In this document: positions 1-64,000 of the stretch, one piece after another
Layout of the letters: the number at the start of each line of letters is the position of its first letter
Position numbering within the stretch: position 1 is the stretch's first letter
Origin: Persicimonas caeni
GTDB taxonomy: Bacteria; Myxococcota_A; Bradymonadia; Bradymonadales; Bradymonadaceae
DNA: 64,000 bases
Assembly (NCBI RefSeq): GCF_006517175.1
Contig: NZ_CP041186.1
Coordinates: forward strand, 4,801,074 to 4,865,073
Reading direction: 5' to 3'
Notes under the pieces: generated by a model
Seen by the model: only the letters and a program-made list of their open reading frames with translations
Told to the model about the DNA's origin: nothing
The model's database searches: none
Made by a program: the position numbers and the translations under genes

Positions 1-113
1 AACGGCACGACAAACCCGACATTTTCAGCAGGCGCATCCGGCGCGCCGTTGAGCTTTTGAGCCACGTCATTTGCGGCCTGCAACAAGACGATGGTGGCGG
101 TGACGAATTTCAT
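1..113 (-). CDS. Partial hypothetical protein, N-terminus only
   Basis: An open frame runs from an ATG at 113 to the left edge of the window without a stop, giving 37 residues beginning MKFVTATIVLLQAANDVAQK. The composition looks like an amphipathic helix, and an in-frame TGA lies a few codons upstream of the ATG. No clear ribosome binding site is visible, so this may be chance. I do not recognise the family. Confidence 0.3.
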   Translation of the reverse strand, partial: MKFVTATIVLLQAANDVAQKLNGAPDAPAENVGFVVP

Positions 114-199
114 GAACTCGTTCTTGGTTCAGGTTCTGGAATTTCGATGGCTGATTCTCGGGCCACGACCGCAGAAATGCAACACATACCCCCGTGTCG

Positions 200-226
200 T
201 TGACACTGATTGAGCGGTGCGATACT
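200..226 (+). promoter_or_regulatory. Candidate sigma-70 promoter of proS
   Basis: A perfect -35 hexamer TTGACA is at 200-205. A partial -10 (GATACT, 221-226) follows after a short 15-bp spacer; TACTTC at 223-228 would give 17 bp. It lies 44-70 bases before the proS start, so it is plausible but not strong. Confidence 0.35.
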
Positions 227-269
227 TCCCAGACGTTCGAAGCGTTCTGGTCAAACCCAAGGTAAAACG

Positions 270-1994
270 ATGCGTCTTTCCAAGATGTTCATGCCCACGC
301 GCAAAGAAGACCCCGCCGATGCGGAGGTCGTCAGCCATAAGTTGCTGGTGCGTGGCGGCTATATTCGCATGCTCACCCGCGGCATCTACGACTTTTTGCC
401 CCTCGGGTGGCGCTCCGTGCGCAAAATCGAGCAGATCATCCGCGAGGAGATGGACCGCGCGGGCGCCCAGGAAGTCCACCTTCCGGCCGTCCAGCCTGCC
501 GAGTTGTGGAAGGAGTCGGGCCGTTGGGACGAGTATGGACCCGAGTTGTTGCGCTTCAAGGACCGCAAGGGCTCCGATTTCTGCCTCGGGCCGACCCACG
601 AGGAGGTCATCACCGATCTGATCCGCGGCGACATCGCCAGCTACAAAGATCTGCCGGTGAACCTGTACCAGATCCAGACGAAGTTCCGTGACGAGCCCCG
701 CCCCCGCTTCGGCCTGATGCGCGGGCGCGAGTTCATCATGAAGGACGCCTATTCGTTCGACATCGACGAGGAGGGCGCCAACAAGAGCTACGAGGAGATG
801 TTCGAGACGTACAAGCGCATCTGCGAGCGGCTCGGCTTCGACTATGCGGCCGTGGAGGCCGACACCGGCAATATCGGCGGCTCGAAGTCCCACGAGTTCC
901 AGGTCCTCGCCGACACCGGCGAAGACGAGATCGTCAGCTGCCCCGAGTGCGGCTACGCGGCCAACGTCGAGAAGGCCGAGATTCGCCTGCCCGAGTACGA
1001 CGGCGAGAAGTTCCCGCCCCAAGACCTCGAGTTGGTGGAGACGCCCGGCAAGAAGACCATCGACGAGGTGTCCGGCTTCCTGAACATCGCGCCGATGCGT
1101 TGCCTCAAGACGCTGATCTTCAACTGCGACGACACCGCCGTGGCGGTGCTCGTGCGCGGCGACCACGACGCCAACGAGATCAAGATTCGCGGCTTCTTGA
1201 AGGAGCACACCGACATCTCGTGCGAAGAGATCAACTTGGCCAGCGACGCGCAGGTCACCGAGATCACCGGCGCTCCGGTGGGCTTCGCCGGCCCGATCGA
1301 CTTGGACATCCCCGTCTTCGCCGACTTGGCCGTCGAGGAGATGACCAACTACACGGTGGGCGCCAACGACGCCGACAAGCACTACGTCAACGTCAATCAC
1401 GGGCGTGACTTTGAAGTCGAGGCGTTCGCCGACCTTCGCCGCGCTCAGAACGCCGACCTGTGCGGCCGCTGCGGCGCGCCCTTCGAGGGCCACCGCGGCA
1501 TCGAGATCGGCCACGTCTTCTACCTCGGCACCAAGTACTCCGAGGCGATGGACGCCAAGATCCAGGACGAGAACGGCCAGATGAAGCCCATGATCATGGG
1601 CTGCTACGGCATCGGCGTGACTCGCATTCTGGCAGCCGTCGTCGAGCAGAACCACGACGACAACGGCATCATCTGGCCCATGGCGATCGCGCCCTACCAG
1701 GTGACCGTGCTGCCGCTGCAGATGCGCAACGACGAGGTCGTCGAGACCGGCGAAAAGCTCTACGAGGAGCTTCGGGCCGCGGGCATCGAGGTGACCCTCG
1801 ACGACCGCGACGCCGGCGTCGGCCAGAAGTTCAAGGACGCCGACCTGGTCGGCATCCCCGTGCGCATCGCCATCGGCTCACGCGGTCTCAAGGACGGCAA
1901 CGTCGAGATCAAGCTTCGCAGCGAGTCCGACATTCAGGATATCTCGGTCGACGAGGCCGTGGAGTACGTCAAAGGGCTCGTACAGAAAGGTTGA
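270..1994 (+). CDS. proS: Prolyl-tRNA synthetase
   Basis: Cytoplasmic class II aminoacyl-tRNA synthetase that charges tRNA-Pro. The ATG at 270 gives 574 residues, close to the usual length of the bacterial-type enzyme, and an AAGG element lies about 8 bases upstream; the frame is open further upstream but without a better start. Class II motif 2 (FRDEPRPRFGLMRGREF) is near residue 140 and motif 3 (GCYGIGVTR) near residue 445. The region of about 180 residues between them matches the bacterial editing (INS) insertion, and the anticodon-binding domain is C-terminal. It is the first of three housekeeping genes on this strand, with pyrF 27 bases downstream. Identification is secure. Confidence 0.96.
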   Translation: MRLSKMFMPTRKEDPADAEVVSHKLLVRGGYIRMLTRGIYDFLPLGWRSVRKIEQIIREEMDRAGAQEVHLPAVQPAELWKESGRWDEYGPELLRFKDRKGSDFCLGPTHEEVITDLIRGDIASYKDLPVNLYQIQTKFRDEPRPRFGLMRGREFIMKDAYSFDIDEEGANKSYEEMFETYKRICERLGFDYAAVEADTGNIGGSKSHEFQVLADTGEDEIVSCPECGYAANVEKAEIRLPEYDGEKFPPQDLELVETPGKKTIDEVSGFLNIAPMRCLKTLIFNCDDTAVAVLVRGDHDANEIKIRGFLKEHTDISCEEINLASDAQVTEITGAPVGFAGPIDLDIPVFADLAVEEMTNYTVGANDADKHYVNVNHGRDFEVEAFADLRRAQNADLCGRCGAPFEGHRGIEIGHVFYLGTKYSEAMDAKIQDENGQMKPMIMGCYGIGVTRILAAVVEQNHDDNGIIWPMAIAPYQVTVLPLQMRNDEVVETGEKLYEELRAAGIEVTLDDRDAGVGQKFKDADLVGIPVRIAIGSRGLKDGNVEIKLRSESDIQDISVDEAVEYVKGLVQKG

Positions 1995-2021
1995 GACGCT
2001 TCTTTCGAGCAAGGCCACCCT

Positions 2022-2744
2022 ATGAACGACGCACAACAAACTAAGCTTCGCGAGCATGTCATCAGCGCCCTCGACGTCGCCACGATGGACGAGGCGCTCG
2101 AGCTGGTGGACGCCCTCGACGGCAAGCTCTCGCTGTTCAAGGTGGGAAGCCGCATGTTCACACGCTACGGTCCGGCCTTGCTCGATGTCTTGGCGCAGCG
2201 TGATGTCGACGTCTTCTTGGACCTGAAGTTTCACGACATCCCCAACACGGTCGCCGGTGCGGTCGAAAGCGCGCTGAGCTTCGAATCGGTGTTCATGATG
2301 ACGGTTCACGCCTCCGGCGGCGCCGACATGATCGCCCGGGCCGTCGAGGCGGCCGCTCAGCGCACCGACAACCCTCCCAAGATCGTCGCGGTGACCGCGC
2401 TCACCAGCCTGTCGCCCGACGACATGTCGCAGATCGGCGTCGAGCTCGCCCTCGACGAATGGGCCTACAGCCTCGGCGAGCTGGCGCTCGACGCCGGCGC
2501 CGACGGCCTAGTCTGCTCGGCTCACGAGGCCGCCCAGATGCGCGATCGCTTCGGCGACGATCCCCTGCTGGTCACCCCGGGCATTCGCCCCGAGAAGAAG
2601 ATGGCCAAAGACGACGACCAGAGCAGGGTGATGACGCCCAAAGACGCGCTCGACACCGGAAGCGACTACTTGGTGATCGGTCGGCCTATCTATCAGGCCG
2701 ACGATCCGGCAGGGGCAGTCGAAGAGATTGGCAGCTCGCTTTGA
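2022..2744 (+). CDS. pyrF: Orotidine 5'-phosphate decarboxylase
   Basis: Decarboxylates OMP to UMP, the last step of de novo pyrimidine synthesis. The 240-residue product has the family signature DLKFHDIPNT at residues 67-76, which supplies the catalytic Asp-Lys-x-x-Asp tetrad (D67, K69, D72). It also has the N-terminal substrate Asp in SALDVA and the phosphate-gripping VTPGIRP segment near residue 182. The ATG at 2022 is preceded by AAGG. It lies 27 bases after proS and is probably co-transcribed with it. Confidence 0.95.
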   Translation: MNDAQQTKLREHVISALDVATMDEALELVDALDGKLSLFKVGSRMFTRYGPALLDVLAQRDVDVFLDLKFHDIPNTVAGAVESALSFESVFMMTVHASGGADMIARAVEAAAQRTDNPPKIVAVTALTSLSPDDMSQIGVELALDEWAYSLGELALDAGADGLVCSAHEAAQMRDRFGDDPLLVTPGIRPEKKMAKDDDQSRVMTPKDALDTGSDYLVIGRPIYQADDPAGAVEEIGSSL

Positions 2745-2814
2745 CGCGTGGCCTGTAACGCACTCCAAGCCAACTCGGGGCCCCCAACAACCATAAAAGC
2801 CAAATCGAAAAACC

Positions 2815-3561
2815 ATGCACATCTACGGCGTACACCCCTCAGAAGAGCTTCTCCGCACGGCCCCCGACCAGATCTACGAGATCTACGCGGCCGATCCGTA
2901 CGCTTCAAAACTCGAAGACGTGCGCGAAATGGTCAAAACCCTCGGTCTTCGCCTCCAACAGGCGTCCTACGACGAGCTCGATCGCATGGCAGAGGGGGGC
3001 AATCACCAAGGAATAGTGATTCAGACGCGCCCGTTCGAATACGTTGCGTTGGGTGATCTCCTCGACGCGACCGCCGACGCGAGCCGCGCATGCGTGCTGG
3101 TGCTCGACCAGATTCAAGATCCGCACAATCTCGGCGCGATCCTGCGCAGTTCGGCTGCCATGGGCGTCGACGGGGTGATCATTCCCAAAGATCGGGCCGC
3201 AGGTGTCACCGCGGCGGTGGTGCGTGCTTCGGCCGGACAGGCCCTGCGCGTACCCGTGGCGCGTATCACAAATATCGCCCGCACCCTCGACGAGCTCAAA
3301 GAGCATGGATGGTGGACGGCCGGCGCTATGCTCGGCGAACACACCACCGATCTGTGGGACATGGACTTCGAGATGAAGACCGCGTTGGTCATGGGCAGCG
3401 AACACCAGGGAATCCGGCGTCTGGTCGGCGAGAAATGTGATTTCAAAGTGCGTATCCCGATGGCGGCAGGTGTCGAGAGCCTCAACGTGGCTTCCGCTGC
3501 CTCCATCATGCTCTACGAGGTGCGTCGACAGTGGGCCACCGGTGGATCGCAGGAGGGCTGA
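2815..3561 (+). CDS. rlmB: 23S rRNA 2'-O-ribose methyltransferase, SpoU/RlmB type
   Basis: Uses S-adenosylmethionine to methylate a ribose 2'-OH; the family member RlmB modifies G2251 of 23S rRNA. The 248 residues are typical. An N-terminal L30e-like substrate-binding domain (about 1-80) precedes a SPOUT domain with motif 1 DPHNLGAILRSS (from residue 102), motif 2 GSEHQGIRRLV (about 195) and motif 3 ESLNVASAASIMLYEVRR. The trefoil-knot SAM site is therefore complete. Assignment to RlmB rather than a tRNA-modifying TrmH relies on the N-terminal domain and length. No convincing terminator is seen before the tRNA cluster. Confidence 0.88.
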   Translation: MHIYGVHPSEELLRTAPDQIYEIYAADPYASKLEDVREMVKTLGLRLQQASYDELDRMAEGGNHQGIVIQTRPFEYVALGDLLDATADASRACVLVLDQIQDPHNLGAILRSSAAMGVDGVIIPKDRAAGVTAAVVRASAGQALRVPVARITNIARTLDELKEHGWWTAGAMLGEHTTDLWDMDFEMKTALVMGSEHQGIRRLVGEKCDFKVRIPMAAGVESLNVASAASIMLYEVRRQWATGGSQEG

Positions 3562-3616
3562 ACAAGCGGTCGCGGGACGTTTTTCAAAGACTTCCCAAAT
3601 AAAGTTTATATTCTGC

Positions 3617-3645
3617 TTGACAGGCCCCGAAACAGACTATATTAC
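3617..3645 (+). promoter_or_regulatory. Promoter of the tRNA-tuf-secE cluster
   Basis: A consensus -35 TTGACA at 3617-3622 is followed by TATTAC at 3640-3645 (17-bp spacer); the overlapping TATATT at 3638-3643 gives 15 bp. It lies 65 bases upstream of the first tRNA in an AT-richer patch, as expected of a strong stable-RNA promoter. Confidence 0.7.
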
Positions 3646-3709
3646 TCTCCGTCCGCTGGCGGCGCCGGGCGTCGCAGTCACGCCCGAGTGGGCGAGCAAA
3701 TGAGCTTCC

Positions 3710-3782
3710 GCTGGCGTAGCTCAACTGGCAGAGCAGCTGCCTTGTAAGCAGCAGGTCATGGGTTCGAATCCCATCGCCAGCT
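3710..3782 (+). tRNA. tRNA-Thr (anticodon TGT)
   Basis: A 73-base cloverleaf. The acceptor stem GCTGGCG pairs with CGCCAGC, the T-arm is GGGTTCGAATCCC, and the anticodon stem GCTGC/GCAGC holds loop CTTGTAA with anticodon TGT at 3743-3745. The 3' CCA is not encoded. It is the first tRNA of a Thr-Tyr-Gly-Thr run before tuf, the arrangement also found in E. coli tufB clusters. Confidence 0.95.
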
Positions 3783-3829
3783 TTCGCCGCCAGGTCGCAT
3801 GACCGAAGGCGATTGACAATTTGGTTTGA

Positions 3830-3911
3830 GGTGGGGTTCCCGAGCGGTCAAAGGGACCAGACTGTAAATCTGGCGGCTTAGCCTTCGAAGGTTCGAATCC
3901 TTCCCCCACCA
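3830..3911 (+). tRNA. tRNA-Tyr (anticodon GTA)
   Basis: An 82-base class II tRNA with a long variable arm. The acceptor stem GGTGGGG pairs with CCCCACC, the anticodon stem CAGA/TCTG encloses loop CTGTAAA with anticodon GTA, and the T-arm is AGGTTCGAATCCT. CCA is not encoded. It is separated from the preceding tRNA-Thr by 47 bases. Confidence 0.95.
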
Positions 3912-3966
3912 CTACGAAATCTCCCTTCGGGGATGATTTCAGCAACAGGTTGCAATAGCAGCCTGT

Positions 3967-4039
3967 GCGGGAGTAGCTCAGTTGGCAGAGCATCAGCCTT
4001 CCAAGCTGAGGGTCGCGGGTTCGAATCCCGTCTCCCGCT
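3967..4039 (+). tRNA. tRNA-Gly (anticodon TCC)
   Basis: A 73-base cloverleaf. The acceptor stem GCGGGAG pairs with CTCCCGC, the anticodon stem CAGC/GCTG holds CTTCCAA with anticodon TCC, and the T-arm is CGGGTTCGAATCCCG. CCA is not encoded. It is third in the tRNA run upstream of tuf. Confidence 0.95.
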
Positions 4040-4178
4040 TGTGGTTCCGCCCGAGGGCGGGCCACAGGCATCTTCTGCCGCCGGTTCAAATACGACTTGA
4101 TTGCTCGTCAGGAACAGGCTAAAGAAGGCGACGCGAACGAGACGTATCGTGAAGGTTGCGACTCGCCGCAGTATGTGT

Positions 4179-4251
4179 GCCCTTGTAGCTCAGTTGGTAG
4201 AGCACATCCATGGTAAGGATGGGGTCACCGGTTCAAGTCCGGTCAAGGGCT
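4179..4251 (+). tRNA. tRNA-Thr (anticodon GGT)
   Basis: A 73-base cloverleaf. The acceptor stem GCCCTTG pairs with CAAGGGC, the anticodon stem CATCC/GGATG encloses ATGGTAA with anticodon GGT, and the T-arm is CCGGTTCAAGTCCGG. CCA is not encoded. It is the last tRNA before the hairpins that precede tuf. Confidence 0.95.
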
Positions 4252-4270
4252 CTTAAGATGCATGCTCCCA

Positions 4271-4330
4271 CCTCATCCCGCCTTCGGGCGGGATGAGGCC
4301 GAGGCGACTCCCTGAGTCGCTCATTTTTTT
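4271..4330 (+). terminator. Double hairpin with T-run between tRNA-Thr and tuf
   Basis: A 12-bp perfect hairpin with a TTCG tetraloop (4271-4298) is followed at once by GCGACTC/GAGTCGC (4304-4320) and then TCATTTTTTT. The second stem with its T-run is a rho-independent terminator shape. Because the same promoter probably also serves tuf, the element may act as partial termination or as a processing site that keeps tRNA and tuf levels apart. Confidence 0.65.
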
Positions 4331-4445
4331 ACCAGCGGCTTTTTTGCCAGCGGCTTAATCAGCACGCAGCCAAAACTACGCACGCGACCGGTCGGTCAGG
4401 TTTCACCGATTCATGTCGTAGTGACACCGTTTAAGGAGTCGAATC

Positions 4446-5639
<1,194 letters not shown>

Positions 5640-5706
5640 GGAATAGTGCGCCACGTTGTCAGGTTGCACCGGTGAGTCCGGAAGCAACTTGTGGCGCCAC
5701 AGATAG

Positions 5707-5735
5707 GTCGGCCCGAGCGTTGCGTTCGGGCCGAC
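5707..5735 (+). other. Stem-loop between tuf and tRNA-Trp
   Basis: GTCGGCCCGA (5707-5716) pairs with TCGGGCCGAC (5726-5735) around a nine-base loop, just before the tRNA-Trp 5' end at 5741. There is no T-run, so it looks more like an RNA processing structure than a terminator. Confidence 0.45.
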
Positions 5736-5740
5736 CGTAA

Positions 5741-5813
5741 AGGCCACTAGCTCAATTGGGAGAGCTCCGGATTCCAAATCCGGCGGTTGGGGGTTCGAGT
5801 CCCTCGTGGCCTG
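5741..5813 (+). tRNA. tRNA-Trp (anticodon CCA)
   Basis: A 73-base cloverleaf. The acceptor stem AGGCCAC pairs with GTGGCCT, the anticodon stem CCGGA/TCCGG holds loop TTCCAAA with anticodon CCA, and the T-arm is GGGGTTCGAGTCCCT; the discriminator is G. CCA is not encoded. The position between tuf and secE is conserved in many bacteria. Confidence 0.95.
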
Positions 5814-5850
5814 TTGACCGAGGAAGGACATCGCGTTCTTTCCTCCCGGG

Positions 5851-5881
5851 AGAGCCGCCGGATTTTGTCGGGCGGTTCTTC
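5851..5881 (+). promoter_or_regulatory. Leader stem-loop upstream of secE
   Basis: AGAGCCGCC (5851-5859) pairs, with one G-T wobble, with GGCGGTTCT (5871-5879), and TT follows. It lies 47 bases before the secE start. It could be a weak attenuator or the trailer of tRNA-Trp; the T-run is too short to call a terminator. Confidence 0.35.
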
Positions 5882-5927
5882 TTATGTGTCGGGCCAGTCG
5901 GTCCTACTCACAAAACCAACGAGGATC

Positions 5928-6317
5928 ATGGACGTCTCACGACTCGTTAATCTCGTCTACGTCGGCATTGCCATTCTGACCTTCGTCATCGCTGACAAGG
6001 CTCTGGAATGGCTCTGGAGCGCCGTCGAGGCCTTGCCGCGCGTAGCTATCATCGGTAGCGCGGTAACCCTGCCGACTGTGATCGCGGCAGCGCTCACCAT
6101 CGGCTTGGTCGCCTACTTGTACCGTCGCAAAGACGTCTACAGCTACCTGAGCGAAGTCGTCATCGAGCTCAAGAAGGTCACCTGGCCGAGTTGGAATGAG
6201 ACGAAGCGCTCCACGCTCATTGTGATCGTCTTCACGGTTCTGCTGAGCGTGTTCCTGTGGGGATCGGACCAGATCTGGAGCTTCCTCACCGACATGCTTC
6301 TCACACCAGGCACGTAA
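5928..6317 (+). CDS. secE: Preprotein translocase subunit SecE
   Basis: Small inner-membrane subunit that clamps SecY in the SecYEG channel. The ATG at 5928 has GAGGATC directly upstream and gives 129 residues; longer in-frame starts would run into tRNA-Trp. There are three hydrophobic segments (about 8-28, 40-65 and 97-120), as in the three-helix E. coli form. The conserved amphipathic stretch ELKKVTWPSWNETKRST precedes the last helix. nusG begins three bases after the stop, the universal secE-nusG pairing. Confidence 0.95.
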   Translation: MDVSRLVNLVYVGIAILTFVIADKALEWLWSAVEALPRVAIIGSAVTLPTVIAAALTIGLVAYLYRRKDVYSYLSEVVIELKKVTWPSWNETKRSTLIVIVFTVLLSVFLWGSDQIWSFLTDMLLTPGT

Positions 6318-6320
6318 AGC

Positions 6321-6872
6321 ATGGCCGAAGAACAGCAGCAAAGAAATTGGTACATCGTTCAGACCTTCTCGAACTACGAAAACAAAGCCAAGCAGGCCCT
6401 TGAGCAGCGCATCGCTGCGTCAGGGCGTGAAGAGGCGTTCGAGGAGATCTACATTCCGACCGAGACGGTCGTTGAAGTCAAGAACGGCAAGCGCCGCGAG
6501 CGCACCAAGAAGTTCTACAAGGGCTACATCTTCGTAAAGATGGTCCTCGACGACGAAACTTGGCATATCGTCAAAGATACGCCCAAGGTCGTCGGCTTCG
6601 TCGGTGGCACCCAGCGCAAGCCCAGCCCCGTGCCCGAGAGCGAAGTCAAAGGCATCGAGGAGAAGATCGAAGAGGGGACTCTTCGCGCCGAGCCCACCTA
6701 CGCCTTCCAGCAGGGCGACAAGGTGCGCATCATCGAGGGCAACTTCGCCGACTTCACCGGTACCGTCGAAGAGGTCAACGAAGAGAAGGAAAAGCTCAAG
6801 GTCTTCGTCGAGATTTTCGGCCGCCCGACCTCCGTCGAGTTCGACTTCGACCAGGTCGAAGAAGCCGAGTAG
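6321..6872 (+). CDS. nusG: Transcription termination/antitermination factor NusG
   Basis: Binds RNA polymerase to increase processivity and couples it to Rho or the ribosome. The 183-residue product has the N-terminal NGN domain beginning NWYIVQTFSNYENKAK and the F-x-KGYIFV motif. Its C-terminal KOW domain contains QGDKVRIIEGNFADFTGTVEEV. It starts three bases after secE, and no strong ribosome binding site is visible, which fits translational coupling. Confidence 0.96.
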   Translation: MAEEQQQRNWYIVQTFSNYENKAKQALEQRIAASGREEAFEEIYIPTETVVEVKNGKRRERTKKFYKGYIFVKMVLDDETWHIVKDTPKVVGFVGGTQRKPSPVPESEVKGIEEKIEEGTLRAEPTYAFQQGDKVRIIEGNFADFTGTVEEVNEEKEKLKVFVEIFGRPTSVEFDFDQVEEAE

Positions 6873-6890
6873 CTCGCAGATAGATATTCG

Positions 6891-6960
6891 CCACGGGGCA
6901 CACGGGGGCACGGAGAACAGCATGCTTGGTTTTTCTCCGTGGCCCCGGTGCTCCCCGTGG
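6891..6960. repeat. Long GC-rich palindrome, copy A
   Basis: Arms of about 26 bases (6891-6917 and 6935-6960) form a near-perfect inverted repeat built from CACGGGG/CACGGAG words around a 17-base centre. The same element recurs at 8315-8392. It lies between nusG and its terminator. Such CACGG-word palindromes are widely dispersed in environmental bacterial genomes; this is recalled knowledge, not a search. Confidence 0.8.
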
Positions 6961-6975
6961 TGAAAATGAGCAGTT

Positions 6976-7010
6976 AAGAACGCCGGGTCGGTTGATCCGG
7001 CGTTCTTTTT
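6976..7010 (+). terminator. Rho-independent terminator after nusG
   Basis: AAGAACGCCGG (6976-6986) pairs perfectly with CCGGCGTTCTT (6997-7007) around a ten-base loop and ends in a T-run. It separates nusG from rplK, so rplK should have its own promoter; a TTGACA at 7050-7055 is a candidate -35 without a good -10. Confidence 0.85.
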
Positions 7011-7132
7011 GTTGTAACACGCCCCGTCCAATCCACGAGGGATTGGATTTTGACATGCGAAACGCGCAGGAGTCGATCCTCCGACGCATACTGCGCTACT
7101 CGTACTGAACACGAGTCTCACAGAGGTTAGAG

Positions 7133-7558
7133 ATGGCTAAAAAAGAGATTGCAAAGATCAAGCTGCAGGTTCCGGCCGGCAAGGCGAACCCGTCGCCTCC
7201 CGTCGGTCCCGCGCTGGGCCAGCACGGCGTCAACATCATGGAGTTCTGCAAGGCATTCAACGCCAAGACGCAGGACCAGCCCGGAATGATCATTCCGGTC
7301 GAGATCACGGTGTACGCCGATCGGTCCTTCACTTTCATCACCAAGACCCCGCCGGCTGCGATCCTGATTCTCAAGGAATTGGGCATCCCCAGCGGCAGCG
7401 GTGTGCCGAACCGCATCAAGGTCGGAACGCTGACCTGGGACCAGGTCAAAAAGATCGCCGAGATCAAGCTTCCCGACCTTTCGACCGACGATATCGAGGC
7501 CGCCGCCCGTACCGTCGCTGGCACCTGCCGCTCGATGGGCGTCAACGTCAAGAAGTAA
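7133..7558 (+). CDS. rplK: 50S ribosomal protein L11
   Basis: Component of the GTPase-associated centre of the large subunit, binding 23S rRNA helices 43/44. The 141 residues are typical, with the N-terminal [20 protein letters not shown] segment and the C-terminal domain ending [23 protein letters not shown] lies just before the ATG. rplA follows 45 bases later, the standard L11 operon. Confidence 0.97.
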
Positions 7559-7603
7559 AACTGACTACACGGCAGCATTGCCGGTGATGAAGGAGAAGAA
7601 CCT

Positions 7604-8308
7604 ATGGCACGCCACGGAAAAAAGTATCGTGACGCCAATAAGAACGTCGATCCCGCCAAGCTCTACGGCCTGGAAGAGGGTATCTCGCTCGTCAAGAGCA
7701 TGGCCAAGGCCAACTTCGACGAGTCGATCGACGCAGCGGTCAACCTGAACGTCAACCCGCGCCACGCCGACCAGATGGTCCGCGGCTCGCTGGTCCTGCC
7801 GCACGGTCGCGGCAAGCAGACCACCGTCCTGGTCTTCGCCAAGGGCGAGCACGCCAGCCAGGCTGAAGCCGCCGGCGCCGACTACGTGGGCACCGACAAC
7901 CTGATCAGCCGTATCACCGAGGACAACTGGACCGAGTTCGACGTGGCCGTCGCTACGCCGGACATGATGGGCCAGGTCGGCCGCATCGGTCGTATCCTCG
8001 GACCTCGCGGTCTGATGCCGAACCCGAAGAGCGGCACGGTCACCTTCGACGTCGAAAAGATCGTCAAGGAACTCAAGGCCGGTCGCGTGGAGTTCCGCGT
8101 CGACAAAGCCGGTATCATCCACATCTCGTTCGCTCGCGCCAGCTTCAGCGAGGAGCAGATCACCGACAACCTCAAAGAGGTCGTCGGCACGCTCGCCCGA
8201 CTTCGTCCGGCCAGCGCCAAGGCACCGTACTTCCAGAAGATCAGCATCAGCTCGACGATGAGCCCGGGCATCAAGCTCGACACGGGCTTCGCTCGCGAGA
8301 TGATCTAA
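7604..8308 (+). CDS. rplA: 50S ribosomal protein L1
   Basis: Stalk-base protein of the large subunit and, in other bacteria, translational repressor of the L11-L1 mRNA. The 234-residue sequence has the L1 signature region around [21 protein letters not shown] and the rRNA-binding N-terminus. AAGGAG lies 9 bases before the ATG. The gene is followed by an insertion-like palindrome and the rplJ leader instead of a close rplJ. Confidence 0.97.
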
Positions 8309-8314
8309 AGGCGA

Positions 8315-8392
8315 TTTCACCACAGGGCACACGGGGACACGGAGAATAGCTAGAAAAGGCTTTCCCCAGTGTCCCCGTGCTCCCCGTGGTGA
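8315..8392. repeat. Long GC-rich palindrome, copy B
   Basis: Arms of about 32 bases (8315-8346 and 8361-8392) read TTTCACCAC...GAGAA and the complementary return. Word order and sequence match copy A at 6891-6960, differing at a few positions and in the loop. It follows the rplA stop by 6 bases, so it is transcribed and would form a stable hairpin in the operon mRNA. Confidence 0.8.
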
Positions 8393-8618
8393 GTATCGCG
8401 TTTTGGCTGGACCATGCTTGACCGGGGCAGATGATTGCCCTATACAGTCGCCTCCGAGTCGGAGACGACTCGTTTGAAAATTTGAAGACACCACCCGCGT
8501 CGAAGAAGCAGGGGCACCCAAGTCAGGGTGCTTAAACCACCACCCAGCGGAGACTATGACGGACATAGATTTTCCCGACACGGCACGAGCGTGTGCCCTG
8601 AACGGAAGCTTGTACGCC

Positions 8619-8654
8619 AACCCTCTGCGCCGCTTCTCGGCCGGAGGGTTTTTT
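8619..8654 (+). promoter_or_regulatory. rplJ leader hairpin with T-run (L10-leader-like attenuator)
   Basis: AACCCTC (8619-8625) pairs with GAGGGTT (8644-8650) around a GC-rich inner stem and runs into six T residues at 8649-8654, 55 bases before rplJ. In many bacteria the rplJL leader contains an L10/L12-binding kink-turn followed by a terminator, which fits the position and shape. The kink-turn itself I could not confirm by eye. The remainder of 8393-8618 shows no gene. Confidence 0.55.
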
Positions 8655-8709
8655 GTTTGGCTGCGAAAGCAGTCAGTTGGCCCAACTCACAAACTCATAA
8701 GGAGTTGCC

Positions 8710-9234
8710 GTGAATCGCGCACAAAAAGAACAGCTTGTTGAGCAGATGCGCGACGAATTCGGTCAGGCCAAGTCGATCATCATGACCAGTCACGTCGGTC
8801 TCGACGTGAACACCGTCAACGAGCTGCGCAGCGAGTTCCGCGCCCAAGGCGTCCACTACCACGTGGTCAAGAACACGCTCGCCAAGCTTGCAGTCGCGGA
8901 TACTGACTTGGACATCATGGCCGAGTCGTTCCGTGGCCCGACGGCAGTCGCCTACAGCTTCGAGGACGCCGTGTCGCCCGCGAAAGTTGCAGCCGACTTC
9001 GCCGACGATCACGACAAGTTCGAGATCAAAGGCGGGTACCTGGACGGCAAGATGATCGACGTGGCCGGTGTCGACCAACTCGCGAAGATGCCCACGAAGG
9101 ATGAACTTCGTGCCAAGCTGCTTCGTACGTTCGTCGCCGGACCGACCAATTTCGTCCGACTTCTCAACGCCGCACCGCAGAAGTTTCTCAACGTGCTCAA
9201 CGCACGCAAAGACGACCTGGGCGAAGCTGCTTAA
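8710..9234 (+). CDS. rplJ: 50S ribosomal protein L10
   Basis: Anchors L7/L12 dimers to the ribosome and autoregulates its operon by binding the leader. It starts at GTG 8710 with a consensus AAGGAG seven bases upstream and gives 174 residues. The N-terminal rRNA-binding domain contains the RxxGVHYHVVKNTLAKLA motif, and a C-terminal helix for L12 binding follows. rplL begins 84 bases downstream. Confidence 0.96.
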   Translation: MNRAQKEQLVEQMRDEFGQAKSIIMTSHVGLDVNTVNELRSEFRAQGVHYHVVKNTLAKLAVADTDLDIMAESFRGPTAVAYSFEDAVSPAKVAADFADDHDKFEIKGGYLDGKMIDVAGVDQLAKMPTKDELRAKLLRTFVAGPTNFVRLLNAAPQKFLNVLNARKDDLGEAA

Positions 9235-9318
9235 TCAGCGGCCCGCTCGGTCACCAACGACAAGAGTCACTTTACTTTGCCCCGACAAAATTCGGGGCCG
9301 ATACGAAGGAGAATTACA

Positions 9319-9702
9319 ATGGCAGACGTAACCAAAGACCAAGTCGTCGAGTTCCTTAGCAACATGAGCGTCATGGAGATCGCCGACCTCGTGGGCGAGC
9401 TCGAAGAGAAGTGGGGCGTCGAAGCTTCGGCCGCCGTGGCCGTCGCTGCTGGTCCCGCTGCTGCCGCTGGTGGCGCCGCTGAGGAAGAGCAGACCGAATT
9501 CGACGTCATGCTCACCAGCTTCGGCGACAAGAAGATCCAGGTCATCAAGGCCGTGCGTGAGCACACCGGTCTGGGCCTCAAGGACGCCAAGGACCTCGTC
9601 GAAAGCGCTCCCGCCGCTGTCAAAGAGGCCGTGGACAAGGAAGAGGCCGAGAAGGTCAAGGAAGCTCTCGAAGAGGCCGGCGCCAGCGTCGAGCTCAAGT
9701 AA
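9319..9702 (+). CDS. rplL: 50S ribosomal protein L7/L12
   Basis: Flexible stalk protein that recruits translation GTPases. The ATG at 9319 with GAAGGAG upstream gives 127 residues; the longer in-frame extension lacks a ribosome binding site. The dimerising N-terminal domain (1-35) is followed by an Ala/Gly hinge (about 40-57). The C-terminal domain has the conserved [23 protein letters not shown] stretch. Unlike most bacteria, no rpoB follows; a strong terminator closes the operon. Confidence 0.97.
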
Positions 9703-9721
9703 TCGAGACGTCTTCTGACGT

Positions 9722-9758
9722 AAAAAAGGCGACCGGGTTTGTCCCGGTCGCCTTTTTT
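9722..9758 (+). terminator. Strong rho-independent terminator after rplL
   Basis: An uninterrupted inverted repeat AAAAAAGGCGACCGGG / CCCGGTCGCCTTTTTT (9722-9737, 9743-9758) has a five-base loop. The A and T runs make it usable from both directions, so it may also stop transcription of the convergent anti-sigma gene. Confidence 0.92.
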
Positions 9759-9774
9759 CGTTCTTGTGTCCTAT

Positions 9775-9808
9775 GTCTCGAGTCGTGGGTTTCGAGTCTC
9801 GAGTCGTG
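9775..9808. repeat. Short direct repeats of GTCTCGAGTCGTG
   Basis: The 13-mer GTCTCGAGTCGTG occurs at 9775-9787 and 9796-9808, a 21-bp period, with further partial TCGAGTC words between. It lies between the rplL terminator and the end of the convergent gene. It looks like a low-complexity intergenic repeat with no visible coding role. Confidence 0.5.
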
Positions 9809-9823
9809 TGTCTTGGGCCTCGA

Positions 9824-11296
9824 TCAGTCTGCGCTCGCCGGGGCGACGGAGGCGGGCTCGGCGGCCTCCTTCTCGAGGGCCTCGCTCTCGAAATCATAGG
9901 AGCGCTTCGACGGCGCGCGGCGGCGCTTTTTGACCTCGCGCTTGCGCTTCTCGGCAAGCTCCCGGCGCTCGCGCTCGATTTGGGCCGAGCGGTACGACGG
10001 GTACTTCTTCTGCAGCTCGGCGTAGACCTCGTCAGCCTCGCGCGTCTTGCCCTGTTGGGCGAGCGCGCGCGCCTTGAGCTCGAGCACGCGGGCCTCGTCG
10101 GCCTTCTGGCCCGAGGAGCGCGCGAGATAGCGGTCGGCCTGGGTGACGACGCCGGCGTAGTTGCCGCTTCGGTAGTCCGACTCCATCGTGCTGACCTGTG
10201 AGGTCTGTTGCTCGCGGCTTGCTTTGGCCTGGGCGGGCACGGGCTTCGATTCGCTCTCGGCGACGGCGCTGTCGTCGGCGCCGACCGCGTAGTTCGAAGA
10301 GCTGCTGGTGTCGTCGGCCAGCGAGCCGAGCTTCTGGCCCAGGGCCGCCGAGTCGCTGCTCTCGTCGGCCTTATCGCGCTCGACCGGCGCGGCGGCTTCT
10401 TCTTGGGGCGCCGCTTCGGCGCTTGCATAGCGATCGTCGCGATCTTTCCGCGGTTGGGGCTTCGATTTGCCCGTCGGGGCGGCCGCTCCGGAGCGCGTGT
10501 TGTTGCCAAAGAGGTCGAGCATATCGCTCGACTTCGATTTCTTGCTGCGCGAGCGAGCCTTGCGCGTCGGAGCTTTCGGGGCTCTCGCTTTGGCGCGCTT
10601 TTTCGACTCGACCTGCCGGTTGGCCTGTTGCTGGGCCTCTTGCTTAGTGTCCTTCGTGTCGAGTTGGGCGAGTTCGCCAATCTTTGCCTTCTCGGCCGGT
10701 TCTGCTTCGGGTTCTGCTTCCGCGGCTTCCTCGGCGACTTCCTCTGGCTCTGCCGGTGCCTGACCGAATTCGTCCGCCGGGGACTCGGTCGGCTTGGGCG
10801 AAGGCTCCATCTTGGCGAGTTCTTCGGTCTCTTCGCCGCCGAACGTAACTTCGCTGTGCACGGCCTCTTCGGCCGCCTGGAAGGCGCGCTGCTCCGACTT
10901 GCTCCCCAGCTTGACGAAGATGAAGCCGCCGACGAGCACCACTGCTGCGGCCATGGCCAACTGTGCCACGCCGCTGGAGTTGAGTCGGCTCCACAGGCTC
11001 TTCTCTCGAGGCGCGGCCGTGTTGGGCGACCGCTCGGTGACCTGTGCCTGGCGCGACGCCTTCTTGGCGGTGTGCTCGCGCGCTGCGGCCATGATCGAGT
11101 CGTGCACGGAGGTCGGCACATCCTCTTCGAGGTCGACGTCGCGAATCTTCGACAGCATCGACTCGAAGCTCTCGAGCTCCTGCCGGGCCTCGTCGGACTG
11201 GTCGACCGCACGGCGAACCTCGTCGCGCGCTTCGGCGTCGAGCTCGTCGTCGTAGAGCAGGTCGAGAATTTTGGATTGTGGCTTATCGGAAGCCAT
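9824..11296 (-). CDS. Transmembrane anti-sigma-factor-like protein with TPR-like tail
   Basis: A 490-residue product. The acidic cytoplasmic N-terminus (1-105; DLLYDDELDAEARDEV) resembles the short anti-sigma domains that open many anti-sigma factors, but the HxxxCxxC zinc motif is absent. One transmembrane helix (about 109-130) follows, then a long Glu/Ala/Pro/Lys-rich low-complexity periplasmic region. A helical C-terminal part (about 380-450) looks like one or two TPR units. The gene lies 105 bases downstream of an ECF sigma factor on the same strand, the usual sigma/anti-sigma order. Function is inferred from topology and context. Confidence 0.7.
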   Translation of the reverse strand: MASDKPQSKILDLLYDDELDAEARDEVRRAVDQSDEARQELESFESMLSKIRDVDLEEDVPTSVHDSIMAAAREHTAKKASRQAQVTERSPNTAAPREKSLWSRLNSSGVAQLAMAAAVVLVGGFIFVKLGSKSEQRAFQAAEEAVHSEVTFGGEETEELAKMEPSPKPTESPADEFGQAPAEPEEVAEEAAEAEPEAEPAEKAKIGELAQLDTKDTKQEAQQQANRQVESKKRAKARAPKAPTRKARSRSKKSKSSDMLDLFGNNTRSGAAAPTGKSKPQPRKDRDDRYASAEAAPQEEAAAPVERDKADESSDSAALGQKLGSLADDTSSSSNYAVGADDSAVAESESKPVPAQAKASREQQTSQVSTMESDYRSGNYAGVVTQADRYLARSSGQKADEARVLELKARALAQQGKTREADEVYAELQKKYPSYRSAQIERERRELAEKRKREVKKRRRAPSKRSYDFESEALEKEAAEPASVAPASAD

Positions 11297-11401
11297 CGTC
11301 TTGTCCTTCTTGAGGCGCCAAGGGCACCAGTATCACTTCATATGCTGCAAACGTGCGTGACCACAAATGGATCTGTTTTAGTTTAAACGACTCTGTCGCC
11401 G

Positions 11402-12094
11402 TCACTCTTCCGGCACGGCGATCTCCTGTCTCTCCTCGCGGTCGAAGCTATGGTCGATATAGTCGGCCAGGTGGCCGCGAAGCGCCTGCAGGGCGTATCT
11501 CATGCGGCTTTTGACCGTGGGCACCTTCACGCCCACCGCCTCGGCGATCTCGCGGTATTTGAGCCCGGAGAATTCGCGCAGCATAAAGACCTCGCGCTGT
11601 TCGTCGGGTAATTCGTCGAGGGCGGCCATAAGCTTTTCGCGAAACGCGCTGCGGTCGTACTCGACCGGCGCAGCCGATGCGCCGCCGTCGGCCAGACGCT
11701 CGCCCAGAGATTGGCCGTCGGGATCGGAGCCGCGCGGCTGATCCAGGGAAATCTCGGTCGCCCGGCTCCTCTTGCGCGCCTTATCGATGCACAGGTTGCG
11801 CGCGATCGTATAGACCCACGTGGTGAACTTGGCGGTGGGCTTGTAGTTGTCGGAGTATTTGATGACCCGCAGGAAGACCTCCTGCAGGATCTCTTCGGCG
11901 CGGTCGCGGTTGCCGCAGCTTCGCAAGATAAAGTGAAAGAGCGGCTTTTCGTGGCGGCTGACGATCACCTCGAACGCGCCGACATTTCCGTCGGCATAGC
12001 TCAGCATCAGGTCCTCGTCGGACATCTCGTCGAGGGGTTTCTCCTCGTCCGACTTACCCTTGCCGAGCAAGTTCTTGGCGATCGCCAGCAGCAT
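11402..12094 (-). CDS. ECF (RpoE-type) RNA polymerase sigma factor
   Basis: A 230-residue sigma-70 family protein. Region 2 spans about 33-105, with AEEILQEVFLRVIKY and FTTWVYTIARNLCIDKARKR (core binding and -10 recognition). Region 4 spans about 160-210, with LPDEQREVFMLREFSGLKYREIAE and the helix-turn-helix VPTVKSRMRYALQALR. A longer-than-usual N-terminus (about 25 residues) and an acidic C-terminal tail are noted. No strong ribosome binding site precedes the ATG. Together with the downstream membrane anti-sigma-like gene it probably forms an envelope-stress switch; its signal is unknown. Confidence 0.92.
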   Translation of the reverse strand: MLLAIAKNLLGKGKSDEEKPLDEMSDEDLMLSYADGNVGAFEVIVSRHEKPLFHFILRSCGNRDRAEEILQEVFLRVIKYSDNYKPTAKFTTWVYTIARNLCIDKARKRSRATEISLDQPRGSDPDGQSLGERLADGGASAAPVEYDRSAFREKLMAALDELPDEQREVFMLREFSGLKYREIAEAVGVKVPTVKSRMRYALQALRGHLADYIDHSFDREERQEIAVPEE

Positions 12095-12152
12095 GCAGAC
12101 TCGCTAGCCTGTGAGTTGGGACGTCGAGTGAGTGGGGACGTCGGGGGCCGAC

Positions 12153-13430
12153 TCAGGACTTCGACAGCTCTTCGAGCACCTCAGAGGCCAGGTCGCCGAC
12201 GGTCTTCTTCTCGCCCCAGCCCGGAAGGCCCTGGCGGTCGGAGGTCAGCGCCGAAATCTGGTCTTTGAGGTCATCGGCCTTGAAGATGCGCGCGCACTGC
12301 AGCGCGAGCATGCGCGCCGGCCAGCGCGAGCTGTTCAGGCCGCGGGTGAGCTGGTCGGAGACCGACTCGACTTTCTCATCCTTCATCTCGCCGTGGTACA
12401 TCTTGCAGAAGTACTGGGTGTTCTCCACGAGATCTTTGCTGTCGGCGGTCGGATAGCTGTCCATCTCGACCGGCAGGCCGGCTGCTACGTAGGTGAATGC
12501 CGGCTTGCCCATGACCTCGACCAGGCGGGTGGCCGACACCCAGCGAAGCAGGCCGCTTCTGTTCTTGACCAGGTCGCTAAAGAAGGGCGCGGCCTTCTCG
12601 CCTTCGATGCGCACGAGCGCGTCCATCGAGGCGTCGACGAGTTCGTTGGGCGAGTTCGGGTCGGTGATCGCCTTTTTGAAGTAGGGGCTGAGCTCTTCGT
12701 GCTCGAGCGAGAGCAGGGCGATCTGCAGCGACTTGCCCAGCTCGGGGTGCTCCTCTTCGGCGCGCTTGCGCAGCACCTTGGCGGCCGCCTGCTTGGTCTT
12801 GTCGTCGCCGTGCTTGTTGATCATGGTGACCACGGTCGACGGCTGGACGGCCTCCTCGAGCCACTTGATCAGGCTCTCGGTGCCCGACTCGCCGGCGCGC
12901 GGGGCGATCTGGCCCAGCGTGGTGCTGCCGAGCTGGTTGCGGAGCTGCCAGTCGGTCGACATCCACTCGCCGATGATCGACTCGAGCTTCTTCTGGGACT
13001 CGCCTTTGGCGAAGGGATGCAAAAAGTAGGCGGCGTCCTTGGCCTCGACCGACTCGGAGGCGCCGGCCGCGATGCGTCCACCCTTCTCTTTGACGTCGCC
13101 GGACAGCTTGGGCATGTCCTGCTTTTCCCACTTCGACACCACGATGGGCACGGCCGCCTCGACCATCTCGGCGCGAAGCTTCTCGTCCTCGACCCCCTCG
13201 AGCGTGGGCGGAAGCGCGTTGCCTTCGCCCTCTTCGACCAGGATCTCGAACGCGCGGACGCGCACCGGACGCGGCTCCTCGCCGCTCTGCGCCCACTCCT
13301 GCATCTTCTCCATGCCGCCTTTGGCGGTGCGCCACTCTTCGAGGTCGGCAGGCTTTCGCTCGCAGCCGAAGCTGGTGGCGACGAGCAATAGCGTCACGAT
13401 AAGTACGGCAAGGTGCTTGAGTCGTTTCAT
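12153..13430 (-). CDS. HEAT-repeat-like lipoprotein
   Basis: The ATG at 13430 gives 425 residues with a lipoprotein signal peptide (MKRLKHLAVLIVTLLLVATSFGC; lipobox Cys23). The mature part is almost wholly alpha-helical with repeated helical pairs such as NELVDASMDALVRIEGEKAA and GLLRWVSATRLVEVMG, suggestive of HEAT/ARM solenoid repeats; this assignment is by pattern only. The frame is open far upstream, but that extension overlaps the neighbouring gene and lacks coding character. A REP-like element separates it from the upstream gene. No enzymatic motif is seen; a scaffold role in the envelope is a guess. Confidence 0.75.
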   Translation of the reverse strand: MKRLKHLAVLIVTLLLVATSFGCERKPADLEEWRTAKGGMEKMQEWAQSGEEPRPVRVRAFEILVEEGEGNALPPTLEGVEDEKLRAEMVEAAVPIVVSKWEKQDMPKLSGDVKEKGGRIAAGASESVEAKDAAYFLHPFAKGESQKKLESIIGEWMSTDWQLRNQLGSTTLGQIAPRAGESGTESLIKWLEEAVQPSTVVTMINKHGDDKTKQAAAKVLRKRAEEEHPELGKSLQIALLSLEHEELSPYFKKAITDPNSPNELVDASMDALVRIEGEKAAPFFSDLVKNRSGLLRWVSATRLVEVMGKPAFTYVAAGLPVEMDSYPTADSKDLVENTQYFCKMYHGEMKDEKVESVSDQLTRGLNSSRWPARMLALQCARIFKADDLKDQISALTSDRQGLPGWGEKKTVGDLASEVLEELSKS

Positions 13431-13535
13431 ATTGTCTACGTTCTCGGCAGTGCGTTTGTGTCTTGCGGCTGTCGAATCATAGTTTGTTCGGCGGGCAAGA
13501 TGCAATCCCCGGCGATGTTTGTCGCGGTCGCGGAT

Positions 13536-13571
13536 GGTATCAGACACCGTGTTTTCGTCAGACACCACGTT
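13536..13571. repeat. REP-like element, two half-copies
   Basis: GGTATCAGACACCGTG (13536-13551) is followed by GTCAGACACCACG (13557-13569). The core matches the GTCAGACACC palindrome dispersed through the window. It sits in the intergenic space after the Cys-rich lipoprotein gene that ends at 13580. Confidence 0.7.
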
Positions 13572-13579
13572 TTGTCGAC

Positions 13580-14434
13580 TCAGCGCGTGTAGTCGCACAC
13601 CGACTTGCCGTCGACCTCGACGCATTCGCCCGAGCCGCTCTCGCAGATGTCGCGTTCGTCGGCGTCGGAGCAAGCATATAGGCATTGGCCGTCGCGGCAC
13701 ACGCCGTCGCCGTCGCTGCATTCGTCGTCCGACTGGCACGACGGGGTGCAGATGCCCGCCGGGGTGCCGTCGACGCGCTCGACGTACTGGCAGGTGATGC
13801 GCGACCCCTTGGGGTTGGGGCAGGGCGACGAGGGCGTGCAGGCGCGCATACACAGGCCTTCGAAGCACAGGCTCGCCACGCCGCAGCCGGTCGTCGGGCC
13901 GTAGGCGATGCCCGTGGCCGTGTCGGCGATGCAGCCTTCGACGGTGCACAGGCCTCCGGTGTCGTCGATCGGAAAGCAGAGCGGCTCGGAGTCCTCGAAG
14001 CCCGGGGCCAGTCCGTTGCACGTCGAGTCGTCTTGGCAGTCGGCGCCCAGGGTGGGGTTGCGGTACAGGCAGACGCCGGCGCCGACCGACGGCGGGAAGT
14101 GACACTCGTAGCTGTCGGGGCAATCGTTCGTCGATGCGCAGCCGGGGACGCATTCGCCCAGGTACTCGCGCTCGCCGTCGGAGCACACCGAGGCGTCGGC
14201 GCCGCCGGCGTCGGACGGCTGTGGAGTGACGCCCAGGCTCTGATTGGTCGTGCAGTAGTTGCGGTCCGAAATCTGGTCGTACACGCACGTGTAAGCCGGC
14301 CCGCAGTCGTCATCTCTGGGGTCGCATTCGAACAGGTATTTGTCCGCCTCGAGGGTCTGCTCGCAGCCCCCGAGCCCCAGTGTCACCGCGAGCGTCACGG
14401 CCATTGCGATTATCGCGCGATACAGCTTCGACAT
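13580..14434 (-). CDS. Cys-rich lipoprotein
   Basis: The ATG at 14434 gives 284 residues. The signal peptide (about 1-22, ending LGLGGC) is a lipobox. The mature chain contains about 30 Cys in repeats of the type C-x2-D-D-x-C-x-D-x2-C, for example CSDGDGVCRDGQC, as in disulfide-rich secreted proteins of myxobacteria. It lies 14 bases downstream of the TPR gene and is the last gene of a long operon-like run. No catalytic motif is recognised. Confidence 0.8.
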   Translation of the reverse strand: MSKLYRAIIAMAVTLAVTLGLGGCEQTLEADKYLFECDPRDDDCGPAYTCVYDQISDRNYCTTNQSLGVTPQPSDAGGADASVCSDGEREYLGECVPGCASTNDCPDSYECHFPPSVGAGVCLYRNPTLGADCQDDSTCNGLAPGFEDSEPLCFPIDDTGGLCTVEGCIADTATGIAYGPTTGCGVASLCFEGLCMRACTPSSPCPNPKGSRITCQYVERVDGTPAGICTPSCQSDDECSDGDGVCRDGQCLYACSDADERDICESGSGECVEVDGKSVCDYTR

Positions 14435-14448
14435 GGTGTCTCCGGGCG

Positions 14449-15339
14449 TCAAAACGCGGTCGTAAAGGTAAGGCTCGTACCTGCAGGCGTCGTCTGCACG
14501 CCCACCTGGGTGGGGCGCGCCTCGGCGCCGTCGGTCAGCAGCAGGTAGAGGCCCCCGCCGATGAGGGCGCCGCCGACCAGGCCCGTCGAAAGCGCGACGG
14601 TGTCGAGGGTGTTCGCCTGAGCTTCGGCCTCCAAGAACTCCTCGCGCGAGATGTCGGTGGTCAGCGGGCCGGCGTCGGGCTCGGCATCGGCCAGGGCGTC
14701 GTTGCGCGTGGTCTCGGCGACAAAGTGCAGGGCGAGGCTTCCGCCTGCGAGGAGGACGCCCGAGGAGACCGCCGCGACGCCCCAGATATTGCGGGTCTGG
14801 CTCTTTTGGACCGGCGGCGGAGTGACCGTTTGCGGCTTGGCGGGCGCTTGTTTGGCGACGACGGGTTGATCTCGCGGGGTGCACGTCTCGGCGCGGTACT
14901 CCTCGAGCTTCTTGGCGACGAACGCCGGCGAGGGTTGGGCGACCGCGGGAGCTCCGTCGACGCGATCGAACGCGCCCCGGGCCTTTTGGCAACGTCCGGA
15001 GAGCTGATAGGCGCGCCCCAGGTTGAGCCACGTCACGTTGAGCGGCTGACGAAACGCCGACTCCTCGAGCAGGTTGATGGCCACGACATAGTCACCGGCG
15101 TCGATCGCGCGAACGGCCTTCTCGTTGACGGAGGCCTGCTCGGCAGAAGGCTCGACGGTGTCGATTTGGTCGGCGGTCGCGGTCTTGTCAGTCTTGTCAG
15201 TCTTGTCAGTTTGGTCAGTCTGGTCAGCCTTCTCGGGGTGCGAACCGTCGGATTGGGCGAGGGCGGTGCTGCTCGTAGAGAGGAGCACGCACGCCAACAA
15301 GACTCCGGCGGCTCGATGGCCGGTGTGCCTGAGCGTCAT
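14449..15339 (-). CDS. Secreted TPR-containing protein with one or two membrane helices
   Basis: 296 residues. A cleavable signal peptide ends about AQA (residues 1-29). Next is a low-complexity D(K/Q)T repeat encoded by a 9-bp DNA tandem repeat, then a TPR-like helical region (about 75-125: AVRAIDAGDYVVAINLLEES, LGRAYQLSGRCQKARGAFD). After a Pro-rich linker there are two hydrophobic segments (about 185-210 and 250-272), each rich in Gly/Ala. Proteins with a TPR part followed by paired hydrophobic segments are common in myxobacteria, but their role is unknown. It belongs to the run of envelope genes transcribed from the cca side. Confidence 0.75.
   Translation of the reverse strand: MTLRHTGHRAAGVLLACVLLSTSSTALAQSDGSHPEKADQTDQTDKTDKTDKTATADQIDTVEPSAEQASVNEKAVRAIDAGDYVVAINLLEESAFRQPLNVTWLNLGRAYQLSGRCQKARGAFDRVDGAPAVAQPSPAFVAKKLEEYRAETCTPRDQPVVAKQAPAKPQTVTPPPVQKSQTRNIWGVAAVSSGVLLAGGSLALHFVAETTRNDALADAEPDAGPLTTDISREEFLEAEAQANTLDTVALSTGLVGGALIGGGLYLLLTDGAEARPTQVGVQTTPAGTSLTFTTAF
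15182..15226. repeat. Five 9-bp tandem repeats (GTCTTGTCA type)
   Basis: Three exact GTCTTGTCA units are followed by GTTTGGTCA and GTCTGGTCA. The array lies inside the TPR gene and encodes TDK/TDQ tripeptides on the minus strand. The period is a multiple of three, so copy-number change would alter linker length without breaking the frame. Confidence 0.85.
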
Positions 15340-15421
15340 GGGATAACCTGTGCGGGGATGGAGGCGGGTGAGCGTGCGACGGTCGAAACGCGTGCTCCTT
15401 AAAACGGATGGGCGGAAGGCG

Positions 15422-16654
15422 TCAACAACCGGAGAGTTCGGCGTCGACGCAAACTCCCTCGGCGCTGCCTTCGGTCACGAAGCAGACTTGCCCGTCGGGG
15501 CATCCGTCCGCGTCGCAGTGTGCGGTGCAGCCGGCGCAGGTGCCGGTCTGGTCGCCCGGTTCGGCGACGCAGCGGCTCGGGGTGGGGCAGTCGGTGCACA
15601 CCTCGGAGGCGGCGCGGCATAATCCGTCGGCGTAGCAAGCTTCGCCCTGTGGGCAGTCGCCCTGGGTGTCGCAGGCTGCGTAGCTCGGCGGCTCGATGCA
15701 GGCGCCGCGGTCGCAGACGAGCCCGTCGGCGCAGTCGCTCTGGGCGATGCAGTCGGGGCCGTCGACGCCCACGCAGCGGCCGCGCTCGCAGTAGGGGGCT
15801 TGCGAGGTGGGGCAGTGGGTGTCGTCGAGGCATTCGGTGCAGCATCCGTCGACGTAGTACTGCCCGCGCGAGGCGCAGTCTTCGTCGGAGCTGCCCGGCT
15901 CGGCGCAAAGCAGGCATTGGCCGTCGGTGGTGCAGAACTCCTGGCGAGTCAGGTCGCAGTCGGAGTTGGCCAGGCAACCCACGCAGGCGCAGGTGAGCGG
16001 GTCGCGGTAGGGGCGCAGCCCGGAGCAGGCGGGGGCGTCGCTGCAGTCGGGCAATTCGGTGCAGCGATCGTCGACGCACGACAATTCGCCGGGGCATTCG
16101 GCGTCGTCGCGGCAGGGCTCTCGGCAGAGGCCCTCGAGGCAGTAGTTGAACGAGGGGCAGTCGGCGTCGTCGGTGCATTGGGGCGTGCAGCGGCGCCTGT
16201 CGACGAGGCAGGTCTCGCCCGTGGGGCATTGGCGGTCGGAGGTGCATTGCTCGGGCGGGGCGGTGCACATGGGCGGGGTGCCCAGGCAGACTTGCCCGCG
16301 GTCGCACGCGCTCTTGTCGAGGCAGCCGTCCTCGACGCACCAGCCCGACCAGCAGACAGCCCCGTCGGCGCAGTCGTCGCCCGTGGCACACTCGGCCGGC
16401 CCGCAGATGCTGTCGACGCAGGTCGACTCGCCGGGGCACTCGGCGGCCGAGTCGCAGCCGATGACGGCGCACGCGCCCTCGTCACACACCAGGTTCGTTC
16501 CCCCGAGACAGTCCGACAGAGAGCTGCATGCGTCGCCGACCTTGGGCGGCGGCGGATCCGAGCAAGCGGCCAGGGTGCCTGTGAGGGTACAGAGGAGGGC
16601 GCCGAGGAGCGCGAGACGGCACACAAGCACCAGGCGGAACGAAAGAGCGGTCAT
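15422..16654 (-). CDS. Cys-rich repeat lipoprotein
   Basis: 410 residues. The signal peptide ends LTGTLAAC (lipobox Cys about 31). The mature protein is a string of roughly twelve short disulfide-type modules such as CDRGQVCLGTPPMC and DCADGLVCDRGACIEP, with more than 50 Cys. It directly abuts the upstream 507-residue lipoprotein gene (0-base gap). It is probably surface-exposed; adhesion or ligand binding is possible, but nothing in the sequence proves it. Confidence 0.8.
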   Translation of the reverse strand: MTALSFRLVLVCRLALLGALLCTLTGTLAACSDPPPPKVGDACSSLSDCLGGTNLVCDEGACAVIGCDSAAECPGESTCVDSICGPAECATGDDCADGAVCWSGWCVEDGCLDKSACDRGQVCLGTPPMCTAPPEQCTSDRQCPTGETCLVDRRRCTPQCTDDADCPSFNYCLEGLCREPCRDDAECPGELSCVDDRCTELPDCSDAPACSGLRPYRDPLTCACVGCLANSDCDLTRQEFCTTDGQCLLCAEPGSSDEDCASRGQYYVDGCCTECLDDTHCPTSQAPYCERGRCVGVDGPDCIAQSDCADGLVCDRGACIEPPSYAACDTQGDCPQGEACYADGLCRAASEVCTDCPTPSRCVAEPGDQTGTCAGCTAHCDADGCPDGQVCFVTEGSAEGVCVDAELSGC

Positions 16655-18178
16655 CTAGAAGAGTCGGTCGAATTCAAAGAAGAGCAGCACGTCGTTGGCG
16701 CGCACCTGCGAGTCGATGAGGTGCAGCGGCGCGCTCGGGTCGAGGGGGATGGGCAGCGAGAAGGCGTCCTCGAGCACGAGCATCATGGTGCGTCGGGTCC
16801 AGCGCACCAGGTCGCTGTCGAAGGGCACCTCGTAGCTCCACTGCGACTGCACCGACGCGGCGCTCACGAAGACCGAGTCGACGGTGAACGCGATGCTGTC
16901 GAGGCGCTCGGTGGGGCGAAGCGAGACGATGACGGTGGCGGTGACCTGCGCGATGCGCACGGGCACCTCTTGCATCTGGGCGTATAGATCGACCGACAGG
17001 TCGTTCCACGCGAGCTCGATGGTGCCGTTGACGGGGTCCATCTCGAGCTCGGGCAGCTCGCCGGGGACGACCACCGGCTCGACCCAGGCGCCGATGGGCA
17101 ACTCGCCCAGGCCGACGTCTTCGAGCATCAGGTCGTCAGTGGCCACGTTCGAGCCGCCGCCGTCGAACGACAGGTTCTCGAGGCCGCGGCAGCCAAACCC
17201 GGCCAGGGTGCTCGTCTGGGCGAGTCGCAACACGAGCGGGGCGGCCACGGCGATGCCCACGTCGGCTCCGGCGCGCTCGACTTCGGCGGCGGGGACCTCG
17301 TCGGCCGACAGAGTCGCCGGGGCCTCGGGGTCTCTTGCGGGCGCGCAGTCGGCGCGGCGGCTGTTGAGCGCCATGTCGAGATCGACGTCGAAGCCCTCGG
17401 GCGACAAGCTCGAGCCGTTGCTCTGGGTGACGCGGCCCGAGACTTGAAGTTGGCCGCGGCGGTTCTCGAAGCTGCTCAACCGCTGGAGGCCGACGACGCT
17501 GTGGACCAGCCCGAGACTGTCGAGCGGGGCGATGGCGATGGCTTTGCGCCCCGATTCGGTCCAGGCGCGTTCGAGGTAGTCGACGAAGAGTTGCTCGACG
17601 GCGAAGGCGTCGTCTTCGGCCTGCGCCTCGAGCGGACGGCAGTCGCCGATGAGGCTGACCTGCGGATTGCTCAGGTCGACGGTGCGCCCGCCGACGGCCT
17701 CGAAGGTGGGCACGTCGCCATCGTGGCCGAGCGCGACGTCGCTTTCGATGGAGGCCCGGTCGGCCTCTACCGAGTAGCGGCAGATACGCGCGCCGACGCC
17801 CTCGGCGATGCGCACCGGCACGGTCACGGCGACGTTATTCGACTCGATGTTCACCGTCAGCGCGTCGGGTTGGGCGTCGACCTGCCAGGTCTGCACGCTC
17901 ACCTGGCGGTCGATCGGACCGAGGGTCAGGTCGAGGCCGAAGGCGTCCGATGTCTCGCTCGGGTAGGCCAGCGTGATTCCACCGGGATGCTCGGCGCGGT
18001 AGAGGCGCTCGAGGCCCTGCGGGCTGACCAGCGAGCGCATAGTGCGCGGCTGGAAGACCGGCGGCTGCGCGCTGCGTGCGCCGGGCTGGAAGCGCACGTC
18101 GTCACACCCGCTCGGCAGGAGCATCGTCGCGGCGAGCGCGGCCAACAGAAGCGTCGGATGCAGGACAGGGAGCCTCAA
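16655..18178 (-). CDS. Lipoprotein of unknown function, beta-rich
   Basis: 507 residues with signal peptide MRLPVLHPTLLLAALAATMLLPSGC-type lipobox (Cys about 25). The mature chain is rich in alternating hydrophobic/polar strands (for example VSVQTWQVDAQPDALTVNIE) and has three widely spaced Cys. I do not recognise a domain. Its start overlaps the stop of the upstream gene by 4 bases (ATGA), so the two are translationally coupled. It probably partners the other lipoproteins of this operon. Confidence 0.75.
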   Translation of the reverse strand: MRLPVLHPTLLLAALAATMLLPSGCDDVRFQPGARSAQPPVFQPRTMRSLVSPQGLERLYRAEHPGGITLAYPSETSDAFGLDLTLGPIDRQVSVQTWQVDAQPDALTVNIESNNVAVTVPVRIAEGVGARICRYSVEADRASIESDVALGHDGDVPTFEAVGGRTVDLSNPQVSLIGDCRPLEAQAEDDAFAVEQLFVDYLERAWTESGRKAIAIAPLDSLGLVHSVVGLQRLSSFENRRGQLQVSGRVTQSNGSSLSPEGFDVDLDMALNSRRADCAPARDPEAPATLSADEVPAAEVERAGADVGIAVAAPLVLRLAQTSTLAGFGCRGLENLSFDGGGSNVATDDLMLEDVGLGELPIGAWVEPVVVPGELPELEMDPVNGTIELAWNDLSVDLYAQMQEVPVRIAQVTATVIVSLRPTERLDSIAFTVDSVFVSAASVQSQWSYEVPFDSDLVRWTRRTMMLVLEDAFSLPIPLDPSAPLHLIDSQVRANDVLLFFEFDRLF

Positions 18179-19494
18179 AACTCCTCCTCTCTGAGCAGGT
18201 CGAGGCGTGATTCGAGGCCGTCGCGCCGCGGGCGCAACTGCTCGGTGGCGATCGTCAGTCCCAGGGAGGTCGAGAAGCCGAGCGAGGCCGAGAAGCCGGT
18301 CGGCGGGCGTCCGTCGACGGTCTGCTGCGCCCAGGTGCCGTCCAGGTCGAGCGTGCGGCGCCGGTGGGCGAGCCGCAGCCGCGCGGTGGTCGCGTCGATG
18401 TAGGCGATCCAGGGGATGTCGCGGTCGTCGAAGACCAGGCTGGCGAAGCCGCCCACGAGGTGTTTGCGCTTGCGGCCGAACTCGTCGACCTCGAAGCCCG
18501 GGTCGGCGACCTCGATCGTAAACTGGCCCTCGCGGCTATAGGCCAGCAGAAGCTGGCCGCGCGTGTCGTCCTGGTAGGCGATCGCAAGGTTGCCCGAGCG
18601 ATCGATGGCCAGCGACGGAAATTTGCCGGTGACTCCACTGGTGAGCTCCAGGTCGTCCTCGCGCTCGAAGTCGCCGGTGTCGACCACCGTGGTCGTCCAG
18701 GCGCCGTCGATGCGGCTGGCCAGGCGCAGATCGCCGCAATCTTTGTCGTGATAGGCGATAAAGGTCGACCCTGCGCTCGTGATCACGTCGGGGTGATACC
18801 CAAGGCCTTGGCCGGAGAGGCGGCGGCGCTGCTCCGAGCAGGCGGCCAAGTCGGATTGCTCCGAGGGGTCGTCGACCACGGCCATCGTCCACGGTCCGGC
18901 GTCGGCCTGGCCGCTGAGCACATTCAGAGAGCGTGCCTGGGCGTCGTGAAACGCCAGGTGGATGCGCCCCGTCGTGTCAATGGTCAGGTCGAAGTGCTCC
19001 GAGCCGCGGTAATCCTGCGAGCCGGCTTGTGAGCCGGAGGTGATGGGCGGGAGCAGGCGCCAGCGGTCGGCGGCGTCGTCGAGTTGATGGATGGCGACGC
19101 GGTACTTTCGGTCTTGCTCGAGCCAGGCGACGGCGACCGTCGACGCCGAGGTCGCCAGGGCCAGCTTGCGGCCCAGAGGGCGGGTGATGTCAGCCAGGGC
19201 GTACATCGTCGGCTCTTCGTCCGCCGTGCCCACCAGAACCTGGCCGTCGGCCGGATCGATGGCCGCCAGAAAGGTCTGGTCGTCGATGATGCCCAGGCGA
19301 ACGGAGCGCCCAGCAGGAGTCTCTTCGAGAGGTTCGATGCGCGGAGGGATGCACTCGCCGTCGTCGGTGTCGCAGACCAAGCCGGCTTCGCAGGCGGGGT
19401 CGCAGGCGGTGGCTCCCGTGCGGTCGCAGCTCGCCAGGACGGCGAGCGCGACCAGCACGGAAGACCAGCATATACGGCGGGTGGTCAGTGTCAC
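18175..19494 (-). CDS. Lipoprotein with beta-propeller-like repeats
   Basis: 439 residues. The lipobox is VLAVLASC, followed by a small Cys-rich segment (CDPACEAGLVCDTDDGEC, residues 30-50). Repeated strands of the type LTIDTTGRIHLAFHDAQARSLNVL and LAIDRSGNLAIAYQDDTRGQLLLAY then read as blades of a beta-propeller. Similar repeats occur in the C-terminal half of the upstream 1441-residue protein, so the two are likely related. It overlaps that gene by 4 bases and the downstream gene by 4 bases. Confidence 0.78.
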   Translation of the reverse strand: MTLTTRRICWSSVLVALAVLASCDRTGATACDPACEAGLVCDTDDGECIPPRIEPLEETPAGRSVRLGIIDDQTFLAAIDPADGQVLVGTADEEPTMYALADITRPLGRKLALATSASTVAVAWLEQDRKYRVAIHQLDDAADRWRLLPPITSGSQAGSQDYRGSEHFDLTIDTTGRIHLAFHDAQARSLNVLSGQADAGPWTMAVVDDPSEQSDLAACSEQRRRLSGQGLGYHPDVITSAGSTFIAYHDKDCGDLRLASRIDGAWTTTVVDTGDFEREDDLELTSGVTGKFPSLAIDRSGNLAIAYQDDTRGQLLLAYSREGQFTIEVADPGFEVDEFGRKRKHLVGGFASLVFDDRDIPWIAYIDATTARLRLAHRRRTLDLDGTWAQQTVDGRPPTGFSASLGFSTSLGLTIATEQLRPRRDGLESRLDLLREEEF

Positions 19495-22400
19495 GGAAGC
19501 GTATGGAACTCCGGTTTACCCTCGGCCGGATCGGCCTGGTTGTTGAGGACGAAGTCGACGGCCAGATCCGAGCTGTCCGCGTTGCGGACCATCGCGGCGA
19601 AGAAGCCGTGCGAGCCAGAATAAGGATCGCCCGGCTCGCTCAACGTGTCCACCGTCCAGTTGCCGCTCGCATCGCGAGTGGCGATGTGCAGCTTGTGCCA
19701 GGTGGCGTCTTGGTAGAGCACGCGCACCGTGCCGTCGCTCTCGAGGCGCAACTCGACGTCCTCACCGATATCGTTGAGCACGTAGCCTTCGGTGGTGTCG
19801 CGCACGCCGTCGGCGATCGTCTCGCGGGTGTTCTGGCCGGGGATCTCGTAGACCAACTGCTGGGTTTGCGTGTCCATGTAGGCCAGGTGGACGTTGCCGT
19901 CGGCGTCGACCGCGCCGGAGACGTACGGGCCGCTGGCTGCGCCGAGCAGAGTGGCCTCGGCCCAGGTGTCGTTCGCGCGGGTGGACCAGCCGACCTGCTG
20001 CTGCAGGTGATCGTAGAAGGTCACCGCCAGGCCGTCGCTCGTCGTGCTCAGGTGGGCGTACAGACCGACCATCATCGGGTAGGCGCGCTTGCCGCGGGTG
20101 TAGTACGGCTCGCAGGCACCGTTGTAGCACTCGAGGCCGTCGCCGCAGCTATCGGCGCAGTCGTCGGTCGGCTCCGAGCAGGTGGGCGTATCGCCCGGGA
20201 AGCAAAGCTCGAATCCACCGCAGGCGCCGCCGCAGGGGTTGTCGGTCGCCGCCGCGTAGACCACCTCAGGGGTGGGGGCGAGGGCGTCGAGTGCGGCGTC
20301 GGCCGGGAAGTCGATGTAGCGAAGCTGGGTCTGCCAACCGTCGGTGGCGTCTTCGACCTGGAAGGCCGCGTAGACCGCGTAGACGTTGCCGCCCTGGATG
20401 ACCATGCTCGACCACAGGCCGGTGTCGCCGGCGTCGTCGAGGGTCTTGAGTTCGAAGGTGTAGCCGTCGGCGCCGCTGGTGCCGCGGGCGTACTTGAGGT
20501 CTCCGTTTTCTTCGTCGCGGTACAGCACGTGGATGTTGCCGTTGGCGTCGACGCCGGTGGCGGTGTGCGTGCCGACGTTGGTGCCGGTGTCGGCGATGCC
20601 GCCGCGGGGGCCGTCGAGCGCGCCTTCGACGTCGCCGTCATCGGGCAGGCCGTCGACGAAGTACCAGGTCGGCTCGCCGTTTTGGTCGACGGTGGCGACC
20701 ATCAGGTCGGTGTAGGTGCGGTTGTAGACGGCGGAAGCGCGCACGTCGCCGTTTTGGGCGACCGAGGCGTACTCACCGTGGACGCCCATGGGCAGCGGCG
20801 GAAGCGAGACACACTCGCAGGCCGCGCCGGTGACTTCGCAGGTGGTCGAGTCGCCGGTGCCCTGGCTGGTCGCCTTGGGCTCGAAGCCCGGGTCGCAGAC
20901 GGTGTCGGCGCACGGGTCGGGCAGGTCTTGGCAGGAGTTCGACGCGTAGCAGCAGAACTGGTCGTCGCCGCAGCCCTCGCTGCAGGCGACTTCGCAGGCG
21001 CACATGCCGTCGTCGCCGCAGGTAGCGATTTCGCCTTCGGGGCAGGAGCATTGGTCGTCGGTCTCGCAGGCGCCTTCGATGAGCTCGCAGGTGCCCTCGA
21101 CGCATTCCTGGTTGTCAGCGCACGCCGGCTCACAGGTCTGCGGCTGGTCCTTGCTGCCGGCGTCGTCGTCGCAGCCGGTCAGGCCGATGGCGGCGATGGC
21201 CACCACCAGAATGCTGGCGCGACGGAAGAGTTGGGTCGACTTGCGCCGACGCCACAGCAGCATGGCCACGCCGAAGATGGCCAGGAGTCCTCCGGCCGCG
21301 CCCATCGGCGAGCTGCTTCCGGCGGCCTGACAGCCGGCCTTCGGCTCGCTGGTGTCGGTGTCGAGGGTGGGCGCGGCGTCGTCGTAATCCATCGGCTCCC
21401 AGACGACGTTTTGCTCGTCTTCGGAGACGTGGCCGGCGCTGTCGCGCACCTGGGCGACGAGGCGGAAGTGCTCGGGCGCGCCGATGGCGGCCAGGTCGAT
21501 GGTGCGCTCGGGCAGCCACGGCGTCCACTGGCTCTCGCCTTGGCCGTCGACCACGCGGTAGCGGAACATCAGGTCTTCGGGGGCGTCGACGGCGTCCTGC
21601 GCGTCGAGGGTGACGAGCTCGCCGTCACGCTCGATGGCGAAGTCGGGCGCCGAGTAGTCGACGGTCACGAAGGTCTGGGCCGGCTCGAGCTCGCTCGAGT
21701 CGGCGTCGCCGCGGAAGCGCGCGCGCACTTCGATGCGGTGCTCGCCTTCGAGCACGAGCATCGGGTCTTGGATTTCGAGGCGCGTCGTGCGCTGGTACAT
21801 GCTCCAGATGCCGCCGTCGACGCGGTAGCTGTACTCGATGTCCGAGGACATCTCGGCGTTGGCATAAGCCGGCAGCACCGAGACGACGTCGACGATGGCC
21901 TTCGGGCGCGGCACGCCCGAGGCGGTCCACTCGCTCAGGTCGACGGAGGTGTCGACGATGCTCGTGTCGAGCATCATCGACATCGGCTGGGTGCCCGCGG
22001 GCACCAGGTCGGCGTACAGCGCGATCATGGTGTTGTTGTCGACGCTGGTGATGTCGTCTTGCTCGAGCGCGATGCGCATGCCCACGAACTCGGGAAGCTC
22101 GATGGGCTGGCTGATGGAGCCGGCCAGGCTCGGCAGCGCCATGCCCATGAGCGTCGGAATCAGGTCGATGATGCGCTGGGGATCTTCTTTGAGAAGCTCG
22201 GTGCGAATCGGTCGGATATTCTGCACGGCGCCTTCGAGGTCACCGAGCACCGGCACGATGCTTCCCTGGCCGTCGGCGGCCAGCGCAATCGGAAGCAACA
22301 TGTCGGCGCGCAGGGTGAATACGCGCACGAAGCGCTCCTTGGCGAACACGTAGAAGTGCAGGTCGAGGTCGCGCCAGTCGAGGGTCATCAGCGGGTCGTC

Positions 22401-23816
22401 GATGGCGTAGGTGTCGCCGTCCGGGGTCACCGTGTTGGCGCCCAGCTTGACCGTGGGGCCGGTCTGCGGGGCGATTTGCAGGTAGAGCATCGCGTCGCCG
22501 CCGGCCAATTTTTTGATGCTCGGCAGCAGCGCGCCGAGGGTGTTGGCCGAAAGCTGGGAGACGTCGTTGCTGTCGATCTTCATGCACAGCGCGCCGCTTC
22601 CCCAGGTCGACCACAGGACATGCTCGACCGAACGCTTGTGCATGCCGATGCCGACCATGAAGGGGTCGCCGCCGGGGCGCGAGTCGGTCAGGATGGACGA
22701 CGAGCGGTCGACCGGATCGAAGCTGGGGCGCGTGGTCGGGTCGACGGGGATGCAGCGGGCGAACTCTTCGGGCTGGGAGCCGATGCGTCCGCCCAAGTTC
22801 AGCCCGGTGTCGACGTCGGCCATGTCAGCCAACTTGAACATCGTGTGGACTTTGGAGTCGGGGTTTTGGGTAAAGTCGCCGATGACCTGGCCGAGCATCA
22901 GGTTACCCTCGACGCCGAAGCTTGCGGGCACGCAGGTGCCGTCGGAGTACATGCACGATTGGGTGCCGTTGTTGTCTCCGCAGGTCGAGTTGCTCGGGCA
23001 GACCGGCTCGCCGTCGCCGCAGGCGCGGCAAAGCTGCTGGGCTTCGAGGTCGGCGATGGTGTCTTCGAGCATCGACTTGACCTGGTCTTCGAGCTGGCCG
23101 CGCAGCAAGCCGCTCAGCCAGTTACCCACCGTGCAACCGATGCCGCCGTCGAGTTCGAAGTCGACCTGCTGGGTGATGTCTTCCATCTGGATCTCGCCCA
23201 GATCGATGCGTACGTCACCGGTCGGCGAGTTCTGGTCGATGCTGAACATGACCGGCAGGGTGGCGTCGAGTGTGCCGGGGGTGCTTTGGGACGCGCCTTT
23301 TTCCCAAAGGTGCACATCGCAGTCGATGGTGCCCAACCAGCCGGTGTCGTACTCGATGTCGAGCTCGTCCTGCCAGTTTCCGTTGGCGTCTTGGCCGCCG
23401 ATATCGCCGATGGTGATCGCCACCTCGAGGGTGTCCGAGGGGACGGGAGTGATCTCGGCGTCGTCGACCGCCAGGTCGATCTGACAGCCCGGCGAGCCGT
23501 CGGCGCAGGTGTGGTCGAGGCAGATCGCCGGGTTGTTGCCGTCGTCGCGCGGCACGCAGAAGCTCAGGCCACCTGGCTGGAACTGGCTGATCAGGGTGGG
23601 TACCTGGCCTTCCAGATAGTCGAAGCCCGACTGGGTCACACGCACTTGTGCGCCGCGAGTAAGGGTTTTGTCGTAATGTTCGGCGGGATATTCCGCCGTC
23701 TCGAAGCCCTCGCAGTCGCAACCGCTATCGGAGCAGGCGGCCATGAAAATGGCCATCGACACCACCGCTAGCTTGCGCGTCATCCAAGAGGGGAGGCCCC
23801 AGCTGCGCTCCACCAT
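19491..23816 (-). CDS. Giant lipoprotein, apparent fusion of a tail-anchored surface protein and a second Cys-rich propeller lipoprotein
   Basis: 1441 residues. The start at 23816 is supported by GAGGAG inside the end of cca. Part 1 (1-859) begins with a lipobox signal (MAIFMAAC) and contains Cys-rich segments. It ends like a MYXO-CTERM/GlyGly-type sorting tail: Cys829, a hydrophobic stretch at 840-855 and RRRK at 856-859. Part 2 starts at once with what looks like a second lipoprotein signal peptide (residues about 860-882; ASILVVAIAAIGLTGC, Cys882). An EGF-like Cys cluster (890-985) follows, then beta-propeller-like repeats to the end, resembling the next gene. No stop lies between the parts, so either the fusion is real or a stop codon has been lost. 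Confidence 0.8.
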   Translation of the reverse strand: MVERSWGLPSWMTRKLAVVSMAIFMAACSDSGCDCEGFETAEYPAEHYDKTLTRGAQVRVTQSGFDYLEGQVPTLISQFQPGGLSFCVPRDDGNNPAICLDHTCADGSPGCQIDLAVDDAEITPVPSDTLEVAITIGDIGGQDANGNWQDELDIEYDTGWLGTIDCDVHLWEKGASQSTPGTLDATLPVMFSIDQNSPTGDVRIDLGEIQMEDITQQVDFELDGGIGCTVGNWLSGLLRGQLEDQVKSMLEDTIADLEAQQLCRACGDGEPVCPSNSTCGDNNGTQSCMYSDGTCVPASFGVEGNLMLGQVIGDFTQNPDSKVHTMFKLADMADVDTGLNLGGRIGSQPEEFARCIPVDPTTRPSFDPVDRSSSILTDSRPGGDPFMVGIGMHKRSVEHVLWSTWGSGALCMKIDSNDVSQLSANTLGALLPSIKKLAGGDAMLYLQIAPQTGPTVKLGANTVTPDGDTYAIDDPLMTLDWRDLDLHFYVFAKERFVRVFTLRADMLLPIALAADGQGSIVPVLGDLEGAVQNIRPIRTELLKEDPQRIIDLIPTLMGMALPSLAGSISQPIELPEFVGMRIALEQDDITSVDNNTMIALYADLVPAGTQPMSMMLDTSIVDTSVDLSEWTASGVPRPKAIVDVVSVLPAYANAEMSSDIEYSYRVDGGIWSMYQRTTRLEIQDPMLVLEGEHRIEVRARFRGDADSSELEPAQTFVTVDYSAPDFAIERDGELVTLDAQDAVDAPEDLMFRYRVVDGQGESQWTPWLPERTIDLAAIGAPEHFRLVAQVRDSAGHVSEDEQNVVWEPMDYDDAAPTLDTDTSEPKAGCQAAGSSSPMGAAGGLLAIFGVAMLLWRRRKSTQLFRRASILVVAIAAIGLTGCDDDAGSKDQPQTCEPACADNQECVEGTCELIEGACETDDQCSCPEGEIATCGDDGMCACEVACSEGCGDDQFCCYASNSCQDLPDPCADTVCDPGFEPKATSQGTGDSTTCEVTGAACECVSLPPLPMGVHGEYASVAQNGDVRASAVYNRTYTDLMVATVDQNGEPTWYFVDGLPDDGDVEGALDGPRGGIADTGTNVGTHTATGVDANGNIHVLYRDEENGDLKYARGTSGADGYTFELKTLDDAGDTGLWSSMVIQGGNVYAVYAAFQVEDATDGWQTQLRYIDFPADAALDALAPTPEVVYAAATDNPCGGACGGFELCFPGDTPTCSEPTDDCADSCGDGLECYNGACEPYYTRGKRAYPMMVGLYAHLSTTSDGLAVTFYDHLQQQVGWSTRANDTWAEATLLGAASGPYVSGAVDADGNVHLAYMDTQTQQLVYEIPGQNTRETIADGVRDTTEGYVLNDIGEDVELRLESDGTVRVLYQDATWHKLHIATRDASGNWTVDTLSEPGDPYSGSHGFFAAMVRNADSSDLAVDFVLNNQADPAEGKPEFHTLP

Positions 23817-23819
23817 TCG

Positions 23820-25235
23820 TCACTCCTCATCATCAGAAAGAGCCGCGGACAAAAAGTCCGGCGGCGAGTTTTTCAAGTAGTCAACATAGTATGCGGGCTC
23901 GCGCCCAGATTCCAGCCGGTCTTCAATGATCTCTTCTTCGAGCCAATCTTTGACCTCGCCGACCATCGGAGATGGCTTGAGGCCCAGGGTCTTCATGATG
24001 CCGTTGCCCAGCCCGGAGGGGAGCTCGGGGCGGAGCGTGCCGGCCTCTTCGAGCGCCTCGATGCGCTCCTCGAGTTGGTCGATCTGCTCGAGGGTGTGCG
24101 CCTGGCCAGTGTCGGTCACGTCGACCACGGTGGCCCGGGCAAACGCGAGCATGCTGTCGACGTACGGATCGGCGCGGCGCACGTAGCGACGCACCTGCGC
24201 GTCGGACCACTGCGGCTCGTACTGGCGCTCTCGGCCGTGATAGCGAACCAAAAAGCGCACCTCATCGGCGGTGTCGTTGTCGAAGCGGAAACGCCGCGCG
24301 ATCTCGCCGGCGAGCATCGCCGCCTGCTTCTGGTGTCCCGGAAACGCGATCGTGTCGTCTTCTCGGACGATACGTGTCCAGCGTTTGCCGATGTTACACA
24401 AAAGCGACGCCCAGCGCAGCCGTCCCGCTCGCGGGGCCTGCTCGAGGACCTGGAGGGTCTCGGTAAACAGGTCCCGGTGGGGCACCGGGCTGGTCGTGTG
24501 AAAACCAATCAATGAGTCGACTTCGGGCAAGATGATGCCAAGAATTCGAATCTCATGCAAAAACCGAAGCGATTGGGACACGAACGGCCCCTTGAGCAGC
24601 TTGGTCATCTCCTGCAGCCAGCGCTCGGCGCTGATGTCGAGGATGCCGTCGGCGCGCTCGGTGGCCGCCTTGCGCAAGTCCGCTGTGGGCTCGAAGCCGA
24701 GCTTGCTCATGAACCGGCCGATGCGAAGGATGCGCAGCGGATCTTCGGCGAGCGTCTCGAGCGGGTCGCCGATGACGCGCAAGATGCCGTCTTGCAGGTC
24801 TTTCTTGCCGTCGTACGGGTCGACCAGGTCGCCGTTGCCGTCGAGCGCCATCGAGTTGATGGAGAAGTCGCGGCGGCCCAGGTCCTGCTCGATAGTGTCG
24901 CCAAACTCCACGATCGGGTGGCGGCTGCCGCGCCGGTAATACTCCTCGGAGCGGTAGGTCGTGATCTGGACGTCTATCGGCTCGCCGTCGGGGCCGTACA
25001 AGACCGCGCCCACCGTGCCGAACTCGGCGCCCAGCTCGTAGACCTGGAAGTTGTTGCTGCGCAGAATCCTGGCGGTCTCTTTGGGCCGCGAGTCGGTGCA
25101 GAAATCCCAGTCATCCAGGTTTTCGACCGGCTCGCCGAGTTCGTAGTCGCGTACAGCGCCGCCGACCAGATAGAGGTCGCGTCCGGCGTCTTCGAAGGCT
25201 TTGAAGAGTTTTTTGACGGAATCGGGATATTTCAT
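23820..25235 (-). CDS. CCA-adding/poly(A) polymerase family tRNA nucleotidyltransferase
   Basis: The ATG at 25235 (MKYPDSVKKLF) gives 471 residues. The class II nucleotidyltransferase signature LYLVGGAVRDYELGE is near residue 21 with the acidic pair in DDWDFCTD. RRDFSINSMAL and the EDPLRILRIGRF motif (about 152-163) are also present. They indicate 3' CCA addition or repair on tRNA. The central region corresponds to the HD domain of bacterial CCA enzymes, but the usual HD dipeptide reads CN (WASLLCNIGK), so phosphohydrolase activity is probably lost. It heads the lipoprotein gene run; its stop is 3 bases before the next start. Confidence 0.9.
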   Translation of the reverse strand: MKYPDSVKKLFKAFEDAGRDLYLVGGAVRDYELGEPVENLDDWDFCTDSRPKETARILRSNNFQVYELGAEFGTVGAVLYGPDGEPIDVQITTYRSEEYYRRGSRHPIVEFGDTIEQDLGRRDFSINSMALDGNGDLVDPYDGKKDLQDGILRVIGDPLETLAEDPLRILRIGRFMSKLGFEPTADLRKAATERADGILDISAERWLQEMTKLLKGPFVSQSLRFLHEIRILGIILPEVDSLIGFHTTSPVPHRDLFTETLQVLEQAPRAGRLRWASLLCNIGKRWTRIVREDDTIAFPGHQKQAAMLAGEIARRFRFDNDTADEVRFLVRYHGRERQYEPQWSDAQVRRYVRRADPYVDSMLAFARATVVDVTDTGQAHTLEQIDQLEERIEALEEAGTLRPELPSGLGNGIMKTLGLKPSPMVGEVKDWLEEEIIEDRLESGREPAYYVDYLKNSPPDFLSAALSDDEE

Positions 25236-25345
25236 GGTGCGTCGTTGGTATGAGTTGTGGGGCCTCTCTATAGCAGACGTCGCCCCAGAGGGCGACCGTC
25301 GCGAGGCCAAAACCCCTCGACAATGAACCCTCATTCACCCATCAT

Positions 25346-25417
25346 AACCCGAAACTCCACGACCCCGAGCAACCCCGAAACCCCAAAATCCCAAAACCCC
25401 TAAACCCTAAACCCCCG
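25346..25417. repeat. C/A-rich low-complexity, telomere-like tract
   Basis: A 70-base tract made of CCCCGAAA, CCCCAAAA, CCCTAAA-type words with almost no G on this strand. It lies immediately upstream of the acyl-CoA dehydrogenase start. It has no coding character and no promoter-like motif. Confidence 0.6.
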
Positions 25418-25425
25418 AGACCACC

Positions 25426-26613
25426 ATGATCGATTACGGACTGACAGAAGATCAGAAGATGTACCAGAAGACGGCGCGCGACTTCGCTCGCGACGTCATC
25501 CGCCCGGTCGCCGAGCACCACGACCGCACCGGTGAGTACCCCTGGGAGGTCATCAAGAAGGCGCACGAGCTTGGCTTGACCAACACGATGGTCCCCACCG
25601 AGTACGGTGGCCTGGGCCTGGGCACCCTCGACTCGTCGATCATCACCGAGGAACTCGCCTGGGGCTGCACCGGCATTTCGACGGCCATGGAGGCCAACCA
25701 GCTCGCCAGCGGCCCGGTGATCATGTACGGCACCGACGAGCAAAAGGAGAAGTACCTGGGCATGCTCGTCGGCCCGCCCAAAGAAGACGGCACCCCGCAC
25801 ATGGCCGCCTACGCGGTGACCGAGCCGGGCGCCGGCAGCGACGTCGCCGGCATGGGCACCACCGCGGTCAAAAAGGGCGACAAGTACGTCCTGAACGGCC
25901 AAAAGATGTGGATCACCAACGGAGGCAAGTGCTCCTGGTTCTTCGTGGTCGCCTACACCAACAAGGACGCCGGCTACAAAGGCATGAGCGGTTTTATCGT
26001 CGACGCCGACACCCCCGGCATCGAGGTGGGCAAGAAGGAAGACAATATGGGGCAGCGCGCCTCGGACACCCGCGCCATCACCTTCGACGACGTCGAGGTC
26101 CCCGAGGAGAACCTACTCGGCGGCAAAGAGGGCGTGGGCTGGATGCAGGCGATGCACGCCTTCGACAAGTCGCGCCCCTTGGTCGCCGCCGGCGCCGTCG
26201 GCCTGGCCCAGGCCGCCTTCGAGTACGCCCGCGACTACTCGCTCGAGCGCAAGGCCTTCGGCAAGCCCATCGCCAAAAACCAGGCCATCAGCTTCATGAT
26301 CGCCGAGATGGCCATGAACATCGAAGCCGCCCGTCAGCTGGTGCGCAAGGCCGCCTGGCGCCACGACCGCGGCGAGCGCAACACCAAAGAAGCCGCCTTC
26401 GCCAAGGCGTTTGCCGCCGACCAGGCGCAGAAAATCGCCACCGACGCCGTGCAGGTCTACGGCGGGTTTGGCTTCAACAAAGAGTACCCGGTCGAGAAGC
26501 TGTACCGCGACTCGAAGATCTACCAAATCTACGAGGGCACGAGTCAGATCCAGCGTCTGATCATCAGCCGTGAGATCGTAACCGACCGGCAGACCTCGTT
26601 CTTGAGCACCTGA
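25426..26613 (+). CDS. Acyl-CoA dehydrogenase
   Basis: FAD enzyme that oxidises acyl-CoA to trans-2-enoyl-CoA and passes electrons to ETF; cytoplasmic, in fatty-acid or branched-chain breakdown. The 395 residues have the full fold. Residues near 127 carry [14 protein letters not shown] and near 160 WITNGG (flavin contacts). The C-terminal [20 protein letters not shown] is followed by [10 protein letters not shown], whose Glu is the catalytic base in medium-chain-type enzymes. It is monocistronic here, with an IS66-type element 50 bases downstream. Chain-length preference cannot be read from sequence. Confidence 0.95.
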
Positions 26614-26662
26614 GCCCCTCCCCAGCATAATCTGTGCGTCACTCACGCTAAAGGAGTCACGC

Positions 26663-26995
26663 ATGGCATCCCCGAAGAGACGCGGCCGCCCATTCTGGTC
26701 GTCCCTCGTTCAGAAGTACGAGCAGTCCAGCGACATCACCCAGAAGGAATTCGCCCAGAAGTACGGTGTACGCACCGACACCTTCCGAAGCTGGCTGTAC
26801 CGGCTGCGCCGCGAAGAAGCATCCACAGCCGGCCCATCCGCACCTCGATTTATCGAAGTCGACACCAGCCAGGTCGACCCATCGCCCCAGCAGGTCACGC
26901 TCGAGCTCGGAGAGTTGCGTTTGCATTTGACCGCGCTGCCCGACCCGGGATGGCTGGCTGAGCTCGCTGCACTCAAGGAGGCGAGCTCATGCTGA
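26663..26995 (+). CDS. tnpA: IS66 TnpA-type helix-turn-helix protein
   Basis: 110 residues beginning MASPKRRGRPFWSSLVQKYE. The segment ITQKEFAQKYGVRTDTFRSWLYRLRR (about 28-54) is a helix-turn-helix as in IS66 first ORFs, thought to bind element ends. AAGGAG lies 7 bases before the ATG. The 3' end overlaps tnpB by 7 bases. Confidence 0.88.
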   Translation: MASPKRRGRPFWSSLVQKYEQSSDITQKEFAQKYGVRTDTFRSWLYRLRREEASTAGPSAPRFIEVDTSQVDPSPQQVTLELGELRLHLTALPDPGWLAELAALKEASSC

Positions 26996-27354
26996 CCTTA
27001 CCCAGAGGAGTGCGCATCTATCTCGCCCGCGAGCCGGTCGACATGCGCAAGGGCATCGACGGTCTGAGCGCTTTGGTTCGCCAGTTCGGCGAAGACGTCT
27101 TTTCCGGCCACCTTTTCGTGTTCATCTCCAAGCGAGGCGACAGACTCAAGATTCTGACCTGGGACACCGGCGGCTTCGTCGTCTTCTACAAGCGTCTGGA
27201 GAAGGGCACCTTCAAGCGACCCAAAATCGCTGCGGCCGACGCGACCCTTCGACTCGACGCAGCCCAGCTCACACTTCTTTTGGAGGGCATCGACTTTAGC
27301 CGACTTCGACGCCCGAAATTGTGGCAGCCGCCGGAAACCAGAAATGCGAGCTAA
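26989..27354 (+). CDS. tnpB: IS66 accessory protein TnpB
   Basis: 121 residues with the family hallmark VDMRKGIDGLSALV (residues 17-30) and GRRLKILTWDTGGF-like middle part (GDRLKILTWDTGGFVVFYKRLEKG). Required for IS66 transposition in studied members, exact role unknown. It overlaps both neighbours, and AAGGAGG lies upstream within tnpA. Confidence 0.93.
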   Translation: MLTLPRGVRIYLAREPVDMRKGIDGLSALVRQFGEDVFSGHLFVFISKRGDRLKILTWDTGGFVVFYKRLEKGTFKRPKIAAADATLRLDAAQLTLLLEGIDFSRLRRPKLWQPPETRNAS

Positions 27355-28927
27355 GGGATCGACATCCGATCACTTCTGTGATCTAACCTGCTCTATGGCC
27401 GAGCGGATCGACATCCCGACCCCAGAAGACATCCAGAAGCTCGATGGTGCGAGCGCTCGGGGTCTTCTGCGTCAGCTCGCCGCGCTCATTGCCACGCTCT
27501 ACGCGCTCATCGACGACTTGCGCGAGACGATCGCTCGCCAGAGCCATCAGCTCGAGCAGTTTCAACGGGCGATGTTTGGAAGCTCGTCGGAGCGACTGCC
27601 GTCGCTGAAGACCCAGCTTCGAAAGAAGCAAGCGCGCCGGGAGACTGCCGAGCAGAAAAAGGAGCGGCTGCACAGGGCGCAAAAGCGGCGCGAGAAAAAC
27701 GCCGAGAAGAAGCGAAAGGCCGCGCGCAAAGAGGTGGTCGAGCATCCCATCGTCGAGCCCAATTGCCACGGCTGCGGCCGACACTCCCACCAAGCAAGCC
27801 CGCTGGCCGATGCGGTCAGCTACGAATACGAGTACGTGCCGGCGCATTTCGTGCGCCGTGAGCACCGCCAGCATCGCGCGGTGTGCGAGTGCGGCGAGTT
27901 TCTGTACGGCCAAACGCCTCAGCGGGTCTGCGAGGGCGGGATGTACGGGCCGGGGCTGCACGCCAACGTGGTGGTGTCCAAGTGTGCCGACAGCCTGCCC
28001 ATCGAGCGGCAGGCAAAGCGGCTTCGCCGCGTCGGTATCCCGATGAACAAGAGCACGCTTTTGGACCTGTACCACCGCACCGCCTGGCTGTTGCGGCCGC
28101 TGTGGGCCTACTTGGTCGGCGACGTCGCCCAGAGCGCGGACGTCTCGGCCGACGAGACCCCGATTCGGGTGCAGGCCAAGGGAAAATGCCGGCGCGGATG
28201 GATGTGGACGTTTATCGCGGGCAAAAAGATAAGCTACGTTTACAGCCCGTCTCGCGGCGGCGAAACCCCGGTGCAGGTGCTCGGCGGGACCACCGGCACC
28301 CTGCAGGTCGACGGCTACACCGGCTATAACAAGGTGACCTGTCCGAGCGGCCGCGAGCGCGCCGGCTGCTGGGCACACGTGCGCCGCAAATTCTTCGAAG
28401 CGCGCTCCACGGCCCCTGTGGAGGCCGACCACATGATGTCTCAGATTTTGGAGCTCTATGGGGTGGAGTATCTTGCGGCAGACGAGCCAGTTATCGGAAG
28501 TAAGCCACATTTGCTGCTTACGCTGCGCCAGACGAAGAGCACAAAGATAATCGGCGGTATTTTTGAGTGGCTCGATGTCCAAAAGCCGCTGCATCCGCCC
28601 AAGAGCCCGCTGGGCCGCGCCATCAACTACACGCTCAAGCAGCGCGAGGCGCTCAGCGTCTTTCTGAACAATGCGCAGGTCAGCCTCGACAACAACCTGA
28701 GCGAGCGAAACCTGCGGCTCATCGCGCTGGGCCGAAAGAACTTTCTCTTCGTCGGAAATGATCAGGCCGGCGAGAACTTGGCCATCCTGCAATCGCTCGT
28801 GGCGACCTGCATCGCCAACGACGTCAACCCCCAGGACTACCTGGCCGACGTCTTGATGCGCATCCAAGACCATCCTCAGTCAGCCATTTCGGAGCTGATG
28901 CCGTACAACTGGGAGCCTCAGGATTGA
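27344..28927 (+). CDS. tnpC: IS66 DDE transposase TnpC
   Basis: 527 residues from the overlapping ATG at 27344; an alternative ATG at 27395 gives 510. An N-terminal coiled coil (about 45-75) and a basic Lys/Arg stretch precede the Cys-rich zinc-like region (CHGCGRHSH, CECGEF). The catalytic DDE residues lie in VSADETPIR, LQVDGYTGYN and the C-terminal LSERNLR segment, all conserved. The length is normal for IS66, with no frameshift. Confidence 0.94.
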   Translation: MRAKGSTSDHFCDLTCSMAERIDIPTPEDIQKLDGASARGLLRQLAALIATLYALIDDLRETIARQSHQLEQFQRAMFGSSSERLPSLKTQLRKKQARRETAEQKKERLHRAQKRREKNAEKKRKAARKEVVEHPIVEPNCHGCGRHSHQASPLADAVSYEYEYVPAHFVRREHRQHRAVCECGEFLYGQTPQRVCEGGMYGPGLHANVVVSKCADSLPIERQAKRLRRVGIPMNKSTLLDLYHRTAWLLRPLWAYLVGDVAQSADVSADETPIRVQAKGKCRRGWMWTFIAGKKISYVYSPSRGGETPVQVLGGTTGTLQVDGYTGYNKVTCPSGRERAGCWAHVRRKFFEARSTAPVEADHMMSQILELYGVEYLAADEPVIGSKPHLLLTLRQTKSTKIIGGIFEWLDVQKPLHPPKSPLGRAINYTLKQREALSVFLNNAQVSLDNNLSERNLRLIALGRKNFLFVGNDQAGENLAILQSLVATCIANDVNPQDYLADVLMRIQDHPQSAISELMPYNWEPQD

Positions 28928-29013
28928 GATGCGGGGCGGGTTTGCGGTAGGGTTGAGCTATGCAACGATGTCTGCCAGTCGGTTACGTGAGATCTACAAA
29001 GAGGTGTGAGCTA

Positions 29014-29124
29014 GGGCGGACAAACAACAATTTGAGGGTCGACCTGGCAACCGTGGTGGGTTGTTGAGCATCGAGAACGACTACGTTCCAAAAACGCGAC
29101 CCCCAAATCGTAGTTTGTCCGCCC
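29014..29124. repeat. 111-bp palindromic repeat at the left end
   Basis: The 28-bp arms 29014-29041 and 29097-29124 face each other around 55 bases. The right arm continues as CCCAAATAGC, a continuation also present after the third copy at 30624-30651. The stretch 28928-29285 holds no gene other than this and a REP-like motif at 29240. Confidence 0.8.
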
Positions 29125-29239
29125 AAATAGCGCGCCTCCCCTCGGACGCCCTCCGGTCGCCCGAGGCTACCGAGGCGCCGCAAAAAGCGCGGCGCGCGCT
29201 CGCGATGCTCGCTTGGAGGGCATCTTGGGGCCTTGAGGC

Positions 29240-29257
29240 GGTGTCAGACACCATGTT
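29240..29257. repeat. REP-like element
   Basis: GGTGTCAGACACCATGTT contains the perfect palindrome GGTGTC-A-GACACC found dispersed in the window. It lies 29 bases beyond the 3' end of the leftward gene at 29286. Confidence 0.7.
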
Positions 29258-29285
29258 GACCGGCACTTTGGCAGAATCGGTCGAT

Positions 29286-29684
29286 TCATTGCCACGAGTT
29301 CACCACAGCATATCGCACGTCCTCTTCGAGTTCCGGAAAGAGCTCGGCGAACTCTCGAAAGGTCATGCGGCGCCGTCCTCGAACGGAGATGGGTTCTTCC
29401 AAGACGACGCCCTTCGCCAGATGTAGCAGAACCGACACGCTGGGTACGTTTTCGAGCAACCTGCGAACTCCGTCGACAACCTGGCGGTCAGCGTCTTTTC
29501 GCCTAGATACGATGTGGGTGGCGCCGTGCCCTGAGTTGACGAGCACCACCGCACCGTCCTTGTGGCCCAACGCGGCAGCGCCGATTGGACTGCCGGATGC
29601 GTCCTTCAGGTAGAACGCATCGCCGAAGGCGGCTTCGATTTGCGACTGTTCTGTGGGGGCCGCAACTGCCAAAAAGTATGTCAT
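29286..29684 (-). CDS. Hypothetical protein
   Basis: The ATG at 29684 with GGAGG six bases upstream gives 132 residues beginning MTYFLAVAAPTEQSQIEAAF. The predicted alternation of strands and helices suggests a small alpha/beta fold. There is no signal peptide, no Cys motif, and I recognise no family. It is the only leftward gene in the inverted-repeat unit and is divergent from the nucleotidyltransferase pair. Confidence 0.7.
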   Translation of the reverse strand: MTYFLAVAAPTEQSQIEAAFGDAFYLKDASGSPIGAAALGHKDGAVVLVNSGHGATHIVSRRKDADRQVVDGVRRLLENVPSVSVLLHLAKGVVLEEPISVRGRRRMTFREFAELFPELEEDVRYAVVNSWQ

Positions 29685-29710
29685 TGAGGGCCTCCGGGTC
29701 GAAACAGTGT

Positions 29711-29728
29711 CAGAAGACTTGTCTTCAG
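29711..29728. promoter_or_regulatory. Short palindrome upstream of the hypothetical gene
   Basis: CAGAAGAC-TT-GTCTTCAG is an almost perfect inverted repeat 27 bases before the ATG at 29684, a position suitable for an operator. No cognate regulator can be named. Confidence 0.35.
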
Positions 29729-29793
29729 CGCGACCGTCAAGATCGTCGTGAACTATCCGCCCACAAGGTAACGTCCACCTCGCGGACTGACGC

Positions 29794-29810
29794 GGTGCCA
29801 GACACCGTGC
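29794..29810. repeat. REP-like element
   Basis: GGTGCCAGACACCGTGC is a variant of the dispersed palindrome, here in the divergent intergenic space between 29684 and 29911. Confidence 0.65.
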
Positions 29811-29910
29811 GATGGCTGCGAAAGACGGGGCGTTGGAATCTGGACGCCTCGTCGGTATATTTAGGACGCGTGGTCGCCGGTTTCCACAATACTTCTTACC
29901 CTCCATCCTC

Positions 29911-30120
29911 ATGGATCGACAGATAGATCGCACAGTCGTCAAGAAGGTGAGCTTACACGAGGCTGCGAGCGACGCCGCATTTTGGCGATCGCGTCCTCCC
30001 GAAGAGAGGATTGAGACCGTCGAGACGATTCGCCGAGAGTATCACGACTGGCCCGAGGACCCTGAGGATGAAGATATCCCCCGACTTCAGAGAGTTTATC
30101 GCGTGTGCAAACGTTCGTGA
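29911..30120 (+). CDS. Small predicted antitoxin-like partner of a nucleotidyltransferase
   Basis: 69 residues starting MDRQIDRTVVKKVSLHEAAS. The middle (DAAFWRSRPPEERIETVETIRREY) matches a recurring small helical protein that I recall immediately upstream of minimal nucleotidyltransferases in many genomes. It overlaps the next gene by 53 bases in another frame, a sign of tight coupling. A role as antitoxin or activity partner is inferred from the pairing only. Confidence 0.65.
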   Translation: MDRQIDRTVVKKVSLHEAASDAAFWRSRPPEERIETVETIRREYHDWPEDPEDEDIPRLQRVYRVCKRS

Positions 30121-30508
30121 TGTACGGTTTCTCATCGTCGGTGGATATGCCGTCGCGTACCACGGCCATCCGCGCTACACCAAAGACTTGGGCGTGTGGG
30201 TCGAACCCTCTGCTGAAAACGCTCGCCGACTCCTCCTGGCGCTCGAAGACTTCGGCTTCGGTGCGCTTGAGCTGAAAGTCGAAGACTTTCTGGAGCCCGA
30301 CCAGATCATTCAACTCGGCTATCCTCCACTGCGTATCGATCTACTTACGAGCGTCTCTGGCTTGTCGTTTGACGAATGTTTTCCGAATCGTCAGAACGTG
30401 AAAATCGAGGAAGTTGAGGTGCCTTTTATCGGCTTGGATGATCTGAAGAAAAACAAGCAGGCAAGCGGGCGACATCAGGACTTAGCTGATCTTGAAAACC
30501 TCCAGTGA
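30068..30508 (+). CDS. Minimal nucleotidyltransferase (toxin-like), second DxD aspartate replaced
   Basis: 146 residues from ATG 30068, preceded by GAGG. The motif FLIVGGYAVAYHGHPRYTKD (residues 21-40) is the Gly-Gly plus first-Asp signature of the minimal nucleotidyltransferase fold, here of the group with an upstream small partner. The expected DxD pair reads D40-L-G42: GGC at 30191-30193 in place of an Asp codon, one base away from GAC. A downstream acidic residue (RIDLLT, D93) could be the third metal ligand. Catalysis may therefore be weakened or lost. It is distantly comparable to AbiEii-type toxins; the cellular target is unknown. Confidence 0.75.
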   Translation: MKISPDFREFIACANVRDVRFLIVGGYAVAYHGHPRYTKDLGVWVEPSAENARRLLLALEDFGFGALELKVEDFLEPDQIIQLGYPPLRIDLLTSVSGLSFDECFPNRQNVKIEEVEVPFIGLDDLKKNKQASGRHQDLADLENLQ

Positions 30509-30623
30509 GCTTTATCGTCAGGGGGCGCCTCGCTGCGGAATTGGATTCAGGCACCGAGTTAATTCGCTGGGAGGGCCTTGTGACAGCTAGTAGTAGATTG
30601 GAGCCTTCACCTTCCCAAAAACA

Positions 30624-30651
30624 CGACCCTCAAATCGTAGTTTGTCCGCCC
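30624..30651. repeat. Right-end copy of the 28-bp repeat
   Basis: CGACCCTCAAATCGTAGTTTGTCCGCCC is the inverse complement of the left-end sequence at 29014-29041 with two mismatches and is followed by CAAATAGC-type sequence, as the copy at 29097-29124 is. It lies 19 bases before the 3' end of the SWIM gene. Confidence 0.75.
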
Positions 30652-30669
30652 AAATAGCACGCCGAAGAT

Positions 30670-31503
30670 CTACTCCGACGCACTCCCAACAATACGCGCA
30701 TACAGCGCTCCAAGTTCGTCGCGCACCTCCGCGATACGCTCGGGCGGCTTGCCCAGCCGCCGGAGTGCGGCATCCGGGATCTCGGCCAAGCCCGGCCGGA
30801 TACGAATCCGCTCGAGAGAGGGGCCGGCGCTCCAGAAGTTGTCCAGACACTCGGATAGGGGCGTGGATGGCTCAGCGGGTAGATCGTCTTGCGAGCCCGC
30901 GGCGCGGGCGTTCGAGCTTCGAAGTCGGCGCAAATGATCGAGCAACTCCTCGCGTGAGCGGCCGCGCCAGCGGAAGATCAGAAACGGATCTTCATCGAAC
31001 TTCTCGGCGAGGATGTAGAAGACCGCCGCGATGTGCTTGCAGGGATTGGCCGAGTCCGGGCAACTGCAGTGGGTCTCCATTTTTTTGTATGAAGCCGGGA
31101 AGAGCGAGAACTCACAGGCTTCGAAGGCCTCCTCGATGTCGGCGGGCATCTCGCCGGCTAAGAGTTGCGCGGCGAAGGCGGCGCGCTCGGACATCGCCTG
31201 CTCGACCTGCTCCCAGTCCTCGTCACCCAACGATGCACCGCCGATGTCGACCTTGTAGGGGTTGGGGCGTGAGCCCTGCACTTGGGCGTGGACCATGCCG
31301 TCGTCGATGGCGAGCGCGATGACCTGGCCGCCGCGGGCGTAGCGTTTGCCGCGCTTGATGCGGCTGCTGATGCTGTACGACTCGACCACCTCGACGAAGC
31401 GGCGCGACCACCACTCCTCGCCGATCTTGCCGCGCTTGCTCTTTGCTTTGATGCCGCCTTCGACTTTGCGCGGGGTGCTCTTCGGAAAGTAGCTCCAGCT
31501 CAT
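30670..31503 (-). CDS. SWIM zinc-finger protein
   Basis: 277 residues. The SWIM motif C-x-C-x6-C-x-H is at residues 146-157 (CSCPDSANPCKH), within the segment that in this family accompanies SNF2 ATPases. The N-terminal part (1-120) contains the conserved WWSRRFVEVVESY start. The gene overlaps the 3' end of the SNF2 ATPase gene by 4 bases, so the two are probably co-expressed and act together on nucleic acid; their biological role in bacteria is not established. The last 30 codons are duplicated upstream of the ATPase gene (34822-34909). Confidence 0.9.
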   Translation of the reverse strand: MSWSYFPKSTPRKVEGGIKAKSKRGKIGEEWWSRRFVEVVESYSISSRIKRGKRYARGGQVIALAIDDGMVHAQVQGSRPNPYKVDIGGASLGDEDWEQVEQAMSERAAFAAQLLAGEMPADIEEAFEACEFSLFPASYKKMETHCSCPDSANPCKHIAAVFYILAEKFDEDPFLIFRWRGRSREELLDHLRRLRSSNARAAGSQDDLPAEPSTPLSECLDNFWSAGPSLERIRIRPGLAEIPDAALRRLGKPPERIAEVRDELGALYARIVGSASE

Positions 31504-34500
31504 GTCAGGGCCTCCTCGGAGAGTTCGACCAGCTCGCGGAGCTCGTCGGTGGTCAATTCGGTCAGCCAGGCCTCACCGTCGGTGAGCACCTGGTCGGCGA
31601 GGTTCTTCTTGCGCTCGATAATCTGGTCGATCTTCTCCTCGAGCGTCCCCTCGCAGATGAACTTGCGCACCTGAACATTCGAGGTCTGCCCGATGCGAAA
31701 CGCACGGTCGGTCGCCTGGTCTTCGACCGCCGGGTTCCACCAACGATCATAGTGGATGACGTGGCTGGCCGCAGTGAGCGTGAGCCCGGTGCCGCCGGCA
31801 TGGAGCGAGAGCAGGAAGAACGGCGGCCCGTCGGGGGACTGGAATCGCTCGACCATCTCGTCGCGCTTCTTTTGAGGTGTTCCTCCATGCAGGTAGAGGA
31901 CGCGCTTGCCGAGCCTGCGTTGGAGCTGCTGGCGAATCAGCCTGCCCATCTCGGTGTATTGGGTGAAGATGAGCGCCTTGTCGCCGGCGTCGAGAATCTC
32001 CTGGGCCAGGTTTTCGAGGCGGTCGAGCTTGCCGGAGCGGTCGTCGACCGACGAGCCGTCTTGGAGGAATTGAGCCGGATGGTTACAGACCTGTTTGAGG
32101 CGGGTCATCATGGCAAGGACCAGCCCGCGGCGCTCCATGTCGTCGGCGAGTTTGATGCGCTCGAGCATCTCGTCGACGACGGCTTTGTAGAGCGTGGTCT
32201 GTTCTCTGGTCAGGTTGCAATACTCCTTGATTTCAATCTTCTCGGGCAGGTCGGAGATGATGCGTTCGTCGGTCTTGAGGCGTCGCAGGATAAACGGGCC
32301 GGTGAGACGGCGCAGGATCTCGGCCTTGCGCTCGTCGCCTTGCACCTCGATAGGCTTGGCGAGCTTTTCGTGAAATGCCTTGGCAGAGCCGAGCAGGCCG
32401 GGGTTCAAAAAGTGCATGATCGACCACAGCTCGAGCAGCTTGTTTTCGACCGGTGTGCCCGTCAGGGCGATGCGGTGTCGTGCCGACAGCGCGCGCACCG
32501 CCTGGGTGCGCCCCGCCGAGCTGTTCTTGATCTTTTGGGCCTCGTCGAGCACCACGCGATGCCAATCGACTCGCCGAAGCTCGTCGACGTCGCTTCGCAC
32601 GACCCCGTAGGTGGTGACGACCAGGTCGGCCTCGGCGATGGCGTCTTGGAGAACGTCGCCGTGGCGCCGCTCGGGGCCGTGATGGACATAGACGTCGAGT
32701 TCGGGCGCGAATTTGTGCGCCTCGTGCTTCCAGTTGCCCACCACCGACAGGGGGCAGACGAGCAGCGTCGTGCCAGGCGATGTGCTCTCCGCGCGCTCCT
32801 CGACCATCCGGGCGAGGACTTGGATCGTCTTACCCAGTCCCATGTCGTCGGCCAGGCAGGCGCCGAAGCCGAGTCGTTCGAGGTAGCACAGCCACGCCAG
32901 CCCGCGTTCCTGATACGGGCGAAGCGTCCCGTCGAACTTCTCGGGAGTCTTGGCCGCGGCGAGTTGTTCTTCGAAATCTTGCTCGAGCAACTCGCCGAGC
33001 CAGCCGCCGAACTCGTGAGCGACGACCGGCAGCCTTTCAGCGGCTTCTTCCAGGCCCAGACCCGCTCGGATAGCCTCAGCAGCCGTCATCTCTCCGCCTT
33101 CGCCCTGCTCGAAGAGCCGCAAGGCGCGCTCGATATCCTCCGGGCGAAGCGACACCCACTGGCCACGCACACGCACCAGTGGCATTTTGAGCTCGGCGAG
33201 TCGCTCGAGCTCTTCCTTGGATAACTCCTCATCGCCGAGCGCGACTTTCCAATGAAAGTCAAGGAGTTGTCTTGCGCCCAGCCCACTGCCAGAGCTTTGC
33301 GGGTCGCTCGAGCTCTTCGAACGGGTCTCGAGCTTGGCGCCGAGTCGCCGCTCGGGCTCATCCCACCAGGCGGGCACGATGATGCCAAAACCCGACTGTT
33401 CGAGCACAGGGGCGTACTGGCTCAAGAATTCGTAGGCTTCGCCGGCAGATACCTCCAAGCGCGTCGGTCTTGCCTCATGGAGCGCGTCTTCGAGGGCCGG
33501 GAACAATCGAAGCGCGCGGCCCAGCTCTTCGAGCAGAGCCTCCTGCGGGTGCTCGATGTATCGCTCGAGGACTTGGAGCGTCTTTCCGGTGGAATGCCAG
33601 GCGACCTCGGCTTCGACCAGGAGGCTCGGGTCGTCAGCCGCCTGCAGCAAGAAGTCGATGCGCCACGCGCCGCGGCTGATGGAGACGACGTCCTCGTCGA
33701 TCTCCGCGGCGGCATCCACCTTCGACGGGTTGGCGTCGGGATCGGGCGGCGAGAGCCGAAAGCAAAGACGCAGACCACGCTCCTGCGTCGCGCGGAGAGG
33801 CTGTGTCCATGCCTCGAGGTCTTCGCTGAGTGCGGCGACGTCGTTGGAAGAGGCGTCCAGCGTACCTGAGCGGCTCGCGAGAGCGTGGACCCATCGTTGA
33901 TGGGCGCTGCCTGAAGGAGCCGGGCTTCGTTGGGCATCGCTGTCGGCCAACCTGTCGCGCACCAGTGTATCGACGAGCTTGCCAAGCTGGGAGATGAGGA
34001 CGCGTCTAGTTGATGGAACCTCCGCTGCTTCCCAGCCGGTGTCCTTGGCGCTTCGAATCATGCTCTCGGTGACCGACGCTCGCGCCATTGGTGGCATCGC
34101 CTCGCGCAGCGCCTGCAGTCGCGCAAAGTCCTCGGCCGTCGCCGGCAGCGGTCTCCATACGGCCGTCGCGACGTTGTCGACGACTTCCAGTCCGGGGAGT
34201 AGCCGTCCCGCGCGAACAAATTCGTCGGCGAGGGCCGCAACAGCGCGCCAGTAGTGTACCGAGTCGCCCAGTTGGACGCCGCCGAGTTCTTCCGAAAGCT
34301 CGTCCAGTAGGCTGATTGCTGCACTACGATTCAGCGAGAGTGCCGGGACCGTCCACGGCGAGAGTCGATCACAGACGGCGTCGACGTCTTCGTCACGCAC
34401 GAGCCCCGGCGAGGCCTGCGGTCCATCTTTGGTCGAGGGAAGCAAGAGCGTGAATTCGCCGGCTTCGAACTCGCCAAGACCTGCAAGGGGAGCGGCGTTG

Positions 34501-34670
34501 GCGAGCGCCGCGCGCAGGTCGGCTGCCGACGCGGCGAAGGGATGCGCGCGCGGCTTCGCCACCTTGGGGGGGCGTCCCGGCTTTGGCGGGGGTTGTGGGG
34601 GCAATGCTGGATCTTCGGCCCACAGTCGAGCTTCCCCGTCCAGGTGCCAACTCAGATGCAATAGGAGCAT
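31500..34670 (-). CDS. SNF2-family DEAD/DEAH-box ATPase
   Basis: The ATG at 34670 has AGAGGA five bases upstream and gives 1056 residues; a TTG 21 bases earlier is less likely. The N-terminal ~560 residues form the accessory region typical of bacterial SNF2 proteins. The C-terminal motor has Walker A DDMGLGKT near residue 605, DEAQ (VVLDEAQKIKN), TGTPVENKLLELWS, and motif VI QATDRAFRIGQ. It is predicted to translocate on DNA and remodel protein-DNA complexes. It is the first gene of a two-gene operon with a SWIM protein. Related ATPases occur both as housekeeping factors and in defence loci; no other defence gene is adjacent beyond the nucleotidyltransferase pair. Confidence 0.93.
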   Translation of the reverse strand: MLLLHLSWHLDGEARLWAEDPALPPQPPPKPGRPPKVAKPRAHPFAASAADLRAALANAAPLAGLGEFEAGEFTLLLPSTKDGPQASPGLVRDEDVDAVCDRLSPWTVPALSLNRSAAISLLDELSEELGGVQLGDSVHYWRAVAALADEFVRAGRLLPGLEVVDNVATAVWRPLPATAEDFARLQALREAMPPMARASVTESMIRSAKDTGWEAAEVPSTRRVLISQLGKLVDTLVRDRLADSDAQRSPAPSGSAHQRWVHALASRSGTLDASSNDVAALSEDLEAWTQPLRATQERGLRLCFRLSPPDPDANPSKVDAAAEIDEDVVSISRGAWRIDFLLQAADDPSLLVEAEVAWHSTGKTLQVLERYIEHPQEALLEELGRALRLFPALEDALHEARPTRLEVSAGEAYEFLSQYAPVLEQSGFGIIVPAWWDEPERRLGAKLETRSKSSSDPQSSGSGLGARQLLDFHWKVALGDEELSKEELERLAELKMPLVRVRGQWVSLRPEDIERALRLFEQGEGGEMTAAEAIRAGLGLEEAAERLPVVAHEFGGWLGELLEQDFEEQLAAAKTPEKFDGTLRPYQERGLAWLCYLERLGFGACLADDMGLGKTIQVLARMVEERAESTSPGTTLLVCPLSVVGNWKHEAHKFAPELDVYVHHGPERRHGDVLQDAIAEADLVVTTYGVVRSDVDELRRVDWHRVVLDEAQKIKNSSAGRTQAVRALSARHRIALTGTPVENKLLELWSIMHFLNPGLLGSAKAFHEKLAKPIEVQGDERKAEILRRLTGPFILRRLKTDERIISDLPEKIEIKEYCNLTREQTTLYKAVVDEMLERIKLADDMERRGLVLAMMTRLKQVCNHPAQFLQDGSSVDDRSGKLDRLENLAQEILDAGDKALIFTQYTEMGRLIRQQLQRRLGKRVLYLHGGTPQKKRDEMVERFQSPDGPPFFLLSLHAGGTGLTLTAASHVIHYDRWWNPAVEDQATDRAFRIGQTSNVQVRKFICEGTLEEKIDQIIERKKNLADQVLTDGEAWLTELTTDELRELVELSEEALT

Positions 34671-34741
34671 ATTTGTCCTCTCGTTTGCCAAGCTTCGCGT
34701 CTAGGGCGGTAGCGAAATACACGAAACGCCGCGAGTGCCAC

Positions 34742-34807
34742 GGTGCCCGACACTCATGATCATACAATTGCCCTCCAACTTGTGAACAATAATGAGTGCT
34801 AGACACC
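34742..34807. repeat. Divergent REP-like stem-loop
   Basis: GGTGCCCGACACTCAT (34742-34757) and ATGAGTGCTAGACACC (34792-34807) form a 16-bp inverted repeat with three mismatches around 34 bases. The outer ends contain the GACACC word of the dispersed REP. It lies in the space upstream of the SNF2 gene. Confidence 0.55.
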
Positions 34808-34821
34808 GTCTTGCCCGGCAT

Positions 34822-34909
34822 CTACTCCGACACCCTCCCCGCGATACGAGCATGCAGCGCTCCAGGCTCGTTGCACATCTTCGCGATAAGTTCGGGCGGC
34901 TTGCCCAGC
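34822..34909 (-). pseudogene. Remnant of a second SWIM gene 3' end
   Basis: This 88-bp stretch matches the 3' end of the SWIM gene (30670-30758) at roughly 80 percent and in the same orientation. On the minus strand it reads LGKPPELIAKMCNEPGALHA and onward to VSE-stop, against LGKPPERIAEVRDELGALYA and SASE-stop in the intact gene. The reading frame and stop are preserved, but the rest of the gene is gone. With the intact copy it makes a direct repeat flanking the SNF2-SWIM operon. The whole stretch 34671-34975 holds only this and the REP-like stem-loop. Confidence 0.75.
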
Positions 34910-34975
34910 AGATATTACATGGTGTCAGGGGTCATGTTATGGTTGGGCAAACAAGACTCGAATTGTACCAACCCT

Positions 34976-36505
34976 ATGAATCCCGAGCATCAACCTGCAT
35001 CGGCCTCCGATGAGGCATGGCGGCGCTTCTGCGAGGAGTGGCGCCGCGCTGACGAGGCGCTGGAGTCGCTTCCCTATTGCAGCGTGTCGCTCACTCCCTG
35101 GGGCCTCGAGATTCACCGGGCGAGGTTTCGGTCGGGTCGCGCCGTCTACATTTTTCTGGGGCTGCTGGTCGCCTTGGGGCTGGCGGTCGCCCTGGCGCCC
35201 GGTGTGCTCGGTTTTTTGGCGCCATTCGTGCTCGTGGCCGGCCTGATGGCCTACCGCGACACGTTCGGGGCGCGCGCCGAGCGCCTGATGGTCGACTCCG
35301 ACGCTGTCACCGTCGAGCGTCTTCGCAAGGGGAAGGTCGACGAGCGCGTGCAGTTCTCCGTCGAGTCGATGTATCTGCCCACCGCGCGCGTTCACCGTGA
35401 AGAGTTCTTCCAACGAGCGTTGGCTGATGACAAGCTCTCCGAGAAGGAGGTGCGTGAGCAGATGGGGCAACCCGGGGTGCACCTTTGCGACGTCCATGGC
35501 CAACGTGTCGTGTTCGGCGGCGATCTGGCTGTTCGGTACGAAGAGCCGTTGATGGGCACGAAGAATCACCAGGCCGAGATCGAGTGGCTGGCCGCCAAGA
35601 TCGGTGCCTACCTCGAGTTGATGCGCGGGGCGTACGAACCAGACGCGCAGGTCACCGTGGAGCGGGCGCCGGCCTATGCCGAGGTGGACGCCTGGCTCGA
35701 AGAATTCGACTCGCCCGTGCCCCTCGAACATCAGGTCCGGGAGCGTTTGTCGAACGCTGAAACCTATGATTTTTTGCGTCCGCTCTACGCCGGTGCGTCC
35801 ATCGAGGCGCCCGCCGATACGGCGATCGAGCGAACTGAGGATCGTGACTCAACGCGCTTCGAACTCCCCAGAGTAGGCGTTCGCGGCTCTGCGCGTCGCG
35901 CCGTCACGACGACACTATTCTCTAATCTGTTGATGGGAGGGCTGCTCGGCTTTTCGACCATCGCGGGCGTCGGCATCTTGGGGCCGCCCTGGGAGAATTT
36001 CGGGGCGGCTTGGGTGGTGCTGAGCCTCTTTCTGGCCATGCTCGTCGCGCTGTCGGCCATCTCGGTCGACCAGGGCCGGCGCGCGCTCCAGGCGGCGTTC
36101 GGGCGTGAGCGCATTGTGCTCGACGCGAGCGGGCTGAGCTTCGAGCGCTCGGTGCTCGGCTGGCGGAGCGTCGACTTTATCCCGGTCGACAAGCTCGAGG
36201 GGGTCGACGTCGTCGCCGACGTCTATTTGGGGAACAACGACGGCACCCACAACGTGTCGAGCTACGCGCTGTTGGTCTACAGCTTCGACGCCGAACCGTT
36301 GCGGGTTGCTCCCGGGCGATCTAAAGAGGATTTGTTGTGGCTCGCCTCGCAGATTCGCGACTTTATCGAAGCCGAAAACGGCGCGGTCGGCGTCGAGTAT
36401 GTGCTCGATTTGTCGGCGGACGAGGTCGAGGCGTCGGCCGAAGTCGGGTCCGTCAACGAGGAGACCCACGAAAAGGTCGCGGCTAAAGAGACCGTCGGAG
36501 TCTGA
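34976..36505 (+). CDS. Membrane protein of unknown function, four helices
   Basis: The ATG at 34976 (MNPEHQPASASDEAWRRF) gives 509 residues; upstream in-frame ATGs exist but lie in the remnant/repeat region, and no start has a strong ribosome binding site. Two hydrophobic helices lie at about 55-90 and two more at about 320-370. Soluble parts after each pair begin with the same kind of strand-rich segment (AERLMVDSDAVTVERLRKGK and RERIVLDASGLSFERSVLGW), suggesting an internal duplication. No catalytic motif is recognised. Confidence 0.7.
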   Translation: MNPEHQPASASDEAWRRFCEEWRRADEALESLPYCSVSLTPWGLEIHRARFRSGRAVYIFLGLLVALGLAVALAPGVLGFLAPFVLVAGLMAYRDTFGARAERLMVDSDAVTVERLRKGKVDERVQFSVESMYLPTARVHREEFFQRALADDKLSEKEVREQMGQPGVHLCDVHGQRVVFGGDLAVRYEEPLMGTKNHQAEIEWLAAKIGAYLELMRGAYEPDAQVTVERAPAYAEVDAWLEEFDSPVPLEHQVRERLSNAETYDFLRPLYAGASIEAPADTAIERTEDRDSTRFELPRVGVRGSARRAVTTTLFSNLLMGGLLGFSTIAGVGILGPPWENFGAAWVVLSLFLAMLVALSAISVDQGRRALQAAFGRERIVLDASGLSFERSVLGWRSVDFIPVDKLEGVDVVADVYLGNNDGTHNVSSYALLVYSFDAEPLRVAPGRSKEDLLWLASQIRDFIEAENGAVGVEYVLDLSADEVEASAEVGSVNEETHEKVAAKETVGV

Positions 36506-36512
36506 AGCACTT

Positions 36513-36534
36513 ACACGGTATCAGACACCATGTG
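36513..36534. repeat. REP-like element
   Basis: ACACGGTATCAGACACCATGTG is an 8-9 bp-armed imperfect palindrome, eight bases after the stop of the membrane protein gene. Confidence 0.7.
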
Positions 36535-36647
36535 ACAGCATTCTTGAACCGGAACGGGGTCGAGTCCCATCATACAAACGCCCGAGGGTTCACAAGCGCC
36601 CCACGGCTTGTCTCAATGTAATGCCACACCCAACTGGAGTACCGAAG

Positions 36648-37490
36648 ATGAGTGACGACACATATACCCCCCCGAAAGTCTGGGAACCCACCGAAAGCGG
36701 CGGCGAGTTCGCCTCCATCAACCGACCGACGGCCGGGCCGCGCTACGAGGAAGAGTTGCCGGTCGGCGAGCATACTCTGCAGTTGTACTCGCTGGCGACG
36801 CCCAACGGTCAGAAGGTGACGATCCTGCTCGAGGAGTTGCTCGAGGCGGGCTTTGAGGGGGCCGAGTACGATGCCTGGCCCGTTAATATCCTCGAAGGGG
36901 ATCAGTTCTCGACGGGCTTCGTCGAAATCAACCCGAACTCGAAGATCCCGGCGATGGTCGACCACAGCTACGACCCGCCCCAGCGAGTCTTCGAATCGGG
37001 GTCGATTCTGCTGTACCTCGCCGAAAAATTCGGGGCCTTCTTGCCCGAGGACCACGGGGCGCGCACCGAGGCGCTCTCTTGGCTCTTCTGGCAGATGGGC
37101 AGCGCTCCGTACCTGGGCGGCGGCTTCGGCCACTTCTTCCAGTACGCTCCGGTGCGGCTCAAGTACCCCATCGACCGATTCGCGATGGAGACAAAGCGTC
37201 AGCTCGACGTGCTCGACAAGCGCCTGGCGGAGAACGCCTACATGGCCGGCGAGGAGTATTCGATCGCCGACATGGCTATTTGGCCGTGGTACGGCAAGCT
37301 GGTGCGTGACGAGATCTACGACAACGCCGGCGAGTTCTTGTCGGTGCACGAGTACGAGTGCGTGCGACGCTGGGCGGACGCGATCGCCGATCGCCCCGCG
37401 GTCATCCGCGGCGAGCGCGTCAACCGCACCTGGGGCGACGAGTCCGAGCAGGTGCCCGAGCGCCACGACGCCTCGGACTTCGACGAGTAA
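36648..37490 (+). CDS. Glutathione transferase, YghU-type disulfide-bond oxidoreductase
   Basis: 280 residues, near the 288 of E. coli YghU. The thioredoxin-like N-domain starts HTLQLYSLATPNGQKVTILLEEL (residues 41-63), including the TPNG signature of the Nu-class, with NPNSKIPAMVDH and ESGSILLYLAEK for glutathione binding. The all-helical C-domain contains GEEYSIADMAIWPWYG. Family members use two GSH molecules as a disulfide reductase or peroxidase in the cytoplasm. GGAG lies 8 bases before the ATG. A haloalkane dehalogenase follows 93 bases downstream. Confidence 0.9.
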   Translation: MSDDTYTPPKVWEPTESGGEFASINRPTAGPRYEEELPVGEHTLQLYSLATPNGQKVTILLEELLEAGFEGAEYDAWPVNILEGDQFSTGFVEINPNSKIPAMVDHSYDPPQRVFESGSILLYLAEKFGAFLPEDHGARTEALSWLFWQMGSAPYLGGGFGHFFQYAPVRLKYPIDRFAMETKRQLDVLDKRLAENAYMAGEEYSIADMAIWPWYGKLVRDEIYDNAGEFLSVHEYECVRRWADAIADRPAVIRGERVNRTWGDESEQVPERHDASDFDE

Positions 37491-37583
37491 TCGGTCCAAG
37501 CGTGAATCGAGCGCGTTCGTGATTACCCTGTGGGCACTTCAATGTGTCGATAATCAAGTAATCACTGACTGTGGAGCCCAAAG

Positions 37584-38486
37584 ATGGATGCCAAACGCAC
37601 GCCCGACGATCGCTTCGACAACCTCGCCGATTTCCCCTACGAGCCCCAGTATGTCGACGTCGACGACGGTGACGGCGGCACGTTGCGCATGGCCTACGTC
37701 GATGAGGGCGAGCGCGACGCGCCGCCGGTGTTGATGCTGCATGGCGAGCCGACCTGGTCGTATTTGTACCGCAAGATGATTCCGCTCTTCGTGGACGCGG
37801 GATATCGGGCGGTGGCGCCCGACCTGGTCGGTTTTGGGCGTTCGGACAAGCCGACGAGCCGCGACGACTACAGCTATGCGCGCTACGTCGACTGGACGCG
37901 CCAATTCGTCGAGAAGGCCCGCCTCGAAGACATCCACTTGGTGTGTCAGGACTGGGGCGGGCTGATCGGGCTTCGGCTCGTGGCCGACATGCCCGAGCGT
38001 TTCGCGAAGGTCGTGGCGGCGAACACCTTTCTTCCCACCGGCGACGAGCCGCTGCCGGACGCCTTTTTCAAGTGGCGCGACCTGTCGCAGAGCATGGACG
38101 ACCTCGACGCGGGCGCGGTGGTCGACCTCGGCACCGTCGGCGAGCTCTCCGAAGATGCGATGGCGGCGTATCGCGCGCCGTTTCCGGACACATCTTACCA
38201 GGCGGCTGCGCACGTCTTCCCGATGCTCGTGCCGACCTCACCCGACGACCCCGCCTCGGAGGCCAACCGCGAGGCATGGGACACGTTGCAGCAATTCGAA
38301 AAACCGTTCCTGACGCTCTTTGGCGACTCCGACCCGATCATGCGCGGCGCCGACGTCATCTTCCAGGACATCATCCCCGGCGCCAAAGGCCAGCCGCACG
38401 GCACGATCGAAGGCGCGGGCCACTTCATCCAGGAGGATAAGGGTGAGGAGTTGGCGCGCCGGTCGGTCGAGTTTTTTCGCGGCTGA
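37584..38486 (+). CDS. Haloalkane dehalogenase (alpha/beta hydrolase)
   Basis: 300 residues; hydrolyses carbon-halogen bonds of haloalkanes to alcohols. HGEPTW at 53-58 is the oxyanion motif. The nucleophile is D123 in CQDWGG with the halide-binding W124 next to it, and a second candidate halide Trp is W164. The acid is D250 (FGDSDPI) and the base H280 (GAGHFIQ). This arrangement, with the acid after strand 7, is that of the HLD-I/DhlA-like subfamily. Substrate range is not predictable; a different hydrolase reaction is possible but the Asp-Trp pair is specific. It is followed by a tandem REP-like array. Confidence 0.88.
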   Translation: MDAKRTPDDRFDNLADFPYEPQYVDVDDGDGGTLRMAYVDEGERDAPPVLMLHGEPTWSYLYRKMIPLFVDAGYRAVAPDLVGFGRSDKPTSRDDYSYARYVDWTRQFVEKARLEDIHLVCQDWGGLIGLRLVADMPERFAKVVAANTFLPTGDEPLPDAFFKWRDLSQSMDDLDAGAVVDLGTVGELSEDAMAAYRAPFPDTSYQAAAHVFPMLVPTSPDDPASEANREAWDTLQQFEKPFLTLFGDSDPIMRGADVIFQDIIPGAKGQPHGTIEGAGHFIQEDKGEELARRSVEFFRG

Positions 38487-38500
38487 ATCGGCCGCTGAAA

Positions 38501-38548
38501 CGGTATCAGACACCGTGTGCGGCCCGGTATCAGGCACCGTGTGCGGCC
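38501..38548. repeat. Tandem REP-like array, 24-bp units
   Basis: CGGTATCAGACACCGTGTGCGGCC (38501-38524) is followed by the same sequence with one change (38525-38548), and a third decayed unit extends to about 38571. The array lies between the convergent haloalkane dehalogenase and E2 genes. Confidence 0.8.
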
Positions 38549-38573
38549 CGTAGGACGGCACCGCGTCATCCCA

Positions 38574-39353
38574 CTAGGGAAGGGCTTCGCCCGCTTCGAC
38601 AATCTCGACGAATCGCTGGGCGAAGCGGGCGGCCGGGGCGCCGTCGACGACGTCGTGGTCGAAGTCGAGGGTGACGTGCAAGATCTCGCGCGGCTCGACC
38701 TTTCCGTCGACGAACCCTGGCTTGGTGGCGATGCCGCCGACGGTGATTCCGAGGGTGTGGGTGGGCAGGGCGAGCCCCCAACCGGCCCCGCTGCCGAACA
38801 TGCCCACGGAGGTCAGCACGACCGTGCCCTTGAGCTTTTTGGTCAGCCGGGGGCTCTTGTCGACGAGGCGCAGGAACAGCCGGCGCAAGAAGCCGGGGGC
38901 CGCCGAGATCGCCATCAGGCGCTTGACGTTCTTCTCGCGAGTCGGCTGCTCCTGCACGTCGCGAATCTCGGCGTGAATCTGTCGGACCGACTTTTTGTTC
39001 GCCGCGCGCACGATATGCCCCACCGGAAATCTCTTTCCGTCCCGCTCGACCTCGATCATCGTCGAGATGTCGACGTCGTCGTACACCACCAGCCGGCCTC
39101 GCCAGTCGCGACAGGCGTGCACCTCCTTGTGGGCGTCGATGGCCTCTCCCGCACACGCCGCTAGGTACCCCGTAAACGAGAGTGACTCGCCGGTCTTCTC
39201 TCGGTGGGCGCGGATCTTCTGGCGCGGCTCGGTGACGTCGATCTCGAGCAGGCCGCGGATGACGGGTCGGTCTTTGACGACCCGGCCGACGTCGGTGACC
39301 AGGCGTCGCGCTCTTGGAAACGGGATGATCTGATGTGGTGCGTCGTTGCCCAT
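38574..39353 (-). CDS. Stand-alone 2-oxoacid dehydrogenase E2-type acyltransferase domain
   Basis: The ATG at 39353 with GGAG upstream gives 259 residues. The fold matches the catalytic domain of dihydrolipoamide acyltransferases: SLSFTGYLAACAGEAIDAHK near residue 60, and the C-terminal DFDHDVVDGAPAARF carrying the catalytic His and the HxxxDG motif. Lipoyl and subunit-binding domains are absent. Such lone domains could be chloramphenicol-acetyltransferase-like acyltransferases acting on an unknown substrate. It is divergent from a lipoprotein gene. Confidence 0.82.
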   Translation of the reverse strand: MGNDAPHQIIPFPRARRLVTDVGRVVKDRPVIRGLLEIDVTEPRQKIRAHREKTGESLSFTGYLAACAGEAIDAHKEVHACRDWRGRLVVYDDVDISTMIEVERDGKRFPVGHIVRAANKKSVRQIHAEIRDVQEQPTREKNVKRLMAISAAPGFLRRLFLRLVDKSPRLTKKLKGTVVLTSVGMFGSGAGWGLALPTHTLGITVGGIATKPGFVDGKVEPREILHVTLDFDHDVVDGAPAARFAQRFVEIVEAGEALP

Positions 39354-39455
39354 GAGGGCTCCTGTTTGCTTCTCCTTGGCGTGGGCGGTCAATGTAGGCA
39401 ACGGCGCGAAGCCGCCAAGTAGCGGATGCCGGGGATGCAGCGGCACCCTGAGGAC

Positions 39456-39483
39456 TTGCAAGCTCGCGAGGAGGGTGGATAAT
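39456..39483 (+). promoter_or_regulatory. Sigma-70-type promoter of a Cys-rich lipoprotein gene
   Basis: TTGCAA (39456-39461) and GATAAT (39478-39483) are separated by 16 bp and lie 32 bases before the ATG at 39515, with a GGAG ribosome binding site between. Confidence 0.6.
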
Positions 39484-39514
39484 GGCAGGCCTTCGACCCT
39501 GCTGGAGATTGTGT

Positions 39515-40231
39515 ATGTATCGCTTTTTGTTGCTTATCGTTCTCTGTCTCTCCCTGCTCGCGACGGCCTGCGACGACGACTCGACCAACACCGGTGGCAA
39601 CAACGCCGACGACACCGGCGTCGCTGCGGACACGTCCGATACGACCGACACTTCGGCGGCCGATGCTTCTGCGACCGACTCGGGCGCCGACGTCGACCCG
39701 TCTGATGCCTCGTCGGAGGATGCGTCCGACGATGCCTCGCAAGACGTCGCCGAAGACGCGGCCACCGAAGACGCCTCGCAAGACGTCACCGAAGATGTCG
39801 CCCAGCAAGACACCGGCTCGGGCGAAGATACGGGCGCCGACCCGTACGCCGGCCGCCCCCTGGGCCAATGCACGACCGACTCCGATTGCCCCGACAGCAC
39901 CCTCGGCGCGAGCTGCTCGGAGGGGCTTCCCGGCGGCGCGTGCATGGGCTGCGGCGAAGACACCCACTGCCCCACGGGCGCGACCTGCTCGCAGTTCGGC
40001 GTGTGCACCTGGGACTGCACTGTCGATGAGGACTGCGCGCCGGGGCTCGAGTGCACCAGCGGCGGGCGCTGCGCGGCGATGCGCTGCACCAACGGTCAGT
40101 GCCCCGTGGCGCTATTCGGCTGCAACGACTCCGATCGCTGCGCCCGTGTCGAGTGCACCGGGGACCCGTCGGTCTGCCCCGACGGCACCACCTGCACCGA
40201 CGGTTGGTGCATCGAAGACCGCTCGCTGTAA
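39515..40231 (+). CDS. Cys-rich lipoprotein with acidic linker
   Basis: The ATG at 39515 (MYRFLLLIVLCLSLLATAC) gives 238 residues with a lipobox Cys19. A 95-residue Asp/Ala/Ser/Thr-rich disordered linker follows (about 20-115), then four or five Cys modules such as CTTDSDCPDSTLGASC and CTVDEDCAPGLEC. It is of the same general type as the lipoproteins at 13.6-16.7 kb. The function is unknown; it is probably surface-exposed. Confidence 0.8.
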   Translation: MYRFLLLIVLCLSLLATACDDDSTNTGGNNADDTGVAADTSDTTDTSAADASATDSGADVDPSDASSEDASDDASQDVAEDAATEDASQDVTEDVAQQDTGSGEDTGADPYAGRPLGQCTTDSDCPDSTLGASCSEGLPGGACMGCGEDTHCPTGATCSQFGVCTWDCTVDEDCAPGLECTSGGRCAAMRCTNGQCPVALFGCNDSDRCARVECTGDPSVCPDGTTCTDGWCIEDRSL

Positions 40232-40257
40232 CGCCGGCTCGGCCCGAGGACACACCC

Positions 40258-40800
40258 ATGTTTAGCTTTCGCATCGACGACCATCTCGAGCTTCGCCTCC
40301 ACGAAGAGCACCACGCCGAGGCGCTCTACGAGGTCATCGAGCAGAACCGCGAGCATATCGGCCAGTGGCTCCCCTTCGTCGACTGGACCGACGGGCCCGA
40401 CGATACGCTCGAGTTTATCCGCGGCGCGCGCAAGCGCTGGGCCGAAGGGCGCGCGGTTCCCACGAGCATCTGGCTCGACGGCCAGCTCGTGGGGACTATC
40501 GGCTTCGTGAACATGAACCGGGAGCAAAAACGCGCCGAGATCGGCTACTGGCTCGCCGCCGAGCACCAGGGCAAGGGCATCGTCACCCGGGCGACGCGGG
40601 CGCTGGTCGACTACGGGTTCGCCGAGCTCGGGCTCTATCGCATCGAGGTTCGCTGCGAGCCTTCGAACGAGCGCAGCTTCGGGGTGCCCGAGCGCCTCGG
40701 CTTTACGTTCGAGGGCGTGGCGCGCGGCTACGCGACCTTTCGCGACCGGCAGATCGATCACCGCGTCTACAGCATCCTGCGCGACGAATGGGACGGGTAA
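40258..40800 (+). CDS. GNAT N-acetyltransferase, RimL-like
   Basis: 180 residues. The acetyl-CoA site motif EIGYWLAAEHQGKGIVTRATRALVDYGF is near residues 95-122 (the Q-x-x-G-K/R-G turn), and the C-terminal VRCEPSNERSFGVPERLGFTFEG is typical of the RimJ/RimL branch. These enzymes acetylate N-termini or small molecules such as antibiotics; the substrate here is not known. It starts 26 bases after the preceding lipoprotein gene. Confidence 0.88.
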   Translation: MFSFRIDDHLELRLHEEHHAEALYEVIEQNREHIGQWLPFVDWTDGPDDTLEFIRGARKRWAEGRAVPTSIWLDGQLVGTIGFVNMNREQKRAEIGYWLAAEHQGKGIVTRATRALVDYGFAELGLYRIEVRCEPSNERSFGVPERLGFTFEGVARGYATFRDRQIDHRVYSILRDEWDG

Positions 40801-40876
40801 GACGATGTCGCAGATGTCGGGGATGCAAAGGATGAAGCTGAATCCGCTCTATCAACTTCATTCGCGTCATCCCCCA

Positions 40877-41668
40877 TCATCGAGTTTCATCCGCCCAGGC
40901 TGCGAAGATGCGCGCGAACTGCGCGCGCCAATTGGGCGGGAAGCGATGGCCGCCGTCGTGCTCGATGATCTCTACGGGCAGCTGACTCTTCGTGAGCAGG
41001 TCGCGCGTGGCGAAGAATGAGTCGCGGTAGCGCGCCTTTTCGGCGCGGCCGCCGATGACTACGAAGTCGCGGCGCACCTCGGGCTCGACGACCGCGTCGG
41101 GCGCGGGCGTCCAGCCGGCCGGCGAGATGGCGAGCACGCCACGGTAGGCGTCGGGGTATTTCGCAGCGAGGTGGACTGAGTGCATCGCGCCCTGTGAGAA
41201 GCCGGCGAGCCACAGGCGACCGGTGTCGAGCTTTCCGTCCTTGGCCTCGGCCAACTTGCCCACCACCCCCTGTAAGTAGGCATGGGTGTGCTCGGGCTCT
41301 CCTTGTTTCCAGTGATAGTGACCCTCGCCACGCTCGAAGGGCGCCGGCAGGCTGATCGCGGCGATGCCTTCGGCGGCGGCGAGTCGGCCGACGGGGACGA
41401 AGTCGCGTTGGCTCGACCGGTAGCCGTGCAGCATTACCAGCGTGGGCCAGCCGCCGTCGGGCGATTCGCCGTCGGGCAGCAAGACGACTGGGGCGACGGG
41501 GGGCTGTACGTCGGGCGTTGGGTCAGCCTCGGCTTGTTGGGCAGGGGACGATGCCGGGGATGGTGCGGGCGTATCAGCTTGCTGGACGGACTGCGCGGGC
41601 CGGCTCTCACACGCCGCGCACATCAGCAGGGCCAACAGAATGCAACTCAACTTGGTCGGGTACTGCAT
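40877..41668 (-). CDS. Esterase/phospholipase-like lipoprotein (alpha/beta hydrolase)
   Basis: 263 residues with signal MQYPTKLSCILLALLMCAAC (lipobox), a Pro/Ala-rich linker to about 60, then a carboxylesterase-type hydrolase domain. HGYRSS (80-85) forms the oxyanion turn, GFSQG holds the nucleophilic Ser near 156, and HDGGHRFP supplies the His near 243. The domain resembles YpfH/phospholipase-carboxylesterase enzymes. It is predicted to act at the outer membrane. The next gene on this strand lies 39 bases upstream, possibly co-transcribed. Confidence 0.83.
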   Translation of the reverse strand: MQYPTKLSCILLALLMCAACESRPAQSVQQADTPAPSPASSPAQQAEADPTPDVQPPVAPVVLLPDGESPDGGWPTLVMLHGYRSSQRDFVPVGRLAAAEGIAAISLPAPFERGEGHYHWKQGEPEHTHAYLQGVVGKLAEAKDGKLDTGRLWLAGFSQGAMHSVHLAAKYPDAYRGVLAISPAGWTPAPDAVVEPEVRRDFVVIGGRAEKARYRDSFFATRDLLTKSQLPVEIIEHDGGHRFPPNWRAQFARIFAAWADETR

Positions 41669-41707
41669 GAAACTCTCGGGGGATACGGCCTGTAAACGTG
41701 GCGAGGC

Positions 41708-42721
41708 TCAGTGCTTCGCCAACCTCTTGAAACGTCGCGGGCTCCACCCCTGCATGATCGTGTCGCCGTCGATGCGGAAGGTGGGGACGGCGCCCGGTTT
41801 GGCGCCCTTGCTCTTGGCAAATTTGACCATCTCGGCCTTGGCCATCTTCGACTCGTCGATGTTCACGAGGCGATAGGGCACCTTGTACTCGTCGAGCCAC
41901 TTTTTAGCGCGCCGGCACACCCCGCACCAGTGCGCGTAGTACATGGTGACCGGCTTCCATCCGTGTGCGCCGGCGACGGGGCGGGTGCGCGCGCCGGTCG
42001 AGGGGCGGCTTCTTGCGTTTCCGTTGATGCGGTTGATCCGGATGGCCGAGCCGCCGCCCGACGAGGTCGCCGTGCCTGTATGGCTGGTGATCTCGGTGTC
42101 GGCGAAGAGCTCGATCGCTTCGCCCTTCATGTCGAGCTCTTTGACGTGCGCGGGCATCTTCTCGTCGGACCCAGCGCGGCCGGCTCGCCGGTGGCCAGAC
42201 GCGCGGCTCTTTTTGCGCACGAGCCCCGCGCGGCTGTCCTCGTCCTCGCCCACGCCGGCCATCAGGTGGACCGTGTCGCGCACCGCCAGCCCACGCAGCG
42301 CGGCCTGCTCGCCGGTGGCCAGGCGCGCGCCCACATAGTCGGCCGAGCGAAGCGTGGCGGTCGTCGAGTCGCCGGGCGCCGCGTCGACCAGGTCGGCCAC
42401 GTAGTAGCGCTCGGCGAGCTCGGGGGTCTTGCCGTTGACGTGCACGACGACCGCCGCGCGCTCGGCCAGCGGGATGCGCGCGAGCTTGTCGGCGCCGTGC
42501 AGCCGACCGTCTTGCATGAGCGTACCGTAGAAGACGCCGTCGCCGTCGACCTCGAAGTCGACCGCCTCGGCCGGCGCGGCTTGCTCGGCGGTCGCCCGCG
42601 GCTCGTCGCCCAGAAGCTCGCGGGCGCGCTCGCAGCCGACGGACCCCAGACTGGTCGCGAGCGCGAGTAGGGACAAGAGCGCGGCGCGCGCAAGCAATGG
42701 GCGGTTTGTTCGAGACTTCAT
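41708..42721 (-). CDS. Lipoprotein with C-terminal glutaredoxin-like domain
   Basis: The ATG at 42721 with GGAGGG upstream gives 337 residues. The signal peptide ends LGSVGC (lipobox near Cys30). The central part (about 35-255) is of unknown fold. The C-terminal 80 residues (VTMYYAHWCGVCRRAKKWLD and GAVPTFRIDGDTIMQGW) form a thioredoxin-fold glutaredoxin with a CGVC active site and the cis-Pro (VPTF). A lipidated glutaredoxin would act in the periplasm or at the outer membrane, where it could rearrange the disulfides of the many Cys-rich lipoproteins here; that link is inference. Confidence 0.82.
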   Translation of the reverse strand: MKSRTNRPLLARAALLSLLALATSLGSVGCERARELLGDEPRATAEQAAPAEAVDFEVDGDGVFYGTLMQDGRLHGADKLARIPLAERAAVVVHVNGKTPELAERYYVADLVDAAPGDSTTATLRSADYVGARLATGEQAALRGLAVRDTVHLMAGVGEDEDSRAGLVRKKSRASGHRRAGRAGSDEKMPAHVKELDMKGEAIELFADTEITSHTGTATSSGGGSAIRINRINGNARSRPSTGARTRPVAGAHGWKPVTMYYAHWCGVCRRAKKWLDEYKVPYRLVNIDESKMAKAEMVKFAKSKGAKPGAVPTFRIDGDTIMQGWSPRRFKRLAKH

Positions 42722-42760
42722 TTTTCCCTCCGGCGTTGTCGGGGCGAATGAGAGCACTCT

Positions 42761-42833
42761 ACACGGTATCAGACATCATGTGGAGCGCCGCAGAGGCCAG
42801 TATACGGTCGGCACACGGTATCAGACACCATGT
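42761..42833. repeat. Two REP-like elements
   Basis: ACACGGTATCAGACATCATGTG (42761-42782) and ACACGGTATCAGACACCATGT (42813-42833) are direct copies 52 bp apart in the space between the glutaredoxin-like gene and the OmpA-family gene terminator. Confidence 0.75.
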
Positions 42834-42842
42834 TGAGGCCTC

Positions 42843-42887
42843 AAAACGACGAGCCCCGCGCACCAGGAGGGTGGCGAGGCTCGTCGT
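42843..42887 (-). terminator. Rho-independent terminator of the OmpA-family gene
   Basis: On the minus strand ACGACGAGCC and GGCTCGTCGT form a 10-bp stem around a GC-rich 22-base loop and end in TTTT (AAAA at 42843-42846 on this strand). It lies 20 bases after the stop at 42907. Confidence 0.8.
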
Positions 42888-42906
42888 GAACAGGGGCAGG
42901 TTGGGA

Positions 42907-44255
<1,349 letters not shown>

Positions 44256-44256
<1 letters not shown>

Positions 44257-47200
44257 CAGTGACTCCTGTGCGCTTTGCGACGACGACGAAGCAGGGCCAG
44301 GCCGCCGAAGAGGGCCAGCATCAGCCACGAGCCGCCGGTGGTGCCCGTCGAGTTGCAGCCGTCATCGACCAACGTCTGCGGGTCGCAGGCGTCGCCCAGG
44401 CCGTCGTTGTCCTCGTCGGCCTGGTCTTCGTTGGCGTCGAACGGGCAGTTGTCCAACTCGTTGGTCACCGAGTCGGCGTCCGAGTCGGTGGCATCGTCGT
44501 CATCACAGGCGTCGCCGATGCCGTCGACGTCACCGTCTTCCTGGTCGGCGTTGTCGACGAAGGGGCAGTTGTCTGCGTCGTTGTTGACGCCGTCATTGTC
44601 GGCATCGGTGCCGTTGGACGGGTCACACGCGTCGCCCAGGCCATCTTCGTCGCCGTCTTCCTGGTCGGCGTTATCGACGAAGGGGCAGTTGTCGTCGGCG
44701 TTGAGCACGCCGTCGTCATCGGCGTCGGTGTCGTCGTCGGTGTCGCACACGTCGCCGAGGCCGTCGGCATCGCTGTCAGCCTGGTCGCTGTTGGCGACGA
44801 AGGCGCAGTTGTCGTCGACATTCTCGACGCCGTCGCCATCGGCGTCGGTGCCGTCCGCGTTGTCGCACACGTCACCGAGGCCGTCGTTGTCGGCGTCAGC
44901 CTGGTCGGTGTTGGCGACGAAGGGGCAGTTGTCGTCGGCGTTGGAGGCGCCGTCGCCGTCGACGTCGGTGCCGTCGGTCTGGTCGCAGGCGTCGCCGATG
45001 CCGTCAGCGTCGGTGTCGTCCTGCGCGGCGTTGGCCACAAAGGGGCAGTTGTCGTCGGCGTTGAGCACGCCGTCGCCGTCGGCGTCGGTGCCGTCGGCCG
45101 AGTCACAGGCGTCGCCCACGCCGTCTTGGTCGGCGTCGTCCTGGTTTGCGTTGGCCACGAACGGGCAGTTGTCGGCGTCGTTGGCCACGCCGTCGGCGTC
45201 GCGGTCGTCGTAGTCTTCGGTGTCGCAGGCGTCACCGTGGTCGTCGCCGTCGGTGTCGTCCTGGTTGGGATTGGCCACGAACGGGCAGTTGTCGGCGTCG
45301 TTGCTCACGCCGTCGCCATCGACGTCGGTGCCGTCGGTCTGGTCGCAGGCGTCACCGAGGCCGTCTTGGTCGGTGTCGTCCTGGTTGGGGTTGGCCACGA
45401 AGGGGCAGTTGTCGGAGTCGTTGGCGATGCCGTCGCCGTCGACGTCGGTGCCGTCGGTGGTGTCACAGGCGTCGCCCACGCCGTCAGCATCGGTATCGTC
45501 CTGGTTGGGGTTGGCGGTGAAGGCGCAGTTGTCGGCGTCATTAGTCACGCCGTCGCCGTCGACGTCGGTGTCGTCGCGGCTGTCGCACGCATCACCCATG
45601 CCGTCGGAGTCGACGTCGTCTTGGGTGTCGTTGGCGGCAAACGGGCAGTTGTCGCACACGTTGCCGTACATGTCGCCGTCGAGGTTGCCCTGCCCGGAGT
45701 TGGCCACGAAGGGGCAGTTGTCGTCGCTCGTGCAGACGAGGTCGCCGTCGGCGTCGCCGGTGGAGTCGTCGCCCGTGCAAAGGTCGCACACGTCTCCGTT
45801 GCCGTCTTGATCGGCGTCATCCTGGTTGGCGTTGGCGTCGTTGGGGCAGTTGTCGTCGGCGTCGCAGTAGCCGTCGGAGTCGGTGTCACCGCTGGTGTCG
45901 TCGCCGAAGCAGAGGTCGCAGGCGTCGCCGCTACCGTCGCCGTCGGCGTCGGTCTGGTTCGGGTTCGCGTCGCTGTCGCAGTTGTCGACGTCGCTGCAAA
46001 TGCCGTCGCCGTCGGCGTCGCCGCTCGAGTCAGCGCCCACACACTGGTCACACGGGTCGGCGGTGCCGTCGCCGTCGCTGTCGCTTGCCGCGCTGGTCGT
46101 CACCGTCGCCGAGGTATCGCTGCTGTTGTCGACCACGTCCTGCGTGTTGTTGAGCACGCCGATGTCGATGGTGGCGTTGGTGGCGCTCGAGCCGATTTGG
46201 ACACCGATGTTGGAGCTCGTGATCCCGCCGGTGATCGTGGCATCTGCGCCGTGCAGGGTCACCGCCCGGTCGAACGTGCACAGTCCGACGTTGGTCAATT
46301 GGCCACCAGGAAGGCGAAAGTCGATGCCGAGTTTGGCGGTCGTGCCGGTCAACTTCACCCCGTCGACGACGATGCCCGTCTGGCTGCCGTAAAAGGCGAA
46401 GGCCGGCGTCGAGTTGTTGAAGTGGCCCCAATCGTCGACCGTCATGCCGGAAGCATCGAACGTGCCCGACGCGCTCCAACTCTGTGCGACGAACCCGATA
46501 CCCGACACCGCAAGCGAGACGTTGCTGAAGGTGGAGTCGGGATGCAGGTTGCTCAGATTGAAGCCGGTGCCCGCGCCGCTGACCGTCACGTTCTCTACGG
46601 TGACCGGCGAGCCGTCGGTGCTGCCGGAGATCGCCTCGACACGCCCATTGATGGTCAGGTTGCGAAGCGTAGTGTTGCTGTTGCCGGCGAGTTGGAGGCC
46701 GTAGCCCGCACTCCCCGAGAGATCGAGCCCGTCGACGGTGATGTCAGAGCTGTTGGACAGGTTGATGCCAAAGCCCCACGGGCAGCAACCGCCCGAGCCA
46801 CTGGTGCCGAAGTCGTTCCCATCGGCGCCTGATAGTGTCCAGGGGCCGGTGATATTATTCAGGTGGAGACCAAAGCCGCCACCGGCAGACGAGTTGTCTA
46901 GTTGGTTGTTGGTGAACACCAACGAGCCGTCCGCTCCCTCGAGGCGCGCGCCTGCGGCTGTGCCTCGGAAGTCGTTGCCCGAGATGACGGCGTTCGCGCC
47001 GAGCCCGCTAGCGTCGAGGGAGATATACGTGCCCTGATAGCTCGTGTTGAGCACGTCGAGGCCCGGCGAGTTAGGCGCCAAAACGCCGAACTCGATGCCG
47101 GTGATGGTCACGTTCTGGATGGTGACGTCGGCGCGGTTATCGGTGCGGATACCGGCGTTGCGCCCGTTGGGCCCGATGATCGTAAAGCCGCCACCGTCGA

Positions 47201-47435
47201 AGGTGACCCCGTCGGCGCCGATGGTCAGCAGTGGGGCCTGATAGGCGGTGTTGGTGTATCCCGAACAATCGAGATCGCCCGTCAGCGTGACGTCGGAGGT
47301 GATCGTGTCACCACAGGCAGGTTGCTGAGCGCTGGCGACAGCGGGAGCGAGCAATAAAAAAAGTGTCGCCACAAAAGCGGCGACGCGTGGAGTGGGAAGC
47401 GATAAGCTCGCAGATTTCATCGTGGCATCGAACAC
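44256..47435 (-). CDS. Surface protein: parallel beta-helix, 14 thrombospondin type 3 repeats, C-terminal sorting tail
   Basis: 1059 residues from GTG 47435 (GGGAG 6 bases upstream; an ATG 15 bases later is possible). A signal peptide (about 1-36) is followed by a right-handed beta-helix-like domain (40-450; repeated NVTI, NLTI, NVTV strands). Fourteen calcium-binding repeats of the form DNCPFVANPNQDDTDQDGLG follow, eleven exactly 40 residues long. The end is a MYXO-CTERM-like tail: DDGCNSTG, a hydrophobic stretch and RRRRK. It is probably exported and anchored or cleaved at the surface. An adhesive or prey/particle-contact role is inference. It is coupled to the OmpA-family gene. Confidence 0.9.
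44391..45710. repeat. Eleven 120-bp tandem coding repeats
   Basis: The word GGGCAGTTGTC or a close variant recurs every 120 bases from about 44445 to 45645, and adjacent units are strongly similar. They encode the 40-residue thrombospondin type 3 units. High DNA similarity allows unit gain or loss by recombination without frame change. Confidence 0.9.
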
Positions 47436-47591
47436 GTACTTCTCCCTCGAGGTGGGAATCCAAATAGAAAACAGAACTTTAACGTTGATGCTTCTAGGTG
47501 AGGTTAAGTCACGTTTGTTGCATGCACAAGCGTTAAAATTTAATTTTTTTGATTATGTTGGTCGTTTGGGGGTGGTAGTGTGTTCTCGGGG

Positions 47592-48953
47592 CTACTCGTG
47601 GTCCGTCGACTCGATAACGGGTTTGGCGGCCACGATAGCGACGAGGCCGGCGGTGGCGTTGGCGAGCATGATTCCCCAGAACATCCCGGAGATGCCAAAG
47701 AATTCGGCGCCCAGCCAGGCGAACGGGGCGATGAGGCCGACGGTGCGCAGCAGCGACAGCGCGGCGGCGGGGAAGGGGCGGTCGATGGCGTTCCACGCGT
47801 TGCTCATCGCCCGGAAGGTGCCCTGCAGCGCGTGGCCCAGCGGGACGATGGCCACGAAGAGGACGAAGACGGCGATCGCCTCGTCGGAGTCGGTGAACAG
47901 GTCGCCGATGGGCTCGGCGAAGCCGTAGAGTAGGCCCCAGATGGCCACGCTGACGGCGGCGACGGCGGTGCACGTGTAGATGATCGCCTTGTAGACGCGG
48001 TCCTTTTGGTGGGCGCCCCAATTTTGGCCCACCAAGGGCCCGAGCGAGGCGGTCAGGCCGTTGGAGAGCACCAGCGCGAACGCCTCGACGCGGGTGGCGG
48101 CGCCGTAGCCGGCGACGGCTTCGGTGCCAAAGCCTGCGATCAGCGCGGTGATAAAGGCGTTGGTCAGCGGGACGACCGAGCGCGTCGCCCCGGCGGGGGC
48201 GCCCACGCGCATGACCTCGCGCCACGACTGGAGCACCTCGGTCATGTCGGGCATCTCGAAGGAGATGAGGTCTTCGCGTCGCCGCAAGATCCAGAACGCG
48301 GCCACCAGCGCCACGCCGCGCGAGACGACCGAGGCGGTCGCCGCCCCGCCGATACCCCAGCCCTCCCAGTCACCCACCCCGAAGATAAAGAGCGGGTCGA
48401 GCAACATATTGAGCCCGGCGACCCCGAGCATGATGAGCGCCGGGGTGCGCGTGTCGCCCGTCGAGCGAATGGCGGCGTTGCCGATCATGGGCACGACCAG
48501 GAAAGCCGCGCCGAAATACCAGATCGACATGTACTCGGTGATGAGCGGCATGAGCTTGGGCGCGGCGCCCAGCATCGTGAAGATGGGTTCGATCGTCAGG
48601 TAGCCCGCCACCGAGATGACCGCCACGACGATGGTGGCCAGGGCGAGGGCGTCGGTGGTGACCCGCCGCGCCTTCGGGTGGTCTTTGCGGCCGACCGCGC
48701 GCGAGACCACCGAGGTCACGCCCACGCCCATGCCCAGGGTGAGGCTGCTCAAGAAGAAGACGACCGGAAACGTAAAGCTCATCGCGGCGAGCTGGTCGGT
48801 GCCGAGCTGGCCCACGAAGTAGGTGTCGACGATGTTCATCGTCATGATCGCCAGAATCCCCAGCGCCATCGGCCCGGCCAAGCGCACGATATGCTTGGGC
48901 AGAGAGCCCTTGGTCAGGTCGCGGTCGGCTCGTTTTTTGGCGGCTTGCGTCAT
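47592..48953 (-). CDS. MATE-family multidrug/Na+ antiporter
   Basis: 453 residues with about 12 transmembrane helices in two homologous MatE halves. The first half includes MNIVDTYFVGQLGTDQLAAMSF and the second AFITALIAGFGTEAVAGYGAATRVEAFA. Members export cationic drugs or metabolites in exchange for Na+ or H+. The gene is upstream of, and on the same strand as, the repeat-protein gene, but a 156-base very AT-rich gap (47436-47591) separates them, so they are probably separate transcripts. Two REP-like elements lie before its start. Confidence 0.92.
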   Translation of the reverse strand: MTQAAKKRADRDLTKGSLPKHIVRLAGPMALGILAIMTMNIVDTYFVGQLGTDQLAAMSFTFPVVFFLSSLTLGMGVGVTSVVSRAVGRKDHPKARRVTTDALALATIVVAVISVAGYLTIEPIFTMLGAAPKLMPLITEYMSIWYFGAAFLVVPMIGNAAIRSTGDTRTPALIMLGVAGLNMLLDPLFIFGVGDWEGWGIGGAATASVVSRGVALVAAFWILRRREDLISFEMPDMTEVLQSWREVMRVGAPAGATRSVVPLTNAFITALIAGFGTEAVAGYGAATRVEAFALVLSNGLTASLGPLVGQNWGAHQKDRVYKAIIYTCTAVAAVSVAIWGLLYGFAEPIGDLFTDSDEAIAVFVLFVAIVPLGHALQGTFRAMSNAWNAIDRPFPAAALSLLRTVGLIAPFAWLGAEFFGISGMFWGIMLANATAGLVAIVAAKPVIESTDHE

Positions 48954-48972
48954 ACGTGCAGGTGGGGGGCGA

Positions 48973-49027
48973 ACATGGTGTCAGACACCGTGTTGGAGCT
49001 GGGCGAACATGGTGTCAGACACCGTGT
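48973..49027. repeat. Two REP-like elements, 34-bp period
   Basis: ACATGGTGTCAGACACCGTGT occurs identically at 48973-48993 and 49007-49027; adjoining bases (GCGA before each) show the duplicated unit is about 34 bp. The core is a perfect palindrome. It lies between the divergent MATE and esterase-like genes. Confidence 0.85.
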
Positions 49028-49119
49028 GGGGCCATCACATATCACGTGCGGCGGCAGTGACACGAGGCATCCTTACCGCTAAAGTCCTCATCTCGCACGC
49101 TCCTGTTTGCAATGGGCTG

Positions 49120-50421
49120 ATGATGATGGCTACTCGAACATTCTTCGCTCGACTTCTCGTGTTGCTCCTCGCCTCCTCGCCTCTCGTCGGTTGCGGCGAC
49201 GACGATTCGGCCAACAATGCTCAGCCCAACAATGCCAAACAGGACGTCGGCGGCGATACGGGCCAGCCCGACGCCGGCGCCGATGCTTCGGCCGACGTAC
49301 TAGAAGATGCAGCGGACCCCGATCTCGGTGCGGCGCAACCTCTCTTCGAGCCCGGTCCCTTCGAGGTGGGCTACCGCGAAATCGAGGTCACCTACGACCC
49401 GGCCGGCGACGTCACCGAGCGCACACTGCCCGTCAAGGTGTGGTATCCGGCCGCCGCCGATTCGGGCGCCGCGCCGGCGAGTTACGCCGTCGGGGGCATC
49501 GTCGAAGTCGAGCCCGAGCTCGCCCTCGACGCGCCGCCAGCGTCGCCCGACGGGCCGTTCCCCGTGACCATCTACTCGCACGGCTCCGGCGGTGAGGGCC
49601 TGCTCGCCTATCCCTACGGCGAGCTGTTCGCCTCCTGGGGCTGGGTGGTCGCCGCGCCCAACCACGTGGGCAACACCGCGTTGGACGCCATCGGCAACAG
49701 CAGCGCCTCGTTCGCCGCTAACACGCTCAACCGGGTGACCGATATCACCGCCGTGCTCGACGCGCTCGAGACCGGCCCGGGCGACGAGGCGCTCGACGGG
49801 CTCTCCGACCTCGAGCAGGTCTTTCTGTTCGGCCACAGCTTCGGCGCCTACACCACCCTGGCCGTGGGCGGCGCCGACATCGATTTCGACGCCCTGCAGG
49901 CAGGCTGCTCGAGTTACGGGGACGGCAGTTGTGAGTTTTTGGCCCAAGCCGAGGTCGAGACGACCTTCCGCGACGGCTTTGGCGATGCGCGCGTCGACGC
50001 TATCGGCCCGCAGGCGCCCGCGCTCGTGCCGCTCTTCAAAGACGGCGAGCTTGCCGCCATCGACGTGGCGACGATGCTCCAATCGGGGCGCCTCGACGCG
50101 ACCACTACTCAGGACGAGCAGGCCGTGCCGGCGTGGAACGGCCTCGACAACCCCAACGATATCTGGGTCGAGATGCCGCGCGGCGCCCACTTTAGCTTTA
50201 TCACCATCTGCACCGACCTGACGCCCGATCTGCTCGACGTGTTTCGTCCCGACGCCACCGAGGACGGCTGCGGTGAGGAGTTCATCGACACCACGGTCGC
50301 CGTCCCCACGCTGCGAGCCTACTTACTCGGCTTCGCCCAGTGGCAGGTCCTTGGCGAATCAGCATGGGCGACGGTAATCTCCGACGATCTCGTCGATGGT
50401 TTCGTCGTGACCACGCGTTGA
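49120..50421 (+). CDS. Alpha/beta hydrolase lipoprotein, PAF-acetylhydrolase/dienelactone-hydrolase-like
   Basis: 433 residues from the first of three adjacent ATG codons (49120, 49123, 49126). Lipobox SSPLVGC near residue 24 is followed by an Asn/Asp/Ala-rich linker to about 65. In the hydrolase domain TIYSHGSGG (about 150) is the oxyanion region, FGHSFGAYTT (about 235) the nucleophile elbow with Ser, and PRGAHFSF (about 355) supplies His. Several Cys flank the active site. It is predicted to be anchored at the envelope; the substrate is unknown. Confidence 0.82.
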   Translation: MMMATRTFFARLLVLLLASSPLVGCGDDDSANNAQPNNAKQDVGGDTGQPDAGADASADVLEDAADPDLGAAQPLFEPGPFEVGYREIEVTYDPAGDVTERTLPVKVWYPAAADSGAAPASYAVGGIVEVEPELALDAPPASPDGPFPVTIYSHGSGGEGLLAYPYGELFASWGWVVAAPNHVGNTALDAIGNSSASFAANTLNRVTDITAVLDALETGPGDEALDGLSDLEQVFLFGHSFGAYTTLAVGGADIDFDALQAGCSSYGDGSCEFLAQAEVETTFRDGFGDARVDAIGPQAPALVPLFKDGELAAIDVATMLQSGRLDATTTQDEQAVPAWNGLDNPNDIWVEMPRGAHFSFITICTDLTPDLLDVFRPDATEDGCGEEFIDTTVAVPTLRAYLLGFAQWQVLGESAWATVISDDLVDGFVVTTR

Positions 50422-50468
50422 GGCAAGAATACGCGTCGAGATGAGGCGCCAGACACCCAGGAGTTGTC

Positions 50469-50765
50469 ATGAAGTCGAAAATCATCGCATCACTCGCCCT
50501 GATCTTGACCTGCGCGCTCGTCGGAGCGTGCGACTCACCCAAAAACGAGTCGGCCGAGCTGGGTACGGCAGGCGAGCCCCCCAATCGGTGCGAAGAGTTC
50601 ATTCGCAAGTTGGAGAAGTGCGACCCGACCGCATCTGATATGTCCGACGAGGTCCGCCAGGAGATGCTGCAGGATTGCCCGGAGTCGGCGAGCCGGTGTG
50701 CAGAGCTTCCCGTGGAGACGAACGCCCAGTGCAGCAAGTTCATGGGGTGTTTGTACGATGAGTGA
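50469..50765 (+). CDS. Small lipoprotein
   Basis: 98 residues. The signal MKSKIIASLALILTCALVGAC ends in a lipobox (Cys21). The mature part has six Cys and is mostly helical (CEEFIRKLEKCDPTASDMSDEVRQ). A CAGGAG site precedes the ATG, and a decayed REP-like word (GCGCCAGACACC) at about 50447-50458 lies just upstream. The family is not recognised. Confidence 0.75.
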   Translation: MKSKIIASLALILTCALVGACDSPKNESAELGTAGEPPNRCEEFIRKLEKCDPTASDMSDEVRQEMLQDCPESASRCAELPVETNAQCSKFMGCLYDE

Positions 50766-50934
50766 CGCCCCAGCCCCCAGCCCCTCACACACACCTTTTG
50801 CGTAACACGCATCAGTAGACATTTCTTCTCCTTTTCAGTAGCTTTGTCGCAGGTCCTAAAGATTAACCGATCGGTCGGTAGCGCTGTCGCCCGTACCGGT
50901 GCGGTCGATGATTTCCGTTTGGAATGGATTTGCG

Positions 50935-53223
50935 ATGAAGCTTGGAATGAGAGCGTCTGCTCTACCGCTGGTTTTTATCTTCTCGTCGTTGGCTCTCAGC
51001 TTGTCGGCGTGCAGTGACGACGCCGACGAAGTCCAGCGAGAGGCCGCCCCCGAAAACGACGGCATCTACGGCTTCGTCGACGGCTGCTACACGATGGACG
51101 CGGTGGCGCCAGGCAAGGCCAAAGCAAAATTCTTGGCGCCGGCCGACGACGGGCAGGGATTTGCGTTTTCGGCTGCGGACGCCGCGTCGGCCTCGCGCTT
51201 CACGATGAGGGCGTCGGACCTGGCGACCTACCTGTTCTACGACGAAGAGGAGCAGTATTTCGTGGCCGAAGAGGGCGAGTTCGTGCGCAAAGCCGAGCTC
51301 AGCTCCGACATCTTCGAGCTCGACGACGCTTACCTGCCCGGCGCGCAGTGGCAGCTCGAGGTCTCGGTCCACGACGAGACGCGCTTCCAATTGCGTCATC
51401 TGAAGTCGGGCCAGTACCTGACCACCGGCGGGCTGACCGAGAGCGCCGATGAGGCGGCGGTCGTCACGCTGTATCCGGCCGAGGGTTGCGCGGAGTACCC
51501 CGAGCTGACCGTCGATGCCGAAGGGGAGGTCACGCCTCGTCAGTTCGACGACGGCTCGGTGTGGGGCATCGTCGAGACCCACTCGCATATCCTGTCGAAC
51601 TTTGGCTTTGGCGGTGCCGGCATCTTCCACGGCTCGGCGTTCCACCCGCTGGGCGTCGAGCACGCGCTGCCGTCGTGTGAGATGTTCCACGCCGCCGAGG
51701 GCCGCGCCGACCTGTTTGGCTTTGGCTTCGACCAGGGCGACGACCTCGACCAAGATGCGCTGCTTCAGGGCATCGTCACCGGCCGCACGCCCGAGTTCAA
51801 CCACCACACCGAAGGCTATCCCGAGTTTACTGACTGGCCGAGCGCGCACGACAGCTCGACCCACCAGACGCAGTACTACACCTGGATGAAGCGCGCGTAT
51901 CTGGGCGGGCTTCGCCTGATGGTCCAGCACGCCACGACCAACCAGATCATCTGCGAGCTTCTGGCCGGCAGTGACACCCAGCCGATCCGCTACTCGTGCA
52001 ACGACATGGTCGCCGTCGACCGGATCATCGAGGAGACGCGTAACCTCGAGCGCTATATCGACGCCCAAGAGGGCGGGCCGGGCAAGGGCTGGTTCCGTAT
52101 CGTGGAGAGCCCCGAGGAGGCGCGTCAGGTGATCAACGAGGGCAAGATGGCCATCGTGCTCGGCATCGAGACGTCGAACCTGTTCGACTGCTTCCTGACT
52201 CCGCCCGACGGCAAGGAGCGCTGCACCGAGCAGGACGTCGTCGAGAAGCTCGACGAATATTACGAGAAGGGCGTGCGCGTGATCTTCCCGGTGCACAAGT
52301 ACGACAACGGCTTCTCGGCCGGCGACGGCCACCGCAGCATCATCGAGCTGGGCAACTTCATCCAGACCGGCCACAAGTCGAATTTCGTCGAGGATTGCCC
52401 CGACATCCCGAGCGTCTTCGACAAGGGTGACGTGCAGTTTGGCGGCCTCAACGGCCCGCGCGACAACTACTTTGCCGACCCGCTCTACGACATGAGCGGT
52501 TTTGGCGACGATCCGGTGGGCACGCTCTTCGACCACGTCGGCATGCTCAACGGCGGGCCCCTCGAAGGCGACTACTGCATGAACGCCGGGCTGACCCCGC
52601 TCGGGGAGTTCTTGATCGAGGAGTTGATGAAGCGTGGCATGGTCATCGAAATCGACCACCTGCCGCGTCGCTCCTACGAGCGCGCCTTCGAGATGCTCGA
52701 GACCAACGACTACCCGGCGGTGGGCTCGCACGGCAACAACAACAACGGCAAGCTGTACGAGCTGGGCGGCGTCTCGAAGTTCAACTTCAAGAGTTGCAGT
52801 GATCCCAGCCAGCCGGGCACCCGCGACGACAACCTGCAAGAGCGCATCGCGCTCATCGAAGCAGCCGGCGGTTATCCCGCCGAGGGCTTTGGCTTCGACC
52901 TGAACGGCTTTGCGGGCGCGCCCGGGCCGCGATTTGGCGACAACAGCGTGTGCAGCGAGCCGCAGGAAAACCCGGTGACCTACCCGTTTGATTCGTTCTC
53001 GGGCGAAGTCACCTTTACCGAGCCTCGTGTGGGGGACCGCACGATTGACTTCAACACCGAGGGCTTCGCCCATATCGGCATGCTCCCCGAGCTTATCGAG
53101 GACGTGCGCAACGACGGGGTCAGCGACGAAGATCTCGATCCGCTGTTCCGCTCCGCCGAGGGCTACCTGCGCATGTGGGAGAAGTCGATCGAGCGCGGCG
53201 AAGCGTTGGGCTCGGCTCAATGA
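50935..53223 (+). CDS. Lipoprotein with amidohydrolase/membrane-dipeptidase-like domain
   Basis: 762 residues from ATG 50935; a GTG at 50899 in frame is possible. Lipobox LALSLSAC (Cys about 25). Residues about 35-185 are strand-rich with FQLRHLKSGQYLTTGG, resembling a beta-trefoil/fascin-like module. From about 210 a metal-dependent hydrolase pattern appears: ETHSHILSNFGFGG, later LRLMVQHATTNQ, EIDHLPRRSYERAFEML and a GSHG stretch, with GFGFDLNGFAG near the C-terminus, reminiscent of peptidase M19/amidohydrolase enzymes. Metal ligands are suggested, not proven. The substrate is unknown. Confidence 0.75.
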   Translation: MKLGMRASALPLVFIFSSLALSLSACSDDADEVQREAAPENDGIYGFVDGCYTMDAVAPGKAKAKFLAPADDGQGFAFSAADAASASRFTMRASDLATYLFYDEEEQYFVAEEGEFVRKAELSSDIFELDDAYLPGAQWQLEVSVHDETRFQLRHLKSGQYLTTGGLTESADEAAVVTLYPAEGCAEYPELTVDAEGEVTPRQFDDGSVWGIVETHSHILSNFGFGGAGIFHGSAFHPLGVEHALPSCEMFHAAEGRADLFGFGFDQGDDLDQDALLQGIVTGRTPEFNHHTEGYPEFTDWPSAHDSSTHQTQYYTWMKRAYLGGLRLMVQHATTNQIICELLAGSDTQPIRYSCNDMVAVDRIIEETRNLERYIDAQEGGPGKGWFRIVESPEEARQVINEGKMAIVLGIETSNLFDCFLTPPDGKERCTEQDVVEKLDEYYEKGVRVIFPVHKYDNGFSAGDGHRSIIELGNFIQTGHKSNFVEDCPDIPSVFDKGDVQFGGLNGPRDNYFADPLYDMSGFGDDPVGTLFDHVGMLNGGPLEGDYCMNAGLTPLGEFLIEELMKRGMVIEIDHLPRRSYERAFEMLETNDYPAVGSHGNNNNGKLYELGGVSKFNFKSCSDPSQPGTRDDNLQERIALIEAAGGYPAEGFGFDLNGFAGAPGPRFGDNSVCSEPQENPVTYPFDSFSGEVTFTEPRVGDRTIDFNTEGFAHIGMLPELIEDVRNDGVSDEDLDPLFRSAEGYLRMWEKSIERGEALGSAQ

Positions 53224-53276
53224 CCCTGCGGCCCTAGACGGTTAACACATTGCTCCTCGCGTTTAGCTTGGCGCCC

Positions 53277-53327
53277 AAGCCCGCTGCGCTGCCATTCGAC
53301 ATATTTTGTCGGCAGCCCAGCGGGCTT
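53277..53327. other. Stem-loop after the amidohydrolase-like gene
   Basis: AAGCCCGCTG and GCTGCC pair with GGCAGC and AGCGGGCTT (16 bp with one bulge on each side) around 17 bases. No T-run follows, so it may be a processing or mRNA-end structure rather than a rho-independent terminator. Confidence 0.55.
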
Positions 53328-53364
53328 CGACGTCATGAGCTTTGAATGCCATGTTGGAGGAGAA

Positions 53365-54087
53365 ATGAGTTACCGAAGTACGATGAGCAAACGCCTTGTG
53401 AATATGTTCGCCGTTGTGTTGGCCGCTTCGTTTGCTTGGGCAGGCTGCTCGCACGAAAAGGAGTACGTCGACGACGAGGGCAAGACCACCGGTGAGATCG
53501 AGGTCTCCGAGGACGAGACCGAGTACGAGATCGAAAAAGAACTCCCCGAGAAGGAGAGTCGTGCCACCGGCGAAAAGGAGATCGAGACCGAGCACGGCGA
53601 GGTCGAAATCGAGGTCGAAGAGGACGAGGTCGAAGTCGAGGGCTATCGCGAGTATCCCGAAGGAGAGAATCCCGCCTACACGGGCGGCTCGGGTGAAGAA
53701 GATGTCCAGATCGAGCTCGGTCAGCCCAAGCCCAGCCAGGCGATCAGCGTCGTGAGCGTTTACGCCGCACCGGTCGACTTCATCGGCGCGACGGTGGTCG
53801 GCAAGGCCGAGGTCAACAAGGTCATCTCCGACCGCGGCTTCTGGATCAACCACAACGGCGAGCGCATCTTTGCGGTGGTTCGTGAAGACATTCCCAGCAA
53901 CGAGATGATCGATATCAGCAAGGGCGAGCAGCTCAAATTTGGCGGCATCGTCGTCGACGGCGACGACTGGAAGAAACTCGCCGGCGACCTCGAGCCCAAG
54001 ACTCGCCAAACTCTCGAGGAGCAGCCGTACTTCGTGGCCGTCTACTGGGACGACATCGAAAAGGTGGGGCAAACCTCGACGAACTGA
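53365..54087 (+). CDS. Lipoprotein with highly charged repeat region
   Basis: The ATG at 53365 with GGAGGAG upstream gives 240 residues. The lipobox signal ends FAWAGC (Cys about 29). A strikingly acidic, repetitive segment (about 35-105; runs such as VEIEVEEDEVEVEG) is followed by a compact alpha/beta part (VSVYAAPVDFIGATVVGKAEVNKVISDRGFWI) that looks like a small beta-barrel of the OB/BOF type. A terminator follows. The function is not recognised. Confidence 0.75.
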   Translation: MSYRSTMSKRLVNMFAVVLAASFAWAGCSHEKEYVDDEGKTTGEIEVSEDETEYEIEKELPEKESRATGEKEIETEHGEVEIEVEEDEVEVEGYREYPEGENPAYTGGSGEEDVQIELGQPKPSQAISVVSVYAAPVDFIGATVVGKAEVNKVISDRGFWINHNGERIFAVVREDIPSNEMIDISKGEQLKFGGIVVDGDDWKKLAGDLEPKTRQTLEEQPYFVAVYWDDIEKVGQTSTN

Positions 54088-54112
54088 GTTTTCGCGAGAT
54101 TGACGAACTCGA

Positions 54113-54150
54113 CCGGAGCAAGGGCTCATACGCCTTTGCTCCGGTTTTTT
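54113..54150 (+). terminator. Rho-independent terminator
   Basis: CCGGAGCAAGG (54113-54123) pairs with CCTTTGCTCCGG (54133-54144) and six T residues follow. It closes the charged lipoprotein gene. Confidence 0.88.
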
Positions 54151-54268
54151 GTTGTTCGAGGGGCCGCAGTCCTCGAATGCACACAATCTGCACGAAACGT
54201 GGACCAAACATGCGCGCGATCTCAGAGCAGAGTGCACGCGGGTAGGCTAGGATGCGCTCGTCAAGTGG

Positions 54269-55129
54269 ATGAACCGTTTGCGGATGATTCGGCTCGAGCC
54301 CGACCCGTTGGAGTTGCACATGGAGTATGCATGCCGAATCGAGGCCCGGGGCCGACTCACGGATGCGTTGGAGATCTACGCCAAGTGCGTCGACGGCTAC
54401 AAGGCGGGCAACACCAACAAAGCCCTCGAACTCGCCGAGCATATGTTGGAGATCGACGAAGACCAGCCCGAGATGCGCACCCGACTCGTCGAGGGCCTGC
54501 TGGCCGAGGCGAAGGCCTTCCTGTCCTACGGGCTGGCCGACCAGGCGGAGGTGTATCTGCGCCGAGCCCATCAGTGGAGCCAACAGCCCGCGCGCATCGA
54601 GCAGATCGCGGCCGGTCTGGGGATTGCGTTCGACGCGGTAGGCGACTGGGAAGAACCACCGCCGCCTCCCGAGCTGGGCAATTTGGGCGACGAGCCGACG
54701 ACCCTGCGCAGCGATGAAGAGTCACGTGGAGCATCGGAGTCGCCCGGTGGGCAGTCAGGTAGGGAGCCCGATGCGGTCGTGGCGCGCTTCTACGAGTTGA
54801 TGGCCAACTCCAGTGAGGAAGCTTGGTTGTTGAGCTTCGACGCGCCCGGCGCCGATGGCTGCACTGCGCTGCGAACCACCGTCAGCTCGGACCGCCGCAA
54901 GGGTGAGCTCGGTGTGCTGGGGCAGAAGGTTCGCGCGCTGCTCGACTACAGCCGGGAAGTCCGCGGGCACCTCGGGGCGGAGGCGCTCATCAATGCTTTC
55001 TTATTCGGCGACGGTCTCTGGTGCACGATGGCCACGGACGAGCACGCTGCACTGGTGCGCAGCCAGCCCCATCAGGTGGGCTCTACATTGATCAAGGCGC
55101 GCCGATTGCTCGAGGAGGTCGCGGCGTGA
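54269..55129 (+). CDS. TPR protein with roadblock-like C-terminal domain
   Basis: 286 residues, cytoplasmic. Residues about 15-125 are TPR-like helical repeats (YACRIEARGRLTDALEIYAKCV, AKAFLSYGLADQAEVYLRRA). A Pro/Glu/Ser linker (125-170) leads to a domain of about 110 residues whose final part (LFGDGLWCTMATDEHAALV...GSTLIKARRLLEE) resembles the end of roadblock/LC7 domains. That domain assignment is by pattern only. No strong ribosome binding site precedes ATG 54269; an ATG at 54284 is possible. A stand-alone roadblock-like gene follows. Confidence 0.65.
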   Translation: MNRLRMIRLEPDPLELHMEYACRIEARGRLTDALEIYAKCVDGYKAGNTNKALELAEHMLEIDEDQPEMRTRLVEGLLAEAKAFLSYGLADQAEVYLRRAHQWSQQPARIEQIAAGLGIAFDAVGDWEEPPPPPELGNLGDEPTTLRSDEESRGASESPGGQSGREPDAVVARFYELMANSSEEAWLLSFDAPGADGCTALRTTVSSDRRKGELGVLGQKVRALLDYSREVRGHLGAEALINAFLFGDGLWCTMATDEHAALVRSQPHQVGSTLIKARRLLEEVAA

Positions 55130-55232
55130 CCGGCAAGGCGAGAGGTACATAGGCCGCCGGGCCGGCCGTTGGTCGCTTCATCGGCCCAAATATTCGACAG
55201 AATTCGACAAGTTCGAGCACACGCTCGACCCA

Positions 55233-55251
55233 CGACACCACGACGGTGTCG
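55233..55251. other. Perfect stem-loop upstream of the roadblock-like gene
   Basis: CGACACC-ACGAC-GGTGTCG is a 7-bp perfect inverted repeat 69 bases before the ATG at 55320. It could be an operator or a leader hairpin; it does not match the REP core. Confidence 0.4.
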
Positions 55252-55319
55252 CCGGACCTTGCATGGGCGAGGTTACGGCATTTTATCCACTCAATAGTTA
55301 GTCATTTAGGAGTAGTCAT

Positions 55320-55724
55320 ATGTCGCTCGATTCCGCCCTGCAGGCAGGTGTCAAAGAAGTCCCCGAGTGTGTCGCCGCTGGTTATGTGGACATGTCCACC
55401 GGAATGCTCCTCGGCGTGCGTACCGTCGAGTCGCACCCTCAAGCGGTTCTCGACTTGGTGGCCGCGGCCACCGCTGATATGTTCCAAGGCAAGAATGTCA
55501 CGGCCATCGAGAAGATGTTCAAGGCTGGCCGTGGCCTGCCCGAAGACGACCACCACTATTTCCAGGAGATGATCGTCTTCAGTGACAACCTGTTGCACAT
55601 CTTCCAGCGCTGCAAAAACAATGAGGATCACGCCGTGGTCTGGGTTTGCGGCAAGTCGGCCAATATCGGCATGGCGCTGGCGAAAGCCCGTATGCAGCTC
55701 AAAGGCGTCGAAGCCGCGCTTTGA
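55320..55724 (+). CDS. Roadblock/LC7-like protein
   Basis: 134 residues. The sequence begins SLDSALQAGVKEVPECVAAGY-VDMSTGMLLG and ends VWVCGKSANIGMALAKARMQL, the strand-turn-strand and final helix pattern of roadblock proteins, which in bacteria often partner small Ras-like GTPases or gliding and polarity factors. No GTPase gene is in the window. AGGAG lies 9 bases before the ATG. It is immediately upstream of a hybrid histidine kinase, so a link to that phosphorelay is possible. Confidence 0.68.
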   Translation: MSLDSALQAGVKEVPECVAAGYVDMSTGMLLGVRTVESHPQAVLDLVAAATADMFQGKNVTAIEKMFKAGRGLPEDDHHYFQEMIVFSDNLLHIFQRCKNNEDHAVVWVCGKSANIGMALAKARMQLKGVEAAL

Positions 55725-55810
55725 TGCGCGGTTGTCCGGAGGCCCGGCCCACCCGGCGAAGAGGGCCTCCGGACGCCTCGCGCGAGACGCGAGCGGGGGC
55801 AAGGGTGTTT

Positions 55811-58066
55811 ATGAATTCGAGAAAAGTAGATCCACCTGTACTCGCTGACGGGGAGGCCGGCGGCGAGGCGATCGACGAAGCTCCGGCCGATTCGCGGCTT
55901 CGGGCGCTGCTCGACAGCGCGGTCGATGCGATCATCACCATCAATAGCAAGGGGATCATTCAAGAGGTCAACCCGGCGGTCGAGCGCATCTTCGGCTACA
56001 GCCCCGAGGAGTTGCGTGGGCAGAACCTCTCCATCCTGATGCCCTCGCCGATGCGCGAGCGGCACGATGGCTTTATCTCGTCGTACCTGCGCACCGGCAA
56101 CAAGGGGGTCATTGGCACCGGCCGCGAGGTGGTGGCGCTCAAGAAGGACGGATCGTGCTTCCATGCCCACTTGACGGTCTCGGAGTTCCACTCCCGCGGG
56201 CGTCACGAGTTTTTGGGCGTGGTGCGCGATATTTCGGCGATCAAGCGTGCCGAGGCGTCCTCGCGCCGCTTGGCCGCGGTGGTCGAGTCATCGGACGACG
56301 CCATCATCACCAAGTCGCTCGATGGGACCATCACCAGCTGGAACGAATCGGCCGAGCGGCTGTTTGGCTACACAGCCGACGAGGCCATCGGCGCGAAGAG
56401 TTCGTCCTTGGTGCCCGTCGACCGGCTGGGCGAAGAGGCCCAGATTCTCGATCGGCTGGCGGCCGGCGAGCGGATCGACCACTTCGAGACGGTCCGGGTT
56501 CGGCGAAACGGCACCCAACTGGACGTGTCTGTGACCGTCTCGCCGCTGCACGACGACCGAGAAGCAGTGGTGGGAGCTTCGTCGATCGTGCGCGATATCT
56601 CCGAGCGCAAGAAGCTCGAGCGCATGCAGGCCGAGTTCGTCTCCAATGTCAGCCACGAGTTGCGCACGCCACTGACGGCGATCCGTGGAGCCCTGGGGCT
56701 GGTTGCGGGGGGCGTTACCGGCGAGTTGACCGAGGAGACGCGCGAGTATATCGACATCGCGCTGACCAATAGCGAGCGGCTCATTCGCATCGTCAACGAC
56801 ATCCTCGACATCGAGAAGATCGAGTCGGGCAAGATGGAGTTCCAGATGCGCACGGTCGCCCTCGACAAGGTCATCGACGATGCGCTGGTTGCCAACGCCT
56901 CCTTTGCGGCCTCGCACGAGACCGAATTGGTGCTCGAATCCGACGTGCCCGCCGGAGACATCTTCGTCGACATCGATCGCTTCGCCCAGGTCATGGCCAA
57001 CCTGATCTCGAACGCCGCGAAGTTCTCGCCGCCCCATTCGCCGGTCGAACTCGCCGCCGAGAAGCGTGGCAATTGGGTGCGTGTAAGCGTGCGTGATTAC
57101 GGGCCGGGGATCCCCATGGAGTTTCGCGGCAAGCTCTTCGAGCGCTTCGCCCAAGCCGACGGCTCGAGTCGGCGCCGCAAGGGCGGCACCGGGCTGGGGT
57201 TGAGCATCTCCAAGGCGATCACCGAGCGGATGCGCGGGCGTATCGGCTTCGAGGACGCCCACGGTGGAGGCAGCCGCTTTTATCTGGACATTCCGCTCCT
57301 GGCACCGGTGTGCGCCGACGGAGCACTGAGCGACCGGCCCCGGGTGCTGGTGTGTGAGGAGGACTTGGATGCCGCACGTGTGCTGCGGCGATTGCTCGAG
57401 GACAACGGCAACGCCGTCGACTTGTCGCCGACCATCGAGCGGGCGCGTCGGCTGCTCGACTGCCATCGCTATGCGGCGGTGCTCCTCGATTTGAAGCTCG
57501 GCGATGGCCGTGGTTCGGAGTTGGTCCGTGAGATGCGCCAACGCAAGGCGACTCGGCTGACTCCGGTGGTCGCGGTGATGGCCAGCGACGGACGCCTCGG
57601 GGAATTGGGGCTGTCGATTTCGGACATCATCTACAAGCCGATCGACGAGCAGCACTTGCTCGAGGTGGTCGAGCGCGCCATCGAGATCGGACACACCCAG
57701 CCGGCGCCGCGATTGCTCCACGTCGAGGACGACCAGGGGCTGCGCCGTGTCGTCGAGCGGGTCATGCCCGCCAGCTGGATCTTTGTGGGGGTCGAAGATC
57801 TCGCCGGTGCCACCGAGGCGCTGGACGAGCAGAGCTTCGACGTCGTCTTGCTCGATCTCGCGTTGCCCGACGGATCGGGCGAGGATCTTCTCGACCGGGT
57901 CGGCAACGCCAAGGTCGTCATCTTCTCGGCCTCGGAGGCGCCTCAAGAGATGGCGGAGAGGGTGTCGGCAGCGTTGGTGAAGTCGCGCACCGAATTGAAC
58001 GATGTACGCCAGACCATCATGACGCTGCTGCACAATAGTCTTTCGAACGACACGGCGACCCATTGA
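55811..58066 (+). CDS. PAS-PAS hybrid sensor histidine kinase with two receiver domains
   Basis: The ATG at 55811 gives 751 residues with no transmembrane segment, so a cytosolic sensor. Two PAS domains (about 28-150 and 155-275) are followed by HisKA with VSNVSHELRTPLTAIRG (H near 284) and the HATPase with N-box NLISNAAKFS, G1 DYGPGIP and G2 GGTGLGLSIS. Receiver 1 (about 515-635) keeps the Asp in LLDLKLGDG and Lys in YKPID. Receiver 2 (about 640-735) has LLDLALPDG. The 3' end is 5 bases from the receiver-HPt gene, suggesting a multistep phosphorelay. The signal is unknown. Confidence 0.93.
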   Translation: MNSRKVDPPVLADGEAGGEAIDEAPADSRLRALLDSAVDAIITINSKGIIQEVNPAVERIFGYSPEELRGQNLSILMPSPMRERHDGFISSYLRTGNKGVIGTGREVVALKKDGSCFHAHLTVSEFHSRGRHEFLGVVRDISAIKRAEASSRRLAAVVESSDDAIITKSLDGTITSWNESAERLFGYTADEAIGAKSSSLVPVDRLGEEAQILDRLAAGERIDHFETVRVRRNGTQLDVSVTVSPLHDDREAVVGASSIVRDISERKKLERMQAEFVSNVSHELRTPLTAIRGALGLVAGGVTGELTEETREYIDIALTNSERLIRIVNDILDIEKIESGKMEFQMRTVALDKVIDDALVANASFAASHETELVLESDVPAGDIFVDIDRFAQVMANLISNAAKFSPPHSPVELAAEKRGNWVRVSVRDYGPGIPMEFRGKLFERFAQADGSSRRRKGGTGLGLSISKAITERMRGRIGFEDAHGGGSRFYLDIPLLAPVCADGALSDRPRVLVCEEDLDAARVLRRLLEDNGNAVDLSPTIERARRLLDCHRYAAVLLDLKLGDGRGSELVREMRQRKATRLTPVVAVMASDGRLGELGLSISDIIYKPIDEQHLLEVVERAIEIGHTQPAPRLLHVEDDQGLRRVVERVMPASWIFVGVEDLAGATEALDEQSFDVVLLDLALPDGSGEDLLDRVGNAKVVIFSASEAPQEMAERVSAALVKSRTELNDVRQTIMTLLHNSLSNDTATH

Positions 58067-58071
58067 AATCG

Positions 58072-58791
58072 ATGAGTACCAAGATTTTGCAGCATATCTT
58101 GCTGGTCGATGATGACGAGCATATCCGAGCCATCAGCACCTTGGCGCTGAGCCGGGTGGGGGGCTACGACGTCGAAGTGGCGAGCGGAGGGGAAGAGGCG
58201 TTGGCCCAGATTGCCCAGGCCGAGCCGGACCTGGTGCTACTCGACGCCATGATGCCCGGCACCGACGGGCGGGACGTGCTGGTGCGTTTGGACGAACAGG
58301 GGCTGCTAGACAGCTTGTGCGTCGTCATGTTGACCGCCAGGGCGCAGCCAGAGGAGGTGCGAGGCTACCGGGAGCTGGGGGCTTTCGAGGTGATCACCAA
58401 GCCGTTCGATCCGATGACGTTGGCCGACCGGATTCGAAAAATTTGGGAGACCTACTCGGCCCATGAAATCGAAGAGTCGAAGGAGGTCGCCGCGCTCTAC
58501 GAGGAGCTACGTGATATCTTCATGGCGAAGTTCGAGGAGCGGATCGGCCGCATGCGCCAGCAGGTCGGTGCGCTCGGAGACGGGGGCGCGGCCCTCGAGG
58601 GGCTCTATATGGAGGCCCATCGCTTGGCTGGTTCGGCGGCCACGTACGGGTTTGTCGAGGCCGGTCGAGTGGCGATCGCGCTCGAAGAGGCCATCGCGCC
58701 GATGAGGGGGCAAGGGGAGGTGTTATCCGACGAGCAGGTTGTAAGGTTGAGTGCGCTGGTCGACAGGCTGCAGGCTGCGGCATCCCACTGA
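58072..58791 (+). CDS. Receiver-HPt phosphotransfer protein
   Basis: 239 residues from ATG 58072; a TTG at 58063 overlapping the kinase is possible. The receiver domain (about 9-128) has the acidic pair in VDDDEH, phospho-Asp in LLDAMMPG and Lys in TKPFD. The C-terminal part (about 140-235) is helical with MEAHRLAGSAATYGF, the HPt signature with phospho-accepting His near residue 183. It can pass phosphate from the hybrid kinase to a response regulator. Convergent with the OmpR-family gene. Confidence 0.9.
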   Translation: MSTKILQHILLVDDDEHIRAISTLALSRVGGYDVEVASGGEEALAQIAQAEPDLVLLDAMMPGTDGRDVLVRLDEQGLLDSLCVVMLTARAQPEEVRGYRELGAFEVITKPFDPMTLADRIRKIWETYSAHEIEESKEVAALYEELRDIFMAKFEERIGRMRQQVGALGDGGAALEGLYMEAHRLAGSAATYGFVEAGRVAIALEEAIAPMRGQGEVLSDEQVVRLSALVDRLQAAASH

Positions 58792-58819
58792 AGGCGCTCG
58801 AGCGCATTCTCGAGCACAT

Positions 58820-59533
58820 TCAGGAAGAGCTGGCGACGGTGAATCCGACCCCGCGCACTGTCTCGATGGGTTGCAGCGACGGCGCGCCTGCCTGCTCGAA
58901 TTTCTGGCGGACATTTCGCACGTGGCTGTCGATGGTGCGTTCGCTCACATAGGTGCTGGGCCCGTGAATGCGCATGATCAGCTCTTCGCGGGTGTAGACT
59001 TTGGTCGGCCGCGCCATCAGGGCGCGCAGCAGGTCGAACTCAGTCTTGGTCAAATCGACGGGGTTTCCATCCCAGCACACCTGACGGCTGGTGGGCTCGA
59101 GAGTGAGGCGGTGGTGTTGGAGCGTCTCGGAAGGCTCGTCCGTCTGCGCCGCAGACGACTCGCCGGCCAAGTTGCTGCGGCGCAGCACCGCCCCCACCCG
59201 CGCCGAGACCTCGCGTGGGTGGAACGGCTTGGCGATATAGTCGTCGGCGCCCAATTCCAGGCCAATGATGCGATCGATGTGCTCGCTGCGCCGCGACAAG
59301 AAGATGATCGGGACCTCGGAGTCGGCGCGTATGCGGCGACAGATCTCGGTGCCGTTGATTCCAGGCATCATCACGTCGAGTAGCAACAAATCGGGGCCGA
59401 ATGCGTCGACTTTCTCGAGGGCTTGGTCGCCGTCGATCGCTTCGACGACGTGATAGCCTTCGGCCTCGAGGGCCACCCGCAGCACTGCGCGGATATCTTC
59501 GTCGTCGTCAGCCAGCAGAATAGTTGGAGCCAT
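58820..59533 (-). CDS. OmpR/PhoB-family response regulator
   Basis: The ATG at 59533 (GAAGG upstream) gives 237 residues. The receiver (1-118) has ADDDED, phospho-Asp in LLLLDVMMPG near residue 53 and Lys in YIAKPF. The winged-helix domain (about 135-235) contains TKTEFDLLRALM and the recognition helix SERTIDSHVRNVRQKF, ending ETVRGVGFTV. It is the likely end point of the phosphorelay encoded on the other strand and is transcribed divergently from a fatty acid desaturase. An 11-bp direct-repeat array upstream is a probable binding site. Confidence 0.93.
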   Translation of the reverse strand: MAPTILLADDDEDIRAVLRVALEAEGYHVVEAIDGDQALEKVDAFGPDLLLLDVMMPGINGTEICRRIRADSEVPIIFLSRRSEHIDRIIGLELGADDYIAKPFHPREVSARVGAVLRRSNLAGESSAAQTDEPSETLQHHRLTLEPTSRQVCWDGNPVDLTKTEFDLLRALMARPTKVYTREELIMRIHGPSTYVSERTIDSHVRNVRQKFEQAGAPSLQPIETVRGVGFTVASSS

Positions 59534-59649
59534 GAAGCTACCTTCTCCGATACAACATACAAATGGAGCAGGTTCGGTTCTCTTCGAGGGAGAAGCGGGG
59601 GGATTGGCCCGCCGATGATCTCTTCTTGAATGCGTTCCGGTCAAGGAGC

Positions 59650-59693
59650 GACTGCAATGAACTGCGTGACATGCGCATGACAACTGCGTGACA
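59650..59693. promoter_or_regulatory. Pho-box-like array of 11-bp direct repeats
   Basis: Read on the minus strand, TGTCACGCAGT, TGTCATGCGCA, TGTCACGCAGT and a weaker TCATTGCAGTC follow each other without gaps, an exact 11-bp period. OmpR-family regulators, PhoB in particular, bind tandem 11-bp repeats with TGTCA. The array ends 6 bases upstream of a minus-strand -35-like TTGACC (59639-59644), so it suits activation or autoregulation of the regulator gene. It also lies upstream of the desaturase. Confidence 0.65.
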
Positions 59694-59730
59694 GGCGTCG
59701 CGGATCATCTCGGCGACGTTCGCTTCGCAC

Positions 59731-59760
59731 TTGACCTCGTGGTAAGGGAGCCTGTGTATT
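59731..59760 (+). promoter_or_regulatory. Candidate desaturase promoter
   Basis: TTGACC (59731-59736) and TGTATT (59755-59760) are 18 bp apart, giving a start near 59767 and a leader of about 55 bases to the GTG at 59822. Confidence 0.4.
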
Positions 59761-59821
59761 TGACAACGCGGGGGCATCCGAGAACCTCGCAATGAACTCC
59801 TCATGTTGTAGCGAGGTCCCT

Positions 59822-60964
59822 GTGTCCAAAGCCCCTCCGTATCTCGAGCACGATTTTGATCCCCGCAAAGTCGATGTCAAAGAACTCGCCCGCGAACTCA
59901 AGGCGTTGCGCGCCGAACTCGACGCCGAAGCCGGCCCCGAGGACATCGCCCACCTCGAAAAGATCGAGCGATGGGGCAAGCTGTGCACGATGCTGGGCTA
60001 CGGAACCGCTTGGATGGCGCCGAACCCGGTGTCCAGCGTGCTCATCTCGCAGGGCGTGCTCACCCGTTGGCTCCTGATGCACCACATCAGCCACCGAGGC
60101 TACGACAAGGTGCCGGGCATCGATCCGAAGTACACCAGCAAGGTCTTCGGCAAGGGTTGGCGTCGGCTGATCGACTGGATGGACTGGATCTATCCGGAGG
60201 CGTGGCACGAAGAGCACGACTTTTTGCATCACTACCACCTGGGGGAAGACGACGACCCCGATCTACTCGAGCGCAATACCGAGTGGATGCGCGAGCAAGA
60301 CTTGCCCGGATGGCTCCAAAAGCTTCTGGTCGGGCTGCTCGCCGGCACCTGGAAATGGGTCTACTACGCGCCGAGCACCCTCGACGAATTGCAAAAGGCG
60401 CGCGCGCGGCGGGCCAAAGAGCCGGCGCCCGAGCCGGCCGAGCTGTTGAGCCCGTTCAACGAGCGCGGCCGCGAGCTGTGGCTCAAGTGCTTGATTCCGC
60501 ACGCGCTGTGGCGCTTTGGTGCCATCCCGGCGATGTTTGCCCCCCTGGGGCCCGTCGCGGTGGGCAATGTTCTGTTGAACACGCTCGGCGCCGAGTTGTT
60601 CACCAACATCCATGCCTTTCTTATCATCGGGCCAAACCACACCGGTGAAGACCTGTACCGATTCGACGAGCCAGTCGAAGGGCGCGAAGAGTTCTACCTT
60701 CGCCAGATCGTTGGCTCGGCCAACTATGCCTGCGGCAACGAGTTCGTCGACTGGACGCAGATGTGGCTCAACTACCAGATCGAGCACCACATTTGGCCCG
60801 ACCTGACGATGCTGCAGTACCGAAAGGTCCAGCCCAAGGTCAAAGCGCTGTGTGAGCGCATGGGGATTCCGTACGTGCAGGAGTCAGTGTTCGTGCGCGC
60901 CAAGAAGATGATCGACGTGATCTTGGGCAAAGCCAAGATGCGGCGGGTGGATGGGTTGGTATAG
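59822..60964 (+). CDS. Fatty acid desaturase
   Basis: The GTG at 59822 has GAGG five bases upstream and gives 380 residues; an ATG 30 bases earlier lacks a ribosome binding site. The three histidine boxes of membrane di-iron desaturases are present: HHISH near residue 87, HDFLHHYH at 122-129 and YQIEHHIWPDL near 320. Hydrophobic segments lie between. The enzyme introduces a double bond into acyl chains, adjusting membrane fluidity. Its divergent position next to an OmpR-family regulator suggests regulated expression. Confidence 0.9.
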   Translation: MSKAPPYLEHDFDPRKVDVKELARELKALRAELDAEAGPEDIAHLEKIERWGKLCTMLGYGTAWMAPNPVSSVLISQGVLTRWLLMHHISHRGYDKVPGIDPKYTSKVFGKGWRRLIDWMDWIYPEAWHEEHDFLHHYHLGEDDDPDLLERNTEWMREQDLPGWLQKLLVGLLAGTWKWVYYAPSTLDELQKARARRAKEPAPEPAELLSPFNERGRELWLKCLIPHALWRFGAIPAMFAPLGPVAVGNVLLNTLGAELFTNIHAFLIIGPNHTGEDLYRFDEPVEGREEFYLRQIVGSANYACGNEFVDWTQMWLNYQIEHHIWPDLTMLQYRKVQPKVKALCERMGIPYVQESVFVRAKKMIDVILGKAKMRRVDGLV

Positions 60965-61072
60965 TTCCCCTCCTTTTCGAACGAGTTCCGCCTCTCCGTG
61001 GTGGCGTGCATGCGCGGTTCACTCTATAGTGAGCCAACTCGCTAGCATACTTCAGCACGGGAGGCAGTTATT

Positions 61073-62065
61073 GTGAAAAGCGTCAAAATTTTGATGGTGG
61101 GAACTGTTTTCTTCGCGCTCACGCTCGCATCGGCGGTGACGTTTGCGCAGTCGAGCGCCAAGAAGCATCTTGCGTACTTTCCTGAAGAGACCCGTTTCCT
61201 CTTCGGCGTCGACCTGGCCGGGGCTCGTGGCACCACGCTGTACGATGCCGGCGCCAAGTGGGTGGCAGCTCAGCCGGACGCGCAGTTTCTGGAAAAGGGA
61301 CTCATCGAGAAGGCGGGGATCGATCCTCAAAAAGACCTCCACCGGCTTACCTTCGGCTTCGTGGCGCCCAACCCTCGAGGGGATGCCGTTTTCACGGCGG
61401 TCATCGAGGGCAAGTTCGACAAAAAGGACTGGGTCGCGCTCGTCGAAGACGACTCCACGATGTCGCAAAAGAAGGTGGGGGAGCTCGACGTTTTCACATT
61501 CGACGATGCCGGTGAGGTGGCGTTGCCGAAGAAGAATATCGCGGTGTTCGTGTTCGGCCCGGCGGACTACCGTAAGAAGGTCTGGAAGACGGTGAGGGGG
61601 AAGGCAAAGACGGTCGAGACGCAGGCGATGATGAAAGAGCTTCTCGGCAAGGTCGACTTGAACAAGCACGTGTGGGTGGCCATGGACGTGGGCGTCTACA
61701 ATCGCGGTGGGCCGGTCGATGTCATGAAGTTGACCGGTGCGCTCGATGCGTCCAAGGGGGTGCAATTGGAGGGGCAGTTAGATACGGGCGACAAGGCGAC
61801 CGCCGACATGTTGCTAGAGCGGTGGAAGGAGAAGCGCACCACCGCCGTGTTGACCATGCAGATGATGCGCGGAGAGGCGTTGCTGTCGAACTTGAAACTG
61901 GAGCAGGACAAGGGCGCGCTCAACTTCGAGACCTCGATGACCGATGAGCAACTCGAGGCGATGCTCGCTCAGCTCGAAAAGATCAGTCAGAAGCAAGAGC
62001 AGGGAGCTGCGCCCGCAGCGCCGACCTCCGAGGCCGTCGAGACGCAGGCAAGCCCCACGAAGTAA
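61073..62065 (+). CDS. Secreted protein of unknown function
   Basis: 330 residues from GTG 61073, which has GGGAGG 7 bases upstream. A signal peptide (about 1-25, ending VTFAQ) is followed by a chain with alternating strands and helices and no Cys. Segments such as PEETRFLFGVDLAGARGTTLYDA and HVWVAMDVGVYNRGG resemble the repeated start of bacterial 'substrate-free' lipoprotein-like domains, but I cannot name the family. The C-terminus is Gln/Ala-rich. It is monocistronic, with lspA convergent. Confidence 0.7.
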   Translation: MKSVKILMVGTVFFALTLASAVTFAQSSAKKHLAYFPEETRFLFGVDLAGARGTTLYDAGAKWVAAQPDAQFLEKGLIEKAGIDPQKDLHRLTFGFVAPNPRGDAVFTAVIEGKFDKKDWVALVEDDSTMSQKKVGELDVFTFDDAGEVALPKKNIAVFVFGPADYRKKVWKTVRGKAKTVETQAMMKELLGKVDLNKHVWVAMDVGVYNRGGPVDVMKLTGALDASKGVQLEGQLDTGDKATADMLLERWKEKRTTAVLTMQMMRGEALLSNLKLEQDKGALNFETSMTDEQLEAMLAQLEKISQKQEQGAAPAAPTSEAVETQASPTK

Positions 62066-62087
62066 AGGTCGCTCGGTGAAGCTTCGT

Positions 62088-62642
62088 TTAGCTGCTTGTC
62101 TCGGGAGGGTCGGCTGGGGCTTCGGCGTCGTCGGGGTCGCTTGCAGCGCCGGGTTCTTCGGGGGCGCGCCACATGTCCGGGGTGAGGGCGAGTAGCACCA
62201 CACCTGCCATGATCCAGACATCAGCGACGTTGAAAATGCCGGTGCGCAGCGAGCCGATGCCCATGTTCATGAAGTCGGTGACGCCGCCGTTGAAGGCGAC
62301 GCGGTCGATGAGGTTGCCGATGCCGCCGCCGATCACCAACGAGGCGGCCACGACCGCCATCTTGGAGATGTCGGCGGTGCGCAGCACCCAGACGAGCAGG
62401 CCGAGCAAAAAGACCGCCACCAACCCGGTGAAGATGAGCGTGCGCATCCCTTCGGGCAGGCTCGAGCCCATCCCCAGAAACGCGCCGTGGTTTTCGGCGT
62501 AGGTCAGCCGAAAGGTATCGCCCAAATACGAGAGCGTGCCGCGGCCGTCGAGGTGCTGTCGCGCGGCCACTTTGGTGACCTGATCACAGCCCACGCTGCC
62601 CAGAAGTACGAAGAGTACGATGGTGATCTTGCCAAGCTTCAT
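62088..62642 (-). CDS. lspA: Lipoprotein signal peptidase (signal peptidase II)
   Basis: Inner-membrane aspartic protease that removes signal peptides from prolipoproteins, needed for the many lipoproteins of this window. The ATG at 62642 gives 184 residues with four hydrophobic helices. DQVTK near residue 20, the AENHGAFLGMG segment, and the two catalytic-Asp motifs GNLIDRV (near 116) and FNVADVWIMAG (near 140) are all conserved. A 25-residue acidic, Pro-rich C-terminal tail extends beyond the usual length. Confidence 0.94.
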   Translation of the reverse strand: MKLGKITIVLFVLLGSVGCDQVTKVAARQHLDGRGTLSYLGDTFRLTYAENHGAFLGMGSSLPEGMRTLIFTGLVAVFLLGLLVWVLRTADISKMAVVAASLVIGGGIGNLIDRVAFNGGVTDFMNMGIGSLRTGIFNVADVWIMAGVVLLALTPDMWRAPEEPGAASDPDDAEAPADPPETSS

Positions 62643-62824
62643 TTCATTTCCTGCACACGAAGAGCCCTGGGGGCCAAAGGTTCTGTACCAGTTATATGGG
62701 CAACTGGCCGGGCTGGCGAGATCTTCCCGTGGATTTTTGGGAGCGGTTGCAGCCGTCGCCCGGGTTCGCCAAATGATTCCAAATCGGGAAGCGAGTGTCG
62801 AAGTACGAGGGGGCTTGGTTGGAG

Positions 62825-63427
62825 TCAGGGAACCAGGGTGCAGGTGTTCTGTTCGCAGACGGCACGGCGGCCTTGGGGGCAAGCGTCAGGTGAGCAAGTG
62901 TCATCGGGACTGCCATCGCATGATGCGTTGAGGGTCTTTGTCCAAGCGGCCTCATTGACGGCGAGGTCGGGGCATTCACAGGTGCCGCGGGTGCAGAATT
63001 CGGGGTCGCTCGATTGGATGGGCGCGCAGTCGGAGTCTTCGGTGCAGCTTCGGTCGAGTTGCTCGGCGAGTCCCTGCGGATCTTGGGGCGACCACACCTC
63101 GCATCGATTCGCTGAGCACATCACATAGGGTTTGACCGTCGCGTTGTTGCACCAGTCAGTGGACAGTTCGTCACAATCGACTTCATCTTGGGCCCGCATA
63201 AAGTCGTCGAGCGCCTCTTGGTTGATGGCGGCGTTGCCGCCGACGCGGCACTGCAGGCAGGTCTGCTCGTTGACCAGCACTCAGTCGCGTGCGGTGTCGC
63301 AGGTCTGGTCGAATGCCTCCGCGTCGATGCGCTCGGGCGGTTCGTTGTGACAGGCCGAACCAAGCGTTGCGAACGACAGAAAAGTGAGCAGGGCAAGCAG
63401 GTAATGTGACTGGGTGCGGTTGGGCAA
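62825..63427 (-). pseudogene. Cys-rich lipoprotein gene interrupted by an in-frame TGA
   Basis: From a TTG at 63427 (GGGGGA six bases upstream) the frame encodes a lipoprotein signal (TQSHYLLALLTFLSFATLGSAC) and continues to codon 49, TGA at 63281-63283, then stays open for 151 codons to 62825. Around the TGA the sequence is FDQTCDTARD-stop-VLVNEQTCLQC. An internally repeated module downstream reads LDRSCTEDSDC. The stop therefore sits where a Cys (TGC in the paralogous module) is expected. Either a TGC-to-TGA mutation has broken the gene, or the TGA is read through, or there is reinitiation at the adjacent GTG 63280. I see no clear SECIS-type hairpin after it. Confidence 0.7.
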
Positions 63428-63513
63428 AGCAGGTCCCCCTAGGGTGGTGAGTCGTTGATTGTAGATGCATCGTAGCTCCGGAAACATCCAGATATAAATC
63501 GGCCCCCTCCCCC

Positions 63514-63559
63514 GGTGCCAGACACCGTGTCTGCAAGCTGAAACACGATGTCTGGCACC
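63514..63559. repeat. REP-like stem-loop near the RAYT gene
   Basis: GGTGCCAGACACCGTGT and ACACGATGTCTGGCACC (63514-63530, 63543-63559) form a long inverted repeat around 12 bases, i.e. two REP units head-to-head as in BIMEs. The stretch 63428-63785 holds no gene, only this and one further REP copy. Confidence 0.85.
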
Positions 63560-63607
63560 ATTTCCACAAACAGAAATCCCACCCCGATCTCGCCCCACCC
63601 CCGGGAC

Positions 63608-63624
63608 AGTGTCAGACACCGTGT
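63608..63624. repeat. REP-like element
   Basis: AGTGTCAGACACCGTGT, a third unit about 50 bases after the head-to-head pair and 160 bases before the transposase gene. Confidence 0.75.
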
Positions 63625-63785
63625 GGGTTAGCTTTCATGCGCATCACGGCGCGATCGGGGAGCCGATCTTCTGCCGCGTCTCCGCAAAAAATTTAGCTCG
63701 ATCACGCAACGAATATCCCCCTTTTGCCGAAAACCGTAATGAGGGCTGTAGACGAACCTTCATCTATTCACGGAGCACGGCACCC

Positions 63786-64000
63786 ATGGGACACCCGCTG
63801 CGAAATCAGGAAAAGGACGCCATTTACGAACTCGGCAACCGCACGCTGCACCAGATCTATGCGCTTTTGCCCGAGGAGCAGGTCAACGCCATCATCCTGG
63901 GACTGCTGTCCAAGTACGCCTGGATGTATGGGGTCGAGATCTTCGCGTTTTGCTTCATGTCCAACCATTTCCACATCCTGGCGCGCTGCCGCTCGCTGCA
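63786..64000 (+). CDS. REP-associated tyrosine transposase (RAYT), N-terminal part
   Basis: Open from ATG 63786 to the window end: 71 complete codons of an HUH-type (Y1/IS200-like) transposase. The segment MYGVEIFAFCFMSNHFHILARC contains the HUH motif as HFH (H-hydrophobic-H) at the usual distance from the N-terminus; the catalytic Tyr would lie beyond the window. RAYTs process REP palindromes, and REP-like palindromes are directly upstream. A poor-consensus ribosome binding site (GGAGCACGG) precedes the start. Confidence 0.85.
   Translation, partial: MGHPLRNQEKDAIYELGNRTLHQIYALLPEEQVNAIILGLLSKYAWMYGVEIFAFCFMSNHFHILARCRSL

Follow-up and report, generated by a model that had tools for sequence, protein, structure and literature searches.

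Which regulator, if any, acts at the short direct repeats that separate a response regulator gene from a divergent desaturase gene in Persicimonas caeni, and on which of the two genes? The repeats had been noticed in a preliminary description of the 64,000-nt stretch of DNA analyzed here, which we refer to as the window, and had been likened there to a Pho box. We examined the repeats themselves, their frequency in the genome, the candidate regulators that could recognize them, and the corresponding loci of related bacteria.

Results

Three half-sites in the intergenic region

The features of the locus, with the basis on which each was assigned, are as follows.

59683..59693, minus strand: half-site unit 1, TGTCACGCAGT (sequence reading, repeat analysis, box-model scoring)
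59672..59682, minus strand: half-site unit 2, TGTCATGCGCA (sequence reading, box-model scoring)
59661..59671, minus strand: half-site unit 3, TGTCACGCAGT, the same as unit 1 (sequence reading, box-model scoring)
59650..59660, minus strand: claimed fourth unit, TCATTGCAGTC, out of register and not counted (direct reading; pair score -4.4 bits)
58820..59533, minus strand: OmpR/PhoB-family response regulator, 237 aa (Response_reg and Trans_reg_C), recognition helix VSERTIDSHVRNVRQKF (Pfam, alignment, tree)
59615..59644, minus strand: sigma-70-like promoter candidate of the response regulator (consensus match only, 9/12)
59822..60964, plus strand: fatty acid desaturase (PF00487), likely start GTG 59822 (Pfam, relative's start)
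59760..59765, plus strand: TTGACA, possible -35 of the desaturase, without a convincing -10 (direct reading)
59731..59736 with 59755..59760, plus strand: TTGACC with TGTATT, the other desaturase promoter candidate (direct reading)

Read along the minus strand from 59693 to 59661, the array is TGTCACGCAGT-TGTCATGCGCA-TGTCACGCAGT in exact 11-bp phase. Units 1 and 3 are identical and lie inside a 16-nt direct repeat (22-bp spacing, 94% identity), and the palindrome CATGCGCATG occupies the middle of the array. The preliminary description had counted three units and a weaker fourth in perfect 11-bp phase on this strand. We retained the three and dropped the fourth, since TCATTGCAGTC, taken in phase, matches unit 3 at only 1 of 11 positions and the pair that it would form with unit 3 scores -4.4 bits under the box model described below. 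The GCAGT common to the array and to this segment sits one base out of phase. Likewise, the array had been said to abut the -35-like TTGACC of the regulator promoter; it stops at 59661, leaving a gap of 16 bp to that hexamer (59644-59639), which is followed after 18 nt by GATCAT (59620-59615). The start codon of the regulator lies 127 bp downstream of the array, which reads on the regulator's coding strand.

We place the desaturase start at GTG 59822 as the likely one because the protein's VSK... then aligns with the MSK... of a 79%-identical relative. With this start, the two genes share an intergenic region of 288 bp (59534-59821), as had been described. Neither desaturase promoter candidate is among the consensus promoter matches, and RNA structure in both leaders was no better than in shuffled sequences. 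A coding origin of the array, through a TTG-started extension of the regulator reading frame to 59683, was set aside, as ATG 59533 with its upstream GGAGAAGG is the better start. Just 5' of both start codons we observed a same-sense ATGTTGTAkCGrrG (59548-59558 and 59803-59813; 11 nt, 91%), possibly by chance. Neither neighboring gene has an evident phosphate role.

The triple repeat occurs once in the genome

The genome of P. caeni is a single contig of 8,047,206 bases (8.05 Mb), and motifs were counted by pattern searches of the genome and in ~0.2 Mb of its own sequence. The exact triple TGTCA-N6-TGTCA-N6-TGTCA is present once in 8.05 Mb, namely at this array, and a version with one mismatch occurs nowhere else in the whole genome. 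The exact pair TGTCA-N6-TGTCA was found six times, two of them within the array, and its reversed control not at all. Compared pairwise, the 11-bp units of the array match at 25 of 33 positions, which, whatever the letters involved, is the top self-similarity of this kind in the window; first-order random sequence reached such self-similarity at 5 positions in 4 Mb. Because the array is the sole zero-mismatch triple of the genome, has no one-mismatch counterpart, and belongs to a pair motif seen six times against none for the reversed control, we do not attribute it to chance.

These counts also bear on the possibility that the array is bound by another OmpR-type regulator or some other factor, or that it arose by a recent small tandem duplication and has no present function. 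A recent duplication would give what is observed for units 1 and 3, namely identity inside a 22-bp-spaced repeat, and at first look the genome offers well over 100 regulator-like candidates as binders; the central palindrome is a further point in favor. We nevertheless consider this explanation improbable, since the genome has very few TGTCA pairs spaced in this way and at least three of the other four pair loci look intergenic, two of these lying close to a predicted gene start.

The array resembles Pho boxes of the same group

A Pho box comprises two 11-nt units, and its core differs between species (PMC4415409). To score the array, we used a 22-bp model built from 13 boxes in phoB, pst, and phoU promoters of other genomes, with none from this genome. 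The array receives 19.2 bits, the top score in the window, followed by a runner-up at 12.1 bits; the members of the model, each scored without itself, range from 11.6 to 27.2 bits. The model alone is not specific, as a score of 19 bits turns up about twice per Mb in random sequence of the same composition. If a Pho box is defined by at least two directly repeated 11-nt units that carry the PhoB core of the species, the array has three such units.

Boxes at recognized phosphate loci provide the closest comparison. Upstream of its own pstS, P. caeni carries TGTCACCTGACTGTCGCACGCC / TGTCACCTGACTGTCGCACG, with TACCCT five bases on. The boxes at phoB, pst, or phoU of relatives read CGTCACGTCCCTGTCACC, CGTCACGGGATCGTCACC, CGTCACGTCGTTGTCATGCG, CGTCATGAGGCTGTCACA, CGTCACGCGTTCGTCACC, and TGTCGCGAATCTGTCACA. 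In three genomes of the same family (G014, G017, and G020), arrays of three or four units stand beside phoB, for example TGTCACGAAAA-AGTCACGATTA-TGTCACG (also TGTCACGAAAA-AGTCACG...-TGTCAC). The likeness to a Pho box that was first noticed is thus borne out, also against the pst, phoB, and phoU promoter boxes of relatives. Like the Pho box of E. coli (CTGTCAT-N4-CTGTCAT, 11-nt units), the array consists of head-to-tail 11-bp units with a TGTCAY core, and it is close to the relatives' promoter boxes. It differs in having three units, in spacers that are GC-rich (GCAGT, GCGCA) rather than A/T-rich, in the lack of a -10-like hexamer at the usual spacing, and in adjoining no known phosphate gene. 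Judged from its sequence, the array is real and non-random; we read it as a putative Pho-box-type operator made of three half-sites, and probably as a further example of a familiar kind of binding site.

In promoters activated by PhoB, the box replaces the -35 element and the -10 element lies about 5 nt past the second unit, although not every box is of this kind. Several of the two-unit boxes at pst, phoB, and phoU have a -10-like hexamer five bases past the second unit (TAGAAC, TAGAAA, TAGACT, TACCCT). At the corresponding positions the array has CGCAGT and GCAGTC, neither of which is -10-like. A classical PhoB promoter in which the array serves as the -35 is therefore unlikely, and for the same reason we term the array Pho-box-like and not a PhoB-activated promoter.

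The multi-unit arrays of the three same-family genomes separate phoB from a divergent gene, by its reading a myo-inositol-phosphate synthase gene, and point at this partner (L198:3757-3799, minus strand; L199:2450-2492, minus strand; L200:2456-2574, plus strand); L200 has a separate two-unit box besides its multi-unit array. They share with the array of the window three to four TGTCACG-type units, the 11-bp phase, and a divergent intergenic region flanked by a response regulator and another gene. They differ in that the regulator is phoB itself and in that the array faces the synthase-like partner and not the regulator.

The adjacent regulator is distinct from PhoB

P. caeni has a Pho cluster at 5.34-5.35 Mb with phoU, pstB, pstA, pstC, pstS, a phosphate-selective-type porin, phoR, and phoB. 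The PhoB candidate of the genome, encoded there together with pstSCAB, phoU, and phoR, is ~490 kb from the array. Under the PhoB equivalog model, the window regulator scores 210.7 bits and the pst-linked PhoB 243.4 bits against a cut-off of 296.2; since the pst-linked PhoB itself reaches only 243.4 bits, this threshold is a strict one for the lineage. A tree of 41 sequences places the PhoB proteins in one clade and the window regulator's relatives in another (split support 100/100), and the window regulator is 40% identical to the PhoB of its own genome. The PhoB proteins of the group share the helix RTVDTHVKRLR, and the window regulator has RTIDSHVRNVR. Where E. coli PhoB has Arg201, the own PhoB retains Arg (KRLR) and the window regulator has Asn. 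Among the family regulators examined, only the window regulator and L053, which has His, are without Arg at this position. The adjacent regulator neither groups with the pst-associated PhoB nor keeps Arg201, and we reject its identity with PhoB on the basis of the tree, of the recognition helix, and of a different gene being the one linked to pst. Two tandem response regulators of the window regulator's family are encoded at ~3.151 Mb of the same genome (L156:5653-6381 and 6556-7266, minus strand; G000:C1); they group with the window regulator in the tree (84/46), yet have Arg at the PhoB-201 position.

Although it is not PhoB, the adjacent regulator (58820-59533) might still use the array as its operator, regulating its own gene from ~16 bp upstream of the -35 and perhaps the desaturase too. 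OmpR/PhoB-type regulators often bind beside their own genes, so the position of the array, on the coding strand 5' of the start codon and near the -35-like TTGACC, favors the local regulator. It is also of the right family, retains the equivalents of Arg193, Thr194, Asp196, Arg200, and Arg203 in its recognition helix, and the uniqueness of the array in the genome is what a very local target would lead one to expect. All known sites of the OmpR/PhoB family are direct repeats (PMC4832192), as is the array. Set against this is the Asn at the Arg201 position: in the PhoB-DNA structure, Arg201 hydrogen-bonds a guanine in each half-site, and in PmrA, which also has Asn there, this residue makes no DNA contact in a docked model (PMC3973317). 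Single-residue arguments about specificity are weak. The sequence of the array is that of the Pho boxes at phoB and pst loci, and the relatives of the regulator have no comparable array, as described next. We regard binding by the adjacent regulator as the second likeliest reading, behind binding by PhoB.

The array and the gene pair in relatives

A search of the contigs for the regulator returned only distant relatives (37-47% identity). Upstream of 22 relatives of the window regulator there was no box of 13 bits or more, nor was there a TGTCA-type or comparable 11-bp array upstream of its relatives. Strong boxes are present at 4 of 21 phoB loci, a comparison that is partly circular because the boxes of these four loci served to train the model. 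Autoregulation by the regulator, as suggested in the preliminary description, is possible but weakened by three observations: the protein is not PhoB, it has Asn at the Arg201 position, and the 22 relatives are without an upstream box.

The closest relatives of the desaturase (79, 73, and 68% identity) have no regulator alongside; boxes of 11.5 bits or more were found at 0 of 15 desaturase loci. In the window, a kinase and REC-Hpt pair adjoins the regulator. This pair has counterparts in three relatives (REC-Hpt 39% and kinase 34% identity where compared), where no DNA-binding regulator stands beside it. The idea that the local phosphorelay controls the desaturase, another suggestion made at the outset, thus finds no comparative support at the desaturase loci or at the kinase/REC-Hpt pairs. 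The regulator-desaturase pair itself, sought in other genomes through relatives of the desaturase, the regulator, and the REC-Hpt protein, was not found, and the literature yielded no relevant link between PhoB, a Pho box, and a desaturase. By these sequence comparisons, in which the genus is represented by one genome, both the array and the pairing of the two genes look lineage-specific.

PhoB as the likeliest binder

Taken together, the residue at the Arg201 position, the separate clades, and the boxes at phoB loci as against none at the neighbor's relatives lead us to favor PhoB over the neighboring regulator; the comparison of regulators favors PhoB without proving it. We propose that a regulator of the OmpR/PhoB family uses the array as a cis-regulatory operator, and give an even chance to the PhoB of P. 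caeni as its likeliest binder. The sequence of the array, its rarity, its fit to pst, phoB, and phoU boxes, and its absence near relatives of the two genes are observations; that a protein binds it, which protein this would be, which gene would respond, and in which direction are inferences. Under phosphate starvation, phosphorylated PhoB would occupy the three half-sites in head-to-tail order and change the transcription level of the response regulator gene and perhaps that of the divergent desaturase. It would more likely act from an upstream position, or by interfering with the regulator promoter 16 bp downstream, than by classical activation with the box in place of the -35.

Should PhoB bind the array, the regulator, the desaturase, or both would be an unexpected member of the Pho regulon in a little-studied predatory lineage, and one response regulator would control another. 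Should the local regulator bind it, the array would be the first target of an orphan regulator, and Arg201 would be unneeded to read TGTCA. With either binder, the array would be a single operator of known type, and its interest would lie mainly in the possibility that, in this lineage specifically, phosphate status is tied to an orphan regulator and a desaturase. A fuller version, that of a lineage-specific rewiring in which PhoB and a triple Pho box drive or repress the orphan regulator and the divergent desaturase and so connect phosphate to a second circuit and to lipids in a predatory bacterium, is speculative and on balance unlikely.

Other Pho-box-like sites

Further boxes were observed in the same genome. 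At ~2,743,530 (L245:7521-7542, minus strand; G000:C1), TGTCATACATCTGTCACAAAGA is followed five bases on by TATCCT, the textbook geometry of a PhoB promoter; it lies near a 798-aa lipoprotein-like reading frame and a protein with PLD and lamin-tail domains, which have no known phosphate role. At ~5,927,790 (L247:7792-7813, plus strand; G000:C1), TGTCATACAGCTGTCACGTACT stands directly 5' of a 695-aa lipoprotein-like reading frame without a Pfam match, a possible member of the Pho regulon. The best-scoring box in the ~0.2 Mb of own sequence examined, TGTCACAAGACTGTCACGAATT at ~383,890 (L149:7878-7899, minus strand; G000:C1; 21.4 bits), apparently has an SDR gene on one side and a divergent reading frame on the other, with a transposase-like gene nearby. 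Lastly, the relative G034 carries a pair of near-identical arrays of three units, CGTCACGCGCG-TGTCATGGCCT-TGTCrATCGGC, 90 bp apart in a single intergenic region (L212:6312-6323 and 6402-6413, minus strand).
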